A DNA stretch of 64,000 nt from the NCBI GenBank assembly GCA_003963305.1, contig RXJR01000001.1:186001-250000 (forward strand), given 5' to 3'. Of the stretch, positions 1 to 64,000 are shown in pieces (position 1 is the first letter of the stretch; each line of letters opens with the position of its first letter). The position numbers and the translations under genes are program-made. Below the pieces are notes generated by a model. It was not told where the DNA came from and did no database searches. It worked only from the letters and a program-made list of their open reading frames with translations. This stretch comes from Candidatus Melainabacteria bacterium. Its GTDB lineage: Bacteria > Cyanobacteriota > Vampirovibrionia > Obscuribacterales > Obscuribacteraceae.

Positions 1-1
1 C

Positions 2-2140
2 ATTGCTAAGTTGACGCAATATGACGGCGATAATATACAGTCGATGACCAGAACTGGGGAGATTTTCGGCAGTCCGATCTACATGAGTCCTGAGCAATGT
101 AGCGGTGGGCAGATCGACCACCATTCAGACATTTATTCATTGGGCTGCGTGCTATTCGAAACATTGACAGGCACTCCGCCGTTTGTAGGAGAAAGCGCAC
201 TCTCTACGATGATGATGCATCAAGACGGAGCCACACCAACGCTAAAAGAAGCGTCACTGGGCACTAATTACGACCAGGCTCTCGAACAAGTCGTCAAAAC
301 GATGCTCTCAAAAAAACCTGAGGATCGCTACCAGAATTTGAATGAGACAGCAAACGATCTCATAGCCATAAGAAAAGGGCAATCTGAGAATCTAAGCATC
401 AACAGGAAAAGCAATGCCGTTCTATCGAAGAAGACACAAGCGACTATATCGCTGAAGCGACCGCAGCTGGCAGCGTGGCTCGGATCAGTGGCAGCAATTT
501 CTACGATAACGACTTTTCTCATCATGCAACTGTGGTTTCTGAGTCAGGATAATGCGCCGAAAAAGTCGCCATCTGAGCCGGGTAATGCTCCAGTTCCTCA
601 AAAATTGTCACCGAAGACATTTAAAGCCGAACTCGAAAATCAGGCACCAGATTCGCATGCGGTACATGTCTGGTTCAACAGGGATATCGAGCAGAACAAA
701 AATGTCTTCTCCGGAAGAGTAATCTCCGACCAAGATTTGGCGGCATTCAAAGACTACAAAGGTGCTCAATCTCTGGATATTCAAGACTTGAACTCCCACG
801 AAGTAACGAACAAAGGATTGAGCTACCTGACAAAATCAAAATTGCTGAGCCTTTATATCAAAGGCGAGCTGCAAGACATCGACAACTTCTCGCAACTCAC
901 GCACTTGAATGATCTCAGTGTCAGTAAAAGCACACTCAACAAGAACGCCATCTCAGATATTGTCAAACTCAAAATGCTAGCGACTCTAAATATAGACCGC
1001 GTCGACAACATTACTGAGGATCAGATTCGACAGTTGACGCACTCAAATTCACTAACGACTCTGGTACTTACAAAGGAGACTTACTCGACTCAGTTCATCA
1101 AAGAATTGCGTGAAAAGATGCCCCAGTGTCGCCTGGTGAACTACGAGGGCGAATCACTACTGAAAATGAGCAACCAGCCGAATCTAGCAGCCCGATATGA
1201 GAGCACTATTTCGAAGCTTGAAAAGATCAGATCACGAAATCCCAGATCAATTGGTGTAGCCATTTGTCTTCAGCAGGCGGCTGAAATTCGCATGGAACAA
1301 AAACAGTTTGCTGAGGCTTCGAAACTTTTGGACGAGGCAATCAAACTGGTGGAAAAGAATGGCAACGATGACGCCTTACCGCCACTATTGAAAGATGCAG
1401 CAACGGCTGCCAGTAAAAATCACAATCTTCCCGAAGCAATTAAATTCTCCGATAGACTGGTTGCATTGGCTCCGGCGACAATGTTTCACAATCACCCCGA
1501 GATATACGATTTAATCGAAGAAGTGGACCAGTATCCAAAGCTACTTCGGCAATGGGAGAAAGTAGTTAGCTATTGCAACGTTGCGATCGAACTATTCGAA
1601 AAATTTCCTGATGCAATCAAATCATCCAAGAAGATGCAGTTTTACACCGATGCCGGCGACTGCAATGTACTGCTGAAAAACAAAGCGTCCGCGTTGGAAG
1701 ACTTCAGGAAACTAGAGCCTCTAACCGATCCGAATCCGGCAAGAGACTTCTACTGGCACGCCTCAGCATTAGTCAGAATGGGGCGCTGCTTGCCCACTGC
1801 CGCCGAACAAAAAGCGAGTTACATAAAAGGCATCCAGATGATTGAACGAGGGGGCATGCCTGATACACTCAATCTTCTTGAACACTATTGCGACGCCTGC
1901 GTTAATACCGGCAAACTTCTCCTGAGAGAAGGAAAAGCGGAAGAAGCTCTCGAGTACAACAAAAGAGGTCTGGACGTTGTCGAGCAGCGCATGAAAGATC
2001 CCAAACACATGGATGCATACGCGCGAAGACAGGCGTTTGCATATGATATCGCAAGCATCATGCGAGACCTGCGGCGCATGGACGAAGCCAAGGCAATGGA
2101 GCAAAAATACAACATCAAATTGAAGCCAAAGACAAATTAG
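2..2140 (+). CDS. Ser/Thr protein kinase with TM segment and TPR-like C-terminus (5' truncated)
   Basis: The gene is open at the left edge; the first codons read I-A-K, the tail of a DFG-IAK activation-loop motif, so the N-terminal kinase lobe lies outside the window. Visible are the [10 protein letters not shown] segment (the APE-equivalent P+1 loop), then the [17 protein letters not shown] helix region of an Hanks-type kinase. A basic linker leads to one transmembrane helix (about residues 154-178 counting from the TTG at 11). The rest is probably extracytoplasmic: a leucine-rich, LRR-like stretch (about 235-385) and TPR-like helices (about 400-700) rich in alanine and lysine. The architecture suggests a membrane sensor kinase. 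It resembles the complete kinase at 25725-27386 in the activation loop. The kinase assignment is firm; the ligand and targets are unknown. Confidence 0.9.
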
Positions 2141-2207
2141 TAATGGTTCCTGACGACTACTAAGCTTAAGATGACTGACTGATCGCACGAATTCAAAGAC
2201 AAATTAG
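2127..2207. repeat. 14-bp direct repeat spanning the kinase stop codon
   Basis: CAAAGACAAATTAG occurs at 2127-2140, ending in the TAG stop of the kinase gene, and again at 2194-2207 in the following gap. The 2141-2289 gap otherwise holds only the ribosome binding site of the next gene. Confidence 0.7.
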
Positions 2208-2289
2208 AAATCATAGAACGCAAAGACACATCGATAACTTACTGACCAAGACTTATCGTGATCCTACTGACTGAGCAAAAGGAGTAAAG

Positions 2290-3093
2290 ATGTTCGGTTT
2301 CGGCAAAAAGAAATCAAATTCCGCTGTCGACAATTTTCGCACTCATTTCGACAATGAGCATTTGGAAATGTCGCGAGCACGTTCAAAGTTGTATGCAAGA
2401 GTCAGCCATTACGGTAACTTGTTTGATGGCGAAGACTATGACGTCGATTTAAAAGCAGCCTATTTCAAGGGGCTCATGCATGGTGACGCAGTATCTTTCG
2501 GTCCGCTTCAGCTCGTAGGCACGCATTTCAACAATGAGTTTATGTGGAGTTGGAACAATGTCTCAATTCCTGCGGAAGCATATGCTGAGATAAAGCCGTT
2601 TGTAGAAGCAACAGCGGAACTCAAAGAATTAGCGACACAGCGAAAGTTTTCTTGCGATGCAGAATTCGCCGAAAAATTATCTCAATGGATTGCTGTTAGA
2701 AGTGGCTGGCTAGGTGCATTCGAGGCGCCATACGACACGACTATCACGTTTCTTCTCCTCAAGTTGACTTGCTTCAAGGATCATTCGTACGTACCGTCCG
2801 ACAATATGTGGTGTTCATTTTGCGGACGGCTTAGAACTCAGGTGGCTAAAATCCTAGCCGCGTCACCTACGTGCGCAATATGCGATCTGTGTGTGGGAGA
2901 TTTTTACAGCATTCAGCAAGAGCACACGGGCGCCGATGAGGCGAAAGAAAATTCGAGCGCCACTTTCACAGACATTCCGAACATGCCACCGTGCATCATA
3001 TGTGGTGAAAGAGGAAGGCGAATTTTTTCAGAGTATGGTTCAGCGTGCGATGAATGTTTGAAGGCATGCCATGAGAGCATTGCCGCAAGTTAG
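2290..3093 (+). CDS. Protein with ClpX-like C4 zinc finger and second CxxC pair
   Basis: The ATG follows a strong AAGGAG Shine-Dalgarno. The protein (267 aa) starts with a short basic stretch, continues as a globular region of no family I recognise (about 20-165), and carries a zinc-binding module around residues 176-202 with the pattern CSFCGR-x-V-x-I-C-DLC. This pattern is very close to the zinc-binding domain of ClpX, where it docks substrates and adaptors. A second Cys cluster (CIICGERGR...CDEC) occupies the last 35 residues. No AAA+ domain is present, so it is not ClpX. It might be an adaptor or a sorting factor; that is inference. It stands alone on this strand between two unrelated genes. 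Confidence 0.75.
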   Translation: MFGFGKKKSNSAVDNFRTHFDNEHLEMSRARSKLYARVSHYGNLFDGEDYDVDLKAAYFKGLMHGDAVSFGPLQLVGTHFNNEFMWSWNNVSIPAEAYAEIKPFVEATAELKELATQRKFSCDAEFAEKLSQWIAVRSGWLGAFEAPYDTTITFLLLKLTCFKDHSYVPSDNMWCSFCGRLRTQVAKILAASPTCAICDLCVGDFYSIQQEHTGADEAKENSSATFTDIPNMPPCIICGERGRRIFSEYGSACDECLKACHESIAAS

Positions 3094-3107
3094 TCTCAAA
3101 CTTTTCA

Positions 3108-3863
3108 CTAAATTTCAGTATCACGGTGAACAGATTTCTCATCAAGCTCAACGCCTAAGTCTCTAAGTTGATTCAATGCTCGCTCTTTTATCGTTTTTGT
3201 GGGGGCTGTTTTATAAACTTTCAGCCACAACTCAACCAGGCGATTCTGTGCTCGCTGCTTAATTTCCGGACTGGTCGAATTGTGATACATGCTGTCCCAA
3301 ACATTGATTTCCTTGATCATTGAGGGGATTTTTGCTTCCAAAATATTCGCCTGACGCTCCAGCCAATCAGGAGCAGCTGGAAAACGCGCAGCCATTTTGT
3401 AGTATTTAGCAGCGCGATGTTCGTCATGGGCAAACAAAAACTGATTCATGCCTCCGATATATGGCAGCAGCCAGTTATCCGGATTGGCCGCGATTCCGCG
3501 ATCAATTATTGCTGCGGCTGCAGCGCTTTGATTTTGGTCTCCCAGAGTTATGGCTGCAAAATAATACGCCGGCACGAAGTGTGGATCGATCGCCGTCAGC
3601 AATTCAAGATAACTTGCTGCTTTTTCTGAATGATCGCTCTGGCGACCTTTCTGATCGCCTATGTATTGAATGAACTCGAGCCAGTAATAATCGAATAGCA
3701 GATTATCAAAGCCAAGAGCTACAAGCTTTGCGGACTGAGCCCTGGGCAGATCAATGGCTGTAGTCACCGTGTCGTACCTACTAAGCGCTAAGTTTGCAGC
3801 ACTTCGGAAGTAGCCGATCAGACAACACAAGAACACAAAAAGGCAAAGAAAAACCGCCTTCAT
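3108..3863 (-). CDS. TPR-like protein with N-terminal signal anchor
   Basis: The 251-aa protein begins with a hydrophobic segment (residues 3-22, ending near residues FRSAANLA) that is either a signal peptide or a membrane anchor. Helical TPR-like repeats follow (about 70-160), with the typical spacing of small and aromatic residues (DPHFVPAYYFAAITLGD, NPDNWLLPYIGGMNQF). The family is unassigned, but similar short exported TPR proteins are commonly scaffolds. It converges with the zinc-finger gene upstream, with only 14 bp between stop codons. It lies downstream of the pilin-like gene on the same strand (63 bp gap), so co-transcription with the pilin is possible. Confidence 0.75.
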   Translation of the reverse strand: MKAVFLCLFVFLCCLIGYFRSAANLALSRYDTVTTAIDLPRAQSAKLVALGFDNLLFDYYWLEFIQYIGDQKGRQSDHSEKAASYLELLTAIDPHFVPAYYFAAITLGDQNQSAAAAAIIDRGIAANPDNWLLPYIGGMNQFLFAHDEHRAAKYYKMAARFPAAPDWLERQANILEAKIPSMIKEINVWDSMYHNSTSPEIKQRAQNRLVELWLKVYKTAPTKTIKERALNQLRDLGVELDEKSVHRDTEI

Positions 3864-3926
3864 TTCAAAAGCGCTCGCTTAGAGGAGTTGAAATGCAAGG
3901 CGGTAATTTATACATACCGAACAAGA

Positions 3927-4448
3927 TTATTGGTTCGACAAAACCAGAGTTGTATTTGCGGAGGTTCCGCCAAGCGCTGCACCCGATTTACCACAACCAA
4001 GAATGGCATATGTAGTAGGAGGCGACGCACTCTCATAGACGACTTGTCCCTGACTTCCAAGTCCGGCCGGAGGAGCTGCAGCACGCAATGACTGAACAGT
4101 TCCGCTGAGGGAAGATGCTTTCGGCCACTCAGCGGCGTTGGTGAATGGATTTACAGGTCCTGCAGTGGCGGCTGTAGCACCGTCGCTCTTACCACCTGGG
4201 AAGTAGCTCTCATAGGCAGCGTCCACAGCGGTCGGGTATGTGCCACCGTTATCAGTGGCGAAAGCCTCAGCAGCGATTTGCGCAGTACGCATATTCGCTT
4301 TTACTGACGCTTCACGAGCTTTGTCTTGCGCGCCAATGAAGTTCGGTAGCGCAATCGCAGCCAAGATGCCGATGATGATTACTACAACCAGCAACTCGAT
4401 AAGGGTAAAACCCTTCGCGTTGCGCACCAACTTTTTACTAACTCGCAT
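3927..4448 (-). CDS. Type IV pilin-like / type II secretion pseudopilin
   Basis: The 173-aa protein has a classic class III leader: a short basic peptide ending in KG, then FTLIELLVVVIIIGILAAIA with Phe at +1 and Glu at +5 of the mature chain. PilD-type peptidase would cut after the Gly at about residue 13. The hydrophobic helix leads to the usual globular head with a variable, Ala/Gly/Ser/Thr-rich C-terminal half and a single Cys. The start ATG has a good GAGAGGG Shine-Dalgarno. Length and head fit a pseudopilin or minor/major pilin; I cannot tell which from the sequence, and no assembly gene (PilB/PilC) is in the window. Confidence 0.92.
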   Translation of the reverse strand: MRVSKKLVRNAKGFTLIELLVVVIIIGILAAIALPNFIGAQDKAREASVKANMRTAQIAAEAFATDNGGTYPTAVDAAYESYFPGGKSDGATAATAGPVNPFTNAAEWPKASSLSGTVQSLRAAAPPAGLGSQGQVVYESASPPTTYAILGCGKSGAALGGTSANTTLVLSNQ

Positions 4449-4479
4449 GTCTATCCCTCTCAGTTCAGTCCCCAGAATG

Positions 4480-4485
4480 ATTGTA
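4480..4485 (-). promoter_or_regulatory. Possible -10 box (TACAAT) for the pilin-like gene
   Basis: On the minus strand TACAAT lies 32 nt upstream of the pilin ATG, giving a short leader that contains the GAGAGGG ribosome binding site. I see no convincing -35 at 17 nt, so this is tentative. Confidence 0.35.
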
Positions 4486-4643
4486 GCCCTTTGTTCGGCC
4501 CTGTTGCCGTAGATTAAACCCGAAGTGGTTCCGGGTCCTCAGATTTGGGTCAGGCAGCGAACCAGCCTTAAGTATACCTAAGGATGCCCAACCTCGTTTT
4601 GAAAATAACGCCCATTCGAATATCTATAAAAAGTCTCGAGAAG

Positions 4644-4659
4644 TCACCCTATAGAGTGA
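4644..4659. promoter_or_regulatory. Near-perfect palindrome upstream of lhr
   Basis: TCACCCTATAGAGTGA is a 16-bp inverted repeat with one mismatched pair, about 50 bp before the lhr start codon. It has the size of an operator. The core resembles GAAATCACCCTTTCGAG near 17360 in the gap upstream of the TPR gene. No regulator can be assigned. Confidence 0.3.
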
Positions 4660-4707
4660 TTCAGCACCTCGGACTCAATCACCCAAAAGATTCAAAAGCG
4701 CATTACA

Positions 4708-7700
4708 ATGTCAATTATGGAGAAAGCAACGGTGGAAACAGGGGCGCTTGCATGGGCGCATCCGCTGGTTCGAGACTGGTTTGTGGACAAATTCGGGTCC
4801 GCAACCGAGCCTCAAGAGCAGGGCTGGCCGCACATTTTAGCCGGCCGGACCACTCTCATTTCAGCGCCCACAGGTTCCGGTAAGACCCTGGCAGCCTTCC
4901 TTGCCTGTATAGACCGCCTTGTTCGCCTGGCAGTGACAGATAATCTGGGCGACAAGACGTCCGTAGTCTATGTGTCACCACTCAAGGCGCTCAGCAACGA
5001 CATACAAAAGAATCTGGATGCGCCGCTAGCGGAAATCAAAGAACTGGCCGAGTTGCGCGGCATAACCATGGCTGAGATTCGCACAGCCGTTCGCACCGGC
5101 GACACGCTTATGAAAGAGCGCCAGTCGATGTTGAAGAAACACCCGCACATTCTGGTGACAACGCCCGAATCATTATTTATATTGCTGACGGCGGAAAAAA
5201 GCAGAGAGCTGCTGGCAAATGTTGAGACGGTTATCGTCGACGAAATCCACGCTGTAGCAGATGACAAACGGGGTTCGCATCTCGCGCTGTCGCTCGAACG
5301 ACTGGACAAAGTGACTAATAAAAAGCCGAATCGTATTGGTTTATCAGCCACACAAAATCCAATTGAGCTGGTCGCACAATTTTTGACGGGCACATGCGGC
5401 CTAAGCAGGGACGGTGAGAGTACAGACAGCCCGGGCGCGATAACGGGTCTGGGCATACACGAGCCGAGCGTGGACGGTCCGGGCACAAATGGTCCGGGCA
5501 CGAAAGGTCCGGGCAAGTCCGATTCAAAAAACATTTCAGCGCCGGTAGTAGTCAATGTCGGTCATCGCCGAAAAATGGACATTGCCATCGAGCTTCCCAC
5601 CCAACCTCTGCAGCCGGTCGCATCACAAGAGCTATCAGCGGAGAATTTCGACCGCATCGCTGAGCTTGTGAACACTCATCGCTCTACACTCGTATTCGTC
5701 AACACGCGCAAGCAAGCTGAGCGGGTAGCTATGCACCTGGCGGCGCGAGTTGGGGAAGATGAAGTTGCCTGCCATCACGGCAGTCTGTCGAGACAGATCA
5801 GGCTAGCAGCAGAAACACGTTTGAAGAATGGCGAAATTAAGGTGCTCGTCGCTACGGCATCACTCGAATTAGGTATCGACGTCGGGTTTGTCGATCTCGT
5901 CTGCCAGGTGAACGGTGTCAAAACAATCGCTACAGCCTTGCAGCGAATTGGTCGAGCTGGTCACTGGCGCGGGGCCATTCCAAAGGGGCGCCTGTTTCCA
6001 TATACAAGAGATGAGCTGGTCGAAAGTGCGGCGCTCGTAAGAGCGATCAAACATAACGATCTGGATAGGTTAGTAATTCCTGAAAACAGCATCGACATTC
6101 TGGCTCAGCAGATAGTGGCGATGGCTGCCGTTGAAGACTTGCACGAAGACCAGCTCTTCGATGATGTCAGAAAAGCGTATCCATATAGAAATTTGAGTCG
6201 CGAAAAATTCGATCAGGTCATTCAGATGCTGTCAGACGGAATATCGGCTCGGCGCGGTCGATATGGTGCTTATCTGATGCGGGACCAGGTCAACGGCAAG
6301 TTGAGCGCCAGGCGCGGTGCCCGACTGGCAGCGATCACCAGCGGCGGTGCCATTCCAGAAAGCGCGCTTTATGGAGTAGTAGCGGAACCAGACGGTGTTT
6401 CGGTTGGCACGCTGGATGAACACTTCGCCATCGACAGCCATCGCGGCGATGTAATTCTACTCGGCAGTACATCCTGGCGAATTCGTCGCATCGACAACGT
6501 AGCAGGCAAAGTTTACGTCGAGGACGCACATGGCGCCGCGCCGTCGGTGCCTTTCTGGTTCGGTGAGGCACCAGCACGATCTGATGAACTTTCACACCAC
6601 GTCTCTGAACTTCGTCGAAAAATTGATGAGATGACAAAAGATGTTCCTGTAGATTTCGGAGTGCATACGAAAAAAACAGCGCAGATCCTTCAAACCATAG
6701 AATGGATCAAGGAAGAATGCGGCGTAAATGACTCAGGCGCCGAACAGCTAATTGAATACATCGTCCAGGGTCGTGCCATTCTCGGCGCGGTACCAACCAC
6801 CAAACAGATCGTCGCCGAGCGATTTTTCGACGAAGGCGGTGGAATGCAGCTGATCCTGCATGCTCCTTTCGGTGGTCGCATCAACAGAGCCTGGGGGCTG
6901 GCATTACGGAAAAAATTCTGCCGCAATTTCAACCTGGAGCTGCAAGCAGCTGCAACCGAAGACGGTATCAGTATCGCGCTTGCCGAGCAGCACAGTTTTC
7001 CGCTCGGCGACGTGTTCTATTACCTCTCCACTGAGAATGTAAAACACACGCTCGAGCAGGCGGCGCTGCAAGGTCCAATATTTGCTACTCGATGGAAGTG
7101 GGACGCCATGCGCTCTCTGGCTCTATTGCGCTTTATGGGCGGCAAGAAGGTGCCACCTTATCTGCAACGCTTGCGTTCTGACGATCTGCTCTCGGCAGTG
7201 TTTCCCGGCGCTGCCGCCTGCCGGGACAACACTCCCGGCGATGTCGAGATACCCAATCATCCGCTTATCGAAGAAGTAATGAAGGATGTTCTGACGGAAG
7301 CCATGGATCTGGAAGGGCTTGAAAATATTCTCAAAAATATTCGCAGCGGCGAAATAAAGTGTGTAGCAGTAGACACTCCAACACCTTCCCAATTTGCTGC
7401 TGAAATCATCAATGCCAATGTCTATGCCTATCTCGATGATGCAGGCGTAGAAGAAAGACGCACTCGGGCAGTCGAGATGAGAAGGGTTCTGCCAAACTCG
7501 GTGCTTGGAGAACTGGGCAAACTCGATCCAAATGCCATCACCAAAGTCGTTGAACAAGCCTGGCCGGACGTTCGCAACGCAGACGAATTGCACGACTTGC
7601 TCAAATCAGTGATTGCCATTCCAGAGACGAACAGCAGATTACCTGCGCAGCCTCAAAGGGAATGGCAGCAATATTTCGAATCGCTCAAAGCAACAAAACG

Positions 7701-9288
7701 CGCTACCAGGCTCATTATCGGAGCGGCTCATCTGTGGGTATGCACGGAGCGATTGCAAACAGCCAGAATGATCTGGCCTGATGCAAAAATTGAAACCGAA
7801 GTAACAGCCATAGGAGAAGCTCCGGCCGACAGATCCATAGCAGTATCATCGGCGGTGCGAGGCTGGATGCAGGTGATTGGTCCGGTAATGGTTGATGACA
7901 TAGCGGAGCTGCTCGTTCTATCAAAGCGTGATGTAGAGATTGCCTTCATTCAGCTCGAATCTGAAGGGGGTATTCTCAGAGGGCAGTTTAGCGACCGGGT
8001 TCAGCTTTCCAATGTAGTGCAGGGTCTCGCGTCGCTCGAAATCTCCGCCTACGAATGGTGCGAGCGTCGACTGCTGGCAAAAATTCACAAATTGACAATC
8101 AGCGGCTTGCGTCAAAAAGTCGAGCCGGTGACCGCTGGCGCCTATGTTCGCTGGCTTGCGGCATGGCAGCATCTAGCACCGGGCACGCAGTTGGCCGGCG
8201 AACGAGGATTACTCGAAGTTTTACGCCAGTTGCAAGGTTTCGAAATTCCAGCTAACGCCTGGGAGAAAGACGTGCTAGCCAGGCGAGTACGCAACTACAG
8301 CTCGGACATGCTCGACAAACTGTGCATGAAAGGTGCTGTTGGCTGGGGGCGCCTCAGTATGCATCCGGCACTGGCGGCAACCGAAGAACCTGCTCCTGCG
8401 CCTCTCGATGCACGAAAGACGGCATCTGGCAAAGCACAGCCGATTCCGATTTCTGTGGGCGCAGAGCGGAAAAGTGCCCGAACAAAATTCCACAAAACGC
8501 TCTCCGGCGACGACAACCAGGGTGTCGGAGAAGTTCTCACTCTCACGCCCGGAGCGATAAAACGCATCATTCCAACGAGCGTTGCGCCCATTACATTCTT
8601 TGTCCGAGATGATGCCGACTGGATGCAGACCCTGCCGAAATCAGCCATCAATGCCGATCTTTCAGGTCTGAGCTCGGCCGCGCAGGCAGTGCATCAATTC
8701 TTGCAGCAACGCGGCGCCAGCTTCTTCGCCGATATCGTGCGCGGCACCGGACTGCTCAAAGCGCAAGTCGAAACTGGATTATGGGAACTGGTTACAGGCG
8801 GACTGGTGACAGCAGACGGCTTCGACAATCTGCGCTCACTAATTGATCCCAAACGCCGCAGCGGACCACGAGCCAAGCGCTTCCGCGATAACTACGGGCG
8901 TTGGACACTTTTGCACACCGATTACAACATCGAAAAAGCAAAGGGACTCGAGGCAATGTGCAAAGTTTTGCTGGCACGTTACGGAGTAGTTTTCCGAGAT
9001 GTCTGCCGACGCGAAACGAACCTTCCTCCCTGGCGCGAGTTGCTGTCAGTATTTCGTCATATGGAAGATCGCGGCGAGGTCCGCGGCGGGCGATTTGTAA
9101 ATGGCTTCATCGGTGAACAGTTTGCATTACCTGAGGCGGCCGATTCATTGCGCGCATCAAAGAACAAGCAACCATCAGACGAGACCATCTCAGCATGCGC
9201 AGCCGATCCATTAAACATGATCGGAATAATTTTGCCGGGTGACAAAGTAAGTGGAGCTTCTAAGAAGAACATCGAAATATCTTGCTGA
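4708..9288 (+). CDS. lhr: Lhr-type large DEAD/DEAH helicase
   Basis: At 1526 aa this has the length of the long Lhr helicases (superfamily 2, implicated in DNA repair). The helicase core shows Walker A APTGSGKT (residues 53-60), DEIH (about 177-180), LSATQN (about 212-217) and QRIGRAGH (about 412-419). A winged-helix/Lhr-core region follows, then the long C-terminal domain ending in a DNA-repair-type module (LLARYGVVFRDVC, FRHMEDRGEVRGGRFVNG). An unusual 40-odd-residue Gly/Pro/Asp-rich insertion (about 231-274) sits between motif III and the second RecA lobe and is encoded partly by a 15-bp tandem repeat. ATG 4708 is used; ATG 4717 is also possible, and neither has a strong Shine-Dalgarno. 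The gene is monocistronic and ends before a bidirectional terminator. Confidence 0.95.
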   Translation: MSIMEKATVETGALAWAHPLVRDWFVDKFGSATEPQEQGWPHILAGRTTLISAPTGSGKTLAAFLACIDRLVRLAVTDNLGDKTSVVYVSPLKALSNDIQKNLDAPLAEIKELAELRGITMAEIRTAVRTGDTLMKERQSMLKKHPHILVTTPESLFILLTAEKSRELLANVETVIVDEIHAVADDKRGSHLALSLERLDKVTNKKPNRIGLSATQNPIELVAQFLTGTCGLSRDGESTDSPGAITGLGIHEPSVDGPGTNGPGTKGPGKSDSKNISAPVVVNVGHRRKMDIAIELPTQPLQPVASQELSAENFDRIAELVNTHRSTLVFVNTRKQAERVAMHLAARVGEDEVACHHGSLSRQIRLAAETRLKNGEIKVLVATASLELGIDVGFVDLVCQVNGVKTIATALQRIGRAGHWRGAIPKGRLFPYTRDELVESAALVRAIKHNDLDRLVIPENSIDILAQQIVAMAAVEDLHEDQLFDDVRKAYPYRNLSREKFDQVIQMLSDGISARRGRYGAYLMRDQVNGKLSARRGARLAAITSGGAIPESALYGVVAEPDGVSVGTLDEHFAIDSHRGDVILLGSTSWRIRRIDNVAGKVYVEDAHGAAPSVPFWFGEAPARSDELSHHVSELRRKIDEMTKDVPVDFGVHTKKTAQILQTIEWIKEECGVNDSGAEQLIEYIVQGRAILGAVPTTKQIVAERFFDEGGGMQLILHAPFGGRINRAWGLALRKKFCRNFNLELQAAATEDGISIALAEQHSFPLGDVFYYLSTENVKHTLEQAALQGPIFATRWKWDAMRSLALLRFMGGKKVPPYLQRLRSDDLLSAVFPGAAACRDNTPGDVEIPNHPLIEEVMKDVLTEAMDLEGLENILKNIRSGEIKCVAVDTPTPSQFAAEIINANVYAYLDDAGVEERRTRAVEMRRVLPNSVLGELGKLDPNAITKVVEQAWPDVRNADELHDLLKSVIAIPETNSRLPAQPQREWQQYFESLKATKRATRLIIGAAHLWVCTERLQTARMIWPDAKIETEVTAIGEAPADRSIAVSSAVRGWMQVIGPVMVDDIAELLVLSKRDVEIAFIQLESEGGILRGQFSDRVQLSNVVQGLASLEISAYEWCERRLLAKIHKLTISGLRQKVEPVTAGAYVRWLAAWQHLAPGTQLAGERGLLEVLRQLQGFEIPANAWEKDVLARRVRNYSSDMLDKLCMKGAVGWGRLSMHPALAATEEPAPAPLDARKTASGKAQPIPISVGAERKSARTKFHKTLSGDDNQGVGEVLTLTPGAIKRIIPTSVAPITFFVRDDADWMQTLPKSAINADLSGLSSAAQAVHQFLQQRGASFFADIVRGTGLLKAQVETGLWELVTGGLVTADGFDNLRSLIDPKRRSGPRAKRFRDNYGRWTLLHTDYNIEKAKGLEAMCKVLLARYGVVFRDVCRRETNLPPWRELLSVFRHMEDRGEVRGGRFVNGFIGEQFALPEAADSLRASKNKQPSDETISACAADPLNMIGIILPGDKVSGASKKNIEISC
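5476..5520 (+). repeat. 15-bp x3 minisatellite inside lhr
   Basis: Three tandem copies beginning GGTCCGGGCA encode G-P-G-T-x repeats in the insertion between helicase motifs III and IV. The reading frame is kept because the period is a multiple of three. Confidence 0.85.
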
Positions 9289-9302
9289 GATACTCGAAAC
9301 AA

Positions 9303-9333
9303 AAACGTGCCGCTCGCTTTGAGCAGCACGTTT
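9303..9333. terminator. Bidirectional hairpin terminator between convergent genes
   Basis: AAACGTGC pairs with GCACGTTT, followed inward by one mismatch and a GCTC/GAGC stem around a GCTTT loop. It lies 15 nt after the lhr stop and 30 nt after the stop of the convergent small gene, with A/T-rich flanks on both sides. The T-tracts are short. Confidence 0.65.
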
Positions 9334-9362
9334 GAAACTTTTCGAAGAAAGGCAGTTAGTGC

Positions 9363-9596
9363 TTAGACTGTAGCCAATTCGCGTTCGGCAGCTTTGTGAC
9401 GGTCATGAGCGGCACGACGAGGGCGATTCAAATGGTCCATGAAACGACGGTGTGCCAGGGTGTCGATCTGATTTTGTGATGTCTTATCTGGAACAGACAA
9501 AACAAATTCGTCTGGCTTTTGTGTTTTTGGTTTGTGGGCAAACTTGCCTACTAGATAGAGGTAACCACCGCGAGTTGCATAGACGTAATGGATCAT
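9363..9596 (-). CDS. Small basic protein of unknown function
   Basis: I place the start at the ATG at 9596 (77 aa, beginning MIHYVYATRGGYLYLVGKF) because a GAAAGG Shine-Dalgarno lies about 9 nt upstream; a longer frame reaches 9713 but has no such signal. The N-terminal half looks like a small beta-sheet with many aromatic residues, and the C-terminal half is a charged helix rich in His, Arg and Ala. I recognise no family. It stands alone between two terminator-like regions; the gap 9597-9818 shows nothing clear. Confidence 0.55.
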   Translation of the reverse strand: MIHYVYATRGGYLYLVGKFAHKPKTQKPDEFVLSVPDKTSQNQIDTLAHRRFMDHLNRPRRAAHDRHKAAERELATV

Positions 9597-9818
9597 GTTG
9601 CCTGCCTTTCTGACTAACTGCCGGGATTTGATGTAGTCAGCTTCATAATAGCGTGAACGCAGAAAAGTTGCTGGGTCACAGCTGCGAACCGCACATACTG
9701 TACACCATGTCATGGTATGTGCGAAGTGCTATTTCAAGAGGAATAATAACAATGTCTAAAGCTTTGCCTTCGTATTGCAAAGACCAGCTTTTCATGCGGT
9801 TCTTCACCAGGCAGCTAT

Positions 9819-11030
9819 TTATTTAGTTTCGCTCAGAATCGGCACGAGATCCTCGCCGACAAGCACGGTGACAGCACTTTGTATATCTCCCACCGAGGCA
9901 TTAACAATCTCTCCCTGAACGCCAAGGTCCATCATGACTTGCTCGGCATCATCCGGATTTCCCTTCTGTGCAATCACTCTCGTCCTCTGAAACGGTCCGA
10001 TTTTGCTGGCTGATTGCTTGACGGTGACGATGTAACCCTTTCGTTGCAAAATCTTTGCAACCTTGAATGCCTCACCAGGCGTGGAACTCGCGTTCTGAAT
10101 AGTGATATGTATTTCGTTACGCAATGACGTTACAAAACTAGACCCCATCAAACGGCTGACGATATTTCGTACCTCTGAGCTGCTGGAACTCCAGCCGTTG
10201 CCGGCGAAGTCGCCCGGCAGAAGCATCATCTGCTGATTTTTCTTGGGTACGGCGCGGGCAAAAGTAGCCATTGAAATCATCTCGCTGCTTGTCATATCTG
10301 TAGACATGTATTGAGAGGCAATCTCCATAAGCTTCGGAAGATGGCTCCACGACTCAGGTTGAATTGCTTTTGCCAGCACTGCGCGTATAAAGATTTGTTG
10401 CCGCTGCACTCGCCCGATGTCTCCCAGCGCATCATGGCGGAAGCGCACGAATCCCATCGCCTGGTTCCCGGTGAGCGTGTGTGGTCCCGGTTCGAGGTCG
10501 ATCTTGAGCTTGGCGGTCCAATCCATATATTTCATTTTCTGGGGAACATCGACTGTGATTCCGCCCAGTTCATTGACCAGATCGACCAGCCCGTGCACAT
10601 TCAGGACCACGTAATGGTCGATTGGAATCTGCAAGAAGTTGCTCACAGTGCGAACCGCCAGGTTTGGACCGCCAATGGCGTTGGCAGCATTGATCTTCTG
10701 GGTGCCGTTATCAGGTATCGGCACTTCAGTGTCGCGGGGAATCGAGAGAATACTGAGCGTGTCGCGGACAGGGTCGAGGCGGCAGACCATGATCGTATCC
10801 GAACGACCAGTGAAGGCATTTTGATCGATTTTCTTGTTGCTATGACGCCCGAGATCGGTATAGACGACGTCAGTGCCGAGCAAAAGAACCGTAGTCGGCT
10901 GCGTCAAACTGCCGACGCGCAGCGCAGATGGTATCAATGTCGGCTTGAAATAAAGCGTCAGAATGTAGCCGATGATGACACCTACAACGGCACAGACGAT
11001 CAAAACAAAAGTCCAATTTGTCGGTCGCAA
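9819..11030 (-). CDS. LytR-CpsA-Psr (LCP) family cell-envelope ligase with LytR_C domain
   Basis: The 403-aa protein has an N-terminal transmembrane helix (about residues 7-28), then an LCP catalytic domain (about 45-215). Conserved features include GRSDTIMV, SIPRDTEV, KINAANAIGGP, the LGGI-V-VP strand and GFVRFRHD-GDIGRVQRQQ. A LytR_C domain occupies about 303-393. LCP enzymes transfer polyisoprenyl-phosphate-linked glycopolymers to peptidoglycan or other acceptors at the outer face of the membrane. The start is TTG at 11030. It is divergent from a glycosyltransferase gene 64-90 bp away, which fits a common role in surface polymers. Confidence 0.93.
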   Translation of the reverse strand: MRPTNWTFVLIVCAVVGVIIGYILTLYFKPTLIPSALRVGSLTQPTTVLLLGTDVVYTDLGRHSNKKIDQNAFTGRSDTIMVCRLDPVRDTLSILSIPRDTEVPIPDNGTQKINAANAIGGPNLAVRTVSNFLQIPIDHYVVLNVHGLVDLVNELGGITVDVPQKMKYMDWTAKLKIDLEPGPHTLTGNQAMGFVRFRHDALGDIGRVQRQQIFIRAVLAKAIQPESWSHLPKLMEIASQYMSTDMTSSEMISMATFARAVPKKNQQMMLLPGDFAGNGWSSSSSEVRNIVSRLMGSSFVTSLRNEIHITIQNASSTPGEAFKVAKILQRKGYIVTVKQSASKIGPFQRTRVIAQKGNPDDAEQVMMDLGVQGEIVNASVGDIQSAVTVLVGEDLVPILSETK

Positions 11031-11118
11031 AACAGAATTCCTAAGGGCGCTCTGAGCTATTATAGGTCCTGAAAATGATCGTTGCCCAAATCAAGTGCCA
11101 CAGCCAGAGTCGAGTGAG

Positions 11119-12204
11119 ATGATTCCAAGGTTACATAAGACAAACAAAATACTTGCCATCAATTTTGGAGGCATCGGCGATGAAGTCTTGTTTTTGCCGA
11201 CGCTGAAGACACTGCGCCAGGCATATCCAAAGGCGCACATCACGCTGCTGCTGGAACCGCGCTCACGCTCAATCGAACAAATCACCGATCTGATCGATGC
11301 CACCATTACCTTCGACATCAAAAAACGTCCTCTCTATCTGGCCGATATAGTCGAACTGGTAAGACTGCTGCAAGACGGAGAGTACGAGCTGATTTTATCG
11401 TCGGGAAGTTCAAAGATGGTTTCTATCTTGCTCTTTCTGGGCGGCGCAAACTGGCGCATCGGCTATGACTCGGGTCCACTCTCGCGAATGCTTTTGACGC
11501 ATCCGGTCAAACTAAACCGAGAGCAATACGCATCAGATATGTATCACGACCTCGCCGTCGGGCTGGATCCCTCCGCCGCTAGAAACGGCACAGGCACTAT
11601 TCCTGAGATACATATTCCGCAAGAGAGCCTGGCGCGCATGGAAGAATTCCTGCGCACTAGCGATACCAAATCCGGTGCCAGAAAAATTCTCTTGCACCCA
11701 GGTACCAGCCGTCTTGCTGTCGAAAAAGGAATAATCAAAACCTGGGAAATCAACGACTGGATTGAGTTCATTAAAAAGCTTGACCGTGACCCTGATTGCC
11801 AGCCGATTCTCGCTGGCGGTCCAGACGACACTGAGATCATCAAAGAAATTCAGGCAGGCTTGCCGTCAAACACGCGTCTTATCTCTTCAGCCGGCAAGAC
11901 CAAGAGCCTGGCTGACTTGGCGGCATTGACAAAGCTTTCCGACGTGCTCGTCTGCGTCGATTCCGCCCCTATGCACATCGCCGTGGGCGCAAGAAAGCCT
12001 GTCGTCGCGATGTTCGGACCAACAGACGAAGCAAAGCTCCTGCCCAAACACCCGCATTTTGTCGCTTTGCGGGCCGCTACTGCTTCCCAGCCGACTCTAG
12101 CCGTTCGCGGCGTTCAGCTTCCGCCAGATACTGTGTACCAGTCTGTGCGGTGCTTATTGACGGAATTGAAAGACCAAGAAAGCTCTCTGGCACTTCACCA
12201 TTAA
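11119..12204 (+). CDS. Glycosyltransferase family 9 (heptosyltransferase-like)
   Basis: The protein shows the two GT-B lobes of the ADP-heptose:LPS heptosyltransferase family. The N-terminus reads KILAINFGGIGDEVLFLPTL, the C-terminal lobe has LLHPGTS and CVDSAPMHIAVGARKPVVAMFGPT, the nucleotide-sugar binding motif. I start at ATG 11119 (361 aa), though an in-frame GTG lies at 11095. The sugar and acceptor cannot be read from the sequence. The last 128 nt overlap, tail to tail, the 3' end of the HD-GYP gene on the other strand. A second GT9 gene is at 28819-30054. Confidence 0.9.
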   Translation: MIPRLHKTNKILAINFGGIGDEVLFLPTLKTLRQAYPKAHITLLLEPRSRSIEQITDLIDATITFDIKKRPLYLADIVELVRLLQDGEYELILSSGSSKMVSILLFLGGANWRIGYDSGPLSRMLLTHPVKLNREQYASDMYHDLAVGLDPSAARNGTGTIPEIHIPQESLARMEEFLRTSDTKSGARKILLHPGTSRLAVEKGIIKTWEINDWIEFIKKLDRDPDCQPILAGGPDDTEIIKEIQAGLPSNTRLISSAGKTKSLADLAALTKLSDVLVCVDSAPMHIAVGARKPVVAMFGPTDEAKLLPKHPHFVALRAATASQPTLAVRGVQLPPDTVYQSVRCLLTELKDQESSLALHH

Positions 12205-13204
12205 CGAGCAGCTCGCCTTCCTCTCCAATAACTGAGATGAGAGCGTTGACCATTTTAGGGTCAAACTGCGTGCCTGACTTTTCGCGCAGCTCTTTCAGCG
12301 CCCGATGATGCCCGATTGCCTTGCGATAAGGGCGATCTGTGGTCATCGCGTCATACGCGTCGGCAACGAGAATGATGCGAGCGCCGAGCGGAATTTCGTC
12401 CCCCTTCAGCCCATCAGGGTAGCCGGAGCCATCCAGGAATTCGTGGTGATGCAAAACATATTCCCGAGCCCGCACCAGGCAGCTCAGCTCACCAATGATT
12501 TGAGCGCTCTTAATGGGGTGCTCGGACATGATTTTATGTTCTTCTTCAGTCAATTTGGCGGGCTTCCAGAGAATCGACTCGGGCACGCCGATTTTGCCGA
12601 TGTCGTGCAGAACGCCGGCCAGCTCGACATCTTTCAAAGTTTCAGTGGGCAGTCCCAGGGCTCGACCGATCAGCACAGCGAACCGGCTGACGCGCAGACT
12701 GTGACCGGAAGTGTAATCGCACTTGGCGTCGAGAGCATCGGCCAGGGCGCGAATGGCGCCGGTGGAAAGCTCTTCCAACTGCATGAAGGCTTCTTTCAGC
12801 TCAGCGATCAGTCTGATGTTGTTTTCCTTCAGCTCATAAGTCTCAAGCGCCCGCTTGACTGTCAGCCTTAGCTCATCAGCATCCCACGGTTTGGGAATGT
12901 ACTTGTAGACGTGACCGGCGTTGATGGCGTCAATGAGCGCCTGCACGTCGGTGTAGCCGGTGATCAAAATTTTGATTGCGTCAGGGCGAATCTCAATAGA
13001 CTTCTCCAGAAGCTGGACGCCCGTCATGACCGGCATGCGCTGGTCGGTGATAATCAAACTGATGTCATGCTCGTTCAAGACCTTGATGGCTTCCTCGCCA
13101 CCCATGCACATGAACGCTTCATGCTCGTCGCCCAGTACGCGGTTAAGTAACCTGACATTGGCTATTTCGTCATCAACGAGCAGAATTTTGTGTCGCCGTG
13201 CCAT
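12077..13204 (-). CDS. Response regulator with HD-GYP phosphodiesterase output (RpfG-like)
   Basis: The 375-aa protein has a receiver domain (residues 5-120; acidic pocket DD at 11-12, phospho-acceptor Asp54 in ITDQRMP, Lys105 in IPKPW). An HD-GYP domain follows, with LHDIGKIGVP (His200-Asp201) and HHHEFLDGSGYP (252-263), the signature of c-di-GMP phosphodiesterases. A tail of about 50 residues past the HD domain overlaps the convergent GT9 gene. A GGAGAG Shine-Dalgarno precedes the ATG. It follows the histidine kinase gene by 43 bp on the same strand, so the two form a likely two-component pair controlling c-di-GMP levels. Confidence 0.95.
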   Translation of the reverse strand: MARRHKILLVDDEIANVRLLNRVLGDEHEAFMCMGGEEAIKVLNEHDISLIITDQRMPVMTGVQLLEKSIEIRPDAIKILITGYTDVQALIDAINAGHVYKYIPKPWDADELRLTVKRALETYELKENNIRLIAELKEAFMQLEELSTGAIRALADALDAKCDYTSGHSLRVSRFAVLIGRALGLPTETLKDVELAGVLHDIGKIGVPESILWKPAKLTEEEHKIMSEHPIKSAQIIGELSCLVRAREYVLHHHEFLDGSGYPDGLKGDEIPLGARIILVADAYDAMTTDRPYRKAIGHHRALKELREKSGTQFDPKMVNALISVIGEEGELLVNGEVPESFLGLSIPSISTAQTGTQYLAEAERRERLESAGKQ

Positions 13205-13247
13205 CCAGTGCTCTCCGTGAGGCGTTTGCCAACCGAACCCGATTTAC

Positions 13248-15380
13248 TTAGTCTGGGTCATAAGCCGATTCTTGTACAGACCTGACGAGATCGGAAGCGC
13301 GGGCATAAATGGGAATTTCCACCCTGAAGGTTGTGCCTTCATCCGGCGATGATTCGCAATAGATCTGCCCGCCATGCCGCTCCATAATGGAATGGCAGAT
13401 CGACAAACCCAACCCCGTGCCCTGACCAACCGGTTTGGTCGTAAAGAAAGGTTCGAAGATTTTACTCTGAACTTCGGGTTTAATACCAGGCCCATTGTCA
13501 GAAATTGAGGCTACAACTTTATTGTTCTCCACCTCAGTCCGAATCTTCACCAGCGGCTCCGAGACCGAACCCAGGGCCTGCGCGGCGTTCGAGAGCAAGT
13601 TCATCCAGACTTGATTGAGCTGCCCGGGATAACAAAGTATGGGCGGAATGTTTGCAAAGTCAGTTTCAACCGGTATCTTGTCACGCCCGTAAAACTCCGA
13701 CAAAATTTTCAATGTAGACTCGATGCCTTCCTGGATGGAAGCTTCTTTCAACTCAGCTTCGTCGAGACGGCTGAAACTGCGCAGATTTCGGATGATGTGC
13801 CTGATGCGATCGGCTCCATCATTGAGATCAGCGAGAATGTTGTCGAGGTCGGTGACGAGAAAGTCGTATTTGAGGGTCCTTTTCAATCCGTCAAACTCTG
13901 CTTTCTGCTCGCTCTCGATTTTGTCTACGATGCTGATAATTTTCTTGAGATCGTCGAAATACTCACGCAGATAGGGCAGATTGCCGTGCACAAAGTTGAT
14001 GGGATTGTTCAACTCGTGCGCTATGCCGGCGACCAGTCGACCCAGGGAAGCCATCTTCTCTTGATGGATGAGCTGTGACTGAACGGTTCGCAGTTCGGAG
14101 TTTTTGGCATCGAGGTTGAGGTTTTTCTGCAAAAGATCTTTGTTCTTTCTCGAAAGCTGGTCCACCAGCTCCGCGTGCTCGATGGCAACCACTACCTGCC
14201 CGGCTACAGATTTGATCAAATCCAGCTCAGAGGCACTCCACTGCCGCTTGCTGTCGCGGTCACCGATCAGCAGAACACCCTTTGACTCGTCCGCATACAT
14301 CATCGGCTGAATGACAAGATGGGAGAAATTGAGCTTCTCGACTTCTTCCTTGATCGGCTTGAATGTCTCATTCTCAGCCGGATTATCGAACACGAAGACT
14401 TTGAGCAGATTGTTTGTGACAGGGTCGCGCTCGTAAGTCGATTTGTGTTCGAGAACAAATGCACAAACGACGGAATTGAAGATACCGCGCGCCTCTCCGG
14501 TATCCGACTTCAAAGATGAGCTGATCGATTCGCACACCACTGGTGGTTCATCAGGGTATGAGCTGTGACAGACGATGGCGCAACTGCTTACCTGAAGAGC
14601 GCGTCCCAGCTCATCTACAGCGGTTTCAAAGATCTGATTGAGATCGAGGGTGCTCCGCAGCGCTGAATTAATCGAGTTGATGAGAATTTCGCGAGCAGCC
14701 TGACCCTTCACCTCGGCGACCAGTGCTTCGTTGGCCTTGAGCTGCTCTCTCAGCCTGTTTGCACCTTGCTCAGCCAATCCCGACATATACTCGCAAAAAC
14801 GCCCCCAGATGAAGGCAACACTGACCAGCAACGTACTGCGACCGAGAATGCGGCGCCAGAGTTGCTGCGAATAAGCTGCTGCCAGACCGCTCGTTTTGTC
14901 AGGCTCGAGCAAGTAGGGCAAGAGACTGGCGTTTTCGGCAAGCAGCAAACCAACATACGAGAAAGACACGAACATTGCGGTGCGGGTGATGCCCTCACGC
15001 CCGAAAGTGTAGCTGGAAAGCAGAATCGGCAGCAGGTACAAAACGTACAAGTCAGACTCAACACCGCGCGTGATGTGCACGAGGGCGGTCAAAGCCAGAA
15101 CATCGATAGCAATCATCACCGCATTCAATACCATTAAGCGTTGATCGGTAACGGCGAACCGGGACCTGAGCGCCCCCAGAAGCGCAAGCCCGGAGATAAT
15201 CAGAATGGAAACAGTTACGACGGTAACAGGCTGATAGTCAAAGTCTGAGTGAGTAAAGAGATTGATGCCAATCGAGATGATCATGCCCACTGCGGCGAAA
15301 GCAAGCCGGAAGAAAAGCAATTTCTCAGTCTTGAGGTAGAGGTCCGAAACTGGCTCTAATACAATGATCTCTTCGGACAC
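13248..15380 (-). CDS. Membrane sensor histidine kinase with GAF domain
   Basis: The 710-aa protein begins with about six transmembrane helices (residues 20-210), followed by a GAF-like domain (about 240-410) and a coiled-coil linker. The H-box reads AGIAHELNNPINF (His about 454), and the ATPase domain has QVWMNLLSNAAQAL (N), SDNGPGI (G1), FEPFFTTKPVGQGTGLGLSI (F/G2). The HELNNP form is typical of the HisKA class found in cyanobacteria-like and proteobacterial hybrid kinases. The start is GTG, 2 nt after the stop of the TPR gene, with GGAG inside the end of that gene, so the two are translationally linked. Its likely partner is the HD-GYP regulator downstream. Confidence 0.94.
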   Translation of the reverse strand: MSEEIIVLEPVSDLYLKTEKLLFFRLAFAAVGMIISIGINLFTHSDFDYQPVTVVTVSILIISGLALLGALRSRFAVTDQRLMVLNAVMIAIDVLALTALVHITRGVESDLYVLYLLPILLSSYTFGREGITRTAMFVSFSYVGLLLAENASLLPYLLEPDKTSGLAAAYSQQLWRRILGRSTLLVSVAFIWGRFCEYMSGLAEQGANRLREQLKANEALVAEVKGQAAREILINSINSALRSTLDLNQIFETAVDELGRALQVSSCAIVCHSSYPDEPPVVCESISSSLKSDTGEARGIFNSVVCAFVLEHKSTYERDPVTNNLLKVFVFDNPAENETFKPIKEEVEKLNFSHLVIQPMMYADESKGVLLIGDRDSKRQWSASELDLIKSVAGQVVVAIEHAELVDQLSRKNKDLLQKNLNLDAKNSELRTVQSQLIHQEKMASLGRLVAGIAHELNNPINFVHGNLPYLREYFDDLKKIISIVDKIESEQKAEFDGLKRTLKYDFLVTDLDNILADLNDGADRIRHIIRNLRSFSRLDEAELKEASIQEGIESTLKILSEFYGRDKIPVETDFANIPPILCYPGQLNQVWMNLLSNAAQALGSVSEPLVKIRTEVENNKVVASISDNGPGIKPEVQSKIFEPFFTTKPVGQGTGLGLSICHSIMERHGGQIYCESSPDEGTTFRVEIPIYARASDLVRSVQESAYDPD

Positions 15381-15382
15381 GA

Positions 15383-17233
15383 TTACATGTACTCCGAAGC
15401 TCGCTTGAACACTTCTGCTGCTTCACCGAAGCGACCCAGCGTCTTGAGAGCGGCGCCCCATGCCTCGTAGACGTCTGCATCGTAGGGGTCAATTTCCGAC
15501 GCCTTGGCGTATTTTTCCAGCGCCAGCTCGTGCATCCCCAACAATGAAAGGCTCTTGCCCCAGGAATAGTAGAGCACAGCGTCTCCATCGAACGTCGTGG
15601 AAGCGACTCGAAACAATTCATCAGCCTCGACGAATCGCCCCTGCGCCAGACAAATCTGCCCCATGAGCACGAGCGCAGGACCATTACCCGGGTCGACAGC
15701 CAACATCGCTTCCAGCAGACCCATTGCTTCAGGCAGTTTATTCTGAGCGCGATAAGCCCTGGCCAGACTGAGTTTCGCATCTGCATCCATAGGCACGATT
15801 TCAAGCAACTTCATGGAACGGTCCATCACTTGTTCATAGTGAGAAGCGCGCAATAAGACTTCAATCGTCTCCTTCTCGGGAAGCAGGCATTTTGGATCGC
15901 GCGAAACAGCTTCGCGATATTCAAGTAATGCGGCATCAGATCTACCTACCGCTTCCAAACTGCGAGCCAGATGCAGATGACCGAGCGCATAATCGCGATT
16001 GAGAGCAAGGCACTGCGTGAATTTATCTATAGCCTCAGGATGCTGATTATTCAGAGCGAAACAGACACCCAATCCATCCAGCGCCATGTAATTTGTCGAA
16101 TTGGAATAGAGAGACTTTTCAAAAAATTCCTGCGCCGCCTGGCTATTGCCGAGAGCGAGATTGGCATAGCCAAGCCAAAAATCAAGTTCAGAGCTTTTTG
16201 CGCCTTTGTTCTGAAGTTGCTGCAAACGTTCGAGCGATTCGGAGTAGCGACCGACCATCAAATATGTGATGGCGCTGTTCAAGGCGATTTCCAGTTGATC
16301 AGGATTGATTTGCAAAGCCTTATCGAAAGCTTCGGCAGCCATCTCGAACTCCTGCAAGGAGTTGCGCACCAGCCCTAAATTCAGGTGCGCCTGCGAGAAA
16401 TTCGGATCTACATCGACGGCATAAACAAGCTTCTCAGCGGCTTCATCGATGCGATTGGCGCGATATAGATTGACGCCCCAATCGTTGTAAGTGACAGCTC
16501 GCTCCTTGGCTGAGAGCACGCGAGTCGTGACGCCGACTGCTTCCTGATAGTGCCTGATTGCTTCTTCTACCTGTCCGAGCTGCACCAGCGCTGATGCCCA
16601 GTTGCGCTGCACGACGGCAAGCGAATTGTCGACGCTCCAGGCTTTGGCAAAACACTGCACGGCGTCTTCGTACTTGCCCATCGCGGCAAGGGTGACGCCC
16701 AGTCCGTTGTAAGCTTCTCCCAGGTTGGGCGCAACGTTGCACGCCTGCTGAAAATATTTGACGGCATCGACAAACTGTCCCTGGTTGAAGCACGCCACCG
16801 CAGCCTGATAATAGGCGGAAGTCATCTGCGGATTACACTTGATCGCCTGATTAAATTGTCCTAGCGCCCCGCTCAATTTGCCCATTGCAACGAGAGCCAG
16901 ACCCCAGTGCATATGCCCGACAGCAAAATTCTCTTTGCGCTCACAGGCTTCGCGAAACTCAGGCATCGCCTCTTGCGGGCGATCTTCCTTGAGCAGCGTC
17001 AGCCCGAGATGATAATGAGCTTCCGGATTGTCGGCGTAAATTGACAGCGACGTCTTAAGGTGAATTTCCGCGTCCGCATATCGACCCATATTGAAGCAGA
17101 GCACTCCCAGCTCGTACTCGATCTGGGGGTCATTGGGCTGCTGCTGCGCGAAACGGTTTAGCGTCGAATAAGCCTCGTCCCACCTCTGTTGAGAGATGAG
17201 ATCGTTGACTACAGTCATTACGTTGGTTGCCAT
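15383..17233 (-). CDS. TPR-repeat protein, first gene of the kinase operon
   Basis: The 616-aa protein is made almost wholly of tetratricopeptide repeats, with about 16 units showing the Y/W-LG-Y...A---F--A motif (for example YNDWGVNLYRANRIDEAAEKLVYAVDVDPN). There is no signal peptide, so it should be cytoplasmic. It sits directly upstream of the histidine kinase and HD-GYP regulator in the same operon, and may act as a scaffold for that pathway; this is inference. The ATG lies in a perfect 13-bp palindrome (17231-17243, CATTTAGTAAATG) and has no clear Shine-Dalgarno. The 248-bp gap beyond it holds no gene. Confidence 0.92.
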   Translation of the reverse strand: MATNVMTVVNDLISQQRWDEAYSTLNRFAQQQPNDPQIEYELGVLCFNMGRYADAEIHLKTSLSIYADNPEAHYHLGLTLLKEDRPQEAMPEFREACERKENFAVGHMHWGLALVAMGKLSGALGQFNQAIKCNPQMTSAYYQAAVACFNQGQFVDAVKYFQQACNVAPNLGEAYNGLGVTLAAMGKYEDAVQCFAKAWSVDNSLAVVQRNWASALVQLGQVEEAIRHYQEAVGVTTRVLSAKERAVTYNDWGVNLYRANRIDEAAEKLVYAVDVDPNFSQAHLNLGLVRNSLQEFEMAAEAFDKALQINPDQLEIALNSAITYLMVGRYSESLERLQQLQNKGAKSSELDFWLGYANLALGNSQAAQEFFEKSLYSNSTNYMALDGLGVCFALNNQHPEAIDKFTQCLALNRDYALGHLHLARSLEAVGRSDAALLEYREAVSRDPKCLLPEKETIEVLLRASHYEQVMDRSMKLLEIVPMDADAKLSLARAYRAQNKLPEAMGLLEAMLAVDPGNGPALVLMGQICLAQGRFVEADELFRVASTTFDGDAVLYYSWGKSLSLLGMHELALEKYAKASEIDPYDADVYEAWGAALKTLGRFGEAAEVFKRASEYM

Positions 17234-17452
17234 TTAGTAAATGATATCGATCGCTAACACCTATTCAAGTGGGCTGCTTTCTTGAGCCACCCAGCTTTTC
17301 CATGCCCTCATCCTATATTCTTGGAATCTACATGAACATGACAATATAAGAATAGCCGAGAAATCACCCTTTCGAGCGCTAGAAGAGCAGCATGGAGCTA
17401 ATTTCACCGCCAGAGTGGCGCTGCGGGCAAAGGTCGCCTTGACTGCCAATGG

Positions 17453-17488
17453 TTGCGACTTCAGCGCAAATACTTGCGACTTCAGCGC
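17453..17488. repeat. Two tandem 21-bp units at the mraY stop codon
   Basis: TTGCGACTTCAGCGC occurs at 17453-17467 and 17474-17488, a period of 21 bp. The mraY stop codon (17482-17484, minus strand) lies inside the second unit. Confidence 0.7.
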
Positions 17489-18597
17489 CAGAAGTAAAGG
17501 AAGCCCAAAACGCCCAGACACAAAATGAATTGAGCGATCCAGAACATCACTACCACTTGCCACTCGGCGACACCCTTTTCGCCAAGGACGGCTTCGAAGT
17601 GATGGTGGAGGGGTGCCATGCGAAAGATTCGTTTGCCTTCCCCGGGCAGCTTATGCGTCAGCTTGTAGATTACAAGTTGCGGAGTCGACATCGGCTTTTC
17701 AGGCGTGTATGGCTTGGTCAGCTTGTAGTATGAAACCTGTGCCATCACTGACAGTGCCTCGGCAATATAAATGAGCGAGAGCGGAACAAACCAGATCACA
17801 ATGCCACCGGCGATGACGAGAGCCGCCATGATACCGCCGATGAACAAGCTGCCTGTGTCGCCCATGAACACTGCAGCCGGGTTGCGGTTCCAGAGCAGGA
17901 AGCCCATCACGGCTCCCGCCATGATGGCCGACATAACAGCAAAATTGGTTTGCCCAGTAGCGAGAAAGATAAAAACCATGGTGGCAAACACAAGTGAGCT
18001 CGTGCCCGCGGCCAGACCGTCCATGCCGTCGTGCAAGTTGACTGCGTTTGATGTTGCGGCCGTGAGGAAGGCACCAAAAATCAGATAAAAGAAGAGCCCG
18101 GCATGATGCCCCTGCACGAATACCGTCGAAGGCGCCGTAACGGTATGAGCGGGAAAGTATAGGGTGGTTCCGGTTTGGTACAACAAAAAACCCAGCCCCA
18201 GTCCAACTACCGTTTCAATGCCCAGCCTGACTTTTCCAGAGACGCCTTTGTTGGCTTTCTGCATGACTTTAGCCATATCGTCGAGAAGCCCGACAATACC
18301 GCAAACCAGACCCCAGACGAAAACCAGAGCCACATATTTATCCAGGGCTTTTTCGAAGCAGACCATCCAGATCACCATAGTGATGAAACTGGCTAAGATT
18401 ATGCAAACACCACCCGATGTCGGAGTCTTGGCTTTGTGTGCGTGACTCTTCGGTCCATCTTCGCGCAAATACTGCTGAATCTGGAATTTTTTCAGCCAAC
18501 CGATATATGGATACAGGAGCACAGACGATATCGCCAGCGATACCAGAGCCAACAACGGCAGGTGCGGAGATTCAGTGTATCCAGGCAAATAATTCAA
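17482..18597 (-). CDS. mraY: Phospho-N-acetylmuramoyl-pentapeptide-transferase
   Basis: This is the integral-membrane enzyme that joins phospho-MurNAc-pentapeptide to undecaprenyl phosphate to make lipid I. The 371-aa protein has the conserved GPKSHAHKAKTPTSGG cytoplasmic loop, LLDDMAK, NAVNLHDGMDGLA, FMGDTGSLFIGG and the PLHHHFE loop, with about ten transmembrane helices. The start is TTG at 18597. It is not in a dcw cluster here: its neighbours are a SLOG protein gene and the TPR/kinase operon, all on the minus strand. The C-terminal end lies in a small tandem repeat. Confidence 0.96.
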   Translation of the reverse strand: MNYLPGYTESPHLPLLALVSLAISSVLLYPYIGWLKKFQIQQYLREDGPKSHAHKAKTPTSGGVCIILASFITMVIWMVCFEKALDKYVALVFVWGLVCGIVGLLDDMAKVMQKANKGVSGKVRLGIETVVGLGLGFLLYQTGTTLYFPAHTVTAPSTVFVQGHHAGLFFYLIFGAFLTAATSNAVNLHDGMDGLAAGTSSLVFATMVFIFLATGQTNFAVMSAIMAGAVMGFLLWNRNPAAVFMGDTGSLFIGGIMAALVIAGGIVIWFVPLSLIYIAEALSVMAQVSYYKLTKPYTPEKPMSTPQLVIYKLTHKLPGEGKRIFRMAPLHHHFEAVLGEKGVAEWQVVVMFWIAQFILCLGVLGFLYFWR

Positions 18598-18670
18598 AAC
18601 GTGTTCTTTCGACGATAGAGAAATTAGTTTCTATCTTAGTCGAAAAAAAACGAAAAACCAGCCATCTATC

Positions 18671-19186
18671 CTAATCAAGATAGAAATTAGTGACTAATTT
18701 ACGATGATCTTTGGCGTAGCTTACAGACTCTAACAATGTGTGGCTTGTGTGATACAGGAAGCATATAGTCTGCTGTGCACGGTCGATAATTTCGTGGTTG
18801 CAGATCTTACTTGCATCAGCCAGCGTCATTGTGCGACGTTCCGGATATTCAGTTATGTTTTTGATGCCGATCAACAGGTCTTGCACTTCACTGGGCTGCT
18901 GACCGAGCGTCTGTGGCAAAATCACTTCCAGGCGATCTGGGTTGGCGCGTTGAGCTCCACGAATCACCGCCATGTTGCAACCGTTGGCACCACCACTGGT
19001 GACGACCTGGTTGCCTGACAGCACGAGTGCATAGCTGAGCATCTCGACGAGTTGTTGGTGAGGCAAGGGCAGGTTGCGCGTTCCGATTATCGCCACTCGC
19101 CGTGGTCCGGATTGCTGAATGAGGAGCAGCTCGCTGGCTAGCTCATCAACTGTAGGAATGGTCGCGGCGGATGGTTCTAATGGCAT
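18671..19186 (-). CDS. SLOG-superfamily protein related to DprA/Smf
   Basis: The 171-aa protein has a Rossmann-like fold: RRVAIIGTRN (about residues 29-38), then VVTSGGANGCNMAVIRGAQ (about 61-79) and LEVILPQTL. This is the pattern of the DprA/LOG (SLOG) nucleotide- or ssDNA-binding core, but the protein is far shorter than DprA (about 360 aa) and lacks its SAM and winged-helix parts. DprA proteins load RecA on single-stranded DNA; LOG proteins cleave nucleotides. Neither activity can be claimed here. It is 73 bp upstream of mraY on the same strand. A tandem-free 320-bp gap separates it from pcrA. Confidence 0.7.
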   Translation of the reverse strand: MPLEPSAATIPTVDELASELLLIQQSGPRRVAIIGTRNLPLPHQQLVEMLSYALVLSGNQVVTSGGANGCNMAVIRGAQRANPDRLEVILPQTLGQQPSEVQDLLIGIKNITEYPERRTMTLADASKICNHEIIDRAQQTICFLYHTSHTLLESVSYAKDHRKLVTNFYLD

Positions 19187-19425
19187 ATGTTTTTGTACCA
19201 GTCTGGATTACCGTGATAAGATCTTATTTGATAGCCCGCCCCTAGATTACCTGTATTAGCGAGTCTTAGGCTGTCTGACGTCTGTGCTGTTTACAAGTTT
19301 TAATCAACAGCTTGGCTGTTCTTGTCACACAATTATTTCGGACAGCAGGTCTCACTGAGTATATAGAATTTACGCAAGTTTCTTATTGAATTCGCGCAAA
19401 AGCAGGCTTGGGAAGGATTACCGGT

Positions 19426-19446
19426 CGGAATCATAGCATGATTCCG
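19426..19446. promoter_or_regulatory. 21-nt palindrome upstream of pcrA
   Basis: CGGAATCAT and ATGATTCCG are perfect 9-bp arms around AGC, 60 bp before the pcrA start codon, in the 19187-19506 gap. It could be an operator or a leader hairpin; there is no T-tract, so it is not a standard terminator. It does not match the E. coli or Bacillus LexA boxes. Confidence 0.45.
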
Positions 19447-19506
19447 GACTGCGGCATGTCATGAGCAGTTAATCGGCGACTATCGTTAAGGGGACACATC
19501 ACATAT

Positions 19507-22338
19507 ATGAGCACAGGCGTCGTGGCAAATTCGAACTCGGCCTATCCAGCGAACCAAGATCTGCTGGCAAATTTGAACCCGCAGCAGGCGGAAGCCGTGT
19601 CACTCAAGTGGGGACCGGCGCTGGTCATAGCTGGGGCAGGCAGCGGTAAGACAACCGTCCTGACGCGCCGCATCGCCTACCTGATATCAGAACTGGGTCA
19701 AGACCCCGAAACGATCCTTGCCGTCACCTTCACAAACAAGGCTGCAGGCGAGATGAAAGCCCGTGTTGAAAAGATAGTCGGTTTCGACCAGGCTCGCCGC
19801 ATCACTATCGGCACTTTCCACAGCGTCTGCGCCAGAATCTTGCGCCGCGAAATTGACGAATATCAGACCGCCGAAGGTTTCAAATGGACCAACAATTTCG
19901 TCATCTACGACGAGACTGACACCGTAAATATCATCAAAGGCGTAATCAAACGCATGAACCTGGACGAAAAGGTCTTCGTTCCAAAGAGCACGCGCTACGA
20001 AATTTCTGCCTTGAAAAACGACGGCATTACGTCGTCCAAATATGCATCGTCAGCTCGCTCTTATAAAGAGCAGCGAATTTCGGAAATCTATACAGCCTAC
20101 CAATCTGAACTGGCGCGCAATAACGCGATGGACTTCGACGATTTGATTTTGATCTTCACTGAGTTGATGAAAACAAATTCCAACTGCCTGGCAAGATTGC
20201 GACAACGCTTCCGCCACATCCTGGTCGACGAGTTCCAGGACACAAACAAATCGCAAGCAGATCTGGTTGAAATGATTGCGGGGCCGACGTCGCATCAGAA
20301 AATAGATGAGCACAACAACTGGGAAGAACGAACTCTCATGGTGGTTGGCGATGTTGACCAGTCGATTTATTCCTGGCGCAAAGCCGATTTCAAAATCTTG
20401 CTTGGCTTCCAGAACGACTACAAAATGGCAACGATGATCAAGCTGGAAGAGAACTACAGATCGACCAGCACAATTCTGGAAGTAGCCAACAGCATCATCG
20501 AAAACAACACGGAGCGCCTGGAAAAGGTCTTGCGCTGTAACAAGGGGCAGGGGTCAAAAGCTCAGTGCTATGAAGCGCAGGACGAAATCGATGAAGCGCA
20601 CTATGTCGTAGAAGAGCTCAAACGCTTAAAAGCCCGCGGCAAAACGCTCTCGGAATGCGTCATTCTCTATCGAACCAATGCACAAAGCCGAGCCATTGAA
20701 GAAGTTCTGGTGCGCAGCCATATGCCTTACACGCTGATCGGCTCGACTCGATTCTATGAACGCACCGAAATCAAAGACATGATTGCTTACTTGAAGTTGG
20801 TCTACAACTCGAAAGACGGTCAAGCCTTGAATCGCGCCATCAACACTCCCAAGCGCGGCATCGGCAAAACCACTCTCGAGAAGGTTCAGTCGTTTGCAGA
20901 AGAGCACAACATCAGCATGTTGGAAGCTTGCGAATCGGCGCTGCAAATTCGCGACCTGTCACCGAAGGCCCAACAAGGTTTGACCGAGTTTGCCGGTCAA
21001 GTGCGCCGCTGGCAAAATGCCGCCACGGTTGGCTCAGTCTCAGAGCTGCTTCAATTGATCATCGCCGACATTCGCTATATCGAAAAATTGGAGCAGGAAG
21101 CGAAAGAATCAAAAGATGAACTGGCACTCGGACGCATCGAAAACGTACAGGAATTCGTCAACGTCGCAAAAGAATTCGAAGACATTGCCGATGAGCCTGA
21201 CTTAGACTCATTCTTGACACGCATTTCGCTCGTCAGCGATCTGGACGCAGTCAAGATGGACGAAGACACAATCAAGCTGATGACGTTGCACGGCGCCAAG
21301 GGCTTGGAATTCTCAGTTGTCTTTTTAATGGGATTGGAAGAAGGTCTCTTCCCTCACATCCGTTCTCTCGACTCACCCTCCGCCATGGAAGAAGAGCGGC
21401 GACTGATGTACGTAGGCGTCACACGAGCCGCTGATTTGCTCTACATGACGCTTTCTCGCAAACGCATGCTGATGCAACGAGGAGCAGGCGCAAGCTTTAG
21501 CTCGTCATACACCATTCCAAGCCGTTTTCTGAAGGAAATCACGCCTGGTCTCGTGCAAGGATTCTATCCAACGCCGGCCTCAGATCCATCTGATTATTCG
21601 AGGGAAGGCGAGTTCGGAAGAAGCGGCAATTACAACACCGGGCGTGGTGGCTTCGGCAATCGCGGCGGCGGTGGCTATCAGGATGACTACAGTGATAGCG
21701 GTAACCAGGAATCGCGCGGCGGCTATCGTGGACGCGACAACTCGTATGACGGCGGCGGCTCCAAATATGGTGACAACTCCGGCTATGGACGCGGCGGTGG
21801 TGGTTACGGCGGTGGCGGAGGCGGATATGGCGCTGGCGGCGGCAACCGCGGCGGAAGCAACTCTGGATATGGAAATCGCGGAGGCGGAGGCTACGGCGGT
21901 GGCGGTGGTTACGGCGGCGGCGGCAACTCCGGCTATGGAAACCGAGGCGGTGGATATGCAAACCGCAACGGCGCCCCCAGCTCTGGTTACGGACAGACGC
22001 AGGGCAGCAACAGTCCGGCACACTCAAAATACACTCCCAACCAGAACAGGCAACCTAATGGCGAGCGGCCACGAGTTCTACGTCCGGGCGAAACTCAAAA
22101 TGATCCGCGCTACGCCTCAAGCAACCCTCGTGAGAACGATGCGATGAGACCGGCTGGTCCCGCCGAAACTTTCGAAAAATTGTCGATCGGCGATTCAGTA
22201 CAACACGTCAAATTCGGCACAGGCAAAGTAGTGCAAATCATCGGAGACAAAGGAAAAGAACTCTACAACGTAGAGTTCGAGGGAGGCGCCGGAAAGCGTC
22301 TGCTTGATCCTAAGTTTGCGAAATTGATCAAACTCTAA
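19507..22338 (+). CDS. pcrA: UvrD/PcrA/Rep-type superfamily 1 DNA helicase with Gly-rich tail
   Basis: The 943-aa protein has all SF1A motifs: LNPQQAEAV (Q motif), IAGAGSGKTT (42-50), FTNKAAGEMK, GTFHSVCARILR, DEFQDTN, VGDVDQSIYSWR, LEENYRS, LHGAKGLEF and RLMYVGVTRA. Such helicases act in nucleotide excision repair and replication-fork clearance. The normal short linker between the helicase and the C-terminal Tudor-like RNA-polymerase-binding domain (about 885-943, GDSVQHVKFGTGKVVQI) is replaced by a long disordered segment rich in Gly, Tyr, Asn and Arg (about 700-870), with many GYG, RGG and GGGGY units. An AAGGGGA sequence lies upstream of the ATG. Confidence 0.95.
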   Translation: MSTGVVANSNSAYPANQDLLANLNPQQAEAVSLKWGPALVIAGAGSGKTTVLTRRIAYLISELGQDPETILAVTFTNKAAGEMKARVEKIVGFDQARRITIGTFHSVCARILRREIDEYQTAEGFKWTNNFVIYDETDTVNIIKGVIKRMNLDEKVFVPKSTRYEISALKNDGITSSKYASSARSYKEQRISEIYTAYQSELARNNAMDFDDLILIFTELMKTNSNCLARLRQRFRHILVDEFQDTNKSQADLVEMIAGPTSHQKIDEHNNWEERTLMVVGDVDQSIYSWRKADFKILLGFQNDYKMATMIKLEENYRSTSTILEVANSIIENNTERLEKVLRCNKGQGSKAQCYEAQDEIDEAHYVVEELKRLKARGKTLSECVILYRTNAQSRAIEEVLVRSHMPYTLIGSTRFYERTEIKDMIAYLKLVYNSKDGQALNRAINTPKRGIGKTTLEKVQSFAEEHNISMLEACESALQIRDLSPKAQQGLTEFAGQVRRWQNAATVGSVSELLQLIIADIRYIEKLEQEAKESKDELALGRIENVQEFVNVAKEFEDIADEPDLDSFLTRISLVSDLDAVKMDEDTIKLMTLHGAKGLEFSVVFLMGLEEGLFPHIRSLDSPSAMEEERRLMYVGVTRAADLLYMTLSRKRMLMQRGAGASFSSSYTIPSRFLKEITPGLVQGFYPTPASDPSDYSREGEFGRSGNYNTGRGGFGNRGGGGYQDDYSDSGNQESRGGYRGRDNSYDGGGSKYGDNSGYGRGGGGYGGGGGGYGAGGGNRGGSNSGYGNRGGGGYGGGGGYGGGGNSGYGNRGGGYANRNGAPSSGYGQTQGSNSPAHSKYTPNQNRQPNGERPRVLRPGETQNDPRYASSNPRENDAMRPAGPAETFEKLSIGDSVQHVKFGTGKVVQIIGDKGKELYNVEFEGGAGKRLLDPKFAKLIKL

Positions 22339-22362
22339 AACGGTAAGCTCTAAAACGGCAAG
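22333..22362 (+). repeat. 15-bp x2 tandem duplication at the pcrA stop
   Basis: Two copies of CTCTAAAACGG(T/C)AAG adjoin at 22333-22347 and 22348-22362; the first contains the TAA stop of pcrA. Confidence 0.75.
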
Positions 22363-22571
22363 CGCTCACATGTCTTCGTACCCTGACAAGTCTGTTGCCT
22401 CATCTAAAGTCGTACTCGTTGCTTAAGCATCAAAAGCGAGTCGCTTGAGAACCTTCTTTCAAATATGTTGGTCACCAGTCGTTACGTGCGAATTCAAGTG
22501 GTTGATTTAGAGCGTATAATCGGCGCACTTATTATGCTGCAAACGGTTAGCACAGTTTAGGGAGTATCAAA

Positions 22572-23030
22572 GTGGCTGAAGAACGTACATTCGTAGCCGT
22601 CAAGCCAGACGGTGTGGAACGTGGACTTGTTGGCGAAATCATCGCAAGATTCGAGAAGCGCGGTCTCAAGCTTGTCGGGCTGAAGATGATGAACGTGCCT
22701 CCGGCGATGGCGCAAGAGCACTATGGCGAGCACAAAGGCAAACCATTCTTTGATGGTTTGATCAAGTTCATCACTTCAGGACCTATCGTCGCAATGGTCT
22801 GGGAAGGAAAGAATGCCACCGGCTTAGCTCGCAACGTAATCGGCGCTACCAATCCAAAAGACTCAGCTCCCGGCACCATTCGTGGTGACTTCGCCGTCGA
22901 TCTCGGTCGTAACACAGTGCATGGTTCCGACAGCCCAGCTAGCGCAGAGCGCGAGATTGGTATCTTCTTCAAGAAAGAAGAATTGATCGAAAATTGGGAC
23001 CGAACAATCCAGAAATGGGTCACTGAATAG
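22572..23030 (+). CDS. ndk: Nucleoside diphosphate kinase
   Basis: The 152-aa protein has the normal NDK length and the active-site motif NTVHGSD with the phospho-histidine at residue 117. Other hallmarks are [19 protein letters not shown], the Kpn loop region and [10 protein letters not shown]. It transfers the gamma phosphate between nucleoside triphosphates and diphosphates in the cytoplasm. The start is GTG, with AGGGAG about 9 nt upstream. The gene is alone on its strand; pcrA ends 233 bp upstream. Confidence 0.97.
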
Positions 23031-23048
23031 GCACTGATGGTCCAGGTT

Positions 23049-23108
23049 CGCTCTGATCACATTGAGTTCACTCTGATCAATTGATCTCAATCCAATCACA
23101 TTGAAGTC
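23049..23108. repeat. Three degenerate 20-bp repeats after ndk
   Basis: Units start at 23049, 23069 and 23089 and share a CTCTGATCA(C/A)ATTGA core. The array begins 18 nt after the ndk stop and ends 10 nt before the stop of the convergent selenoprotein gene. Confidence 0.6.
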
Positions 23109-23118
23109 CGCGCGGTTC

Positions 23119-24180
23119 CTAGAGAGCTGCGCGGATTCCGTATCTGAGCATTCTCCTCAGACCACCTCGCATAGCACGATTAGCCATTCTGTTTTGCTGC
23201 ATTTGCTGTTTATTCGCGGCCAGCACTTGTGGGTTTCCAATTATCTGCTCTTTTTTCGCAAGCTGTTTATCTACCTTGCCATCGGCATCTCGGTCATCTT
23301 CATGCTTGTCATACTTCTGGCGACCATAGTCAACGTAATTGGCGACATCGAACTGCGTGTAGCGCTCGAACGGTCTTTGCGCCATTCGTTGATGCATCAA
23401 TTGATCCGTAGTCTGAAAAGCTTCCCAGGGGATTTGCGCACCTTTCACATTGGCTTGAGCGGCGAGTTGCGGATTCAAAATCACATCAGATTTATACAAA
23501 CGATGCTTGGCTTCGTACTTCGCATCGAATCCCTGTAAATGGCTTCTCTTGCGAGTTGCGTCAGAATGTTTCGCAGCATGAGCGAGGTGCATTTGCGAGA
23601 ACATTTGATTCTTCTGCGCACGTGATAAATTTGGATTCAACCAAACCTGATTGAGCTGGTTAGCCAGACCCATCTCTGAAACGAGATCCGACGAGTTCCA
23701 GTACCCTTGCAGGCATGTCAAAACAGTACCGTCTGCAGACAACATGAACATCTGAATATTATGCGGCCCGGCACCATTGGTGGTGTTAATAGCTTTGCCG
23801 TCGACCTCATGTCGCCCCGAAATTCCGCAATAGGGCTCGTTTGTAATGTCTTGCGTACCGCATACGAAATAATCTTTGAGAGCGGTAAAGGCGGGATCCT
23901 GCGAGAGCGACACGGCTCTCAAGCTGTTACCGGCGCTTCACGTGGCGCCGCTTAGATTTCCCAACATATGCATCCAAAAGATCATCTTGCCTTCCCGCTG
24001 AGCTTGATATTCAGCCTGCGGCAATGATGCATGCCAGTTGATTTGATGAGTCAGTTGAGCAACATTATTTTGAGTCACGTTACCAGACATAAGTCTGGGT
24101 GCAGCAAACGAAGGAATTAATGCCACCGTCAAAGCGCCGACCAGGCTTGCCGCAATCAGATATGAGGATCTATGCTTCAT
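23119..24180 (-). CDS. Probable selenoprotein: exported thioredoxin-like protein read through an in-frame TGA (Sec81)
   Basis: Two minus-strand reading frames (up to 23938, and from 23922 down to 23119) are in the same phase and separated by exactly one TGA (23938-23940). Read through, they give one 353-aa protein. It has a signal peptide (ATG 24180; MKHRSSYLIAASLVGALTVA), a thioredoxin-like start (residues about 50-80, GKMIFWMHMLGNLSGAT), U at 81 followed by SAGNSLRAVSLSQ, then FVCGTQDI, GAGPHNIQMFMLSADGTVLTCLQGYW, which continue the same fold. The C-terminal third is basic and helical. A SECIS-like hairpin starts 18 nt after the TGA, and selB is at 38953-40878. A nonsense pseudogene or two separate genes are the alternatives; the second part alone has only a TTG start and no Shine-Dalgarno and would lack the first beta strand. 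The catalytic role is inferred as thiol/selenol redox in the envelope. Confidence 0.8.
23901..23925 (-). promoter_or_regulatory. Bacterial SECIS-like stem-loop after the TGA
   Basis: In the mRNA the stem GAGAGC/GCUCUC is perfect (23915-23920 with 23903-23908) and closes a six-base loop CGUGUC. Two more G-C pairs extend it across a UU bulge on the 5' side. The loop starts 24 nt after UGA and has G as its second base, which fits the known bacterial SECIS rules (loop 16-37 nt from UGA, G in the first two loop bases). Confidence 0.7.
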
Positions 24181-24216
24181 GGCACACTCTCGCAAACTAT
24201 TGTCAACCTATTAACG

Positions 24217-24259
24217 CACAAAACCTGCAACAGCGCCAGTCTTCTACACAAAACCTGCA
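24217..24259. repeat. 13-bp direct repeat, 30 bp apart, upstream of the selenoprotein gene
   Basis: CACAAAACCTGCA occurs at 24217-24229 and 24247-24259 in the divergent gap between the selenoprotein gene and the acetyltransferase gene. Spacing of about three helical turns suits paired protein binding; this is speculative. Confidence 0.5.
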
Positions 24260-24377
24260 CAGTAGATTCAAAGCTGGTTCGCCAAGTTCTAGTTTTGAGA
24301 CATTATTTGTTTGTTTTGAAAAAGGAAAAGTTGCGAAGTACGAGCTACAAACGAATCCGTAAAAAGAGATCATAATT

Positions 24378-25481
24378 TTGAACAAAGCAGAAACGACTAC
24401 TTACACAATAAAAGAAGTTCCGCGAAGTGACTTCAACCAGCTCATTGACCTGTGGTCGCTGGCGTTCAACATTGAGGACGCAGATCCGATAATTGGCACA
24501 CGCGCAGCTCGAGATCGCATCACCTCTCTATGCCAGCAAGGAATAGACTACATCGTCGCGGCGTACGACGGCGACTACATAGCGGCGACAGCATCGGTAA
24601 TTGAATTCCCGACACATCTTGGTGACAAATGGGTTCGATGTGGTGGCATCGCCGGTGTCGCTACGCAGCCTCAATATCGCAGGCAGAAATTGATCAATCA
24701 GTTATTGACCGATTGCATGCAACAACTGCATAAACGTGAAGTGCCGCTATCGGCTTTGTGGCCATTCGACTACGAGTTCTACGGGGCAATGGGTTGGGCG
24801 ATCACTGACGTTCGCTATAAAATTGACACCCTGACTGCGAAATTAAACAAGGTCAAAGGAAACGCGCGCTCATACAAAGCAACAGATCTTGGTGAACAGC
24901 ATCAGGCAAAAGCGATTCATAAAAGATGGATTCAGAACTTCAATCTAAGTATGGAACGAAGCGCTTTCCGTTGGATGCAGCTGCTTTTTCCGCCCGGCTC
25001 ACGGCGGCGACTGTTCGTACACAAAGACGGCTACATGATCTGGAATCTCAGTGGCTCCTTCGACAAAATTCTGCAAGTGACAGAATGGTGCTACCTGACG
25101 GATGAGGCATTCCGAGACGGTCTCGCTTTGCTTGCTCAAATGGATTCGCAATACGATCACGTCGTTTGGATCGCGCCAGAAATCGATACGCTTTATCGAA
25201 TAGCTGGTCCGAGCAAAGCGCATACAATTACTCAAGCACCAGGAATGATGTCACGAGTGGTGCACGTTGATGCATTTCTGGAAGCGATCGGCTCGACCTG
25301 CAAAGTGGATGTGCGCGATCCACTTGGAGTTAGTGGTCCAAAGGATAGTAAAGACGGAGCCAGCCCTGGAGCCCTGGTACAACATGTCACAGGCTTCTGG
25401 CAAAAACCCCAGGACGGTTTGCCGGCGGAGCTCTACGAAATCGCCAATCAATTTCCCGCATTCACTGCCGAGCAGTATTGA
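24378..25481 (+). CDS. GNAT acetyltransferase of the Eis type
   Basis: The 367-aa protein matches the enhanced-intracellular-survival (Eis)-like GNAT family. The CoA-binding motif is GGIAGVATQPQYRRQKLINQLL, with the acceptor-side signature LWPFDYEFYGAMGW, followed by a second GNAT-like half and a short C-terminal domain. Family members acetylate aminoglycosides or protein lysines using acetyl-CoA. The start is TTG at 24378 with a weak GAGATC sequence upstream. It is divergent from the selenoprotein gene. A 39-bp tandem array begins 3 nt after its stop codon. Confidence 0.85.
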   Translation: MNKAETTTYTIKEVPRSDFNQLIDLWSLAFNIEDADPIIGTRAARDRITSLCQQGIDYIVAAYDGDYIAATASVIEFPTHLGDKWVRCGGIAGVATQPQYRRQKLINQLLTDCMQQLHKREVPLSALWPFDYEFYGAMGWAITDVRYKIDTLTAKLNKVKGNARSYKATDLGEQHQAKAIHKRWIQNFNLSMERSAFRWMQLLFPPGSRRRLFVHKDGYMIWNLSGSFDKILQVTEWCYLTDEAFRDGLALLAQMDSQYDHVVWIAPEIDTLYRIAGPSKAHTITQAPGMMSRVVHVDAFLEAIGSTCKVDVRDPLGVSGPKDSKDGASPGALVQHVTGFWQKPQDGLPAELYEIANQFPAFTAEQY

Positions 25482-25483
25482 AC

Positions 25484-25653
25484 GGTTAGCCATCTCCAGT
25501 TCACGGTTAAGCTGTACTTTACGGTTAGCCATCTCCAGTTCATGGTTAAGCTGTATCTCGCGGTTAGCCATCTCCAGTTCATGGTTAAGCTGTATCTCGC
25601 GGCTAGCTATCTCCAGTTCATGGCGAAGCCGTATTTTGTGGTTAGCCATCAAC
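25484..25653. repeat. 39-bp tandem repeat, four copies plus a partial one
   Basis: Units begin at 25484, 25523, 25562, 25601 and 25640, each starting GGTTAGCCATCTCCAGTTCA or close to it. The array fills most of the gap between the acetyltransferase and the kinase genes. On the minus strand the array is open and would encode a 13-residue repeat (REIQLNHELEMAN), but I do not call a gene there. Confidence 0.9.
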
Positions 25654-25724
25654 AGCCTGCCACCGTCCATCATTTAGAATAGAATCTAAATATCTGCGAT
25701 CTGCCAATATTCGCATCGCAATGG

Positions 25725-27386
25725 ATGATTATAGTGCTTGAAGACAATTCCCTCACCGTCACACGCAAAACGTGCACTGCCTGCAATCAAGACTTTTTTC
25801 GCAGCGTCGGAGTCTGCCCGAACTGTGGCGCCACGGATCTAGTGGAAGTGAAACGAGATGCCTTTATTGGCAAAGTTCTCGCAGGTCGCTACCAGGTCGA
25901 AAGCCTGCTCGGCACGGGCGGAATGGGAGTCGTCTACAAAGCCTGGCAAGAAAACTTGAAGCGCCGGGTAGCCATCAAGGTGTTGCGTCAACAATTCCTT
26001 GAAGACCAGACGAGCGTAAAACGCTTTCAGCAAGAGGCAATCGCTGCCAGTCGACTGGCGCATCCGAATATCGTCACGCTTCATGACTTCGGATCAACCG
26101 AAGACGGCTATATCTACATGGTGATGGACATCATCAATGGGAAAAGTTTAGCCCAGGAGATGCGCGATCGCAGATCGATTGGTGTCGAACGTACCATCAA
26201 CATCGTTACGCAGGTCTGTGATGCACTCGATCACGCACATCGAAACGGCATCGTGCATAGAGATTTGAAACCTGGAAACATAATGCTGGTCGAATCTCCC
26301 GATGGTGGCGACTATGTCAAATTAGTCGATTTTGGAATCGCGAAAGTACTTGAAAGTGACGAAGATCAGGAACTAACGCAGAAAGGCGATGTCTTTGGTA
26401 GCCCGCTGTACATGAGCCCTGAGCAATGTCTGGGTCATGACCTTGATGGGCGGTCCGACATTTATTCGCTGGCAACAGTGATGTATGAATGTTTAACAGG
26501 GTGTGTTCCGCACAAAGGCAGAAACGCCATCGAAACGATCGATAAGCAAATTCATCAAACACCAGCATCTTTCGCAGAGATAAGACCCGACATCTATATT
26601 CCCGAGCGACTGGAAGCGGTGGTTATGAAAGCTCTGGCGAAATCGCCAGCCGCCAGACAACAGACAATGAAAGAACTGGCTGGCGAGCTGCAGGCGTCTG
26701 TTCCCAGAAAGAACGAAGCGCGCAATCTGCGAGCGCGTATAGACCCCGTCCGTTCTGCATCTATTCACAACGGGCTCGTGCGAGGGGGTTTAGCCGCCTT
26801 CGTTTGCGTGGGACTGGTAGCCGCTTTTCTAGGCTTCAAAAATTTCGTTGGGTCAAAGCCACCAATTTTAGTGCAGCCCCAGGGCAAACCAGTTCCTGCG
26901 GCAACCAATAACACGTCCCTTCCTGCGCCAACCGATAGCACCCCTGCGGCAACCGATGGCGCGACCCTTCCTGTGGCAACCGGTAGAACGCCTGCGGCAA
27001 CCGATGGCGCGTCCCTTCCTGCGGCAACCGATAGCGCGACCCTTCCTGCTCAAAATACGAACCAAGCCCAACACACAACCCAACAAATAGCTGGACCTGA
27101 TAGCAAGCCAACCACCGCAACTGCTATTCCTGGTGAATCTGCTTTGCCCCTCAACCAGGGGAAAGCCGCATTGCCCCACCAGTTGTCCCAAACTCAGAGC
27201 CCAACACCACATCGGAACACCATCAGGACGAAGGTTGTTGCGCCCAGAACACGCGATGTTAGTAAGGCGAACAAGCTCATTAAAGCTCATACTTCAGCGA
27301 ACCAAACCAAGCCGCCCAAAGTAAAAGTATCGCCGGAGGCTTCGAAGTGGTCGAAGCTGCAGAACCAGATACCAACCTCAGATTAA
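25725..27386 (+). CDS. Membrane Ser/Thr protein kinase with N-terminal zinc ribbon
   Basis: The 553-aa protein opens with a zinc ribbon (Cys17, Cys20, Cys31, Cys34), then a complete Hanks-type kinase domain. It has the Gly loop GTGGMGVVYK (63-72), Lys85, HRDLKPGN (178-185), DFGIAK (202-207) and GSPLYMSPEQC. A transmembrane helix lies near 350-370. The extracytoplasmic tail is a low-complexity Ala/Thr/Pro/Asp region (about 385-445) of repeated P-A-A-T-D units, then a Lys/Thr/Pro-rich basic end. No sensor domain such as PASTA is present. GTG at 25734 is an alternative start. It resembles the partial kinase at the left edge in the activation loop (GxxFGSPxYMSPEQC). Confidence 0.95.
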   Translation: MIIVLEDNSLTVTRKTCTACNQDFFRSVGVCPNCGATDLVEVKRDAFIGKVLAGRYQVESLLGTGGMGVVYKAWQENLKRRVAIKVLRQQFLEDQTSVKRFQQEAIAASRLAHPNIVTLHDFGSTEDGYIYMVMDIINGKSLAQEMRDRRSIGVERTINIVTQVCDALDHAHRNGIVHRDLKPGNIMLVESPDGGDYVKLVDFGIAKVLESDEDQELTQKGDVFGSPLYMSPEQCLGHDLDGRSDIYSLATVMYECLTGCVPHKGRNAIETIDKQIHQTPASFAEIRPDIYIPERLEAVVMKALAKSPAARQQTMKELAGELQASVPRKNEARNLRARIDPVRSASIHNGLVRGGLAAFVCVGLVAAFLGFKNFVGSKPPILVQPQGKPVPAATNNTSLPAPTDSTPAATDGATLPVATGRTPAATDGASLPAATDSATLPAQNTNQAQHTTQQIAGPDSKPTTATAIPGESALPLNQGKAALPHQLSQTQSPTPHRNTIRTKVVAPRTRDVSKANKLIKAHTSANQTKPPKVKVSPEASKWSKLQNQIPTSD

Positions 27387-27442
27387 GTGCATCAAGGGCG
27401 AGGTACAATTGGCCTTGAGCAGTGCATCGAGGTTTACTTAAC

Positions 27443-28702
27443 GTGCAACGGTTCTCGATTGCGAAAGCAGCGGCGCTGACAATAGGTTTATCGGCGCTTT
27501 TTCCGGCTGTGTGCAACAGTCTAAACCTGCCTGATCTGGAAAAATCGCTGCGGACGCAAAAAATCATCAGTCCTAGCATGCGTGTTTCCTCGACACTGCA
27601 AGGAGCTAATCTCTCCTTTTCAATTTTTCCTGAAAAAGACATCAAAGAAACCACGGGCACACTAAAAATTAGAGCGGTGCTGATTGCCAAAACAGTAATG
27701 AGCGCCGACAAAAATGTGCAAAAGGTCGAAGTTCAATTCCACGAGAAGGAGAACACCGACCATTACACGCAGATTCTCGTGCGATCAGTGGATATCAAAG
27801 CGTTCAGTGCAGGTATTACTTCTGAAGAAGAGCTGCTGAACGGACTGCAAGTGAGCACTATTGGTGGTGGCAGCAAAGGTGAAACTGAAACAAAACCATC
27901 TGAAGTGGCGGAACAAACGTCGTCAGAAAAAACGGCTGAGCCGGAAGTACCTGCAGGCGCAAAACGAGAAGAGAGAGCAAAGTTGTCAGCCAGGGTGAAA
28001 GCTCTCAAATCCAAGGGCGTGGGAGTCAAACCATTTCTCACACAACTGGAAGCGGTTGATGAATTAGCAAAAGCGGGCGATTCGATACCACTGTCCGAGA
28101 AGCTTGAGCAGCTCGACTACAGCATTGCCGAACAAGAGAAGATTGTCAGCGAGCGAGCTAAAGCGACTGCAGCCGCTGCAGCAGCGGCTACACCACCGGT
28201 CGCGACGGCGACTGCACCGAAGGGCACGAAGGCGTCAGCAGCCCGAACACCGCAGCCTCGCGGCGGCACAACTGCAACCTCTTCTTTTTCTCGCTACTCA
28301 AACATGGCCAACAGTCTAGCGTCATCCAGCGAAGCGGCTCCATTGATGCGTCTCTTCGAAGGATACGCGCAACACATGAAACAGCGATACAACATAGACG
28401 AACGGCTCATCCCCGAGCACGGTCCTTACTGGCACGAGCGCTACAACCTCGCAATGATGATCCGTATGCACCAGGAAAGAGGATTTGGTGACGCAATCAT
28501 GCCGATGTGGATGGAATGTCAGCAGATGGCTAAGACAGGGGACCAGGCTCAGACTGCCTATAAAATGCGCAACGTGGCCGAAGCTCTAAGACTTCCAGAC
28601 CCAATCAAAAACGCAGTCTGGTATGAAGCACAGGCTGAGGCTTACAAAAGAAAGTTCTATGAGCGCCACGAAGAAGAAGAGCATCGTTCTTTCCAGCGGT
28701 AG
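27443..28702 (+). CDS. Exported protein of unknown family, Ala/Glu-rich
   Basis: I start at GTG 27443, which gives a clean signal peptide (VQRFSIAKAAALTIGLSALFPAVC); a GTG at 27422 is an alternative. The N-terminal half (about 40-130) is a small beta-rich domain, the middle (about 140-290) is Glu/Lys/Ala-rich and partly coiled-coil with a poly-Ala stretch, and the C-terminal part (about 300-420) is helical with many Met, Trp and Tyr residues (PYWHERYNLAMMIRMHQERG). I recognise no family. It follows the kinase gene by 56 bp on the same strand, so it may be co-transcribed. A weak 13-bp duplication (AGCAAAGAAC) follows its stop. Confidence 0.7.
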   Translation: MQRFSIAKAAALTIGLSALFPAVCNSLNLPDLEKSLRTQKIISPSMRVSSTLQGANLSFSIFPEKDIKETTGTLKIRAVLIAKTVMSADKNVQKVEVQFHEKENTDHYTQILVRSVDIKAFSAGITSEEELLNGLQVSTIGGGSKGETETKPSEVAEQTSSEKTAEPEVPAGAKREERAKLSARVKALKSKGVGVKPFLTQLEAVDELAKAGDSIPLSEKLEQLDYSIAEQEKIVSERAKATAAAAAAATPPVATATAPKGTKASAARTPQPRGGTTATSSFSRYSNMANSLASSSEAAPLMRLFEGYAQHMKQRYNIDERLIPEHGPYWHERYNLAMMIRMHQERGFGDAIMPMWMECQQMAKTGDQAQTAYKMRNVAEALRLPDPIKNAVWYEAQAEAYKRKFYERHEEEEHRSFQR

Positions 28703-28818
28703 GTTAATCCTGCAGATTAAATCTCCGGCTTAAGCAAAGAACAGCAGCAAAGAACAAAGCGACGCGCATTCCGGAGCACGGGTTTGTGTTGGGTAGCATG
28801 CTCGGTACTGCCCCAGCG

Positions 28819-30054
28819 CTACATATCGAGGGCGGCTTCAAATACCTTGGACGAGTCGAGGTCGGTCAAACACGCCACAGTTCCATATTTGCAGGTCTTG
28901 GAATAGCAAGGTTGACACTCCAGGCTGAGGTGCACGGTCTTGCATTGCTTGCCATAGGGTCCATTCCGTTTTGCCGGGGTGCTGCCAAACACGCCGACGA
29001 CCTTCGGATAACCAGTTGCCGCAGCCAAATGAAGGGGTCCGGTATCGGCGCCGATGACGAGAGCGCTGCGCCTGAACACAGAAATAAGATCGAGAAGGGA
29101 GGTCTGCCCGGTCAGATTAAGAACCATCTGCTCGGGTCTTTTTGCCTCGATGCCAGCGGCGATGGCATAGTTAGACTGAACTTCGGCAGGTCCTCCGACC
29201 AACACCAACCGGCAGGGATATTGGTCCGCAAGCTTTTCGCCCAGCTCAATCCACTTGGAATTAGGCCAGATTTTAGTCACCCAGGTGGTGCCAGGAATCA
29301 ATATTATATTGATCGGTCCGACCTTATTAGTGAATCGGCTAGCCGAAGCCTCCATATCCGGTGTTGCCGCCACCGATGGTATTGATGCCAGGTCTGGTGC
29401 CGAATTTTGAGGCACCGCTACCGACACCGTCCCACTTTTGGTGCCTGCTCCACCTGGCTCTACTCCCGGTGCGGTGGAGCTGGCAGAAATAAGTAACGCA
29501 TCAACCTTGACATCAACAGAGGAATCCAGTAATGGCAGGGAGAACTCAACCGGCAACTCTGGTGCCGGCAAGCCCAAAACAGTCAGGGCATAGTGAGCGA
29601 CTCGCAAATTGAGTTCGACAACCGGTACGTCGTGCCCAAAGTAGTCACCAACATTCAGCTTATGGGTGAGGAACCGATCGGCAAACTCCCTGGTGTCATC
29701 GAAACCTGCCACCACTCTGGCACCACTAGCCCGGGCAAGCAAACTGCTCTTCAGTAACCCCTGCAATTCGAGGACGGCATCATATTTGGCGGCACGCAAT
29801 TCCGCGAAAAATTGCCGCGCCTCTGAGAAATTTCTCAGCCAGGCTCCCGGTTTGCCAAGTTCTTTCACCCACTTCTTGCCACTGAAGATGACAACTTCGT
29901 CTATAGCCGGGTTGTTTGATACCAGACCGGCCGAAGCCTTTTCCACAAGCCAGGTAACGGTGCAGCCGGGCACGGCTCGCTTCAAGTACGAAGCCACAGG
30001 CAGAGCGTGTATCACGTCGCCTATGGCACTCAGTTTGACAATCAGGAATTTCAA
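28819..30054 (-). CDS. Glycosyltransferase family 9 (heptosyltransferase-like) with linker insertion
   Basis: The N-terminal lobe starts KFLIVKLSAIGDVIHALPVASYLK, typical of WaaC/WaaF proteins. The C-terminal lobe has LIPGTTWVTKIWP and VIGADTGPLHLAAATGYPKVVGVFG. Between them (about residues 190-250) lies a low-complexity Ser/Ala/Pro/Thr/Gly stretch not usual in the family. The C-terminus has a Cys cluster (CQPCYSKTCKYGTVAC) found in some heptosyltransferases. The start is TTG at 30054. It transfers a sugar to a lipid or core acceptor in the cytoplasm; the specificity is unknown. A 116-bp gap separates it from the convergent gene at 28702. Confidence 0.88.
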   Translation of the reverse strand: MKFLIVKLSAIGDVIHALPVASYLKRAVPGCTVTWLVEKASAGLVSNNPAIDEVVIFSGKKWVKELGKPGAWLRNFSEARQFFAELRAAKYDAVLELQGLLKSSLLARASGARVVAGFDDTREFADRFLTHKLNVGDYFGHDVPVVELNLRVAHYALTVLGLPAPELPVEFSLPLLDSSVDVKVDALLISASSTAPGVEPGGAGTKSGTVSVAVPQNSAPDLASIPSVAATPDMEASASRFTNKVGPINIILIPGTTWVTKIWPNSKWIELGEKLADQYPCRLVLVGGPAEVQSNYAIAAGIEAKRPEQMVLNLTGQTSLLDLISVFRRSALVIGADTGPLHLAAATGYPKVVGVFGSTPAKRNGPYGKQCKTVHLSLECQPCYSKTCKYGTVACLTDLDSSKVFEAALDM

Positions 30055-30165
30055 GCTTGGTGCGGACCATTTGTCCGCGATTGGATGTGGTGCGACAGAG
30101 TGCGCAGCTATTCTAAACCAGCCCTGACAAGTGCGGGCAATATTTGCGGGTCAAAATCAGGTCAA

Positions 30166-30345
30166 TCCGGTCCGATCGGGTTCGCTCCGGGTCGCCCGGA
30201 TCCAAATCCAGTCCGACCGGTTTCGTTCCCGGTCGCTCAGATCCAAATCCAGCCAGATCGGGTTCGCTCCGGGTCGCTCAGATCCAAATCCAGCCAGATC
30301 GGGTTCGCTCCGGGTCGCTCGGATTCAAAGCCGGTCAGATCGGGG
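30166..30345. repeat. 41-bp tandem repeat, four copies plus a partial one
   Basis: Units begin at 30166, 30207, 30248 and 30289, with a degenerate fifth at 30330; each contains GGGTTCGCTCCGGGTCGC or a near variant. The period is not a multiple of three. The array is in the 699-bp gap 30055-30753, just upstream of the glycosyltransferase start. I see no gene in this gap. Confidence 0.9.
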
Positions 30346-30424
30346 TCCAATACCGTCAAATCAGGCTTGGGCGTCCAAATTTATCAGGCTCTCGGGGCAC
30401 CATATCCGGCCCCACAGGTGGTTA

Positions 30425-30491
30425 GGCACCACTTTTGGTAATACTCTGTAACTTTTAATCATCGGTGATACCAGCCATTAAAAGTGGTGCC
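30425..30491. repeat. 12-bp perfect inverted repeat with an alternative internal pairing
   Basis: GGCACCACTTTT (30425-30436) is complementary to AAAAGTGGTGCC (30480-30491). A second segment, ACTTTTAAT (30451-30459), can pair with ATTAAAAGT (30477-30485), which uses part of the same right arm. The two hairpins exclude each other. Confidence 0.7.
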
Positions 30492-30571
30492 GCACCAGCA
30501 GTGGAGCGCGTTTCCCGAATTAGCGCACAGGTCAGGTTTAACAGAGGGCACCATTTGGTATATGTATTGCA

Positions 30572-30600
30572 TGGCCACTGGATAGATCTTTTGATACAAT
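30572..30600 (+). promoter_or_regulatory. Probable extended -10 promoter for the RHH gene
   Basis: TGATACAAT (30592-30600) is an extended -10 element; a -35 of TGGCCA (30572-30577) lies 17 bp upstream. Transcription would start near 30607 and give a leader of about 147 nt. Confidence 0.5.
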
Positions 30601-30605
30601 TGTTT

Positions 30606-30632
30606 TGCCACCTAAGATGGTGGTAGGTGGCA
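30606..30632 (+). promoter_or_regulatory. Leader hairpin at the predicted transcript start
   Basis: TGCCACCT pairs with AGGTGGCA across 11 nt; a second GGTGG inside the loop can replace part of the right arm. It would form at the very 5' end of the RHH mRNA. Confidence 0.45.
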
Positions 30633-30753
30633 TACCAAACCTCGGTCGCTCTGACCAACCTCACGAGCGGCTCGCAAGGGCTAGTCACAGCCCTCGCACG
30701 TACACGCTCGGAATTTTCTGAGCAACTATCCCCACAGTCCAAAGGAGAGAGAC

Positions 30754-31089
30754 ATGACAGGAAATGCCCGCAAACCTGCGAAGGCCAAAGCTAAATCAGC
30801 ATCTAAATCAGCTCGCCCAGCCAAAGCAGCTCACAAAAAAGTAAGCCTGGCTCGCAAGGTTGCTCCTCGTAAAAGCGCTGCCAAACACACCAGCAAAGCA
30901 AAGGCACCATCGGCTTCTAAGTCTGATAGCGATTACACAAAGTTCAGCGGCAAATTCACAGTACGTTTGCCGAAGTCTTTGCACCAGGCTCTGGTTGATC
31001 GTGCAGAGAAAGAAGGCGTCAGCCTCAACCTGTTCGTAACCAACGCTCTATCAAGCAAAGTCGCAGTTTCTGGCGGCAAGAAGAGATAG
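30754..31089 (+). CDS. Ribbon-helix-helix DNA-binding protein with histone H1-like tail
   Basis: The 111-aa protein has a long Lys/Ala/Ser/Arg-rich N-terminal tail (residues 1-57) that resembles bacterial H1-like tails. A HicB/Arc-type ribbon-helix-helix fold follows (about 62-104): GKFTVRLPKSLHQALVDRAE-EGVSLNLFVTNAL. The beta strand should bind DNA as a dimer. It has a near-perfect GGAGAG Shine-Dalgarno and a strong terminator, so it is probably well expressed. A nucleoid-associated or global-regulator role is inferred from its composition. No HicA toxin gene is adjacent, so a toxin-antitoxin role is unlikely. Confidence 0.8.
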   Translation: MTGNARKPAKAKAKSASKSARPAKAAHKKVSLARKVAPRKSAAKHTSKAKAPSASKSDSDYTKFSGKFTVRLPKSLHQALVDRAEKEGVSLNLFVTNALSSKVAVSGGKKR

Positions 31090-31177
31090 TTCGAACCGGT
31101 CGAACCAAAATTTTGACGCAGTAGGACATCCAACAGTAATGGAGCGTCCAGGCTGCACGAAAAATGAATTCAAAGAG

Positions 31178-31203
31178 GGAGATTCGCGAGAGTCTCCTTT
31201 TTT
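31178..31203 (+). terminator. Rho-independent terminator of the RHH gene
   Basis: GGAGATTC and GAGTCTCC form an 8-bp stem (one G-U pair) closed by a GCGA tetraloop and followed by six T. It lies 89 nt after the RHH stop codon. Confidence 0.92.
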
Positions 31204-31255
31204 GCATTTCAGACTCCTATTGATAACATCTATGATGATAAGAAGAAATTTTTAA

Positions 31256-31273
31256 GGAGCATAAATGTGCTCC
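31256..31273 (+). promoter_or_regulatory. Hairpin that would hide a Shine-Dalgarno
   Basis: GGAGCA and TGCTCC are perfect 6-bp arms. The left arm contains the AAGGAG ribosome binding site of the small frame starting at 31267, and the right arm covers its start codon. Confidence 0.4.
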
Positions 31274-31377
31274 GTCTAATTCGCGAACAACGCAGAGATC
31301 GGGCTATTCAGCGCGTTAACCACATCTCATCAAAATCCACTCCGCAACCTTATTTTGTGTACCTGTTACTCACGTGA
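31267..31377 (+). CDS. Candidate 36-aa small ORF upstream of the polysaccharide operon
   Basis: A GTG-started frame, M(V)LRLIREQRRDRAIQRVNH..., follows AAGGAG at a 7-nt spacing and ends in TGA 60 nt before the DegT start. It is Arg-rich at the N-terminus and hydrophobic at the C-terminus. No family is recognisable. It could be a leader peptide; it is too short to trust without conservation. Confidence 0.3.
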   Translation: MLRLIREQRRDRAIQRVNHISSKSTPQPYFVYLLLT

Positions 31378-31436
31378 CAAGACCAGTTAGACTCTGTGCG
31401 TCCATCAGGCGAGTAGTTACCAGGTATCAATCACGC

Positions 31437-32648
31437 ATGACAAACATTCCTCTGTTGAATCTCAAAGAACAGTACAGATTAATTGGCAACGAGATAGAAC
31501 AAGCGGTACTTGATGTACTCCGAAGCGGCAGTTACATCCTCGGACAGAATGGTGCCAAGCTCGAACAAGAAATAGCCGCAATATGCGGATGCAAATACGG
31601 TATCGGTGTGGCGAATGGAACAGACGCACTGGTCCTTGCATTATGGGCATTGAACGTAGGACCTGGCGATGAAGTAATCACTTCTCCTTTCACATTCGCA
31701 GCGACAGTCGAAGCAATCACCCTCCGTGGTGCCACCCCGGTCTTCGTCGATGCAGATGAACAGACGTTTAACATCGATCCAAACTTGATCGAGGCAGCAA
31801 TTACTCCTCGCACCAAAGCGATCATGCCGGTACATTTGTATGGATTGCCTGCAGACATGGACAGAATCATGGATGTGGCAAAGCGTTACGACCTCAAAGT
31901 AATCGAAGACAACGCCCAGGCGATTGGCGCTCTATATAAAGGAAAGCCAACCGGATCATTCGGTGATGTCGCATGCACAAGTTTCTACCCGACTAAAAAT
32001 CTCGGTGCCGCGGGCGATGCGGGTATGCTCGTCACGAACAATCCTGAGACCGCTGAACGATTGAAGTGCCTGCGTGCTCATGGTTCGAAGCAGCGATACT
32101 TCCACGAAGAACTCGGCGTCAACAGCCGACTCGACGAGATTCAAGCAGCAGTGCTGTTGACTAAATTGCCTTATCTCAAGAAGTGGAATGATGGTCGCCA
32201 GGTTGTCGCAGATATGTACGAACAGGCATTCAAAGGAGTTCAGGGCATAATCGCTCCGAGCATCAGCCTGCCTGGAGTGGCAGCATCAGTGGCTCGACAA
32301 CAGCTCACCCACGTCTGGCACCAGTACACAGTGCGCGTGTTGGCTGACCAGAAGTCAAACACCAACGCTCGCGACGAAATGGTTAAACAGCTGGCGGAGC
32401 GTGGAATCGGCTCTATGTGCTATTATCCTGTGCCTCTGCATGTTCAACAGGCATTCGCCTATCTCGGATACAAGCATGGAGACTTCCCAGTAGCAGAAAC
32501 CCTCGCCAAAGAAGTGGTCTCGCTGCCGATGTATCCAGAGCTGACGAATGATCAGGTCAAGACCGTAGTTGCCACCATGAGAGACGTAATCGCTGAGCGC
32601 GCGGCATTTGTGCCGGCAGCAGGCGGAACTCCTGTTTTCACTGGCTAA
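31437..32648 (+). CDS. DegT/DnrJ/EryC1/StrS-family PLP aminotransferase
   Basis: Starting at ATG 31437 the protein has 403 aa. It shows the family motifs GVANGTDALVLAL, TSPFTFAATVEAITLRGATPVFVD, VIEDNAQAIGA and the PLP lysine in TSFYPTKNLGAAGDAGM (Lys187). Such enzymes make amino-sugars on nucleotide-linked 4-keto or 3-keto hexoses for surface glycans. A longer frame from GTG 31374 adds an unlikely N-terminus. It is the first of five closely spaced genes on this strand, with 1 nt before the next start. Confidence 0.95.
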   Translation: MTNIPLLNLKEQYRLIGNEIEQAVLDVLRSGSYILGQNGAKLEQEIAAICGCKYGIGVANGTDALVLALWALNVGPGDEVITSPFTFAATVEAITLRGATPVFVDADEQTFNIDPNLIEAAITPRTKAIMPVHLYGLPADMDRIMDVAKRYDLKVIEDNAQAIGALYKGKPTGSFGDVACTSFYPTKNLGAAGDAGMLVTNNPETAERLKCLRAHGSKQRYFHEELGVNSRLDEIQAAVLLTKLPYLKKWNDGRQVVADMYEQAFKGVQGIIAPSISLPGVAASVARQQLTHVWHQYTVRVLADQKSNTNARDEMVKQLAERGIGSMCYYPVPLHVQQAFAYLGYKHGDFPVAETLAKEVVSLPMYPELTNDQVKTVVATMRDVIAERAAFVPAAGGTPVFTG

Positions 32649-32649
32649 A

Positions 32650-33438
32650 ATGATTCAACCTGTCGATGTTAGCGGCTCATCAATAAGTGCTCAGGCTAAA
32701 ATCGGCAAGAATGTAAGCATTGCACCATTTGTTGTCATCGCAGCCGGCTGCGTAATAGGCGACAACGTCGTAATCGAGCCAGGCACAATCATCTACGAAA
32801 ACGTCCATGTGGGCGAAAACACACGCATTGGTGCGCAGTGCATTCTCGGGGAAAGGTTAGGCGGCTATCTGAAAAGCAGCGACTACGTCAATCCGGAGCT
32901 TCGCATCGGGCCCGACAGCGTCATCAGATCTGGTGCCATACTCTACGCCGGCTCCTCTATGGGACGAGGCTTTCAAACGGGCAACCGTTGCGTCATCCGC
33001 GAAGATAGTCACTTCGGAGACAATTGCAGTTTCGGCACGCTTTCGCAATCTGACGGCATGATCAAAGTCGGCAACGACTGCCGGTTTCACAATAACGTAT
33101 TTATTGCTACGTACACTACAGTTGAAGACAACGTGCACTTCTATCCCATGTCATGCACAGTAGACAGCTTGCACCCGCCCTGCCAGGTCGGCAGAGAAGG
33201 ACCAACTGTAGGCAGTGGCACAATCGTGGGAGCCAAAGTGCTCTTGCTGCCGCGGGTAAAAATCGGCAAAAACTGCGTCATCGCCGGAGCTTCCGTAGTT
33301 ACCAGAGATGTGCCGGAAGGTATGGTGGCAGCGGGTTCGCCAGCCCGGGTCTTGAAACGACGTGATGAAGTGCGCTGTCACCTGCAAGATCGCCCCGCCT
33401 ATGAAGTAGCATTGGAATCATCTCAAGAGTCGAAATAG
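32650..33438 (+). CDS. Left-handed beta-helix (hexapeptide) acyltransferase
   Basis: The 262-aa protein begins at ATG 32650, one base after the TAA of the aminotransferase gene, so it is translationally coupled. Hexapeptide repeats ([LIV]-G-x4) run through most of it: KIGKNVSIAPFVVIAAGCVIGDNVVIEPGT, GVDR-like loops and VGSGTIVGAKVLLLPRVKIGKNCVIAGASVVTRDVPEG. This organisation resembles LpxD/LpxA and the WbbJ/NeuD O- or N-acetyltransferases. Coupling to a DegT aminotransferase suggests N-acylation of the amino-sugar that enzyme makes. The acyl donor is unknown. Confidence 0.85.
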   Translation: MIQPVDVSGSSISAQAKIGKNVSIAPFVVIAAGCVIGDNVVIEPGTIIYENVHVGENTRIGAQCILGERLGGYLKSSDYVNPELRIGPDSVIRSGAILYAGSSMGRGFQTGNRCVIREDSHFGDNCSFGTLSQSDGMIKVGNDCRFHNNVFIATYTTVEDNVHFYPMSCTVDSLHPPCQVGREGPTVGSGTIVGAKVLLLPRVKIGKNCVIAGASVVTRDVPEGMVAAGSPARVLKRRDEVRCHLQDRPAYEVALESSQESK

Positions 33439-33440
33439 AC

Positions 33441-35861
33441 ATGAGCACCGTATTTAGTGGCGGCACTAACACTACTGTCGACGAATCGAAAAATCCCTTC
33501 GGCAAAATCTTCAAAACAGAAAAGCAAGCGACCATAGCGGCACTGGCGGCTGTGTGTTTGATTGCCACAATCGCCTACTCTTCGGTTCTCTTCAACTGGT
33601 TTGTTGGTGACGACTTCGTTCACCTGGCGTGGCTCAAAGACGCCGTCAAAAATCCTGAATTGATCCTGCGCAACTTTCACAGCTCATGGCTCGACGGTAC
33701 GACAACCAAGTTTTACCGCCCGCTCATCTCTGTGTTCATGGTGACCGATTACCTGATATCGGGCACCAACGGCATCTCTTTTCATCTTACCAATCTGTTT
33801 TTCCTACTGGCGTCATCAATACTTCTCTATTTCATTGTCAGAGAGTTCCAGAATGACTCGACTGAACGCACCAGTTTCTGGTTTCCGCTCATGGCATCGG
33901 GGCTCTTTGCCCTCTATCCGCTGCACCCTGAAGCAGTTTCGTGGATCACAGGTCGAGTAGACGATATAGTCACCACCTTTTTCCTCGCCAGCCTGTGGTG
34001 CTACATGCGATGGCGCAAAAAACGCGGCACGATCATATTGCCAATCATATTTATGGTGCTCGGTCTGCTTTCGAAAGAAATGGCACTGACCATTCCAGCC
34101 ACGTTCTTGCTCTACGAGTTGTGCATTGCCTATGACTGGAAGAAATTCCCAGGTATTAGCGCCATCATAAATATGATCAAGCCGACCGTGCCCTTCTGGT
34201 TGCTGCTGGTCGCTTATTTCGGCGTGCGCAGATGGGCGCTTGGAACCTTCGTGGGTGGATACGACGACGATCTGCTTTTCATTTCAAACTGGAATAACTT
34301 CATTGGCGGCTGGTTACATGGGCTGAGAATGCTTTTTGTACCGGTCAATCGCACCTTAATGGGCGATCACAACGGCTTCACCATCGGCTGGGAAGTCGTA
34401 ATGATTAGCATGGCCGCCCTAGGTCTTTTCAACTGCCTGCGCAATCGCGGACTGATTCGCTGCCTGGCATTCTTCCTCATCTGGACCGCCTTTTGCCTGG
34501 CACCGGTCTACAAAATCTTTGCCATTGCAGATGATATGCAAGGCAGCCGACTTGCTTTCCTGGCGACTGTGCCGATTACTGCCGGACTCGCCCTTGCCTT
34601 TGCAAATGGTGGCACAAAACAAATCTGGCTGGTCAATTTCAAGCGACTGCTCTTCATCGCCGTTTGGTTTCTCGCCGCCGCGCTCCTCCACTTCAACAAC
34701 GCCCCCTGGGCACAAGCCGGGCAACAAGCCAATGCTATCCGCGCCGGACTGGTCGAACTCTATAACCAGTTTCCGGGTGACCCGCAAGTGATGCTGGTTG
34801 GACTTCCCGATGAAATTCATGGCGCCTACGTTTGCCGAAACGCGGTCGCCGGAATGACCATGAAACCGCAGTTCATTCGTGATGTTAGTAACTGTTTGAT
34901 GGTCAATAAGTTCGAACCGATCCTGCCATTCGGCTTTCTCAAAGAGTCGATATCACTCCATCGAGATGCCATAAAGGTGGCACGGTGGAATCCCGCGACA
35001 CTCAAATTCGACCCGGTCACAGTTCCAAAACCGGAAGATTTAAAAACAAACGGCACCACACAGTGGTCAGGTTCAGACCTGCGCAGAGTTGCCTACGGTG
35101 CAGGTGAGACCAAAATCATCGACGTAGCAAATGGTGGTATAGCGCTCCAAACGGAAAACCCACGCGCCCGTCCAACCATGCTCATAAAACCGAGCAACCT
35201 GCCGAGCTTCAATACCGATTTCCTGCAAATCACATTGAGTGGTCTGAAAACGCACGGGCCGGTAAAACATAGCGGTGCCGATCTGGTTTTCACGAACGAC
35301 TTGCTTCCTGAGACAGACTTCCGCAATAGGGTCCACACAGATCTGAAATTGGAAGACAAAGAGCAAGCGATATTGTTTCCTTTGCGAGCCCTGCCTGATT
35401 TCGCAATGGGCGGAAACGTACACGCTTTTAGAATTCTCTTTCCAGAGTCGTCCGATGTGACCATCAAATCAATTGCGTTGATACCAGCACAACAGTTAAT
35501 GCCCATAATCGACTTCGAAAAGTCAGACTACCTGGGCACTAAGGGATTTATGCATCTCGGAAAAGATAAACCGGAGTGCAAAATTACATACGACGTTCGC
35601 GGCGTGAAAGATGCTCAATCAATTATTTTCGAAATCACCAAAACCAACCTTCTGTTCAGTTCGCAAAACACTGAAGAAGCAAGCACAGTCGTCAATCCAG
35701 CGGCTCAACTGAAAGGTACTGGGCCGGTTGGATCGGTGACATTAGAACGAAAAAACTTCAATGGACTCGGATTATATGAGGGAAGGGCCTGGGCGATAGA
35801 CAGAAATGGTACTAGAATAGGCCTTGCAGGAGACCACATTGTTATCGCGGTAGATTCGTAG
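33441..35861 (+). CDS. Large polytopic membrane protein, GT-C glycosyltransferase-like
   Basis: The 806-aa protein begins 2 nt after the preceding gene. The N-terminal 450 residues hold about ten to twelve transmembrane helices. An Asp pair in FNWFVGDDFVHLAW (Asp57-Asp58) lies in the first periplasmic loop, as in GT-C lipid-linked sugar transferases (ArnT/PMT/TMTC-like), and FALYPLHPEAVSWITGRVDD recalls TMTC-type sequences. The C-terminal half (about 450-806) is a beta-rich extracytoplasmic domain with no family I can name. It probably transfers a sugar from a polyprenyl carrier to a glycan or protein outside the membrane. Confidence 0.8.
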   Translation: MSTVFSGGTNTTVDESKNPFGKIFKTEKQATIAALAAVCLIATIAYSSVLFNWFVGDDFVHLAWLKDAVKNPELILRNFHSSWLDGTTTKFYRPLISVFMVTDYLISGTNGISFHLTNLFFLLASSILLYFIVREFQNDSTERTSFWFPLMASGLFALYPLHPEAVSWITGRVDDIVTTFFLASLWCYMRWRKKRGTIILPIIFMVLGLLSKEMALTIPATFLLYELCIAYDWKKFPGISAIINMIKPTVPFWLLLVAYFGVRRWALGTFVGGYDDDLLFISNWNNFIGGWLHGLRMLFVPVNRTLMGDHNGFTIGWEVVMISMAALGLFNCLRNRGLIRCLAFFLIWTAFCLAPVYKIFAIADDMQGSRLAFLATVPITAGLALAFANGGTKQIWLVNFKRLLFIAVWFLAAALLHFNNAPWAQAGQQANAIRAGLVELYNQFPGDPQVMLVGLPDEIHGAYVCRNAVAGMTMKPQFIRDVSNCLMVNKFEPILPFGFLKESISLHRDAIKVARWNPATLKFDPVTVPKPEDLKTNGTTQWSGSDLRRVAYGAGETKIIDVANGGIALQTENPRARPTMLIKPSNLPSFNTDFLQITLSGLKTHGPVKHSGADLVFTNDLLPETDFRNRVHTDLKLEDKEQAILFPLRALPDFAMGGNVHAFRILFPESSDVTIKSIALIPAQQLMPIIDFEKSDYLGTKGFMHLGKDKPECKITYDVRGVKDAQSIIFEITKTNLLFSSQNTEEASTVVNPAAQLKGTGPVGSVTLERKNFNGLGLYEGRAWAIDRNGTRIGLAGDHIVIAVDS

Positions 35862-35876
35862 GCACCTTCAGGCATC

Positions 35877-36311
35877 GTGATTCAACCGGACAAATTGCAG
35901 GCAAGTCTCATCGGGCAACGATTGCTCGAATCGGGTCTTTTATCGGAAGAAAAACTGATTGAGGCGCTGCAACTGCAGACCGAAACCGGTTTACTCCTCG
36001 GTGAAATCTGTTTGTTAAAAGGCTGGCTGCCATACGCCGGCTTGAAAGAATGTTTGCCCCCAATGCGTTCACGACTGGGCGAGCGATTGATGGGTCTCGG
36101 CTACATCGACATGGATCAACTCTGGCTGGCGATTTTAGAACAGAGACATTGCGGTGAAAAACTGGGTGAAATTCTAGTCAGACGCGGATGGGTCGATCGA
36201 CAGGTCATTGAGTCTGTAGTGGCAAATAAGATTATGCCAAAGCGCGCCAAAGCCGCGCGCAGACCACGTGCCGCAAAAATAATCGTGCGCGCCAGCACAA
36301 CCAAACATTGA
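35877..36311 (+). CDS. Stand-alone MshEN-like (T2SSE N-terminal) domain protein
   Basis: The 144-aa protein contains two copies of the MshEN pattern: GQRLLESGLLSEEKLIEALQ...LLLGEI (about 11-45) and RLGERLMGLGYIDMDQLWLA...EKLGEILVRRGW (about 64-104). In MshE and PilB-type ATPases this motif binds cyclic di-GMP. The C-terminus is a short basic tail. The start is GTG, 15 nt after the membrane-protein stop, so it belongs to the operon and may bring c-di-GMP control to the pathway (inference, supported by the HD-GYP gene at 12077-13204). Confidence 0.75.
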   Translation: MIQPDKLQASLIGQRLLESGLLSEEKLIEALQLQTETGLLLGEICLLKGWLPYAGLKECLPPMRSRLGERLMGLGYIDMDQLWLAILEQRHCGEKLGEILVRRGWVDRQVIESVVANKIMPKRAKAARRPRAAKIIVRASTTKH

Positions 36312-36328
36312 TAGCCAACAAAAGCTTT

Positions 36329-36424
36329 CTCCAATAAGAACCCGCTCCGATAAAAGCTGGTTCCGATAAAAACTGGTTCCGATAAAAGCTGGCTCCAATA
36401 AAGGCAGTATCCGATAAAAGCCGC
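36329..36424. repeat. 16-bp tandem repeat, six copies
   Basis: Units start at 36329, 36345, 36361, 36377, 36393 and 36409 with consensus CTCCGATAAAAGCTGG. The array begins 18 nt after the MshEN-like gene and ends 24 nt before the umuD-like gene. The period is not a multiple of three. Confidence 0.92.
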
Positions 36425-36448
36425 CCCGCTTTCGCTACACTTTAGTGC

Positions 36449-36847
36449 ATGGAAGAATCGAACCTTATTCCAAAGCACGAGATTGGCTCGCAGACTTCTG
36501 CAGGCTTTCCCTCTCCAGCCGACGACCATCTGCAACTGCCGCTCGATCTGAACCAGCTCTTGATCAAAAATCACCCGGCTACGTTCTTTTTGCGCGTCAA
36601 AGGCAGCGCTATGTTGGCAAGCGGTATTCACGACGCGGACATTCTCATCGTCGATCGCTCAATCACTGCGACCAATGGAAAAATCGTAGTTGCGACAGTT
36701 GATGGAGAACTCATTGTCAGACGCTTTCAAAAACAAGCTGGCGGCTTATGTCTTACCGCAGATGACGAATCGCCATCGATAAATTTGTCTGAGAACGATT
36801 CAGTTGAAATCTGGGGAGTTGCCACCAGTGTAGTGCACCACCTATAG
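36449..36847 (+). CDS. umuD: UmuD-like S24 protein lacking the Ser-Lys dyad
   Basis: The 132-aa protein aligns over its whole length with UmuD. It has the N-terminal Ala18-Gly19 cleavage site in SAGFPSPADD, DLNQLLI, and a C-terminal dimerisation beta-barrel (DADILIVDRSIT, DGELIVRRF). The catalytic segment reads VKGSAML where UmuD has ASGDSMI, so Ala54 stands at the catalytic Ser60 position (a Ser is one residue earlier), and Arg91 stands at the Lys97 position. The protein is therefore probably unable to cleave itself or LexA-like substrates by the usual mechanism. Its stop overlaps the GTG before umuC. Upstream I see no LexA box that I trust. Confidence 0.9.
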   Translation: MEESNLIPKHEIGSQTSAGFPSPADDHLQLPLDLNQLLIKNHPATFFLRVKGSAMLASGIHDADILIVDRSITATNGKIVVATVDGELIVRRFQKQAGGLCLTADDESPSINLSENDSVEIWGVATSVVHHL

Positions 36848-36852
36848 TGATA

Positions 36853-38124
36853 ATGTCTAAACAATTTGCCCTGGTCGACTGCAACAACTTTTACGCCTCG
36901 TGCGAACGAGTCTTCAATCCCAAGCTTCAAAACAAGCCAGTTGTAATCCTTTCGAACAACGATGGCTGTGTCGTCGCTCGCTCGAACGAAGCCAAAGCAG
37001 TTGGCGTCAAAATGGGTGTTCCGTTCTTCAAAATCTCCGCGCTCGTCAAACAATACGACATTCAGGTTCTATCCTCGAATTACGCACTGTACGGTGACAT
37101 GTCCGCCAGAGTGATGCGCGTAATCGGCGAGTTTGCTCCGGAGCAAGAGGTATATTCAATCGACGAGAGCTTCTTGCATCTCACCGGCATGCGCGACCTG
37201 GCAGGAGTTGGATCGCAGATTCGCGCGCGGGTCAAACAGTGGCTTGGACTGCCAGTCTGCGTAGGTATAGCGCCAACAAAAACCCTGGCTAAATTGTGTA
37301 ACGCAACAGCGAAAGCTTACAACAAACTGGACGGCGTACTGGATTACAATTCGCTCTCTGATGAGCGCAAAATAAAACTGCTGCAATCATTTGATGTCGG
37401 AGATGTCTGGGGTGTGGGCAGAAAACTAAAGGAGCGCCTCAATTTACTGGGCATCAAGAACGCCTATGCCTTGAGAGAAAGTGATCCCGAAGAAATGAGC
37501 AGACGGTTCAGCGTAGTTATGAAGCGCACTATCACTGAATTGCGTGGCATCAGTTGCATCGATATGGAAAATATCGACGAGGCACGAAAGCAAATTCTTT
37601 CATCACGTTCTTTCGGACGTCCGGTGACTGAACTTTTCGAACTCGAAGAAGCCGTCACCATGTACACGAGCCGTGCCGCCGAGAAATTGCGCGGCGACGG
37701 CACTCTGGCAAACGAGATAACAGTATTCATTCGCACAAATCCGTATTTACCTGATGCTTATGCAGAGAGTGCCAGCATTAGAACTGACCATCCAACAGAT
37801 GACACCATGACTCTCGTAAAACACGCAATGGAAGGGCTCCGACAAATATACAAAGAAGGCTTGACCTATCAAAAAGCGGCAGTAACTCTATCCAACCTCG
37901 TATCCAATGAGGGACAACAGCTTTCTCTCTTCAGGTCCCAAGAAGATGACAGCAAGTCGAAGCGCATGATGCTGGCGCTCGATCAGACAAATCAGAAATA
38001 CGGTCGCGGTGCCCTGTTCCTCGCCGGGGAGGGAACAAAGAAGACCTGGCAGATCAAAGCCGAATACAAGACGCCTCAATACACAACGAGTTGGGACGAG
38101 CTAGCTGTCGCACACGCAAAATAA
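36853..38124 (+). CDS. umuC: Y-family DNA polymerase V catalytic subunit
   Basis: The 423-aa protein (ATG 36853) has the ImuB/UmuC polymerase fold. Motifs are FALVDCNNFYASCERVF (metal-binding Asp), YSIDESFL (catalytic Asp-Glu), the GIAPTKTLAKLCN palm, and the little-finger and C-terminal domains with LSNLVSNEGQQLSLF, a beta-clamp-binding-like stretch. It performs translesion synthesis. A GTG overlapping the umuD stop at 36847 is in frame and could also serve as start. The tight overlap means UmuD-like and UmuC are made together. Confidence 0.96.
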   Translation: MSKQFALVDCNNFYASCERVFNPKLQNKPVVILSNNDGCVVARSNEAKAVGVKMGVPFFKISALVKQYDIQVLSSNYALYGDMSARVMRVIGEFAPEQEVYSIDESFLHLTGMRDLAGVGSQIRARVKQWLGLPVCVGIAPTKTLAKLCNATAKAYNKLDGVLDYNSLSDERKIKLLQSFDVGDVWGVGRKLKERLNLLGIKNAYALRESDPEEMSRRFSVVMKRTITELRGISCIDMENIDEARKQILSSRSFGRPVTELFELEEAVTMYTSRAAEKLRGDGTLANEITVFIRTNPYLPDAYAESASIRTDHPTDDTMTLVKHAMEGLRQIYKEGLTYQKAAVTLSNLVSNEGQQLSLFRSQEDDSKSKRMMLALDQTNQKYGRGALFLAGEGTKKTWQIKAEYKTPQYTTSWDELAVAHAK

Positions 38125-38291
38125 TCGCGCGAAATAGACGCCGCAACCTTTTTCCAAATTTTAACGAGCTGTAGAACCAAGCCCTGTCTGATATCGCACG
38201 AACCTAATACTGCGGTATCCCTCGATCGGGCGCAACAAACACATTCGCACCGCGTCCAACCCAGCACATAAGACGGGTGGTAGGTTTTCAT

Positions 38292-38501
38292 ATGGATTAC
38301 GAAGTTGATCAAAAAGCAATACGAGAGCTAACTTCAATGGCGAGCGCGTACGTTGACCGCGGTCAGCTCGAAAAAGCGGCCGAGCTTCTGCGTCTCGCGG
38401 AACAAATCACCCGACGATTGTATAGATCAAACATCATCGAAATGAATTACTGGCAGAGCGAACAGTCACGTACACAACATCGCTCACAAGGAATCTCTTA
38501 A
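38292..38501 (+). CDS. Small TPR-like helical protein (69 aa)
   Basis: Starting at ATG 38292, the protein has one clear helical-pair unit (AYVDRGQLEKAAELLRLAEQI) resembling a single TPR, plus a short polar tail. A GGTAGG sequence lies 9 nt upstream. It is probably real because of its sensible composition, but no family can be named. The 38125-38291 gap before it has no other feature I can support. Confidence 0.55.
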   Translation: MDYEVDQKAIRELTSMASAYVDRGQLEKAAELLRLAEQITRRLYRSNIIEMNYWQSEQSRTQHRSQGIS

Positions 38502-38588
38502 ACCGCCAACACCGTCAGGTCAGGCACCACCGGGACAGTAAACTAAGCCGCTGGGCGGTGAAAACGAAGTTGTTTTATACTGATCTTC

Positions 38589-38864
38589 ATGAGCATCACC
38601 AAGAACAAACGCGGTCTGATCATCGCTTTTTTTCTGCCTTTTCTAATCATCAGCGGCCCCACCATCTGGCACTGGTATGACTACGGGCTTAAAGACATGC
38701 AGAGGGCAAGAGCACGGTTCGCAGGTTGGGAGATTCAACAACCAGGCGATGAAATAGAATCGTTGAAATTTGCTCTTATGATCGGAGCGGTCAGCGGAAT
38801 CTTTGCTGGCGCATTCGGAGTTGGGCTATATGGCGTCGCAAGCTTGACCAAACGCAACTTTTAG
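38589..38864 (+). CDS. Small membrane protein with two transmembrane helices
   Basis: The 91-aa protein has one hydrophobic helix at residues 9-28 (LIIAFFLPFLIISGPTIW), a charged middle, and a second at about 60-82 (FALMIGAVSGIFAGAFGVGL). The Met has only a poor ribosome binding site. I recognise no family. It is convergent with selB, whose stop lies 88 bp beyond. Confidence 0.6.
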   Translation: MSITKNKRGLIIAFFLPFLIISGPTIWHWYDYGLKDMQRARARFAGWEIQQPGDEIESLKFALMIGAVSGIFAGAFGVGLYGVASLTKRNF

Positions 38865-38952
38865 CGACCGGGGTTTTGCAAATCATAAGAACTAATTTGC
38901 GACCGCAATCAAACTGGTTTTCCACCTTCATCTTTTACCAACTGCCGATACT

Positions 38953-40878
38953 TCAGTCTTTAGGTGCTTTTATCAAGACGCGTGTGTTATTTAGGCGTCG
39001 GGTAATCAGCTTATTGTCGAAATAGGCGAGCAAAGCCATAGCGTATTTACGGCTTGTACCAAGACTTTCACGAAATTCAGAAGGTGAAATTTCCTTCTTA
39101 GTCTCCCAAATCTTGGCCAGACAAGCGTGCGCCTTACGAATAGCAGCAGCAGAACTGGCATAGTCATGATCGACGATGCACGCCAATTCCTGCTTGCTCA
39201 AAGCCTGTAATGTTGATTGAACTAATTTCCGATCAGTCTTCAACACCTTGCAAATCTCGTCGATTTCGAGACAGATAGTCGCATTCAATATTTCCAGCAC
39301 TTTATTGGCAAGCTCTGTTTGTACCGGCGAGACCGCCGCTTTTTCTACCATTTGAGAAATTTTGTCGCCGTTGCGAGAGATAAGCCCGGCATCAGAAAGC
39401 TCTTTCAGAAAGTGTTGGAATAGTTGCCGATCGAGCGTATTTGAAACTTTCATGCGCACAGACTCGATCGAAAATTCCGGCGGCTCCGAATCGGGTTCCG
39501 CCTTAACAGAAACGACCTTCTGGATTCGCTGTTTAACGTCCTGAGCGCGCTTGGCATTGATTATGAAATTAGACTCTTGCAAAAGCGTGCCAGCCTGAGT
39601 GCATGCAACAAAGGCTCTTTCTCTTTCCGCAACAGGCAGAAAGCTCGACAGAGATTCCTTCTTCGCAGCAGGTTGAGTCATATTCTCCAAATAAAAATCT
39701 ACAGCAGCGTTGTAATCGCGACGCACTAATTGATCCGCAAAGACGTTCAATTTATTTCGAGTCATCCAACGCGGTCGGTTTGTCACCAGGACCACTCCGC
39801 CGGTGATGCCTTCATCGCCATAACGAATGACGAATCGATCGCCGGGCTCAGCAACGACCGGGTCGGTCAAAACGATCTGGGCAATAAGAGCTTGCTCAGC
39901 CTCAATCGCCTGGCACCACCTGAGGTGCCCGAAACATTCAGCGGTACCATGGTAGAAACGCACCGGTTGGTCTTCGATATCTGCCGCCTTGACTCGCTCT
40001 TCCGACAATCCGAGTTGTTCGATACGAGCAACTATAGTCGTGACGACAGGCACATTCCAATTAGCGACAACCTGCCCACGCACGAGCGGTTTATTTTCTT
40101 TCAATGAAATATTGACCGCCAACCGTTGCCCAGCGGTAGCATTTTGAATTTGCTTTTTAAATGTTTCGAGTCCTCGAATGCGCCCTTTTATTTCCCCTGG
40201 CTCAATCGAAATGCTGTCGCCTACCGCCAGTTGCCCGCTCACCAGCGTGCCTGTGACTACCACGCCATAGCCAGTCTTGGAAAAGACTCTGTCGACGGGC
40301 AGAATGGCACCACCGTTTGCAGATGGACGCTCTACATCTTTCACCACAGCGCGGAGCTTTTCCTTCAAGTTCTCAAAGCCTGTGTTTTGAGTATTGGAAA
40401 CTCGTGCGATACCCATGCACTCGATTTGATAACGACGCAAAAGGTCGCGAACCGAATTCTCGACACTGTCCTGGCGCGCCTGATCGGCTACATCGATTTT
40501 GGTAAGCACAACAAGCGCTTTTCGAACGCCAAGCAGACTTAGAATCTTTGCATGACTGACTGTCTGCGGCATCGGACCCTCATCAGCCGCCACTACCAGC
40601 AGTGCCATTTGAATTCCGCCTACACCAGCCAGCATATTTTTCAAGAACTTGCCGTGACCGGGCACGTCGATAAACCCAATCACGAGTTGGGTGCCGTCGG
40701 CTTCCTGCGGGAAATTAAGATGTGCAAAGCCGATGTCTGTGGTCATCTGGCGCTGCTTCTCTTCTTTCAGACGATCGGGATCGATGCCCGTAAGAGCACG
40801 CAACACGCTGGTTTTGCCATGATCGACGTGACCAGCGGTGGCAAATGTAAAGTAAATTGGCTTCGTTTCTGCGCTCAT
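38953..40878 (-). CDS. selB: Selenocysteine-specific elongation factor
   Basis: The 641-aa protein has an EF-Tu-like GTPase domain with GHVDHGKT (16-23), IDVPGHGKF and LTKID, two beta-barrel domains, the SelB-specific domain IV, and four winged helices at the C-terminus. The last one ends in the hallmark FRESLGTSRKYAMALLAYFDNKLITRR. SelB carries Sec-tRNA(Sec) to the ribosome and binds the SECIS hairpin through its winged helices. The gene is alone here; selA, selD and selC are not in the window. The presence of selB shows that the organism can decode UGA as selenocysteine, which supports the call at 23119-24180. Confidence 0.96.
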   Translation of the reverse strand: MSAETKPIYFTFATAGHVDHGKTSVLRALTGIDPDRLKEEKQRQMTTDIGFAHLNFPQEADGTQLVIGFIDVPGHGKFLKNMLAGVGGIQMALLVVAADEGPMPQTVSHAKILSLLGVRKALVVLTKIDVADQARQDSVENSVRDLLRRYQIECMGIARVSNTQNTGFENLKEKLRAVVKDVERPSANGGAILPVDRVFSKTGYGVVVTGTLVSGQLAVGDSISIEPGEIKGRIRGLETFKKQIQNATAGQRLAVNISLKENKPLVRGQVVANWNVPVVTTIVARIEQLGLSEERVKAADIEDQPVRFYHGTAECFGHLRWCQAIEAEQALIAQIVLTDPVVAEPGDRFVIRYGDEGITGGVVLVTNRPRWMTRNKLNVFADQLVRRDYNAAVDFYLENMTQPAAKKESLSSFLPVAERERAFVACTQAGTLLQESNFIINAKRAQDVKQRIQKVVSVKAEPDSEPPEFSIESVRMKVSNTLDRQLFQHFLKELSDAGLISRNGDKISQMVEKAAVSPVQTELANKVLEILNATICLEIDEICKVLKTDRKLVQSTLQALSKQELACIVDHDYASSAAAIRKAHACLAKIWETKKEISPSEFRESLGTSRKYAMALLAYFDNKLITRRLNNTRVLIKAPKD

Positions 40879-40978
40879 ATCTACTGAATATGCGCCCCGT
40901 GAGAGTTCCTAAAGGTCACAGCGGACAGACGGCGGTAAAATGCCATCGTTCGTGACAATCGTAATATAGGTGATACCT

Positions 40979-41662
40979 GTGCTGCACCAATTAATCGACC
41001 CAATTTTGGAAATGATCAAAAACGGGGTCCAGGCCTGGGGATATTTGGGCGTCGTCCTGATGATGGCAATCGAATCGGCAAACATACCGTTGCCAAGCGA
41101 AGCCATCATGCCGACCGCGGGAATCCTTGTTCAGCAAGGCAAAATGGACATTCACCTGGCAGCTCTTGCCGGTGCGATTGGGTGCGTGATTGGCTCTATC
41201 CCTTCGTACTTTCTGGGAATGTGGGGCGGACGACCGTTCCTTCAGAAACACGGCAAATGGTTCTTGCTCAAAAGCAGAGACCTGGAGCTGGCTGACAAGT
41301 GGGTCGACAAATATGGCGACATCACGTTCTTCGTTGCCAGAATGCTGCCGGTTGTACGCACATTTATTTCTTTTCCAGCCGGAGTGCTGAAAGCGCACTT
41401 TGTCATGTTCTGCGTTTTCACCTTCATCGGTTCACTGGTCTGGTGCTACTTCCTCACCTGGGTAGGCATAAAGTTCGGTGAGAACATGGAAATGTTCCGC
41501 GACCTCTGGCATAAGTTCGATCTCGTCATCGTCTTGATTGGTGCCGCAGGCTTCGGCTTCTATCTCTATCATCACTTGAAACCGGAAAAAGCAACGGTGT
41601 CGAAAGATAGTCAAGACGCAGAATCAAGCCTTACAGCAAGCCCTGGAGCTGATCGCAAATAA
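40979..41662 (+). CDS. DedA-family (SNARE-associated/VTT) membrane protein
   Basis: The protein (about 227 aa) has the DedA pattern: an amphipathic N-terminus, ESANIPLPSEAIMPTAGIL, GxxxG-type helices, FFVARMLPVVRTFISFPAG and four to five transmembrane segments. DedA proteins are linked to undecaprenyl-phosphate or phospholipid flipping and membrane potential. GTG 40979 is preceded by an AGGTG ribosome binding site; an in-frame GTG at 40970 is also possible. It is divergent from selB by about 100 bp. Confidence 0.9.
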   Translation: MLHQLIDPILEMIKNGVQAWGYLGVVLMMAIESANIPLPSEAIMPTAGILVQQGKMDIHLAALAGAIGCVIGSIPSYFLGMWGGRPFLQKHGKWFLLKSRDLELADKWVDKYGDITFFVARMLPVVRTFISFPAGVLKAHFVMFCVFTFIGSLVWCYFLTWVGIKFGENMEMFRDLWHKFDLVIVLIGAAGFGFYLYHHLKPEKATVSKDSQDAESSLTASPGADRK

Positions 41663-41697
41663 TCGCGAAGCGAACAACCTGGTCAGCCTTCCAATAG

Positions 41698-41731
41698 CGC
41701 GAACATTCCAAAAGCTCGAACTTTCCAAAAG
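41698..41731. repeat. 17-bp x2 tandem repeat after the DedA gene
   Basis: CGCGAACATTCCAAAAG and CTCGAACTTTCCAAAAG adjoin at 41698-41714 and 41715-41731, with a more distant copy just upstream. They begin 36 nt after the stop codon. Confidence 0.65.
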
Positions 41732-41878
41732 TCTGCCAGCACACGACTGCAAGTCACCTTCTGGCAATAGGTTCGATTAATTTCACTCCGAAGTCGGTGT
41801 CCCTGAAAGATCAAGCCACCAGATACGGTGACAGCAAACCGCTGGAACAGGCGATTGCCAGTTCAACAAAACAAAAAG

Positions 41879-41908
41879 AAACTCGGGACCAAAATGTGGC
41901 CCCGAGTT
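41879..41908 (-). terminator. Rho-independent terminator of tRNA-Phe
   Basis: AACTCGGG and CCCGAGTT form an 8-bp stem, extended inward by CCA/TGG past one mismatch. On the minus strand it is followed by TTTCTTTTTG. It lies 24 nt downstream of the tRNA. Confidence 0.9.
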
Positions 41909-41932
41909 CAGTGGTCCGCAGACCTGGTAATT

Positions 41933-42005
<73 letters not shown>

Positions 42006-42045
42006 GTAGAGCGACTCGCTTGGGTTTCAAGTGAGGCGAGGATTC

Positions 42046-42074
42046 AATATACCACAACGAATAAACTGTGTCGG
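42046..42074 (-). promoter_or_regulatory. Sigma-70-type promoter of tRNA-Phe
   Basis: On the minus strand a CCGACA -35 (42069-42074) and a TATATT -10 (42046-42051) are separated by 17 bp. The tRNA 5' end lies 40 nt downstream of the -10. Confidence 0.65.
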
Positions 42075-42102
42075 CGCCACGTTAACAACTGAAAAACAAT
42101 AA

Positions 42103-42822
42103 TTAGTAGGGAGCTGCCGTAGTCGGAGGCGCCGGATGAATATTGATTCCAACAATTCGCAATCCCTCGGTTTCCTGCTTTACAAGAAAGTCTGCCGAGA
42201 GCTGTTGAGTTGCCGTCTGCGTGCCGGCCTGCTGCATGACAAGCGCACCTGTCATGGCAACAACGATACTTCCATCAGGGTTTATAAACTGCGCTTGCAC
42301 TGAAACGGGTTGAAAGGCGGCGGTAACTTTGCCTGTAACCACGGCGTTTTCAATCTCAGGAGTCCAATATCCGGTCTGAAAAGCCTGAACTGTCTGCGGC
42401 GTCATCCAGCCGAACGCTTCTTGATGACTGGCTTTGCCTGTCGCCATGCTGTAATCCATAGACTTCGACAACCACCAGGTAACGAACTTGGTAGCGAGCT
42501 CCGGTGTCAGCCCAGCCGGCTGAGCGGGTGTGGCAGCAGTAGGAGTTCCAACCGCGCCCGGAGCCTGCAACCCCTGCCCTGCGCCCTGAGGTCCGGCAGT
42601 AGCCAACGGGGTCGCCTTGTTTGGGTCTTTCGGGTCATCGCCTGTGAACGCAACGCCGACAAATATCGTCAGGACGCCTACGATAATCAAGCCCAGCAAT
42701 ATTTTGTCGCGAAGCAGCCGCTGAATCACCAAATTCACCATGTTTTGCGGTCCAGACTGCGGCCGGGGCATCGGATTGCCCGGGACATTTACCGGCTCGT
42801 TGTCTAAACTACTCACTGACAT
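42103..42822 (-). CDS. Single-pass membrane protein with VirB8/NTF2-like domain
   Basis: The 239-aa protein has a basic, Pro-rich N-terminus, one transmembrane helix (about 41-60, ILLGLIIVGVLTIFVGVAFT), an Ala/Pro/Gly-rich linker, and an extracytoplasmic domain (about 105-230). The latter alternates helix and beta strands (ATKFVTWWLSKSMDYSM, GKVTAAFQPVSVQAQFINPDG) and resembles the NTF2-like periplasmic fold of VirB8-type proteins. No other type IV secretion gene is near, so a general NTF2-fold protein is equally likely. It lies downstream of the tRNA on the same strand, beyond the terminator. Confidence 0.65.
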   Translation of the reverse strand: MSVSSLDNEPVNVPGNPMPRPQSGPQNMVNLVIQRLLRDKILLGLIIVGVLTIFVGVAFTGDDPKDPNKATPLATAGPQGAGQGLQAPGAVGTPTAATPAQPAGLTPELATKFVTWWLSKSMDYSMATGKASHQEAFGWMTPQTVQAFQTGYWTPEIENAVVTGKVTAAFQPVSVQAQFINPDGSIVVAMTGALVMQQAGTQTATQQLSADFLVKQETEGLRIVGINIHPAPPTTAAPY

Positions 42823-42981
42823 CCTCTGATTGTTGTGCGAAAGTCGCCAAAAATCAACTATCTACTAAGTGATCCTCCCACGAATGCGACAGAATTTGTA
42901 CTCCTTAGACGTTACCCGCTACAATCAGGGCTGCCAATGTTGCGATAATGACTTGTGCTGCCCAATTTGAGAAACCATTAG

Positions 42982-43332
42982 ATGGCTGATGACGAAGACG
43001 AAGAAAAGCATGTAAAGCAAGCGAAATCTTCTGACGAACTGACAGATGCTGACGATTTCCCTGCTGTGATTGACCCGTTCAACACAGGCTCCCGAAAATT
43101 TGTTGCCTACACGGTTAAGTTGCCGGTGGAACAGCTAGCAGCGCTGCAATCAATCTGGCTCGAATTGAAGAAGCTCTACGGCTCTAATTCGCCAGATAAA
43201 AGTGGCATGATTCAACAAGCGACCGCGGACTGGTTGAAGCGCTGGGACGGACCAGAGCGGAAACAGCTTCTGCAAGATCTTCTCGAGATCCGCCAGGACA
43301 CGCGAAGACGTCAATATCGCAAGTCACCCTGA
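42982..43332 (+). CDS. Small acidic-tailed protein with RHH-like core
   Basis: The 116-aa protein opens with a highly acidic stretch (DDEDEE) and has a core FVAYTVKLPVEQLAALQSIWLELKKLYG...SGMIQQATADWLKRW that fits a ribbon-helix-helix pattern (strand, helix, helix). The C-terminus is basic. A DNA-binding role is plausible but not proven. It is convergent with the zinc-ribbon gene, whose stop is 32 nt away. Confidence 0.55.
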   Translation: MADDEDEEKHVKQAKSSDELTDADDFPAVIDPFNTGSRKFVAYTVKLPVEQLAALQSIWLELKKLYGSNSPDKSGMIQQATADWLKRWDGPERKQLLQDLLEIRQDTRRRQYRKSP

Positions 43333-43363
43333 GCCGTTCGGCTGAACCTTTCAGCCCACGAAT

Positions 43364-44074
43364 CTACGCATTGAAGCGCGGAAAGAACTCAGAATCTTCG
43401 TCTTTGAATAATTCATGCGGCACTTTCACTTTACGCCGTGAGCTGTAACCCACATCAGTTCCGCATGAATAGCAGAAATTCGCCTTCTCTGGCAGGAATG
43501 TGCTGCATTCAAGACACAGCTTGAGGAATGGCAAAACCCGGTTCGGTTGCGCTTCGCCGCACCAGCAACAGAATTTATCGGTGGCTCGCAATGCCCTCCA
43601 GCAGTTCGGACACTCCGGACCGCTGACATCTGGAGGTGCGCTCAGGGAGACCCCTTCTTCTTCTAGTCTGACGGACAGTGCCGGTGCGTCAGATCGTTCA
43701 CTCCGCCCCTCTTCGGTGGGAGTGTGACCCGGTGCCGCCTGCGTGGAGTCCGATGTGTCTTGGACAGCGCTCCCTGATGGGGCGGCGCTCACCGATGGGG
43801 CGGTGTTCGTTGATTGAGCGGCGTTCGTTGATTGAGCGGCGCTCCCTGATGGGACGGTGTTCGTTGATTGAGAGGCGCTCCCTGTCTCGGCGGCGGGCAT
43901 TTCTTCCGGAACCGGCTTTAGAACTTCCTCAACAACTGGACCCGACTCAACTTTGCTCGAGATTGCTTCATCTAGAGTTTCAGTTCGCTCTAGTTCCGTG
44001 CGCGACTTTCCACATTTGCGACAGAATTTCGCGTCAGTTCTATTTGAGACGTGACAGTCCGGACAGAAAAACAT
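43364..44074 (-). CDS. Triple zinc-ribbon protein with repetitive linker
   Basis: I take ATG 44074 (236 aa), which places the first zinc ribbon at the N-terminus (FCPDC-SNRTDAKFCRKCGK); the longer frame has an implausible extension. Two more ribbons follow at the C-terminus (CPNCWRALRATDKFCCWCGE and CLECSTFLPEKANFCYSCGTD). The middle is Ser/Thr/Ala/Asn/Pro-rich and is built from 6-residue units (AAQSTN, SGSAAQ) coded by 18-bp repeats. Double- or triple-zinc-ribbon proteins often act as adaptors. It is divergent from the phosphatase gene. Confidence 0.75.
   Translation of the reverse strand: MFFCPDCHVSNRTDAKFCRKCGKSRTELERTETLDEAISSKVESGPVVEEVLKPVPEEMPAAETGSASQSTNTVPSGSAAQSTNAAQSTNTAPSVSAAPSGSAVQDTSDSTQAAPGHTPTEEGRSERSDAPALSVRLEEEGVSLSAPPDVSGPECPNCWRALRATDKFCCWCGEAQPNRVLPFLKLCLECSTFLPEKANFCYSCGTDVGYSSRRKVKVPHELFKDEDSEFFPRFNA
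43770..43895 (-). repeat. 18-bp x7 minisatellite inside the zinc-ribbon gene
   Basis: Seven contiguous 18-bp units run from 43770 to 43895, such as TTCGTTGATTGAGCGGCG at 43806 and 43824. The period keeps the reading frame and codes the hexapeptide linker. Confidence 0.9.
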
Positions 44075-44238
44075 ACGACACAACCGCGAGCGTGAATGAG
44101 ACCAGTCTAGCTCAAAATGCCAGGCCTGGAACGATTCCTGGCGAGGCTGACGCTGCAAGATAATTTTATCCTTGCAGGTAAAGGCGTATTGATGATATTC
44201 ATGTGCACGAAATGGCAACCTAACTTGAGGAATCTTTG

Positions 44239-45708
44239 ATGTCGAAATCAAGAAAAATGCACTTTGCATCACTGGCAGCGCTTTCCCTGGCTCTGTTAGG
44301 AACGACGACACTAGCCTCAGAAAAGCCGGAATCAACCTCACCATTTTTTGCGAAACCATATTTGCAGCTCGGAAACCATCCACATCCAGGCACCACCGAA
44401 TCTGAAGACTTACTTTGGCTGAGCAAAGAAACGAAGAACTGGGCAGTTGATGTCAAACCGCATGAAAGCAAGACCTGGACGCCTGTCCGCAAACCGATAT
44501 CGCACCACCCGCTGGCTAATTCGTTGCAGCCAAATCTGGAAATTTTCAATTGCCCACTGACAGGACTGAAACCAGGAGAGTTATTCGATTACCGCGTCAC
44601 ACTGGACAAAAAAGAAGTTTTTTCTGCTACCGGACAAGCACGCAAAACCGCGAAACAACCGCTAAGCATCGTCATCTTCGGCGATTGCGCGTCAGGCACT
44701 AAATCACAACGAAAGATCGCCTACGAGTGCAGTAAAGCTCATCCGGATCTGATAGTGGTGCCAGGCGACATTGTCTACCAGTACGGATTGTTCCGAGAAT
44801 ACACGACGAAATTTTTTCCAGTCTATAATGCCGACGAAGCGAAACCCGATGTTGGCGCACCGCTGACGCGTTCGCACCTGTTTGTGCCGGTTCTAGGCAA
44901 CCACGATGTTGCATTTTTGCACACCAGCTTCAATACCGATTTGAATAAATTTCCTGACGCGTTAGCTTACTTCAGCCTGTGGTCCCAGCCTTTGAATGGG
45001 CCGCTCACCAGCCGTGGTGCCAAGTGCACTGTTCCGATTATTGGCAGCGAAGCGAATCAAGCAGCCTTTTTCAAAACCGCCGGACGCAATTTTCCAGTCA
45101 TGGCAAATTACTCCTTCGACTATGGAAACACACACTGGACTGTGCTTGACGGAAACTACTACATGGACTGGACTGACAGCAAACTTCGAGACTGGGTGAG
45201 AAAGGATATTGCCGGTGCCAAAAACGCGCGCTGGAAATTCGTTACTTTTCATCAACCCGGATTCAGCGATGATGTCGAACACTCAATGGAACAACGCATG
45301 CGTCTTCTTTCCGACATCTTCGAAGAAACCGGCGTCGATGTTGTCTGGGCCGGGCATGTGCATAACTACCAGCGGACATATCCGCTCTATTTCAAGGCAA
45401 ACCAGCACAAAGACGGCAAACCAATGCCCAATCCCGATGGCACAGTGCCAGGAACGTATAAGTTGGACAAAGAGTACAACGGAAAAACTATAACCAAACC
45501 CAAAGGTGTCATATACGTCGTCACTGGCGCCGGTGGTGCGCAACTTTATTCACAAAAACAACAGACCGACAAAACTGAATTCGTCTACAAATTCCACGGT
45601 GAAGTACACTCATATACGCATTGCGATATCAAAGGCGATACCATGATCGTGCGCCAGATAACAGCAGACGGCGCACCGCTGGACGAGTTCAAATTAACGA
45701 AGAACTAG
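44239..45708 (+). CDS. Exported metallophosphoesterase (purple acid phosphatase-like)
   Basis: The 489-aa protein (ATG 44239, Shine-Dalgarno GAGGAA) has a signal peptide ending near LLGTTTLASE. A fibronectin-like N-terminal domain (about 40-140) is followed by a calcineurin-like catalytic domain with FGDCASG, VPGDIVYQYG, GNHD, TFHQPGFS and AGHVHNYQRTYPL. These residues ligate the two metal ions. It should hydrolyse phosphate monoesters outside the cytoplasm. The substrate is unknown. Confidence 0.92.
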   Translation: MSKSRKMHFASLAALSLALLGTTTLASEKPESTSPFFAKPYLQLGNHPHPGTTESEDLLWLSKETKNWAVDVKPHESKTWTPVRKPISHHPLANSLQPNLEIFNCPLTGLKPGELFDYRVTLDKKEVFSATGQARKTAKQPLSIVIFGDCASGTKSQRKIAYECSKAHPDLIVVPGDIVYQYGLFREYTTKFFPVYNADEAKPDVGAPLTRSHLFVPVLGNHDVAFLHTSFNTDLNKFPDALAYFSLWSQPLNGPLTSRGAKCTVPIIGSEANQAAFFKTAGRNFPVMANYSFDYGNTHWTVLDGNYYMDWTDSKLRDWVRKDIAGAKNARWKFVTFHQPGFSDDVEHSMEQRMRLLSDIFEETGVDVVWAGHVHNYQRTYPLYFKANQHKDGKPMPNPDGTVPGTYKLDKEYNGKTITKPKGVIYVVTGAGGAQLYSQKQQTDKTEFVYKFHGEVHSYTHCDIKGDTMIVRQITADGAPLDEFKLTKN

Positions 45709-45755
45709 GATGTCACTATGGTAAGTTATTGCCCGTTACTGCAGATGGTGATCGA

Positions 45756-46088
45756 ATGAACTTTATCGATGTTTCGCGCTACTACACGCTATTTATGGCT
45801 ATTATTGTCGCGGCTGGCGGCGTCATGGGCTTTGTGAAAGCGCAGAGTAAAGCTTCTTTGATTGCAGGTGTGATCAGCGGTGTCATCCTCGGCGTTATCT
45901 TTGCGCTGTCTGGTGATCATCCGAAAGAAGCCATAATCGGTGCTTTTGTCACTTATTCGCTGCTGGATACTGTCTTTGCGATGAGATTGAAAAAGACCAG
46001 AAAGTTTATGCCCGCCGGGCTGATTTTGATTTTCTGCTTTATCGGGCAGGTAATCAGCGCCGTCGCCTTTGTTAATACGCCGGTCTAA
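45756..46088 (+). CDS. TMEM14/UPF0136-family small membrane protein
   Basis: From ATG 45756 the protein has 110 aa and four transmembrane helices with the family pattern GGVMGFVKAQSKASLIAGVISG and AMRLKKTRKFMPAG. The family occurs in cyanobacteria, plants and animals; its function in bacteria is unknown. It begins 47 bp after the phosphatase stop, possibly in the same transcript. Confidence 0.85.
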   Translation: MNFIDVSRYYTLFMAIIVAAGGVMGFVKAQSKASLIAGVISGVILGVIFALSGDHPKEAIIGAFVTYSLLDTVFAMRLKKTRKFMPAGLILIFCFIGQVISAVAFVNTPV

Positions 46089-46117
46089 CTGGTTTAGCAG
46101 GTTAAAGGCTTAAGGGC

Positions 46118-49100
46118 TTAAGACGCGACACTTTCTACTTCCAGCTCTTCTTTCTTCCGAGATTTTTTGCCGAAAACGAGAGCGTAGACGGCTGGTAATA
46201 CAAGCAGAGTCAACACGGTGGAACTGCACAGTCCACCAATGACAACGGTTGCCAGCGGTTTCTGAACCTCAGCGCCTGCGCCCTGTGAAATTGCCATCGG
46301 CAGAAATCCCAGCGACGCCACCATTGCCGTCATCAGAACCGGTCGCAGACGGGTTTCAACACTCTTACGCAGCGCCGTCAGGACGTCATCACCGTCTGCA
46401 ATCGACCTGTTGACGGCAGATATAAGCACAAGTCCATTTAAGACGGCAACACCAAACAATGCCACGAAACCAATCGTGGCCGGCACGCTCAGATACATTC
46501 CCCTCGTCCAGAGCGCCAGAATGCCGCCAATCAATGCGAAAGGAACATTCAACAACACGATCAGCGCTTCTTTGATCGATCCGAAAGTAAAAGTCAGCAA
46601 GACAAAGATAATCAGAATTGAAATTGGTACCACGTATGAGAGCCGCTTCATTGCCCGCTCCTGATTCTCAAATTGCCCGCCCCAGGTCATGTAATAGCCG
46701 GGCTTCAATTTGAGCTGCTCGTTCAGTTTCTGCTGGCACTCAGCCACAAACGAACCGACGTCTCGACCGCGCACGTTGCACTGCACGACAATGCGACGCT
46801 GTCCAAACTCTCGATTGACGAGTTCCATGCCTTGCTCCATACGGATTTCGGCAAGTTGACTGAGCGGTATTCTCTGACCGTTGGCGGCTTCGACCAGCAA
46901 GTCGCCGACATTCGCAGGCTCCAGATTACTGCCTTTAGGAAGTTTGACGCGCAGGTCGAAACGCTTACGCCCATTCAACACCTGCGAAACAGGCGTTCCA
47001 ATAATGGCTGTTTCAGAAATTTGCCTGATGTCATCGACATTTATTCCGTACCGAGCCAACTTGTTTCTATCCGGAATAATGAGAATCTGTGCCGTTCCGA
47101 AAACCCGCTCTACCTGCAGGTCAGTCGCGCCTTTGACGGACCCTACTATTGTTTGAATAGCCGCGGCTTCCTGCTGCAAGTAGTCCATATCGTCACCGAA
47201 AAGCTTCACTGCCACGTCGGCGCGAACTCCAGAAACGAGCTCGTCTACTCGCATGGCAATCGGTTGCGTAAAGTTGAACTGGGCACCAACGATTTGCGAT
47301 TCGAGCATTTTGCGAATATCCGAGGTAATGGATTCCTTCGTTACGCCCGCCCTCCACTCTTTCTTCGGCTTCAAACTGACATATACATCAGAAGCGTAGA
47401 CTCCCATCGGGTCGGTAGCAAGATCAGGTCTGCCGGTACGGGACACACACGTCTTCACTTCAGGAACCTGCTTGATCAGCGATTCGACATGAGTAGCTAC
47501 TTCAAGCTGACCTTGCAACGAAATGCTGGGAACGTTCTTCAGTTCAACTAATATGTCGCCTTCATCCAGCTTAGGAACGAATTCCGTCCCCAGGAAAGGA
47601 ACAGATGCAAGCGTGGCACAGAGAGCCACCGTAGCCAATGATATAGTGAGCAGTCGGTGCTTGAGGACCAGGTCAAAAAGCATCAAATATGGTGGCGTTA
47701 CAACCTTGAGAATAATACTCTCTCGCTCGACAACCCTGTTTGGCAGCAAGAGACTGCACAAAACAGGAACAAGAACCAACGATATGAGCAGAGAGCCTAA
47801 CAGTGCCGAACAAACGGTAATTACCATCGGCGCAAACATCTTGTACTCCATGCCCTCAAGGCACAGAATCGGTAAATAGACGACTCCAATTATCAAAATC
47901 CCAAACAGAATGGGACGGCAAACCTGCCTCACCGATACCTGTATCACCTCATTTTTGGTGGCATTACCGGCATGGCTCATGTTGCGCATGATATTTTCGA
48001 CCATCACAATCGAACCATCCACAATCATTCCAAAATCGATCGCCCCAAGACTCATGATATTAGCTGTGATACCAAGCCAACGCATACCAATAAATGAAAA
48101 TGTCATAGACAAGGGAATGGCTAGCGCAACTATCAATGCAGCCCGCAAGTTGCCAACCATAAGCAAAAGCACTGCTATTACAAGAAAACCGCCTTCCAGC
48201 AAGTTGCTGCGCACGGTTTCGATTGTTTGCTCCACGAGACCGGATTGATCGTAAAAAGGTCTGAGCGAAATACCCTCTGGTAGCGTCTTCTGCACTTCAC
48301 GAATTTTGTCTTTGACACGCGCGATCACGTCTCGGCTGTTTTCGCCTTTTAGCATCATGACCAGCCCGACTATCGCCTCACCCTCGCCATCTTTGGTGGA
48401 AGCGCCCTGACGCAGCGCATTGCCATGCGCTACGGTGGCGACGTTCTGGAGCAAGACGGGAACTCCCTGCTTGCGTTTGACGATGATGTTTGCAATGTTG
48501 TCTATCGAATTGACTCTGCCTATTCCGCGTACAACGTACTGCTCCTTTTCATGATTGATGATTCCGGCGCCGAAATTTTCGTTATTTTGCCGAATCGCAT
48601 TGAAGACGTCTTGCACGGTCAAGTTGTACTGCTGCAGCCTGGTCGGCTCAACCGTAACGACATACTCATCTGTATATCCGCCCCAGGTATTGACTTCAGC
48701 TACACCTGGTACGGTGCGCAGTTGATACTTGATGTCGAAATCATGCAAAGTCTTCAAGTCGGTCAAAGATCTATCGGCACCAGATACGGTGTACTGAAAG
48801 ATCTCGCCCATAGCTGTGCTTGTCGGACCCAACTGCGGAGAACAATCGGGCGGAATACGCGAGCGAGCCGTTTGCATGCGCTCAAAGACAATTTGTCTGG
48901 CAAAGTAAATATCCACGTTGTCTTTGAAGACCACAGTCACAACAGACAGTCCATATTTAGAAAGCGAACGAATCTGTACAATGTTAGGCAGACCATTCAT
49001 AATCGATTCCATTGGAATCGTTACCAGTTGCTCCACTTCGAGCGGTCCCATAGCTGGAGCTTCAGTTATTATCTGCACCTGATTGTTAGCGAGATCAGGA

Positions 49101-49213
49101 AATGCATCGATCGGAAGGTTAAGCAGCGCATAGACTCCAGCGGCAAAGAAGCCTATGAAAACAAGACAAACAGCGAGTCTAAATCTTGTCAGCTTAGCGA
49201 AAAATTCTTCCAT
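46118..49213 (-). CDS. czcA: Heavy-metal RND efflux transporter (CzcA/CusA-like)
   Basis: The 1031-aa protein has the size and layout of the HME-RND pumps: twelve transmembrane helices, two large periplasmic loops and a first helix ending in the LLNLPIDAFPDL motif. Other family motifs are the GAIDFGMIVDGSIVMVEN helix and FLGTEFVPKLDEGD. Such pumps export Co/Zn/Cd or Cu/Ag; the specificity cannot be read with confidence. It starts 4 nt after the adaptor stop. No outer-membrane factor is encoded in the window. Confidence 0.94.
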   Translation of the reverse strand: MEEFFAKLTRFRLAVCLVFIGFFAAGVYALLNLPIDAFPDLANNQVQIITEAPAMGPLEVEQLVTIPMESIMNGLPNIVQIRSLSKYGLSVVTVVFKDNVDIYFARQIVFERMQTARSRIPPDCSPQLGPTSTAMGEIFQYTVSGADRSLTDLKTLHDFDIKYQLRTVPGVAEVNTWGGYTDEYVVTVEPTRLQQYNLTVQDVFNAIRQNNENFGAGIINHEKEQYVVRGIGRVNSIDNIANIIVKRKQGVPVLLQNVATVAHGNALRQGASTKDGEGEAIVGLVMMLKGENSRDVIARVKDKIREVQKTLPEGISLRPFYDQSGLVEQTIETVRSNLLEGGFLVIAVLLLMVGNLRAALIVALAIPLSMTFSFIGMRWLGITANIMSLGAIDFGMIVDGSIVMVENIMRNMSHAGNATKNEVIQVSVRQVCRPILFGILIIGVVYLPILCLEGMEYKMFAPMVITVCSALLGSLLISLVLVPVLCSLLLPNRVVERESIILKVVTPPYLMLFDLVLKHRLLTISLATVALCATLASVPFLGTEFVPKLDEGDILVELKNVPSISLQGQLEVATHVESLIKQVPEVKTCVSRTGRPDLATDPMGVYASDVYVSLKPKKEWRAGVTKESITSDIRKMLESQIVGAQFNFTQPIAMRVDELVSGVRADVAVKLFGDDMDYLQQEAAAIQTIVGSVKGATDLQVERVFGTAQILIIPDRNKLARYGINVDDIRQISETAIIGTPVSQVLNGRKRFDLRVKLPKGSNLEPANVGDLLVEAANGQRIPLSQLAEIRMEQGMELVNREFGQRRIVVQCNVRGRDVGSFVAECQQKLNEQLKLKPGYYMTWGGQFENQERAMKRLSYVVPISILIIFVLLTFTFGSIKEALIVLLNVPFALIGGILALWTRGMYLSVPATIGFVALFGVAVLNGLVLISAVNRSIADGDDVLTALRKSVETRLRPVLMTAMVASLGFLPMAISQGAGAEVQKPLATVVIGGLCSSTVLTLLVLPAVYALVFGKKSRKKEELEVESVAS

Positions 49214-49217
49214 TAAC

Positions 49218-50459
49218 CTAGTCGCTCTCCCCGATGCTGCCCTTCAGCATTTCCGCTTTCAGCGTCAGAGCACCGGCAGTAACGACACGCTCACCAACGG
49301 AGAGTCCTGATTTGACCAGGTATCCATCCATAATGCGCTGGCCGAGTTCAATTCTTCGTTTCACATAGTTACCGCTTCCACGGTCTATAAAGACAAAACT
49401 TTCGTTGTTGAACTGCTGCAAAGCGCTGTCAGGAACATAGGCGGCACGCGAGGAATTCTGGGTGATTATGTCGACCTGTCCGAACATTCCCGGTTTGAGT
49501 AGCATACCGGGATTGGTGAGCACAGCACGGGCAACAAATGTTTTGTTATCACCGGCCTGCGGTTGAATGTAGCTGATGTGACCGGTAACAGTCTTGCCGG
49601 GCAAACTGTCACTTCGAAATTGCACCGTTTGCCCAATCTGCACCTTACCGATGTCCTTATCGAAGACATTGATATCGAGCCAGACCGTAGACAGATCCGC
49701 CACTACATACAGTGGCTTAGTGGTATCGACAACATCTCCCAGGGTGATGCTCTTTTCGATGATCACACCAGCCTTGGGCGACCGAAGTGGGCTCGCCGAC
49801 GGCATGTGTCGGATATCTTCAGCTTCACTGAGCTGCACGCCATATTGTTTCAAGAGTGCTCTCGTCTCAGAGTTTATGTGAATTACGTGTTCCTTCAAAC
49901 CCTGCAACTCAATCTGAATCATGTCTCGTGCATTCTGCGCGGCAAGTACATCTTTCATCGGCGCAATGCCTTCTTTATTCAGCTGGTTGACTCGGTCAAG
50001 CGTCTTGTCTGCTAGAGCCAGTCTTGCCTGAGCTTGCCTCTGCTCAACTTCGTTCTGGTGCAGCTGGTGCATGTAGTCGCCCGCGACGCGGGTTACTTCA
50101 GGGTTTTGCACCTGTGCCATCACCTGCCCGGCTTTGATGTAATCACCGAGATTAGCTTTGTCTGCGACAACACGCCCTGTTACCATGCAACTGATGTGAA
50201 AAACGTTCGGCTCGGCGGCTTTGATCTCACCGGTAGTTCGTATCTGAGTGCTACCGGGTTCTGAGAATATCAATGAAGACTTGATACCTGAAAGCTCAGC
50301 AGCTTTCGGATTTATAGTCACCGCAGTGCCGGTAACACCAGGCTTCGTGCTTCTGGGCAAAACTTCAGAGGATATGGCATGGCGCTCACAACCGTGCAAA
50401 AACATAGCTGCAAAAAGAATCAGAGATATATTTGTTGGGTTCGGTTTGTTCGCTGCCAT
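49218..50459 (-). CDS. czcB: RND efflux periplasmic adaptor lipoprotein (CzcB/CusB-like)
   Basis: The 413-aa protein has a lipobox (FLHGC, Cys24). The membrane-fusion-protein layout follows: a barrel-sandwich half, an alpha-helical hairpin (YMHQLHQNEVEQRQAQARLA...), the second half RSPKAGVIIEKSITLGDVVD, and a beta-barrel with QTVQFRSDSLPGKTVTGHISYI. It links the inner-membrane pump to an outer-membrane channel. It forms an operon with the pump. Confidence 0.92.
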   Translation of the reverse strand: MAANKPNPTNISLILFAAMFLHGCERHAISSEVLPRSTKPGVTGTAVTINPKAAELSGIKSSLIFSEPGSTQIRTTGEIKAAEPNVFHISCMVTGRVVADKANLGDYIKAGQVMAQVQNPEVTRVAGDYMHQLHQNEVEQRQAQARLALADKTLDRVNQLNKEGIAPMKDVLAAQNARDMIQIELQGLKEHVIHINSETRALLKQYGVQLSEAEDIRHMPSASPLRSPKAGVIIEKSITLGDVVDTTKPLYVVADLSTVWLDINVFDKDIGKVQIGQTVQFRSDSLPGKTVTGHISYIQPQAGDNKTFVARAVLTNPGMLLKPGMFGQVDIITQNSSRAAYVPDSALQQFNNESFVFIDRGSGNYVKRRIELGQRIMDGYLVKSGLSVGERVVTAGALTLKAEMLKGSIGESD

Positions 50460-50558
50460 AAGTTCAGTCCGCTAACGCTATGCTAGCGCTGACTGAGAGA
50501 AATAGCCAGCAATTGCGAATTATTCTCGGACACCTGGCGTTACAGCGTGGAACGCACA

Positions 50559-50657
50559 CGCCGCACGGACGCATGCGATCTCCATGCGATTTTTATGGCA
50601 CGCGAGACGCGTGCGCTCCATGTGTTTATGAGGACGCTTGCGCTCCGTGCTTCTTAT
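50559..50657. repeat. REP-like palindromic element in three degenerate copies
   Basis: The best copy is GCACGCG-AGA-CGCGTGC (50598-50614) followed by GCTCCATG. A weaker one precedes it (50562-50590) and another follows (50631-50657). The TAA stop of the aminotransferase (50654-50656, minus strand) is inside the third copy. A related copy is at 55805. Confidence 0.8.
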
Positions 50658-51832
50658 GCGTGCTTCAGCTTTAGAAGACGCTCGCGCCCGGCTTGCAGAG
50701 TAGCCATCTGGCGGCTGAAACAGAAGCGCACATAGTTTCTGCCGGTCGGAGCTGAAGGTCCGAAGAAGCTCGCCCCTGGCACGACTGCGACCCCAAGATT
50801 TTCCACGAGATGTCGCGTGAAATGGAGATCGTTATCATAACCAAAACCACTAATATCGCAGAACGCATAATAAGCACCCTTCGGTTTGAAGTACGGAATG
50901 CCTACCATATCCAGCGTTTCGAGCATATATTGTCGACTCTCGGTGTACTCGGTTTCGAGCCCCTTGTAATAGCTCTCCGGCATTTGCAAAGCTGTTACGC
51001 CAGCTCGCTGCAAAGGCGCAGGTGATCCCACAGTCAAGAAATCGTGAACCTTACGAATCGGCAGAGTCAGTTCTTTGTTGGCAATAGCCCAGCCTACTCT
51101 CCAGCCCGTGACGCTATATGTTTTGGATAAGCTGTTAATCGTGACAGTCAAATCTTCCATGCCGGGGAATGAGCCGATCGCATAATGCTTGGCGCCGTCG
51201 TACAAAATATGCTCATAAATTTCATCGGTAATAGCTAGCACGCCCCACTTTTGACAAAGTTTCGCAATTGCCTGCAACTCTTCCTTTGAAAAAACTTTTC
51301 CAGTCGGATTATGCGGTGTATTCAAAATGATGGCGCGCGTCTTGTCGTTAAAGGCTTTCTCCAGCTCAGCCAAATCGAAATCCCAATTTGGAGGATGCAT
51401 GGAAACATACTTCGGAGTGGCACCAGATAAGATGGCATCAGGTCCATAATTTTCGTAGAACGGCTCGAAGACGATCACTTCGTCACCAGGATCGACGAGC
51501 GCCAGCATGGTTGCCACCATCGCTTCGGTCGCACCGCACGTGACAGTAATCTCGCTATCTGGATCGACATTCATTCCCGAATAAGTTTTCGTCTTTTCCG
51601 CTATCGCCTGCCGAAGAAGCGCATCGCCCCAGGTAACCGCGTATTGATTAATGTTGTCATTAAGAGCTTGTGCTCCAGCCACCTTAAGTTCCGGCGGGCA
51701 AGGGAAATCAGGCAGTCCTTGCGCCAGATTGACAGCCTTGTGCTTTGCAGCCAGCCTGGACATCTCACGAATCACTGACTCTTGAAACTGGCTTGCTTTG
51801 GCGGACGCGATTTTCGAGATTTGCGACTGCAT
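50654..51832 (-). CDS. Class I/II PLP aminotransferase
   Basis: The 392-aa protein has NLAQGLPDFPCPPELK, TCGATEAMVATMLAL, NTPHNPTGKV, ITDEIYEHILYDG and the PLP lysine in SLSKTYSVTGWRVGW (Lys237). It most resembles the kynurenine/methionine/aspartate-type aminotransferases of the YbdL group. The substrate is not certain. It follows the TPR gene by 38 bp on the same strand. Confidence 0.93.
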   Translation of the reverse strand: MQSQISKIASAKASQFQESVIREMSRLAAKHKAVNLAQGLPDFPCPPELKVAGAQALNDNINQYAVTWGDALLRQAIAEKTKTYSGMNVDPDSEITVTCGATEAMVATMLALVDPGDEVIVFEPFYENYGPDAILSGATPKYVSMHPPNWDFDLAELEKAFNDKTRAIILNTPHNPTGKVFSKEELQAIAKLCQKWGVLAITDEIYEHILYDGAKHYAIGSFPGMEDLTVTINSLSKTYSVTGWRVGWAIANKELTLPIRKVHDFLTVGSPAPLQRAGVTALQMPESYYKGLETEYTESRQYMLETLDMVGIPYFKPKGAYYAFCDISGFGYDNDLHFTRHLVENLGVAVVPGASFFGPSAPTGRNYVRFCFSRQMATLQAGRERLLKLKHA

Positions 51833-51870
51833 CGATCAGCTCCTTAAGGTGTTGAGCTGACAAGTCTAGC

Positions 51871-52851
51871 TCAAATCGAGTTCAAAAACTCAATTAAGGT
51901 TTTCAACGACTGCGCGGCATGATCGTCAGGATCGAGTCGCAGAGCTTTATCGACGCAACTTTGCGCTTCACGCACTTCGAGAACGGCAGCCCGCGCTCGT
52001 GCCAGATGCAGCCAGGCATTCAAATAATTGTCATTGATATCGATTGCTTTGGACAAAATATCCTTGGCGTTGCTGATTTTCCCCTGCTGAATGTAGACTG
52101 CGCCCAGATTGCCGTACGGCCATTCAAAATCAGGATAATCTTTGATCAAGTCCTGGAAGATTTTTTTCGCTTCTTCCAACTCGCCCCGCACAAACAGACT
52201 GTGCCCCCAGATGTTTTTCTTGACGGCATGATGCGGCACCGGATGTCGCGGAATCTTAGTGCGCAAAAAACGCAACGCCTTCGGACCTACGTCAACAGGG
52301 TCGACTTCATTTGCCATCAACAATGCGTCTCTGGCTTGCTCCGTCCAACCCATAGACTTGTACTGATTAGCGATACGCAAATATTCATCGGCAGACAGCC
52401 CCTGAGGCACATCTCTGGTCGGAAGACCGAGAGCAGGCAAGAGCAACTCCTCCACAGCCCTGTTGATCGCATCTGTCGCTTGCTCCGTCCAAATTTTCAG
52501 AGCGTTCTGCAAATCATTTTTGACTTCGTTTATCGGCTCAAATTCGTTGAGCGCCTGATCTGCAAAGTTAGCCGCCTGCTGCATCGCCTCGAACGCACCG
52601 CGAACGACTTCGTTTGCCTGATCGCCGATTTCCATAGTCGTCTCGACGATACCGAGCATCATGCCGAGCTTTTTGTACTCTTCGTCGCTGAGCCCTTCGA
52701 TCTGGCGCTTCTTCATAGGATTGCCGCCTTCCATAGCCTTCTTGGCGGCGATAACCATCTGCTTTTTCCAATTCATAAGCAGATACTGAATACTTAACTT
52801 CAAGTACTCATCAGCTGACAATCCTGGAGGCACATCTCTGGCGGGAAGCAT
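51871..52851 (-). CDS. TPR protein with internal duplication
   Basis: The 326-aa protein has TPR-like repeats in its C-terminal half (NLGAVYIQQGKISNAKDILSKAI, LARARAAVLEVREAQSCVDKALRLDPDD). The first 30 residues (LPARDVPPGLSADEYLKLSIQY) recur at about 147-165 (LPTRDVPQGLSADEYLRIANQY), so the protein contains a duplicated module. It is cytoplasmic. It is divergent from the PP2C-like gene with 93 bp between them, upstream of the aminotransferase, and could share a pathway with either. Confidence 0.8.
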   Translation of the reverse strand: MLPARDVPPGLSADEYLKLSIQYLLMNWKKQMVIAAKKAMEGGNPMKKRQIEGLSDEEYKKLGMMLGIVETTMEIGDQANEVVRGAFEAMQQAANFADQALNEFEPINEVKNDLQNALKIWTEQATDAINRAVEELLLPALGLPTRDVPQGLSADEYLRIANQYKSMGWTEQARDALLMANEVDPVDVGPKALRFLRTKIPRHPVPHHAVKKNIWGHSLFVRGELEEAKKIFQDLIKDYPDFEWPYGNLGAVYIQQGKISNAKDILSKAIDINDNYLNAWLHLARARAAVLEVREAQSCVDKALRLDPDDHAAQSLKTLIEFLNSI

Positions 52852-52944
52852 TGCGTCGTCCTAAGCGTTACCGCGGCAAAGTTAATTGGAATGATAACAC
52901 TAAAGACAGCGCTATGCGCATTTACTACAGCAAGGAACACAACC

Positions 52945-53589
52945 ATGAGTATGCAAATGACACCCGTCCAGGCGCCACAGACACAGGCGTCGGTGGTGGA
53001 ATGGGCGATTGGACGTCGCTCAAGAGACGTAGACCAACTAACCTCACTTACATCGGTCGTAAAATCGACACCCAGTGGCTTTCTGATTGCAGTAATCGAC
53101 GCCACACAAGACGGGAAGCCCGGCTGCAGTGCTGCTAAAGCGGCTGCAGAAATTTTCGAGGGCTACACCCACCACACTTTAGTAGACCTGTTCAATCGTG
53201 CCGATCGCTGCTCCAAGGAAACCGGCGGATGCTCAATCAGCGCGACGATTTTCAATACTTCCTACCACACAGCCACATGGTTTGGAGTAGGCAACGTGCA
53301 GGGTTATCTGCATCACCGCAGCCCTTCAGCCACTCCACGCTACCAGTGGCTGAAGCTGCAGCAAGGATTTGTCGGCGACAATCGCTTCCAGATTCGCGAG
53401 ATCACGAACCCCGTCAAGTATGGCGACCTGCTCATTCTCGCGACTTCCGGTATAAGACCCGACTTCGCAGCCGAGCTGCCAATCGAAGGCAAGCCTCGCA
53501 TCGTCGCAGACAGTCTACTGGCGGGTTACGCAAGAGAAGAGGACGATGCATTGATGCTCGTCACTCGTTATCTCGGTGGAACGATGTGA
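52945..53589 (+). CDS. PP2C/RsbX-like phosphatase-fold protein
   Basis: I start at ATG 52945, with AAGGAA 9 nt upstream (214 aa). The fold is that of short SpoIIE/RsbX phosphatases: FLIAVIDATQDGKPGCSAAKAA, GGCSISATIFNTSYHTATWFGVGNVQGYLHHR, and VKYGDLLILATSGIRPDF. Two canonical positions differ: the first motif is DATQDG rather than DGxGHG, and the last has TSG where TDG carries a metal-binding Asp. The catalytic competence is uncertain. It overlaps the convergent SpoIID gene by 29 nt. Confidence 0.75.
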   Translation: MSMQMTPVQAPQTQASVVEWAIGRRSRDVDQLTSLTSVVKSTPSGFLIAVIDATQDGKPGCSAAKAAAEIFEGYTHHTLVDLFNRADRCSKETGGCSISATIFNTSYHTATWFGVGNVQGYLHHRSPSATPRYQWLKLQQGFVGDNRFQIREITNPVKYGDLLILATSGIRPDFAAELPIEGKPRIVADSLLAGYAREEDDALMLVTRYLGGTM

Positions 53590-54757
53590 GCCTCCTGATT
53601 TTCGTACCAGGCAAATAGAACTGCAAAATCTCTTCGCAGTTTTTGCCCTGCTTCGCCATAGCTGACGCGCCCCACTGGCACAGACCAACGCCGTGACCGG
53701 CACCGGTAGATTGAACTTCAATCTGCTCTCCTTTTGACCGAAGAGTAAAACGCAATCCAGGAGCTTTATCCCAGCCAAACTTCTGCCCAAGCTTGATCCA
53801 GAACTGATATCCCGAAATGTCGATATTCTTGCCACCGCTATGCAAAGTCATAGCTGTTGGTCGTTTCGCGCAATCGACCACATTCACATCTGGAAGCCCA
53901 CCGAACTCCTGCTCGAAAGCCGCACGCTTGATTTGAGTAACAGTAGGCTTCCAGAACGGAGAAGACTGGCAAAAGCGACAGGATACGCATTTGTAGTATG
54001 GCAAATTACTTGCGCCCGCACCGAAGACACCGAAAGCCTCACTTGTTCCGCCGGCACAGGTGGAGTGATAAAAGACTTGAACCGGCTGCCCGTGATAGGT
54101 CACAATCTGCCCCCAGACAGCACCAACCGCCTTTTGCACCAGCGGCGAAACATAGTCGCTGCCGAAATATGACTCAGCCTGAGTCGAATCGCCAATAATC
54201 TCTCCCGGCCGCAACCGATAGACTCGAGTAAGAGTCAAAATAGCCTGTGCCTTCAAGCTTTCGAGAGGGAAACCGACATTTGATTCACTGCCAACCACGC
54301 TCATTACGTAGTCACGAGAAGACACCAGGTTACGAATTTCAAGGCAACCACGCTCGTTGGAAATATTGATAGTTCCCTTGTAACGCCTTGGCTTACTGGT
54401 GCTGTATTGCATAGCAAGGCCGCGATCTGAAGTGAGTGAAAATCTTTTCGCGTTTAAATTAAATGAGCGACTATTGAAAGCAGAGCGAAGGCTAATTGTG
54501 TGCCCGTCGTCCTCGAAAAAGTATTTGCCGGCTGGAACAGACTGTGCATTTGGCTGGACAATGCGAAATGGACCTTCCACATTGAGACGATTCGAAGCAG
54601 CGTGAGACTCGAACAGCTTTATCGTTACCTGCGCAGGAATGTCCGCCCGTGCAGCTGGAGGCACGACGAACGCGGAGAAGATGACCAGTAAGAGAGCAAA
54701 CAGAATCAAATAGCGCAGACCAGAGCGAACGACTGCGCGGCAGTCTAGCTTACGCAT
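53561..54757 (-). CDS. SpoIID/LytB-domain protein
   Basis: Starting at ATG 54757 (398 aa; a GTG at 54790 is upstream) the protein has a membrane anchor (about 10-32, YLILFALLLVIFSAFVV). The SpoIID-type domain follows (about 110-390), ending in the hallmark GHGVGLCQWGASAMAKQGKNCEEILQFYLPGT, with a Cys-rich loop CVSCRFC. Family members are lytic transglycosylases that cut denuded peptidoglycan. They occur also outside spore formers, so sporulation is not implied. Confidence 0.9.
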   Translation of the reverse strand: MRKLDCRAVVRSGLRYLILFALLLVIFSAFVVPPAARADIPAQVTIKLFESHAASNRLNVEGPFRIVQPNAQSVPAGKYFFEDDGHTISLRSAFNSRSFNLNAKRFSLTSDRGLAMQYSTSKPRRYKGTINISNERGCLEIRNLVSSRDYVMSVVGSESNVGFPLESLKAQAILTLTRVYRLRPGEIIGDSTQAESYFGSDYVSPLVQKAVGAVWGQIVTYHGQPVQVFYHSTCAGGTSEAFGVFGAGASNLPYYKCVSCRFCQSSPFWKPTVTQIKRAAFEQEFGGLPDVNVVDCAKRPTAMTLHSGGKNIDISGYQFWIKLGQKFGWDKAPGLRFTLRSKGEQIEVQSTGAGHGVGLCQWGASAMAKQGKNCEEILQFYLPGTKIRRLTSFHRDNE

Positions 54758-54935
54758 GAAGCGCCGTCTAGTGACGGAAGTCCAGATCACTCAAAGACAT
54801 CGTTGACATAAGAAGCACTTAAGCGAGCAGTTGCTCAACCCTGCAGCCGACTTTACGTAGATCATGTCAATGAGCTATGAATGACAGTTCAGGCAAGCTT
54901 TATGTGCTTGTATCCAGTTCAACTACAGAGATCCT

Positions 54936-55784
54936 ATGAAAATTTTAGTGCCCGTCGACAATTCAGAACACTCGAAAGTGCCTGTAGACGCACTTCTGAT
55001 GCGAGAGTGGCCGAACGGCACCGAAATTAGAATTCTCTCGGTAGTCGATTTGATCATTCATGTGGGCGAAGCAGAGCAATTCATTGCACCTATTGTGGAT
55101 CGGGTCAAGCAACGATTTCCACATGCCACCGTAGACAGTGCAGCGATTGTAGGCGAAAGCAAAGACATCATTCTCGAACAATCAGCCAACTGGCCAGCTG
55201 ACCTCGTCATCATGGGCGCTAGAGGACGACGCGGGCTGGCGCGCATTCTCCTGGGCAGCGTTTCGCAAACAGTTTTGCTATACGGTTCCTGCTCCACGCA
55301 GATTGCACGCAGACCTGGTGGCAGCACTGACTGGAATTTGGAACGAGTGCTTGTTGCAATAGACAATTCAGATCACTCTAGAAAAGCAATTGAATGGGTA
55401 TCAAAATTGCCCTGGCCGAAATCAGCCGAAATAAAGCTCATTGGTGTGCTAAATCCACTCGCCAACGGACATGCAGATGGCTTCAGCGCACTTTATAAAA
55501 GCAATTCGGCCGAGAAAAAATTGAAGGCTATCGAAGATACCAAAGAATTCCTGGTTCACTCAGCGGAAAAATTGAACCAGTCGATCACTAACAAAACAAC
55601 TACGCAAGTGCTGGAAGGATCGCCAGGAGAACAGATACTGAAAGAAGCGAGCGAGTGGGATGCCCAGCTCATCGTCATGGGTTGCCGCGGACACGGTGGA
55701 CTGACAAAATTATGGCTTGGAAGCGTGTCGCAAGAAGTGGTGCTGCAAGCGCCATGCCCCGTTGAAGTAATCCGAAACACTTGA
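54936..55784 (+). CDS. Tandem UspA-domain universal stress protein
   Basis: The 282-aa protein has two Usp domains. The first is MKILVPVDNSEHSKV...DLVIMGARGRRGLARILLGSVSQTVL, the second RVLVAIDNSDHSRKA...IVMGCRGHGGLTKLWLGSVSQEVV. Each carries the G-x2-G-x9-G-S ATP-binding loop. Usp proteins respond to starvation and stress in the cytoplasm. The gene is monocistronic and converges with the transpeptidase gene. Confidence 0.94.
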   Translation: MKILVPVDNSEHSKVPVDALLMREWPNGTEIRILSVVDLIIHVGEAEQFIAPIVDRVKQRFPHATVDSAAIVGESKDIILEQSANWPADLVIMGARGRRGLARILLGSVSQTVLLYGSCSTQIARRPGGSTDWNLERVLVAIDNSDHSRKAIEWVSKLPWPKSAEIKLIGVLNPLANGHADGFSALYKSNSAEKKLKAIEDTKEFLVHSAEKLNQSITNKTTTQVLEGSPGEQILKEASEWDAQLIVMGCRGHGGLTKLWLGSVSQEVVLQAPCPVEVIRNT

Positions 55785-55804
55785 GTTTAGGATGAGTGTT
55801 CATG

Positions 55805-55837
55805 GCACCCGAGACGGGTGCGCTCCGTGGATTCTAT
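55805..55837. repeat. REP-like palindrome at the end of the transpeptidase gene
   Basis: GCACCCG-AGA-CGGGTGC (55805-55821) followed by GCTCCGTG. It is the same element as at 50598, with two bases changed in compensation. It lies 18 nt from the transpeptidase stop and 20 nt from the Usp stop. Confidence 0.75.
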
Positions 55838-55839
55838 GG

Positions 55840-56838
55840 TTAGGGCCAGGTTGTAGACAGCAAGAATTTGTGCGCCTGCGGAACTGCAGCCTCCTGGCTG
55901 TTACCGGCTGAAGAATTCAACACGAACGCATGTTTGGGATCTTCAATCGGAAAGTAACCAGTAATCCATGAAGTAAATTTTGAACCATTTGGTGCTGTTC
56001 CAGTTTTAGCAGCAATATGCAACTTGTTTTCGGGATCAAGTTTTTGCGCTGTACCCTCTGTGCAAGCAAGCTGCATGCCTTGCTGCAAACGGTGCCAGGT
56101 TCCTTCCGACAGTTGCAGCCGAAACCTGTTTCCGTCATCAGGATCTTCTGCACTATGCAAGAAAGGCACATCACCCATGGTGCCGACAATCGCACTCATA
56201 CGAAGAATTTGCAAAGCGCTTGGCTGCATGTCCTCAGCAAGTCCCAACACATAACGATAAGAGGGTCCATTTGCTCCGGCAGGGAAACGACCTGATTTTC
56301 GCCCCGCCACAGGCTGGTCCATGCCAAACTTGCGTGCGTAATCGAGAAACATTGTCGTGTGCAATTTCTCAGCAGCCTGTACGAAAAATACATTGCAAGA
56401 TTTCGCAATCGCATGCGTCAAGTTGACGCGACCATGCGCATGCAAACAGTTGAACGTTTCGTTATGAAGAGTGATATGACCGGAGCACTCGTAAATCTGA
56501 TTCGGACTGATCAGCGCTTCTTCGTGGAGCGCCGCCGCCGCGATTAATTTCATCGTCGAACCGGGCATGCCTCGCCCGAGTTCCAGGCCAGTCGGAAAAC
56601 CGACATTGCCGTTTTTCAGGTCAGCCCAAATGAAAACCGGAGGATACGGAGGCGTTTCCTTTGCACGACGACCCGCTGCACTGCCTGATTTCTTGTTGTG
56701 CGCTATAGCATCACTTGAATTCGCATCGTGCGTTTTTGCTTCGACTGCATCATCAAGGAGCGTGCCTAATCCAAATATGGACTTTAAAAAGCGTCGACGC
56801 CCTATACTATTTCTCGTTTGGGAATCGTCGCTGCTCAT
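55840..56838 (-). CDS. Tat-exported stand-alone penicillin-binding transpeptidase
   Basis: The 332-aa protein has a twin-arginine motif GRRRFLKSIFGLG near the N-terminus, then a transpeptidase domain with STMK (Ser94-Lys97), SCN (147-149) and KTG (278-280), the three hallmarks of penicillin-binding enzymes. It lacks a glycosyltransferase or PASTA part and is short. It might cross-link peptidoglycan in the periplasm or be a class D beta-lactamase-like relative. It is divergent from the AMMECR1/alpha-2-macroglobulin operon, 230 bp away. Confidence 0.85.
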   Translation of the reverse strand: MSSDDSQTRNSIGRRRFLKSIFGLGTLLDDAVEAKTHDANSSDAIAHNKKSGSAAGRRAKETPPYPPVFIWADLKNGNVGFPTGLELGRGMPGSTMKLIAAAALHEEALISPNQIYECSGHITLHNETFNCLHAHGRVNLTHAIAKSCNVFFVQAAEKLHTTMFLDYARKFGMDQPVAGRKSGRFPAGANGPSYRYVLGLAEDMQPSALQILRMSAIVGTMGDVPFLHSAEDPDDGNRFRLQLSEGTWHRLQQGMQLACTEGTAQKLDPENKLHIAAKTGTAPNGSKFTSWITGYFPIEDPKHAFVLNSSAGNSQEAAVPQAHKFLLSTTWP

Positions 56839-57068
56839 TTTGCCTTCCCGGAGTGCTCTGTGAGATGCATCAGCTGCACAAGACGTTCAATCGGCTGCAC
56901 AAGACATTCAAAAGGTCGAAGTAGCGTCTTTACAGCAAGTTCCCGACTTAACAACTACTTCACATTGTTCTGACAGGAATGCAACACCGTCATCTCACCA
57001 GTTTAATGGTTCATCTAGATAATAGTTGCAAAGGGAAACACGTTCTTCAAGAATTGTTGGAGATTGAA

Positions 57069-57773
57069 TTGCGGTCTTTGATACAGATTTGTGCAAATTT
57101 CTTGCTTCTGGTGGCACTTGGCTGTCAGTCGGCTGCGGCGGCTGCGTCTGGAACCGGAGAAACACCTCTTTCCACAGCTGCATCCGGTACAGCTGCATCC
57201 AATACAACAGCATCCACTACAGCAGTATCCGCCACCGCTCCCGCAACCCAGACCGCCGACTCACTTCCTGAAATAGTGCGACAAACATTGGCGCTGCATT
57301 TTGGTGAATCGACCCAGTTCAAAAACTTCGATGAACTGGCTCAATCATTCGTCGTACCAGATAAATTCAAAAAACCAGCCGGACTTTTCGTCACATTGAG
57401 CCGGAAAGGCAGAACACGCGCATGCTGGGGTTCAATCCATCCACAATATCCTAATCTTGTCGTTGGCACCGTATATACAACGGAGTCAGCACTATCGAAG
57501 GAATACAGATATAAAAAGATACGAGCAAATGAATGGCAATTGCTCAAGCCACAAGTAACAGTGGTTCGAGGTATTGAACCGATAAGCTCAATGGCAAACC
57601 AAAATCCACTCGTCTTTGGACTGATGGTTCAAGCCGGAGGCAAAAGCGCCATCATCTTACCGGGCGAAGCCATCGACGCTCACTACCAATTAGTTATGTG
57701 CAAGTTGAAAGCCGGAATCCCATCGACCCAACAGTGCCAGCTTTACAGGATAAAAGCAGATGTATTCAAATGA
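57069..57773 (+). CDS. AMMECR1-domain lipoprotein
   Basis: TTG 57069 is preferred over ATG 56979 because GGAG lies 6 nt upstream and it gives a perfect lipoprotein signal, RSLIQICANFLLLVALGC (Cys19). A Ser/Thr/Ala-rich linker (about 25-65) follows. The C-terminal domain matches AMMECR1: GLFVTLSRKGRTRACWGSI, the hydrophobic KEYRYKKI and WQLLKPQVTVVRGI segments, and IILPGEA...CKLKAGI. The usual RGCIG core is changed to RACWG. AMMECR1 proteins are normally cytoplasmic, so the export is unusual. Its end overlaps the next gene by 14 nt. Confidence 0.75.
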   Translation: MRSLIQICANFLLLVALGCQSAAAAASGTGETPLSTAASGTAASNTTASTTAVSATAPATQTADSLPEIVRQTLALHFGESTQFKNFDELAQSFVVPDKFKKPAGLFVTLSRKGRTRACWGSIHPQYPNLVVGTVYTTESALSKEYRYKKIRANEWQLLKPQVTVVRGIEPISSMANQNPLVFGLMVQAGGKSAIILPGEAIDAHYQLVMCKLKAGIPSTQQCQLYRIKADVFK

Positions 57774-60700
57774 AAGTGCGCTTCGTTCAACCAGGGGCAA
57801 TGTCATGGTCTCCTGGCAATTCATCATCCTGCAGGTACTGTTGCTGCTTGGAGTAGCGGTCTATCTCGATAAGCCGACCGGCTCGCTGGCCGGAACCATC
57901 GCGCTGCAAAAAGAAAAGTTTGGTTTGTATTCGTACGATATGACAAAGAACAAAGCGTACGTAATTGCGATCGGACCAAGAGGCACCACATCTGATGAGC
58001 GCGGTGTTTGGGTAAAGCCGGATGGCACTTTCAAAATCGATAGATTGCCGATAGGCGAATATCAAATCAAAGTGCGCGCTCCCGGGTTCGGCAACGAATA
58101 CATCGACAACCTGTTGGTGGAAGATTCAGCCGTCACAAAAATTCCAAGCCCGATCAAAATGGCGCTTATCCAACCGAGCATTTCAGTCGGTGCCAACGTG
58201 CGCGTATTCACGTCTAAAGAAAAACCGAGCTTCTGGGTCAATGGTACCGGTGTCAAAGAAGCAACGGTCAGGCTATTCAAAAAAGATATTCTGGACTTCT
58301 CAAAACACACTCCGGGTTTTGCTCTTGGAACCGACTTTCAGTTGATTGCCACTCAAGACGCGAAATTCGTAAAACCGTTCACCAGAGAAAATCCAATCGA
58401 ACAATTTTCACGCTCACTGGTCAGCGATTCTGATGACTCCTCTACAGCACACATCAAATGCGACCATGTACTGACGCCGGGTGACTATGTCATCGAAGCG
58501 ACTGGCGTCTCGATCAACGGCTCACCACCGGCTGCCGAGTACAGCTGGTTCACAGTTACCGATCTTGGTTTGATCGTGAAGAAAGCACCTAACGAAACCG
58601 TTGTACGAGCAATCGACCTGGTTACCCTCAAACCAATTGAGGGTGCCACCATCAACTGTGGCTTTGACCTCACCGTTCCAAAAAAAGGAAAGACAGGTAA
58701 AGACGGTTTTGTACACATCCCCTTCACAGACGACGAACAACATCAAACAGGCAGCTCTACACTTGACATAGTGGGAACTTACGGTGCAAATCGTGCCTTT
58801 GGCGACGTCAACTTTTACACAAGCGAAAGCGACAGATACAAGACCTATTGCTACACAGATCGACCTGTTTACCGCCTGGGACAAACTGTCTACTTTAAAG
58901 GTCTAGCGCGCGAGAAAACCATCAACGGATACAAAAATCCGGGGGCGAATATCACGCTCGACATGGAAGTGAAAGATCCCGACGGCAACTCGCTTTCCAC
59001 CGGCGAAGTCACCACCAATGCGCACGGCGCTTTCCATGGGCTCGTACAAGTACCTATGGATGGAAAAACTGGTGGCTACAGCATCAATCTCACTTATCCA
59101 GACGGCACAACCGCCTACGAATATTTCGAGATAGCACAATACAGAAAACCTGAATTTCAGGTGGAAGTAACGCCAATCACGCCGCGCGTCATCGCCGGGC
59201 AGAAAGCAAAAATGAAAGTGCATGCCAGCTACTACTTCGGTGGAGCCGTAGCTAACGCACGAGTTAAATACTCTATATACGATTCAACCAACTGGGGTCT
59301 GCGCTACAGCCTGATCAAGCGTCCAAGCTACTACAGCTTCTTCGACGACTGGGAAGGTTCCGAAATGAGCAGTGGCTCTTACGGCGGCGACTTCCTCAAA
59401 GACGGTTATGTGCAGCTCGACGCCAATGGTGACGCCATCGTTGACGTAGATACAATCGAAGAAAAAATCGATCCGGCCAAGCCATACGATTCGAGCTATC
59501 TCGACAAAAACTATAAAGTCGATGTCGAAGTTACGGACATAAGCAGAATGACAGTAACCGGCAGCGGTACCCTACTTGCAACCGCCGGCGATTTCGCTCT
59601 CTTTGTCAATGCACAAACAAACGTAGCCAAGGTAGGCGATTCCATTCCTGTAACAGTGCAGGCGCTCGACTACGACGGCAAGCCGGTTGCAAACAAAGAG
59701 GTGACTGTCAAAGTAGCAAGATGGCCGTGGGATGCGGTCAAACATGAATACCGCGGTCGCATCTTCATGGCAGATCAGAAGGTAGTCACCGACGCGCAAG
59801 GAACAGCACATGCCGTCTTCCCTACACAAGAACAATGGCCGTCGGACGAGTTCTACGTTTCGGCAGAAGCGAAAGATGCGGGCAACCACTTCATCTTTGA
59901 CAGCAACAGCTTGTGGATCTCCAACTGGCGAGATCCCTATGTTCGCTACGGCGAAGATGCCGAAAGCGAAGTTATGTCGATCAAGATGGACAAAGAAGTC
60001 TATCGCGTCGGCGACGTAGCCAAGATCATGATCACCGCGCCGGTTACCGGCAATGAAGGAGTGGAAGCGGTAATTTCGACTGAAGGTCCGCGCATCTACA
60101 ACATCAAAGCGGTGAAGATGGATGCGACAGCTAAATTGATCGAAGTGCCGATCAAAGAAGAATATGCACCCAATGTGTTCATCTCAGCATCACTTGTAGA
60201 CAAGCACCACAAGTTCTACACGCAAGAAAAAATGATTCAGGTTTCTCCTGAAAACAACTTCTTGAAGATTGCAATCGAGAGCGATAAACAGAAGTACAAG
60301 CCTGGCGAGACCGTGAAATACACGATCAAAGCCACTCACAACGACGGCACTCCTGCCGCCAATACAGACCTCTCTCTGGGCGTCGTCGATGAGAGCATCT
60401 ACGCAATTCGTGCGGAAACAGCCGAAGATATCAGAAAGTTCTTCTATGTCCGCCGAGAAAACGATGTGCAAACCGCTTGTACTTTCCCTGAAGAACTCTC
60501 AGGCGGTCCAGACAAAGCTGAACCAAAAATGCGTAAAGACTTCAAAGACACAGCCGCATGGGTGCCAGACATCACGACAGACGCCAAAGGCATTGCGGTG
60601 GCAAGCATCAAACTGCCCGACAATTTGACGACATGGCGAGCCACCGTGCGCGGTATCGACATGAAGACATGCGTCGGCTCAGAAACGCAGAAGGTCATTT

Positions 60701-62763
60701 CTACTCAAGATCTGATCCTCCGCCTGGCTCTGCCCAGATTCTTCAGCCAGGGCGATGACGGTCTCGTCAGCGCTGTAGTGCACAACTACTCGGATATTCC
60801 GCAGAGTGTGCACCTGACGATGTCGATGTCGAGTCAATTCAAAACCAACGTACCGCTGACGCAGAAGCTGGAAATAGCTCCGCAAAAAGCAGAACGTTTC
60901 AGTTGGCCGGTATCCATCACTGGTTCCGGAAAAGGCGTCATCCAGTGCAAAGCGATCGGCTCGACCGTCAGCGATGCCATGGAGACAAAACTGCCAGTCA
61001 GACCGCTGGGTATACCGGCATTCTCGGCTAAAGCCGGCGTGATAACGGACACCAGCAAGACCATCGATATCCCTGTCGGGCTCAGTGCTGACGCAGAACG
61101 CAGCACCGCCAAGTACGAGCTGAGCCTCGCCAGTTCATCGATCGGTCCGGTGCTCGGTAACTTCGGAGCCTTAATCGATTATCCGTATGGATGTACCGAA
61201 CAAACGATGAGCAAGCTGATACCGTCAATAGCGGCCAAGCAGTTGCAGACAAAGCTGCATCAACCAATCAGCAAGGACGACCTGAAGCGCTTCGAAGGTG
61301 CCTATAAACAATCGATGCAAAAGCTGCTCGACTACCACCACAATGATGGCGGCTGGGGCTGGTGGGAAAACGACACCAGCAACCCATATTTGACATCAAT
61401 CGTCGTGGATGGTCTGCGCATGCTCAAAGAAGTAGGCTATAAACCGGCTGATGACCTGATTACAGGGGGAAGAAAATGGCTGCGCTCAAATTCTGTGCAG
61501 CTGGCAAAACAACTCGCCGATCCAAAAATCGTCAAAGACGATTGGCAATATCGCGAAATCAAAGTCGACTTCGCCCGCATGCTCTACACAATGAGCTTCT
61601 GGAATGAGCCAATACCGGCCGCAACCAGAGCCCTGGTGTTGAAAGAGCTGAATCATTCGGCACCTGAGTCGCTGGCTTACCTGGCCCTGGCGTTCCATCA
61701 ATCTAAAGATGATGCGACTGCCAAGACCTTCTACGACAGACTGATCCAGATGGCGAATGCGACTCCGGAGTTCACAAACTGGGAGCACAATCACGCGCTC
61801 TACGTCAAACTTGGTCTCAAGAACGACGAAGACTACACGTACCGCTTCACCAGCGTCGAATCGACAGCGCTGGGGCTGAAGGCAGTGTTGGCGATGGAGC
61901 CTAACAACTTTGCTCGCATCGAATCTATCAAAAAGTGGATTCTGCTGCAGCGCAGTAAAGATGGATGGGACAACACAAAAACCACCGCTGAAGTCTTTCT
62001 CGTTTTGATGCAGGATGAGCTGCAATCACGAGAACAACTCGGCAAAGGTAACTTCACTACTCGCGTCACTTTCGACCAGAAGGCTCTAACAGACTTCATA
62101 TCGAATGAAGACAACCTGTACGCAAGCCAGAAGACCATCCAGGTGCCGATTCCAGAGAAGAAAGGAACGCTCTCGATCTCTAAAGACGGTCCGGGCAGAC
62201 TCTACTACAATGCCCTGGTCACATATTTCCGCAATCTGAAAGCCGGCGATCAAAGTGTTGAGAAAGGCTTGCCACAGGGACTGAAGATAACACGCAAGTT
62301 TTATCGCCTGGTACCTGGCGCCACCACAAGTGATGGCTCAGTTCACTTCCACACAGCGGAGATCACCGACGGCAAAATCAAAGCCGGCGAAACGGTGATG
62401 ATGAAGACCTTCGTCGAATCACCAGTCTCCCTGCCATACATCATGGTACAGGCGGCTCTGCCGAGCGGTGCTGAGGTCGTAGAAGCAGGGGGCGACCAGG
62501 AGAGCAATACTGATACTTCAGCAGGCGACAAACCAGGCATCGACGGTGACTGGGGCTCTGCCTGGTGGACGCATCAAGACATTCTCGATGACCGCATCGT
62601 CTATTTCGGAACACGTCTGCCGCAGGGCAAGTCCGAGTTCCACACGATGATAAGGCTTGAACTGCCTGGCAACATTCAGGTCAACCCGGTCAGCCTGGAG
62701 GGCATGTACACGAATGCTGTGCGTGCATATTCAGGACTCGATTCACTCCACATCAACGACTGA
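57760..62763 (+). CDS. Alpha-2-macroglobulin-like envelope protein (YfaS/MG family)
   Basis: The 1667-aa protein has an N-terminal anchor (about 20-37, FIILQVLLLLGVAVYL), a carboxypeptidase-regulatory-like beta domain, then macroglobulin (MG) domains with PDGTTAYEYFEIAQYRKPEFQV and DRPVYRLGQTVYFKGLAR. The bait region and thioester domain contain PYGCTEQTMS (Cys about 1144), so the thioester Cys-x-Glu-Gln is intact. Alpha-2-macroglobulins trap proteases. The start may be ATG 57760 or ATG 57805. It overlaps the AMMECR1 gene and is followed by a VanW gene 19 bp later. Confidence 0.93.
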   Translation: MYSNESALRSTRGNVMVSWQFIILQVLLLLGVAVYLDKPTGSLAGTIALQKEKFGLYSYDMTKNKAYVIAIGPRGTTSDERGVWVKPDGTFKIDRLPIGEYQIKVRAPGFGNEYIDNLLVEDSAVTKIPSPIKMALIQPSISVGANVRVFTSKEKPSFWVNGTGVKEATVRLFKKDILDFSKHTPGFALGTDFQLIATQDAKFVKPFTRENPIEQFSRSLVSDSDDSSTAHIKCDHVLTPGDYVIEATGVSINGSPPAAEYSWFTVTDLGLIVKKAPNETVVRAIDLVTLKPIEGATINCGFDLTVPKKGKTGKDGFVHIPFTDDEQHQTGSSTLDIVGTYGANRAFGDVNFYTSESDRYKTYCYTDRPVYRLGQTVYFKGLAREKTINGYKNPGANITLDMEVKDPDGNSLSTGEVTTNAHGAFHGLVQVPMDGKTGGYSINLTYPDGTTAYEYFEIAQYRKPEFQVEVTPITPRVIAGQKAKMKVHASYYFGGAVANARVKYSIYDSTNWGLRYSLIKRPSYYSFFDDWEGSEMSSGSYGGDFLKDGYVQLDANGDAIVDVDTIEEKIDPAKPYDSSYLDKNYKVDVEVTDISRMTVTGSGTLLATAGDFALFVNAQTNVAKVGDSIPVTVQALDYDGKPVANKEVTVKVARWPWDAVKHEYRGRIFMADQKVVTDAQGTAHAVFPTQEQWPSDEFYVSAEAKDAGNHFIFDSNSLWISNWRDPYVRYGEDAESEVMSIKMDKEVYRVGDVAKIMITAPVTGNEGVEAVISTEGPRIYNIKAVKMDATAKLIEVPIKEEYAPNVFISASLVDKHHKFYTQEKMIQVSPENNFLKIAIESDKQKYKPGETVKYTIKATHNDGTPAANTDLSLGVVDESIYAIRAETAEDIRKFFYVRRENDVQTACTFPEELSGGPDKAEPKMRKDFKDTAAWVPDITTDAKGIAVASIKLPDNLTTWRATVRGIDMKTCVGSETQKVISTQDLILRLALPRFFSQGDDGLVSAVVHNYSDIPQSVHLTMSMSSQFKTNVPLTQKLEIAPQKAERFSWPVSITGSGKGVIQCKAIGSTVSDAMETKLPVRPLGIPAFSAKAGVITDTSKTIDIPVGLSADAERSTAKYELSLASSSIGPVLGNFGALIDYPYGCTEQTMSKLIPSIAAKQLQTKLHQPISKDDLKRFEGAYKQSMQKLLDYHHNDGGWGWWENDTSNPYLTSIVVDGLRMLKEVGYKPADDLITGGRKWLRSNSVQLAKQLADPKIVKDDWQYREIKVDFARMLYTMSFWNEPIPAATRALVLKELNHSAPESLAYLALAFHQSKDDATAKTFYDRLIQMANATPEFTNWEHNHALYVKLGLKNDEDYTYRFTSVESTALGLKAVLAMEPNNFARIESIKKWILLQRSKDGWDNTKTTAEVFLVLMQDELQSREQLGKGNFTTRVTFDQKALTDFISNEDNLYASQKTIQVPIPEKKGTLSISKDGPGRLYYNALVTYFRNLKAGDQSVEKGLPQGLKITRKFYRLVPGATTSDGSVHFHTAEITDGKIKAGETVMMKTFVESPVSLPYIMVQAALPSGAEVVEAGGDQESNTDTSAGDKPGIDGDWGSAWWTHQDILDDRIVYFGTRLPQGKSEFHTMIRLELPGNIQVNPVSLEGMYTNAVRAYSGLDSLHIND

Positions 62764-62782
62764 GCAAACCACGGTGGCGCCG

Positions 62783-63466
62783 ATGAACATTCAAGCTATC
62801 AAATCAGACTGGCAGTCATATGCGATAGTCTTTGTGCTGCTCATCGGCGCCGCCATTACTTATTGGTTGACGAGACCGTTTGCAGATGTCGTAGCCAGCA
62901 AAACGGTGGCTATCGGTGAATTGAGCAAAGCCCAGAGAATGAACATAAGTCTTGCCGCCAAATACCTGGACGGCGCCACCATCAAGCCGGGCGAGACTTT
63001 CTCATTCAACCGCCTGATCGGGCCCCGCACTGAGCGCCGTGGCTACGTAGGCGCCCCGTCATACGTCGGACCCGATACTCCTTCAACCACAGGCGGTGGC
63101 ATCTGCTTGCTCTCTTCATGCATCTATCAGCTTGCCCTGGAGTCCGGCATGGCGATTGATAAACGGACGCCTCATCTGCGCACAATAAGAACAGTTGCCC
63201 CGGGTTTGGATGCTACAGTCTGGTATGGACAATCGGATTTGACGTTTGTGAATAAAACAAACTCACCGATTCAGTTCCACGCTTTCCCTGATGGTTCAGA
63301 TTTGAAAGTACAATTATTAGGAACCAGATCGGACATTCATGTATGCACCCTCCGCACCTATCAACAAAAAAACGACCGGGACCATGTGCGCGTCAGGGTG
63401 GTTCGCTCAGGACTGGGGCACGACCAGGTGATCTCAGATGACCTTTACGGGGTACCTCAAACCTAG
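62783..63466 (+). CDS. VanW-family envelope protein
   Basis: The 227-aa protein (ATG 62783) has one N-terminal transmembrane helix (about 15-32) and the VanW domain, with signature KPGETFSFNRLIGPRTERRGY, TGGGICLLSSCIYQLALESGM and WYGQSDLTFVNKTNSPI. VanW proteins are found next to vancomycin-resistance genes but their role is not known. It is part of the envelope operon. Its last 29 nt overlap the next gene. Confidence 0.88.
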   Translation: MNIQAIKSDWQSYAIVFVLLIGAAITYWLTRPFADVVASKTVAIGELSKAQRMNISLAAKYLDGATIKPGETFSFNRLIGPRTERRGYVGAPSYVGPDTPSTTGGGICLLSSCIYQLALESGMAIDKRTPHLRTIRTVAPGLDATVWYGQSDLTFVNKTNSPIQFHAFPDGSDLKVQLLGTRSDIHVCTLRTYQQKNDRDHVRVRVVRSGLGHDQVISDDLYGVPQT

Positions 63467-64000
63467 TAGCGCATTTGCCAGCCGCTTCCAGTCAAGCAGC
63501 GCAGTACTTTACTGCTTAATCTCATTACTTACATCCGGTTGTAATCCAGCTCCAGACACGGGCAAAATTGCTCCAGACACAGGCCAGACCACTGCAGACG
63601 GTAGCAAGACTGCGCCAGACACAGGCAAGACCGCTGTAGAAACCGGTCAGACTGCTGCAACTGGTGGCGCAAGCGTTTCCAAAACGGCTGCCCATCCGCT
63701 TGATCCGCTGACCGCAGCCGAAATCGAAGCATCCACGCAAATTCTGAAGAAGTCCGGCAAAATCACTGACGCCAGCCGCTTCGCATCAATATCGCTTCTG
63801 GAACCAGAGAAATCGAGCATCCTCAACTTTAAGCCCGGCGACCCAAATCCAAGAAAATCCTTCTCAGTAATTTATGAGGCTGCCGGCAATAAAACCTTCG
63901 AAGCGATTGTAGATCTGACAAATAAAGCTCTGGTCTCGTACAAGCAAGCTGCAGGTCAGGCGCTCGTACCGGAAGACGTTACCACTGTTCGCAAAGTCGT
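63438..64000 (+). CDS. Copper amine oxidase-like lipoprotein (3' truncated by window end)
   Basis: The frame starts at ATG 63438 inside the VanW gene and is open at the right edge. It has a signal peptide and lipobox (LTSGC, Cys35), then a 42-residue repetitive linker (38-79), then HPLDPLTAAEI, the start of a copper amine oxidase N2 domain, followed by RFASISLLEPEKSSILNFKPGDP and KTFEAIVDLTNKALVSY, which also match that family. The TPQ-cofactor domain lies outside the window. Such oxidases convert primary amines to aldehydes. The overlap suggests translational coupling to the VanW gene. Confidence 0.85.
   Translation, partial: MTFTGYLKPSSAFASRFQSSSAVLYCLISLLTSGCNPAPDTGKIAPDTGQTTADGSKTAPDTGKTAVETGQTAATGGASVSKTAAHPLDPLTAAEIEASTQILKKSGKITDASRFASISLLEPEKSSILNFKPGDPNPRKSFSVIYEAAGNKTFEAIVDLTNKALVSYKQAAGQALVPEDVTTVRKV
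63549..63674 (+). repeat. 21-bp x6 minisatellite in the amine oxidase linker
   Basis: Six units of seven codons (APDTGKI, APDTGQT, TADGSKT, APDTGKT, AVETGQT, AATGGAS) lie between the lipobox and the catalytic family domain. Confidence 0.85.

Follow-up and report, generated by a model that had tools for sequence, protein, structure and literature searches.

The minus-strand interval 23119-24180 of the window (the whole 64-kb stretch of DNA that was analysed) is in all likelihood a single gene that encodes an exported selenoprotein of thioredoxin fold; SelB and an mRNA hairpin would guide the decoding of its UGA at codon 81 as selenocysteine (Sec), and this UGA is very probably read as Sec at the active site of the protein. 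An earlier note on this DNA had proposed a single selenoprotein here, and the proposal is supported by computation through one conserved gene, a conserved TGA, a SECIS-type hairpin, a complete Sec machinery and a confident predicted thioredoxin fold. Export, catalysis, the substrate and the residue that would resolve Sec81 are what we infer beyond these.

On translation, 23119-24180 gives a single frame of 353 residues, running from an ATG at 24180 to a TAG stop at 23119-23121, and its sole interruption is the TGA at codon 81 (23938-23940), as the earlier note had read when it described minus-strand frames split by one TGA. The signal peptide that it placed in the first frame also appears to be there, since residues 1-27 (24100-24180) are hydrophobic, read MKHRSSYLIAASLVGALTVALIPSFA-AP with a SFA-AP end, and resemble the N-termini of homologues; this probable signal peptide was judged by eye. 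It is followed by a thioredoxin-fold domain (residues 41-205, 23566-24060), a conserved C-terminal region (residues 206-320, 23221-23565) with the pattern FxTTDxxMHERMxxRPF...FD...YGxxxYDKxE, delimited by the invariant columns of alignment A4 and the full-length model, and a variable basic tail (residues 321-353, 23122-23220), delimited by the alignment and the same model. The full-length AlphaFold model has a mean pLDDT of 88.0 and is mostly confident up to residue ~ 320. Hence the unusual basic C-terminal extension described earlier holds for the last ~ 30 residues, which are basic and vary, but not for the part up to ~ 320, where many columns are invariant.

A frame split by a TGA is on its own weak evidence, as such an arrangement is not rare: by a simple count, the 64-kb window has two such pairs (at least 70 aa followed by at least 200 aa). 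The other pair, at ~ 9821-11333 on the minus strand, looks like chance because the protein that follows its TGA is an ordinary LCP-type cell-wall protein. What raises the codon-81 case above chance is that the TGA is kept at one codon in 62/62 family members and that purifying selection acts on both sides of it.

Indeed, when the joined protein is used as query, its own 7.48 Mb genome yields three copies, itself included, and related genes appear in 41 of the 53 genomes of the same order, with up to six per genome and exactly one in-frame TGA in nearly every match. The alignment of the main family, all 62 members of which share the position of the TGA codon, also shows Thr80, Ser82, Ala83, Ser86 and Arg88 to be invariant. 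A scan of 84,980 genomes using two patterns, one of which (T[TS]NGAGP[HR]N) is blind to residue 81, recovered 80 loci, and each of the 80 has TGA at the residue-81 codon. Furthermore, dN is far below dS before and after the TGA, and conservation runs across residue 81 without a break in alignments A1, A2 and A4. The comparison of homologues at residue 81 that had been suggested in the earlier note therefore returned TGA throughout both sets and Cys once; among the homologues examined, none ends at this residue and none loses its conservation there.

The family is found mostly in the non-photosynthetic relatives of Cyanobacteria (Candidatus Obscuribacterales / Melainabacteria). The loci from the scan also include metagenome-assembled genomes (MAGs) labelled Planctomycetota and Armatimonadota, whose members form clades of their own in the tree and whose genomes encode SelB; given these members, the family reaches beyond one order, although such labels can be wrong. 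Five of these Sec forms (L102, L149, L161, L142 and L158) carry SAGQ, SAGE or SAGN variants of the motif, fall into separate clades and all come with SelB, and gene transfer between phyla is possible. A phylum-wide search of 386 genomes gave, outside the genome of the window, only five weak matches lacking the TGA (E 3e-5 to 0.008), which tblastn did not confirm, and a plasmid search gave no match. Since the genomes are mostly incomplete MAGs, absences of the family are soft.

Of the roughly one hundred members examined, a single one has cysteine. This form, L041 in genome G034, reads GNTCAAASALRA and has TGT in place of TGA. It is nested within Sec paralogues, as sister to L056 with support of 99/91 and on a long branch, and this position in the tree would be as expected for a late change from Sec to Cys. 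Its hairpin codons (GCG GTC TCT CTT TCC compared to the usual GCC GTG TCG CTC TCN) differ synonymously, and a shorter hairpin can still form. Two further subfamilies were distinguished, both of which retain a CGUG-loop hairpin downstream of the UGA. The FCUT subfamily (FC-U-TNARLAR) has 21-26% core identity to the main family, a TGA that aligns with the column of the main-family TGA, and exactly one TGA in 18 of its strongest matches. Its members L073-L078 and L170-L184 show adjacent Cys and Sec residues (FCUTNARLAR), one TGA per gene and the shared hairpin position, and judging by this motif the two residues could possibly form a vicinal selenenylsulfide. A relative of this subfamily without the TGA, L200 (G016:C1:534374-534787), retains the Cys that precedes the site and has apparently Glu at the Sec position (DCEIAGQ). 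The third subfamily is the pair L079 and L080, with the motif GATUGNGHLSRA and TGA at the Sec site; both have longer N-terminal regions and a GAGC-CGUGC-GCUC hairpin after the UGA.

In the window gene, the hairpin GAGAGC-CGUGUC-GCUCUC lies at 23903-23920 on the minus strand and starts 17 nt after the UGA, and the order-wide consensus downstream of the TGA is AGNGCCGGCAATAGCTTGAGAGCCGTGTCGCTCTC. The published bSECIS model comprises a stem of 4-16 bp, a loop of 3-9 nt located 16-37 nt after the UGA, a G at the first or second loop base and an MFE of -7.5 kcal/mol or lower (PMC13188914). With a 6 bp stem, the 6-nt loop CGUGUC, an apical loop 23 nt after the UGA and a mean energy of -9.2 kcal/mol, the hairpin lies within all of these constraints. 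Codon use inside it is almost frozen, with Ala as GCC in 59/59 (codon +8), Val as GTG in 60/60 (codon +9), Ser as TCG in 55/61 and Leu as CTC in 54/62, and the codon entropy ratio is 0.27 in the hairpin compared to 0.90 elsewhere, equally conserved residues outside the hairpin varying their codons freely. When synonymous codons were randomised, the mean fold energy weakened from -9.20 to -3.58 kcal/mol, and seven control segments treated in the same way displayed little or no change in energy.

The stem variants GAGAAC/GUUCUC, GAGGGA/UCCCUC, AAGGGA/UCCCUU and ACGGGC/GCCUGU still pair, and 96.0% of cells pair in the stated register compared to 38-66% with slid partners. Across subfamilies, there is a double change from G-C to A-U, and the observed covariation score was reached by 2 of 500 shuffles; within the main family, the common register has no stem position changed on both sides, and changes of this kind were confined to comparisons between subfamilies or to shifted registers. 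Dinucleotide shuffles of 45-nt segments reveal no unusual stability (z 0.11 for the window copy), and the hairpin is hence argued from the constraint on synonymous codons and from the pairing that stem variants retain. Run over the 7.5 Mb genome, a covariance model built on the TGA and hairpin region recovered exactly the three paralogues with E ~ 1e-8 or better. The next match had an E of 0.18, and the matches from there down do not look like selenoprotein genes and were set aside.

The genome encodes a complete set of SelA, SelB, SelD and tRNA-Sec, each scoring over its cut-off. The gene selB, for the selenocysteine-specific elongation factor, lies in the window itself at 38953-40878 on the minus strand (Pfam SelB-wing and EF-Tu domains; TIGR00475 at 336.6 bits, over cut-off), and SelA (432.5 bits), SelD (366.8 bits) and a tRNA-Sec with anticodon UCA (71.8 bits) are found elsewhere in the genome. 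Among the 53 genomes of the order, a tRNA-Sec over cut-off is present in 38 of the 41 that have the family and in 4 of the 12 that do not (Fisher p = 7e-5, or 4e-5 when SelB or tRNA-Sec is counted, both values ignoring relatedness and gaps in the MAGs). The genus is represented by three genomes (the window, G036:C98 and G037:C5), and in each of them selB is located ~ 15-19 kb from the selenoprotein gene. Moreover, in eight genomes from three genera (G007:C72, G009:C30, G010:C128, G033:C1, G034:C77, G035:C3, G047:C143 and G048:C183) a paralogue of the family lies ~ 12-23 kb from the tRNA-Sec gene, a proximity that suggests loose clustering of selenium genes.

These observations bear on two other readings of codon 81. 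Were the UGA a real stop, the region would encode a short secreted peptide of 80 residues, with an independent ORF downstream of it, or be a pseudogene broken by a nonsense codon, in line with the normal use of UGA as a stop in this genome and with the mechanical ORF list, which divides the frame. We regard this as highly improbable given that the same TGA is present in 62/62 and 80/80 sequences between two strongly conserved flanks with dN well below dS, and that in the core model the β strand before the TGA and the helix after it build one domain. Just as improbable is that the UGA is read as Trp, Gly or Cys by means of a variant code or a suppressor, or is passed by general readthrough. A full-length product is expected either way, but TGA has its ordinary stop role elsewhere in the window, where it terminates 10 of the 36 long ORFs; the genome has SelA, SelB, SelD and a tRNA-Sec(UCA), and this machinery co-occurs with the family; the SECIS-like hairpin is under synonymous constraint; and the lone member without TGA carries Cys and not Trp. 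The pseudogene, two-gene and variant-code readings were thus rejected on TGA conservation, dN far below dS, the Sec machinery and the constrained hairpin.

As regards the fold, the AlphaFold core model of the selenoprotein is a thioredoxin fold (pLDDT 93.6, pTM 0.90) with, in core-model numbering, a strand at 26-32, Sec at 41, a helix at 42-52 and strands at 65-71, 102-107 and 113-118. The Sec directly precedes the first active-site helix of this model, which agrees with the earlier proposal that the TGA falls at a thioredoxin-like redox position. The best structural match is 3f9u_B, a Bacteroides cytochrome-c-biogenesis-related domain (Z 13.2, rmsd 2.2 over 109), many others reach a Z of at least 10, and Foldseek with the full-length model matched the thioredoxin part alone among the matches listed. 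From the core model and these solved relatives, the Sec is placed where the attacking cysteine lies. It is found within the motif G-x-T-U-S-A-G/A-N-S-L-R, close to conserved His, Trp and Asn residues. Neither a CXXC nor a UXXC pair occurs, the usual resolving position being Gly or Ala in 62/62 members. Pro139 is kept in 61/62, three residues ahead of strand 3, and is lacking in the FCUT members; this describes its place in the sequence, and no canonical cis-Pro was identified. Two candidate partners of Sec81, Cys107 (codon 23860-23862, kept in 50/62) and Cys156 (codon 23713-23715, kept in 58/62), are not invariant. This leaves Sec alone as an invariant redox residue and makes an external reductant plausible.

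Compared with known systems, the window protein has the thioredoxin fold in common with the DsbD C-terminal domain, DsbH/DUF255 (Thioredox_DsbH), AGR2/AGR3 and Thioredoxin_7, at 7-17% identity. DsbD-gamma (Z ~ 10) and DsbH 2ju5 (Z 10.2) are among its structural matches, and AGR2/3 are also among the best. These folds usually carry a CXXC pair, whereas the window protein has Sec as the attacking residue, Gly/Ala at the resolving position and a conserved C-terminal region of ~ 110 residues. Searches of Pfam, NCBIfam and PDB sequences with the window protein yielded no useful match, and no Pfam or NCBIfam family reached its cut-off. Thioredoxin_7 and Thioredox_DsbH match 9/40 (best E 0.004) and 7/40 members (best E 1.1e-4) respectively, in both cases weakly, and neither matches the window protein. 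A catalogue from 2026 that covers 119 families of prokaryotic selenoproteins describes proteins of the same kind, with UGA, bSECIS and mostly thioredoxin folds; the TUSAG motif is in none of its listed entries and the lineage goes unmentioned (PMC13188914). In the literature search, which covered published work outside subscription sources, no paper linking selenocysteine with Obscuribacter was found, and papers on selenoproteins together with Melainabacteria concerned gut microbiota or diet only. As far as checked, the earlier description of the protein as undescribed holds both for Pfam and NCBIfam families at cut-off and for the catalogue. Because those models are unmatched and the inventory lacks TUSAG, the TUSAG family appears from these sequence comparisons to be a new, uncatalogued and large selenoprotein family. 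It is unusual in the near absence of Cys forms and in its number of paralogues per genome.

It could be argued that the protein is a divergent member of a named selenoprotein family and not a separate one. The VPGUxxT family (NCBIfam NF041382/NF041383) is likewise thioredoxin-like, with a named motif that lacks the CXXC pair, and its type 2 profile is the best weak match (E 6.5e-4, for a member of alignment A1), mainly to the FCUT subfamily; the Trx7/PDZ (seleno)protein family NF041199, a known CxxU selenoprotein family, shares a Thioredoxin_7-like start. The scores are 10-17 bits for the VPGUxxT profiles, whose cut-offs are 275 and 350, and 12-13 bits for NF041199, with a maximum of 12.7 among the members listed and a cut-off of 300; none of these profiles gives a match to the window protein, its GxTUSAGNSLR motif differs from VPGUxxT as TUSAG does from CxxU, and the C-terminal region is unlike. 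We consider such a membership improbable. A more serious alternative, still on the unlikely side, is that the Sec has a role other than redox catalysis of the thioredoxin type, for example in a selenium- or metal-binding site or in a peroxidase-type site with an unusual tetrad. The absence of a CXXC partner, the lack of an invariant second Cys, the conserved His, Trp and Asn nearby and the conserved C-terminal region would fit with it; the location of Sec at the thioredoxin catalytic position in a confidently modelled thioredoxin fold speaks against it.

For the thioredoxin-fold selenoprotein that we favour, SelB, with the mRNA hairpin that starts 17 bases past the UGA as its guide, would deliver Sec-tRNA(Sec) to the ribosome, and UGA-81 would be decoded as selenocysteine during translation. 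In the exported protein, Sec81 would then stand where the first active-site helix starts, the site of the attacking cysteine of thioredoxin, and could return to its reduced state with the help of an external thiol or by way of Cys107 or Cys156. The role would most likely be that of an envelope selenol/thiol oxidoreductase, acting as a peroxidase or as a disulfide/sulfenate reductase.

Present family libraries miss the TUSAG family, and standard gene finders would split or truncate its genes; the strongly constrained SECIS hairpin offers a ready query for further members. In most selenoprotein families, versions with cysteine are numerous. With one Cys form among roughly a hundred members, selenium itself may matter for the chemistry of this family. 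The expansion of paralogues and the co-occurrence with tRNA-Sec suggest that the TUSAG family is a main use of selenium in these bacteria. A wider view, which we put forward tentatively and hold to be somewhat less than an even chance, is that of an all-but-obligate Sec enzyme family with a single fold, several paralogues per genome and three or more subfamilies (TUSAG, FCUT and GATUGN), in which cysteine is hardly a substitute; present mostly in Obscuribacterales and in genomes labelled Planctomycetota and Armatimonadota, it might be a main reason why this branch near the Cyanobacteria keeps the Sec machinery.
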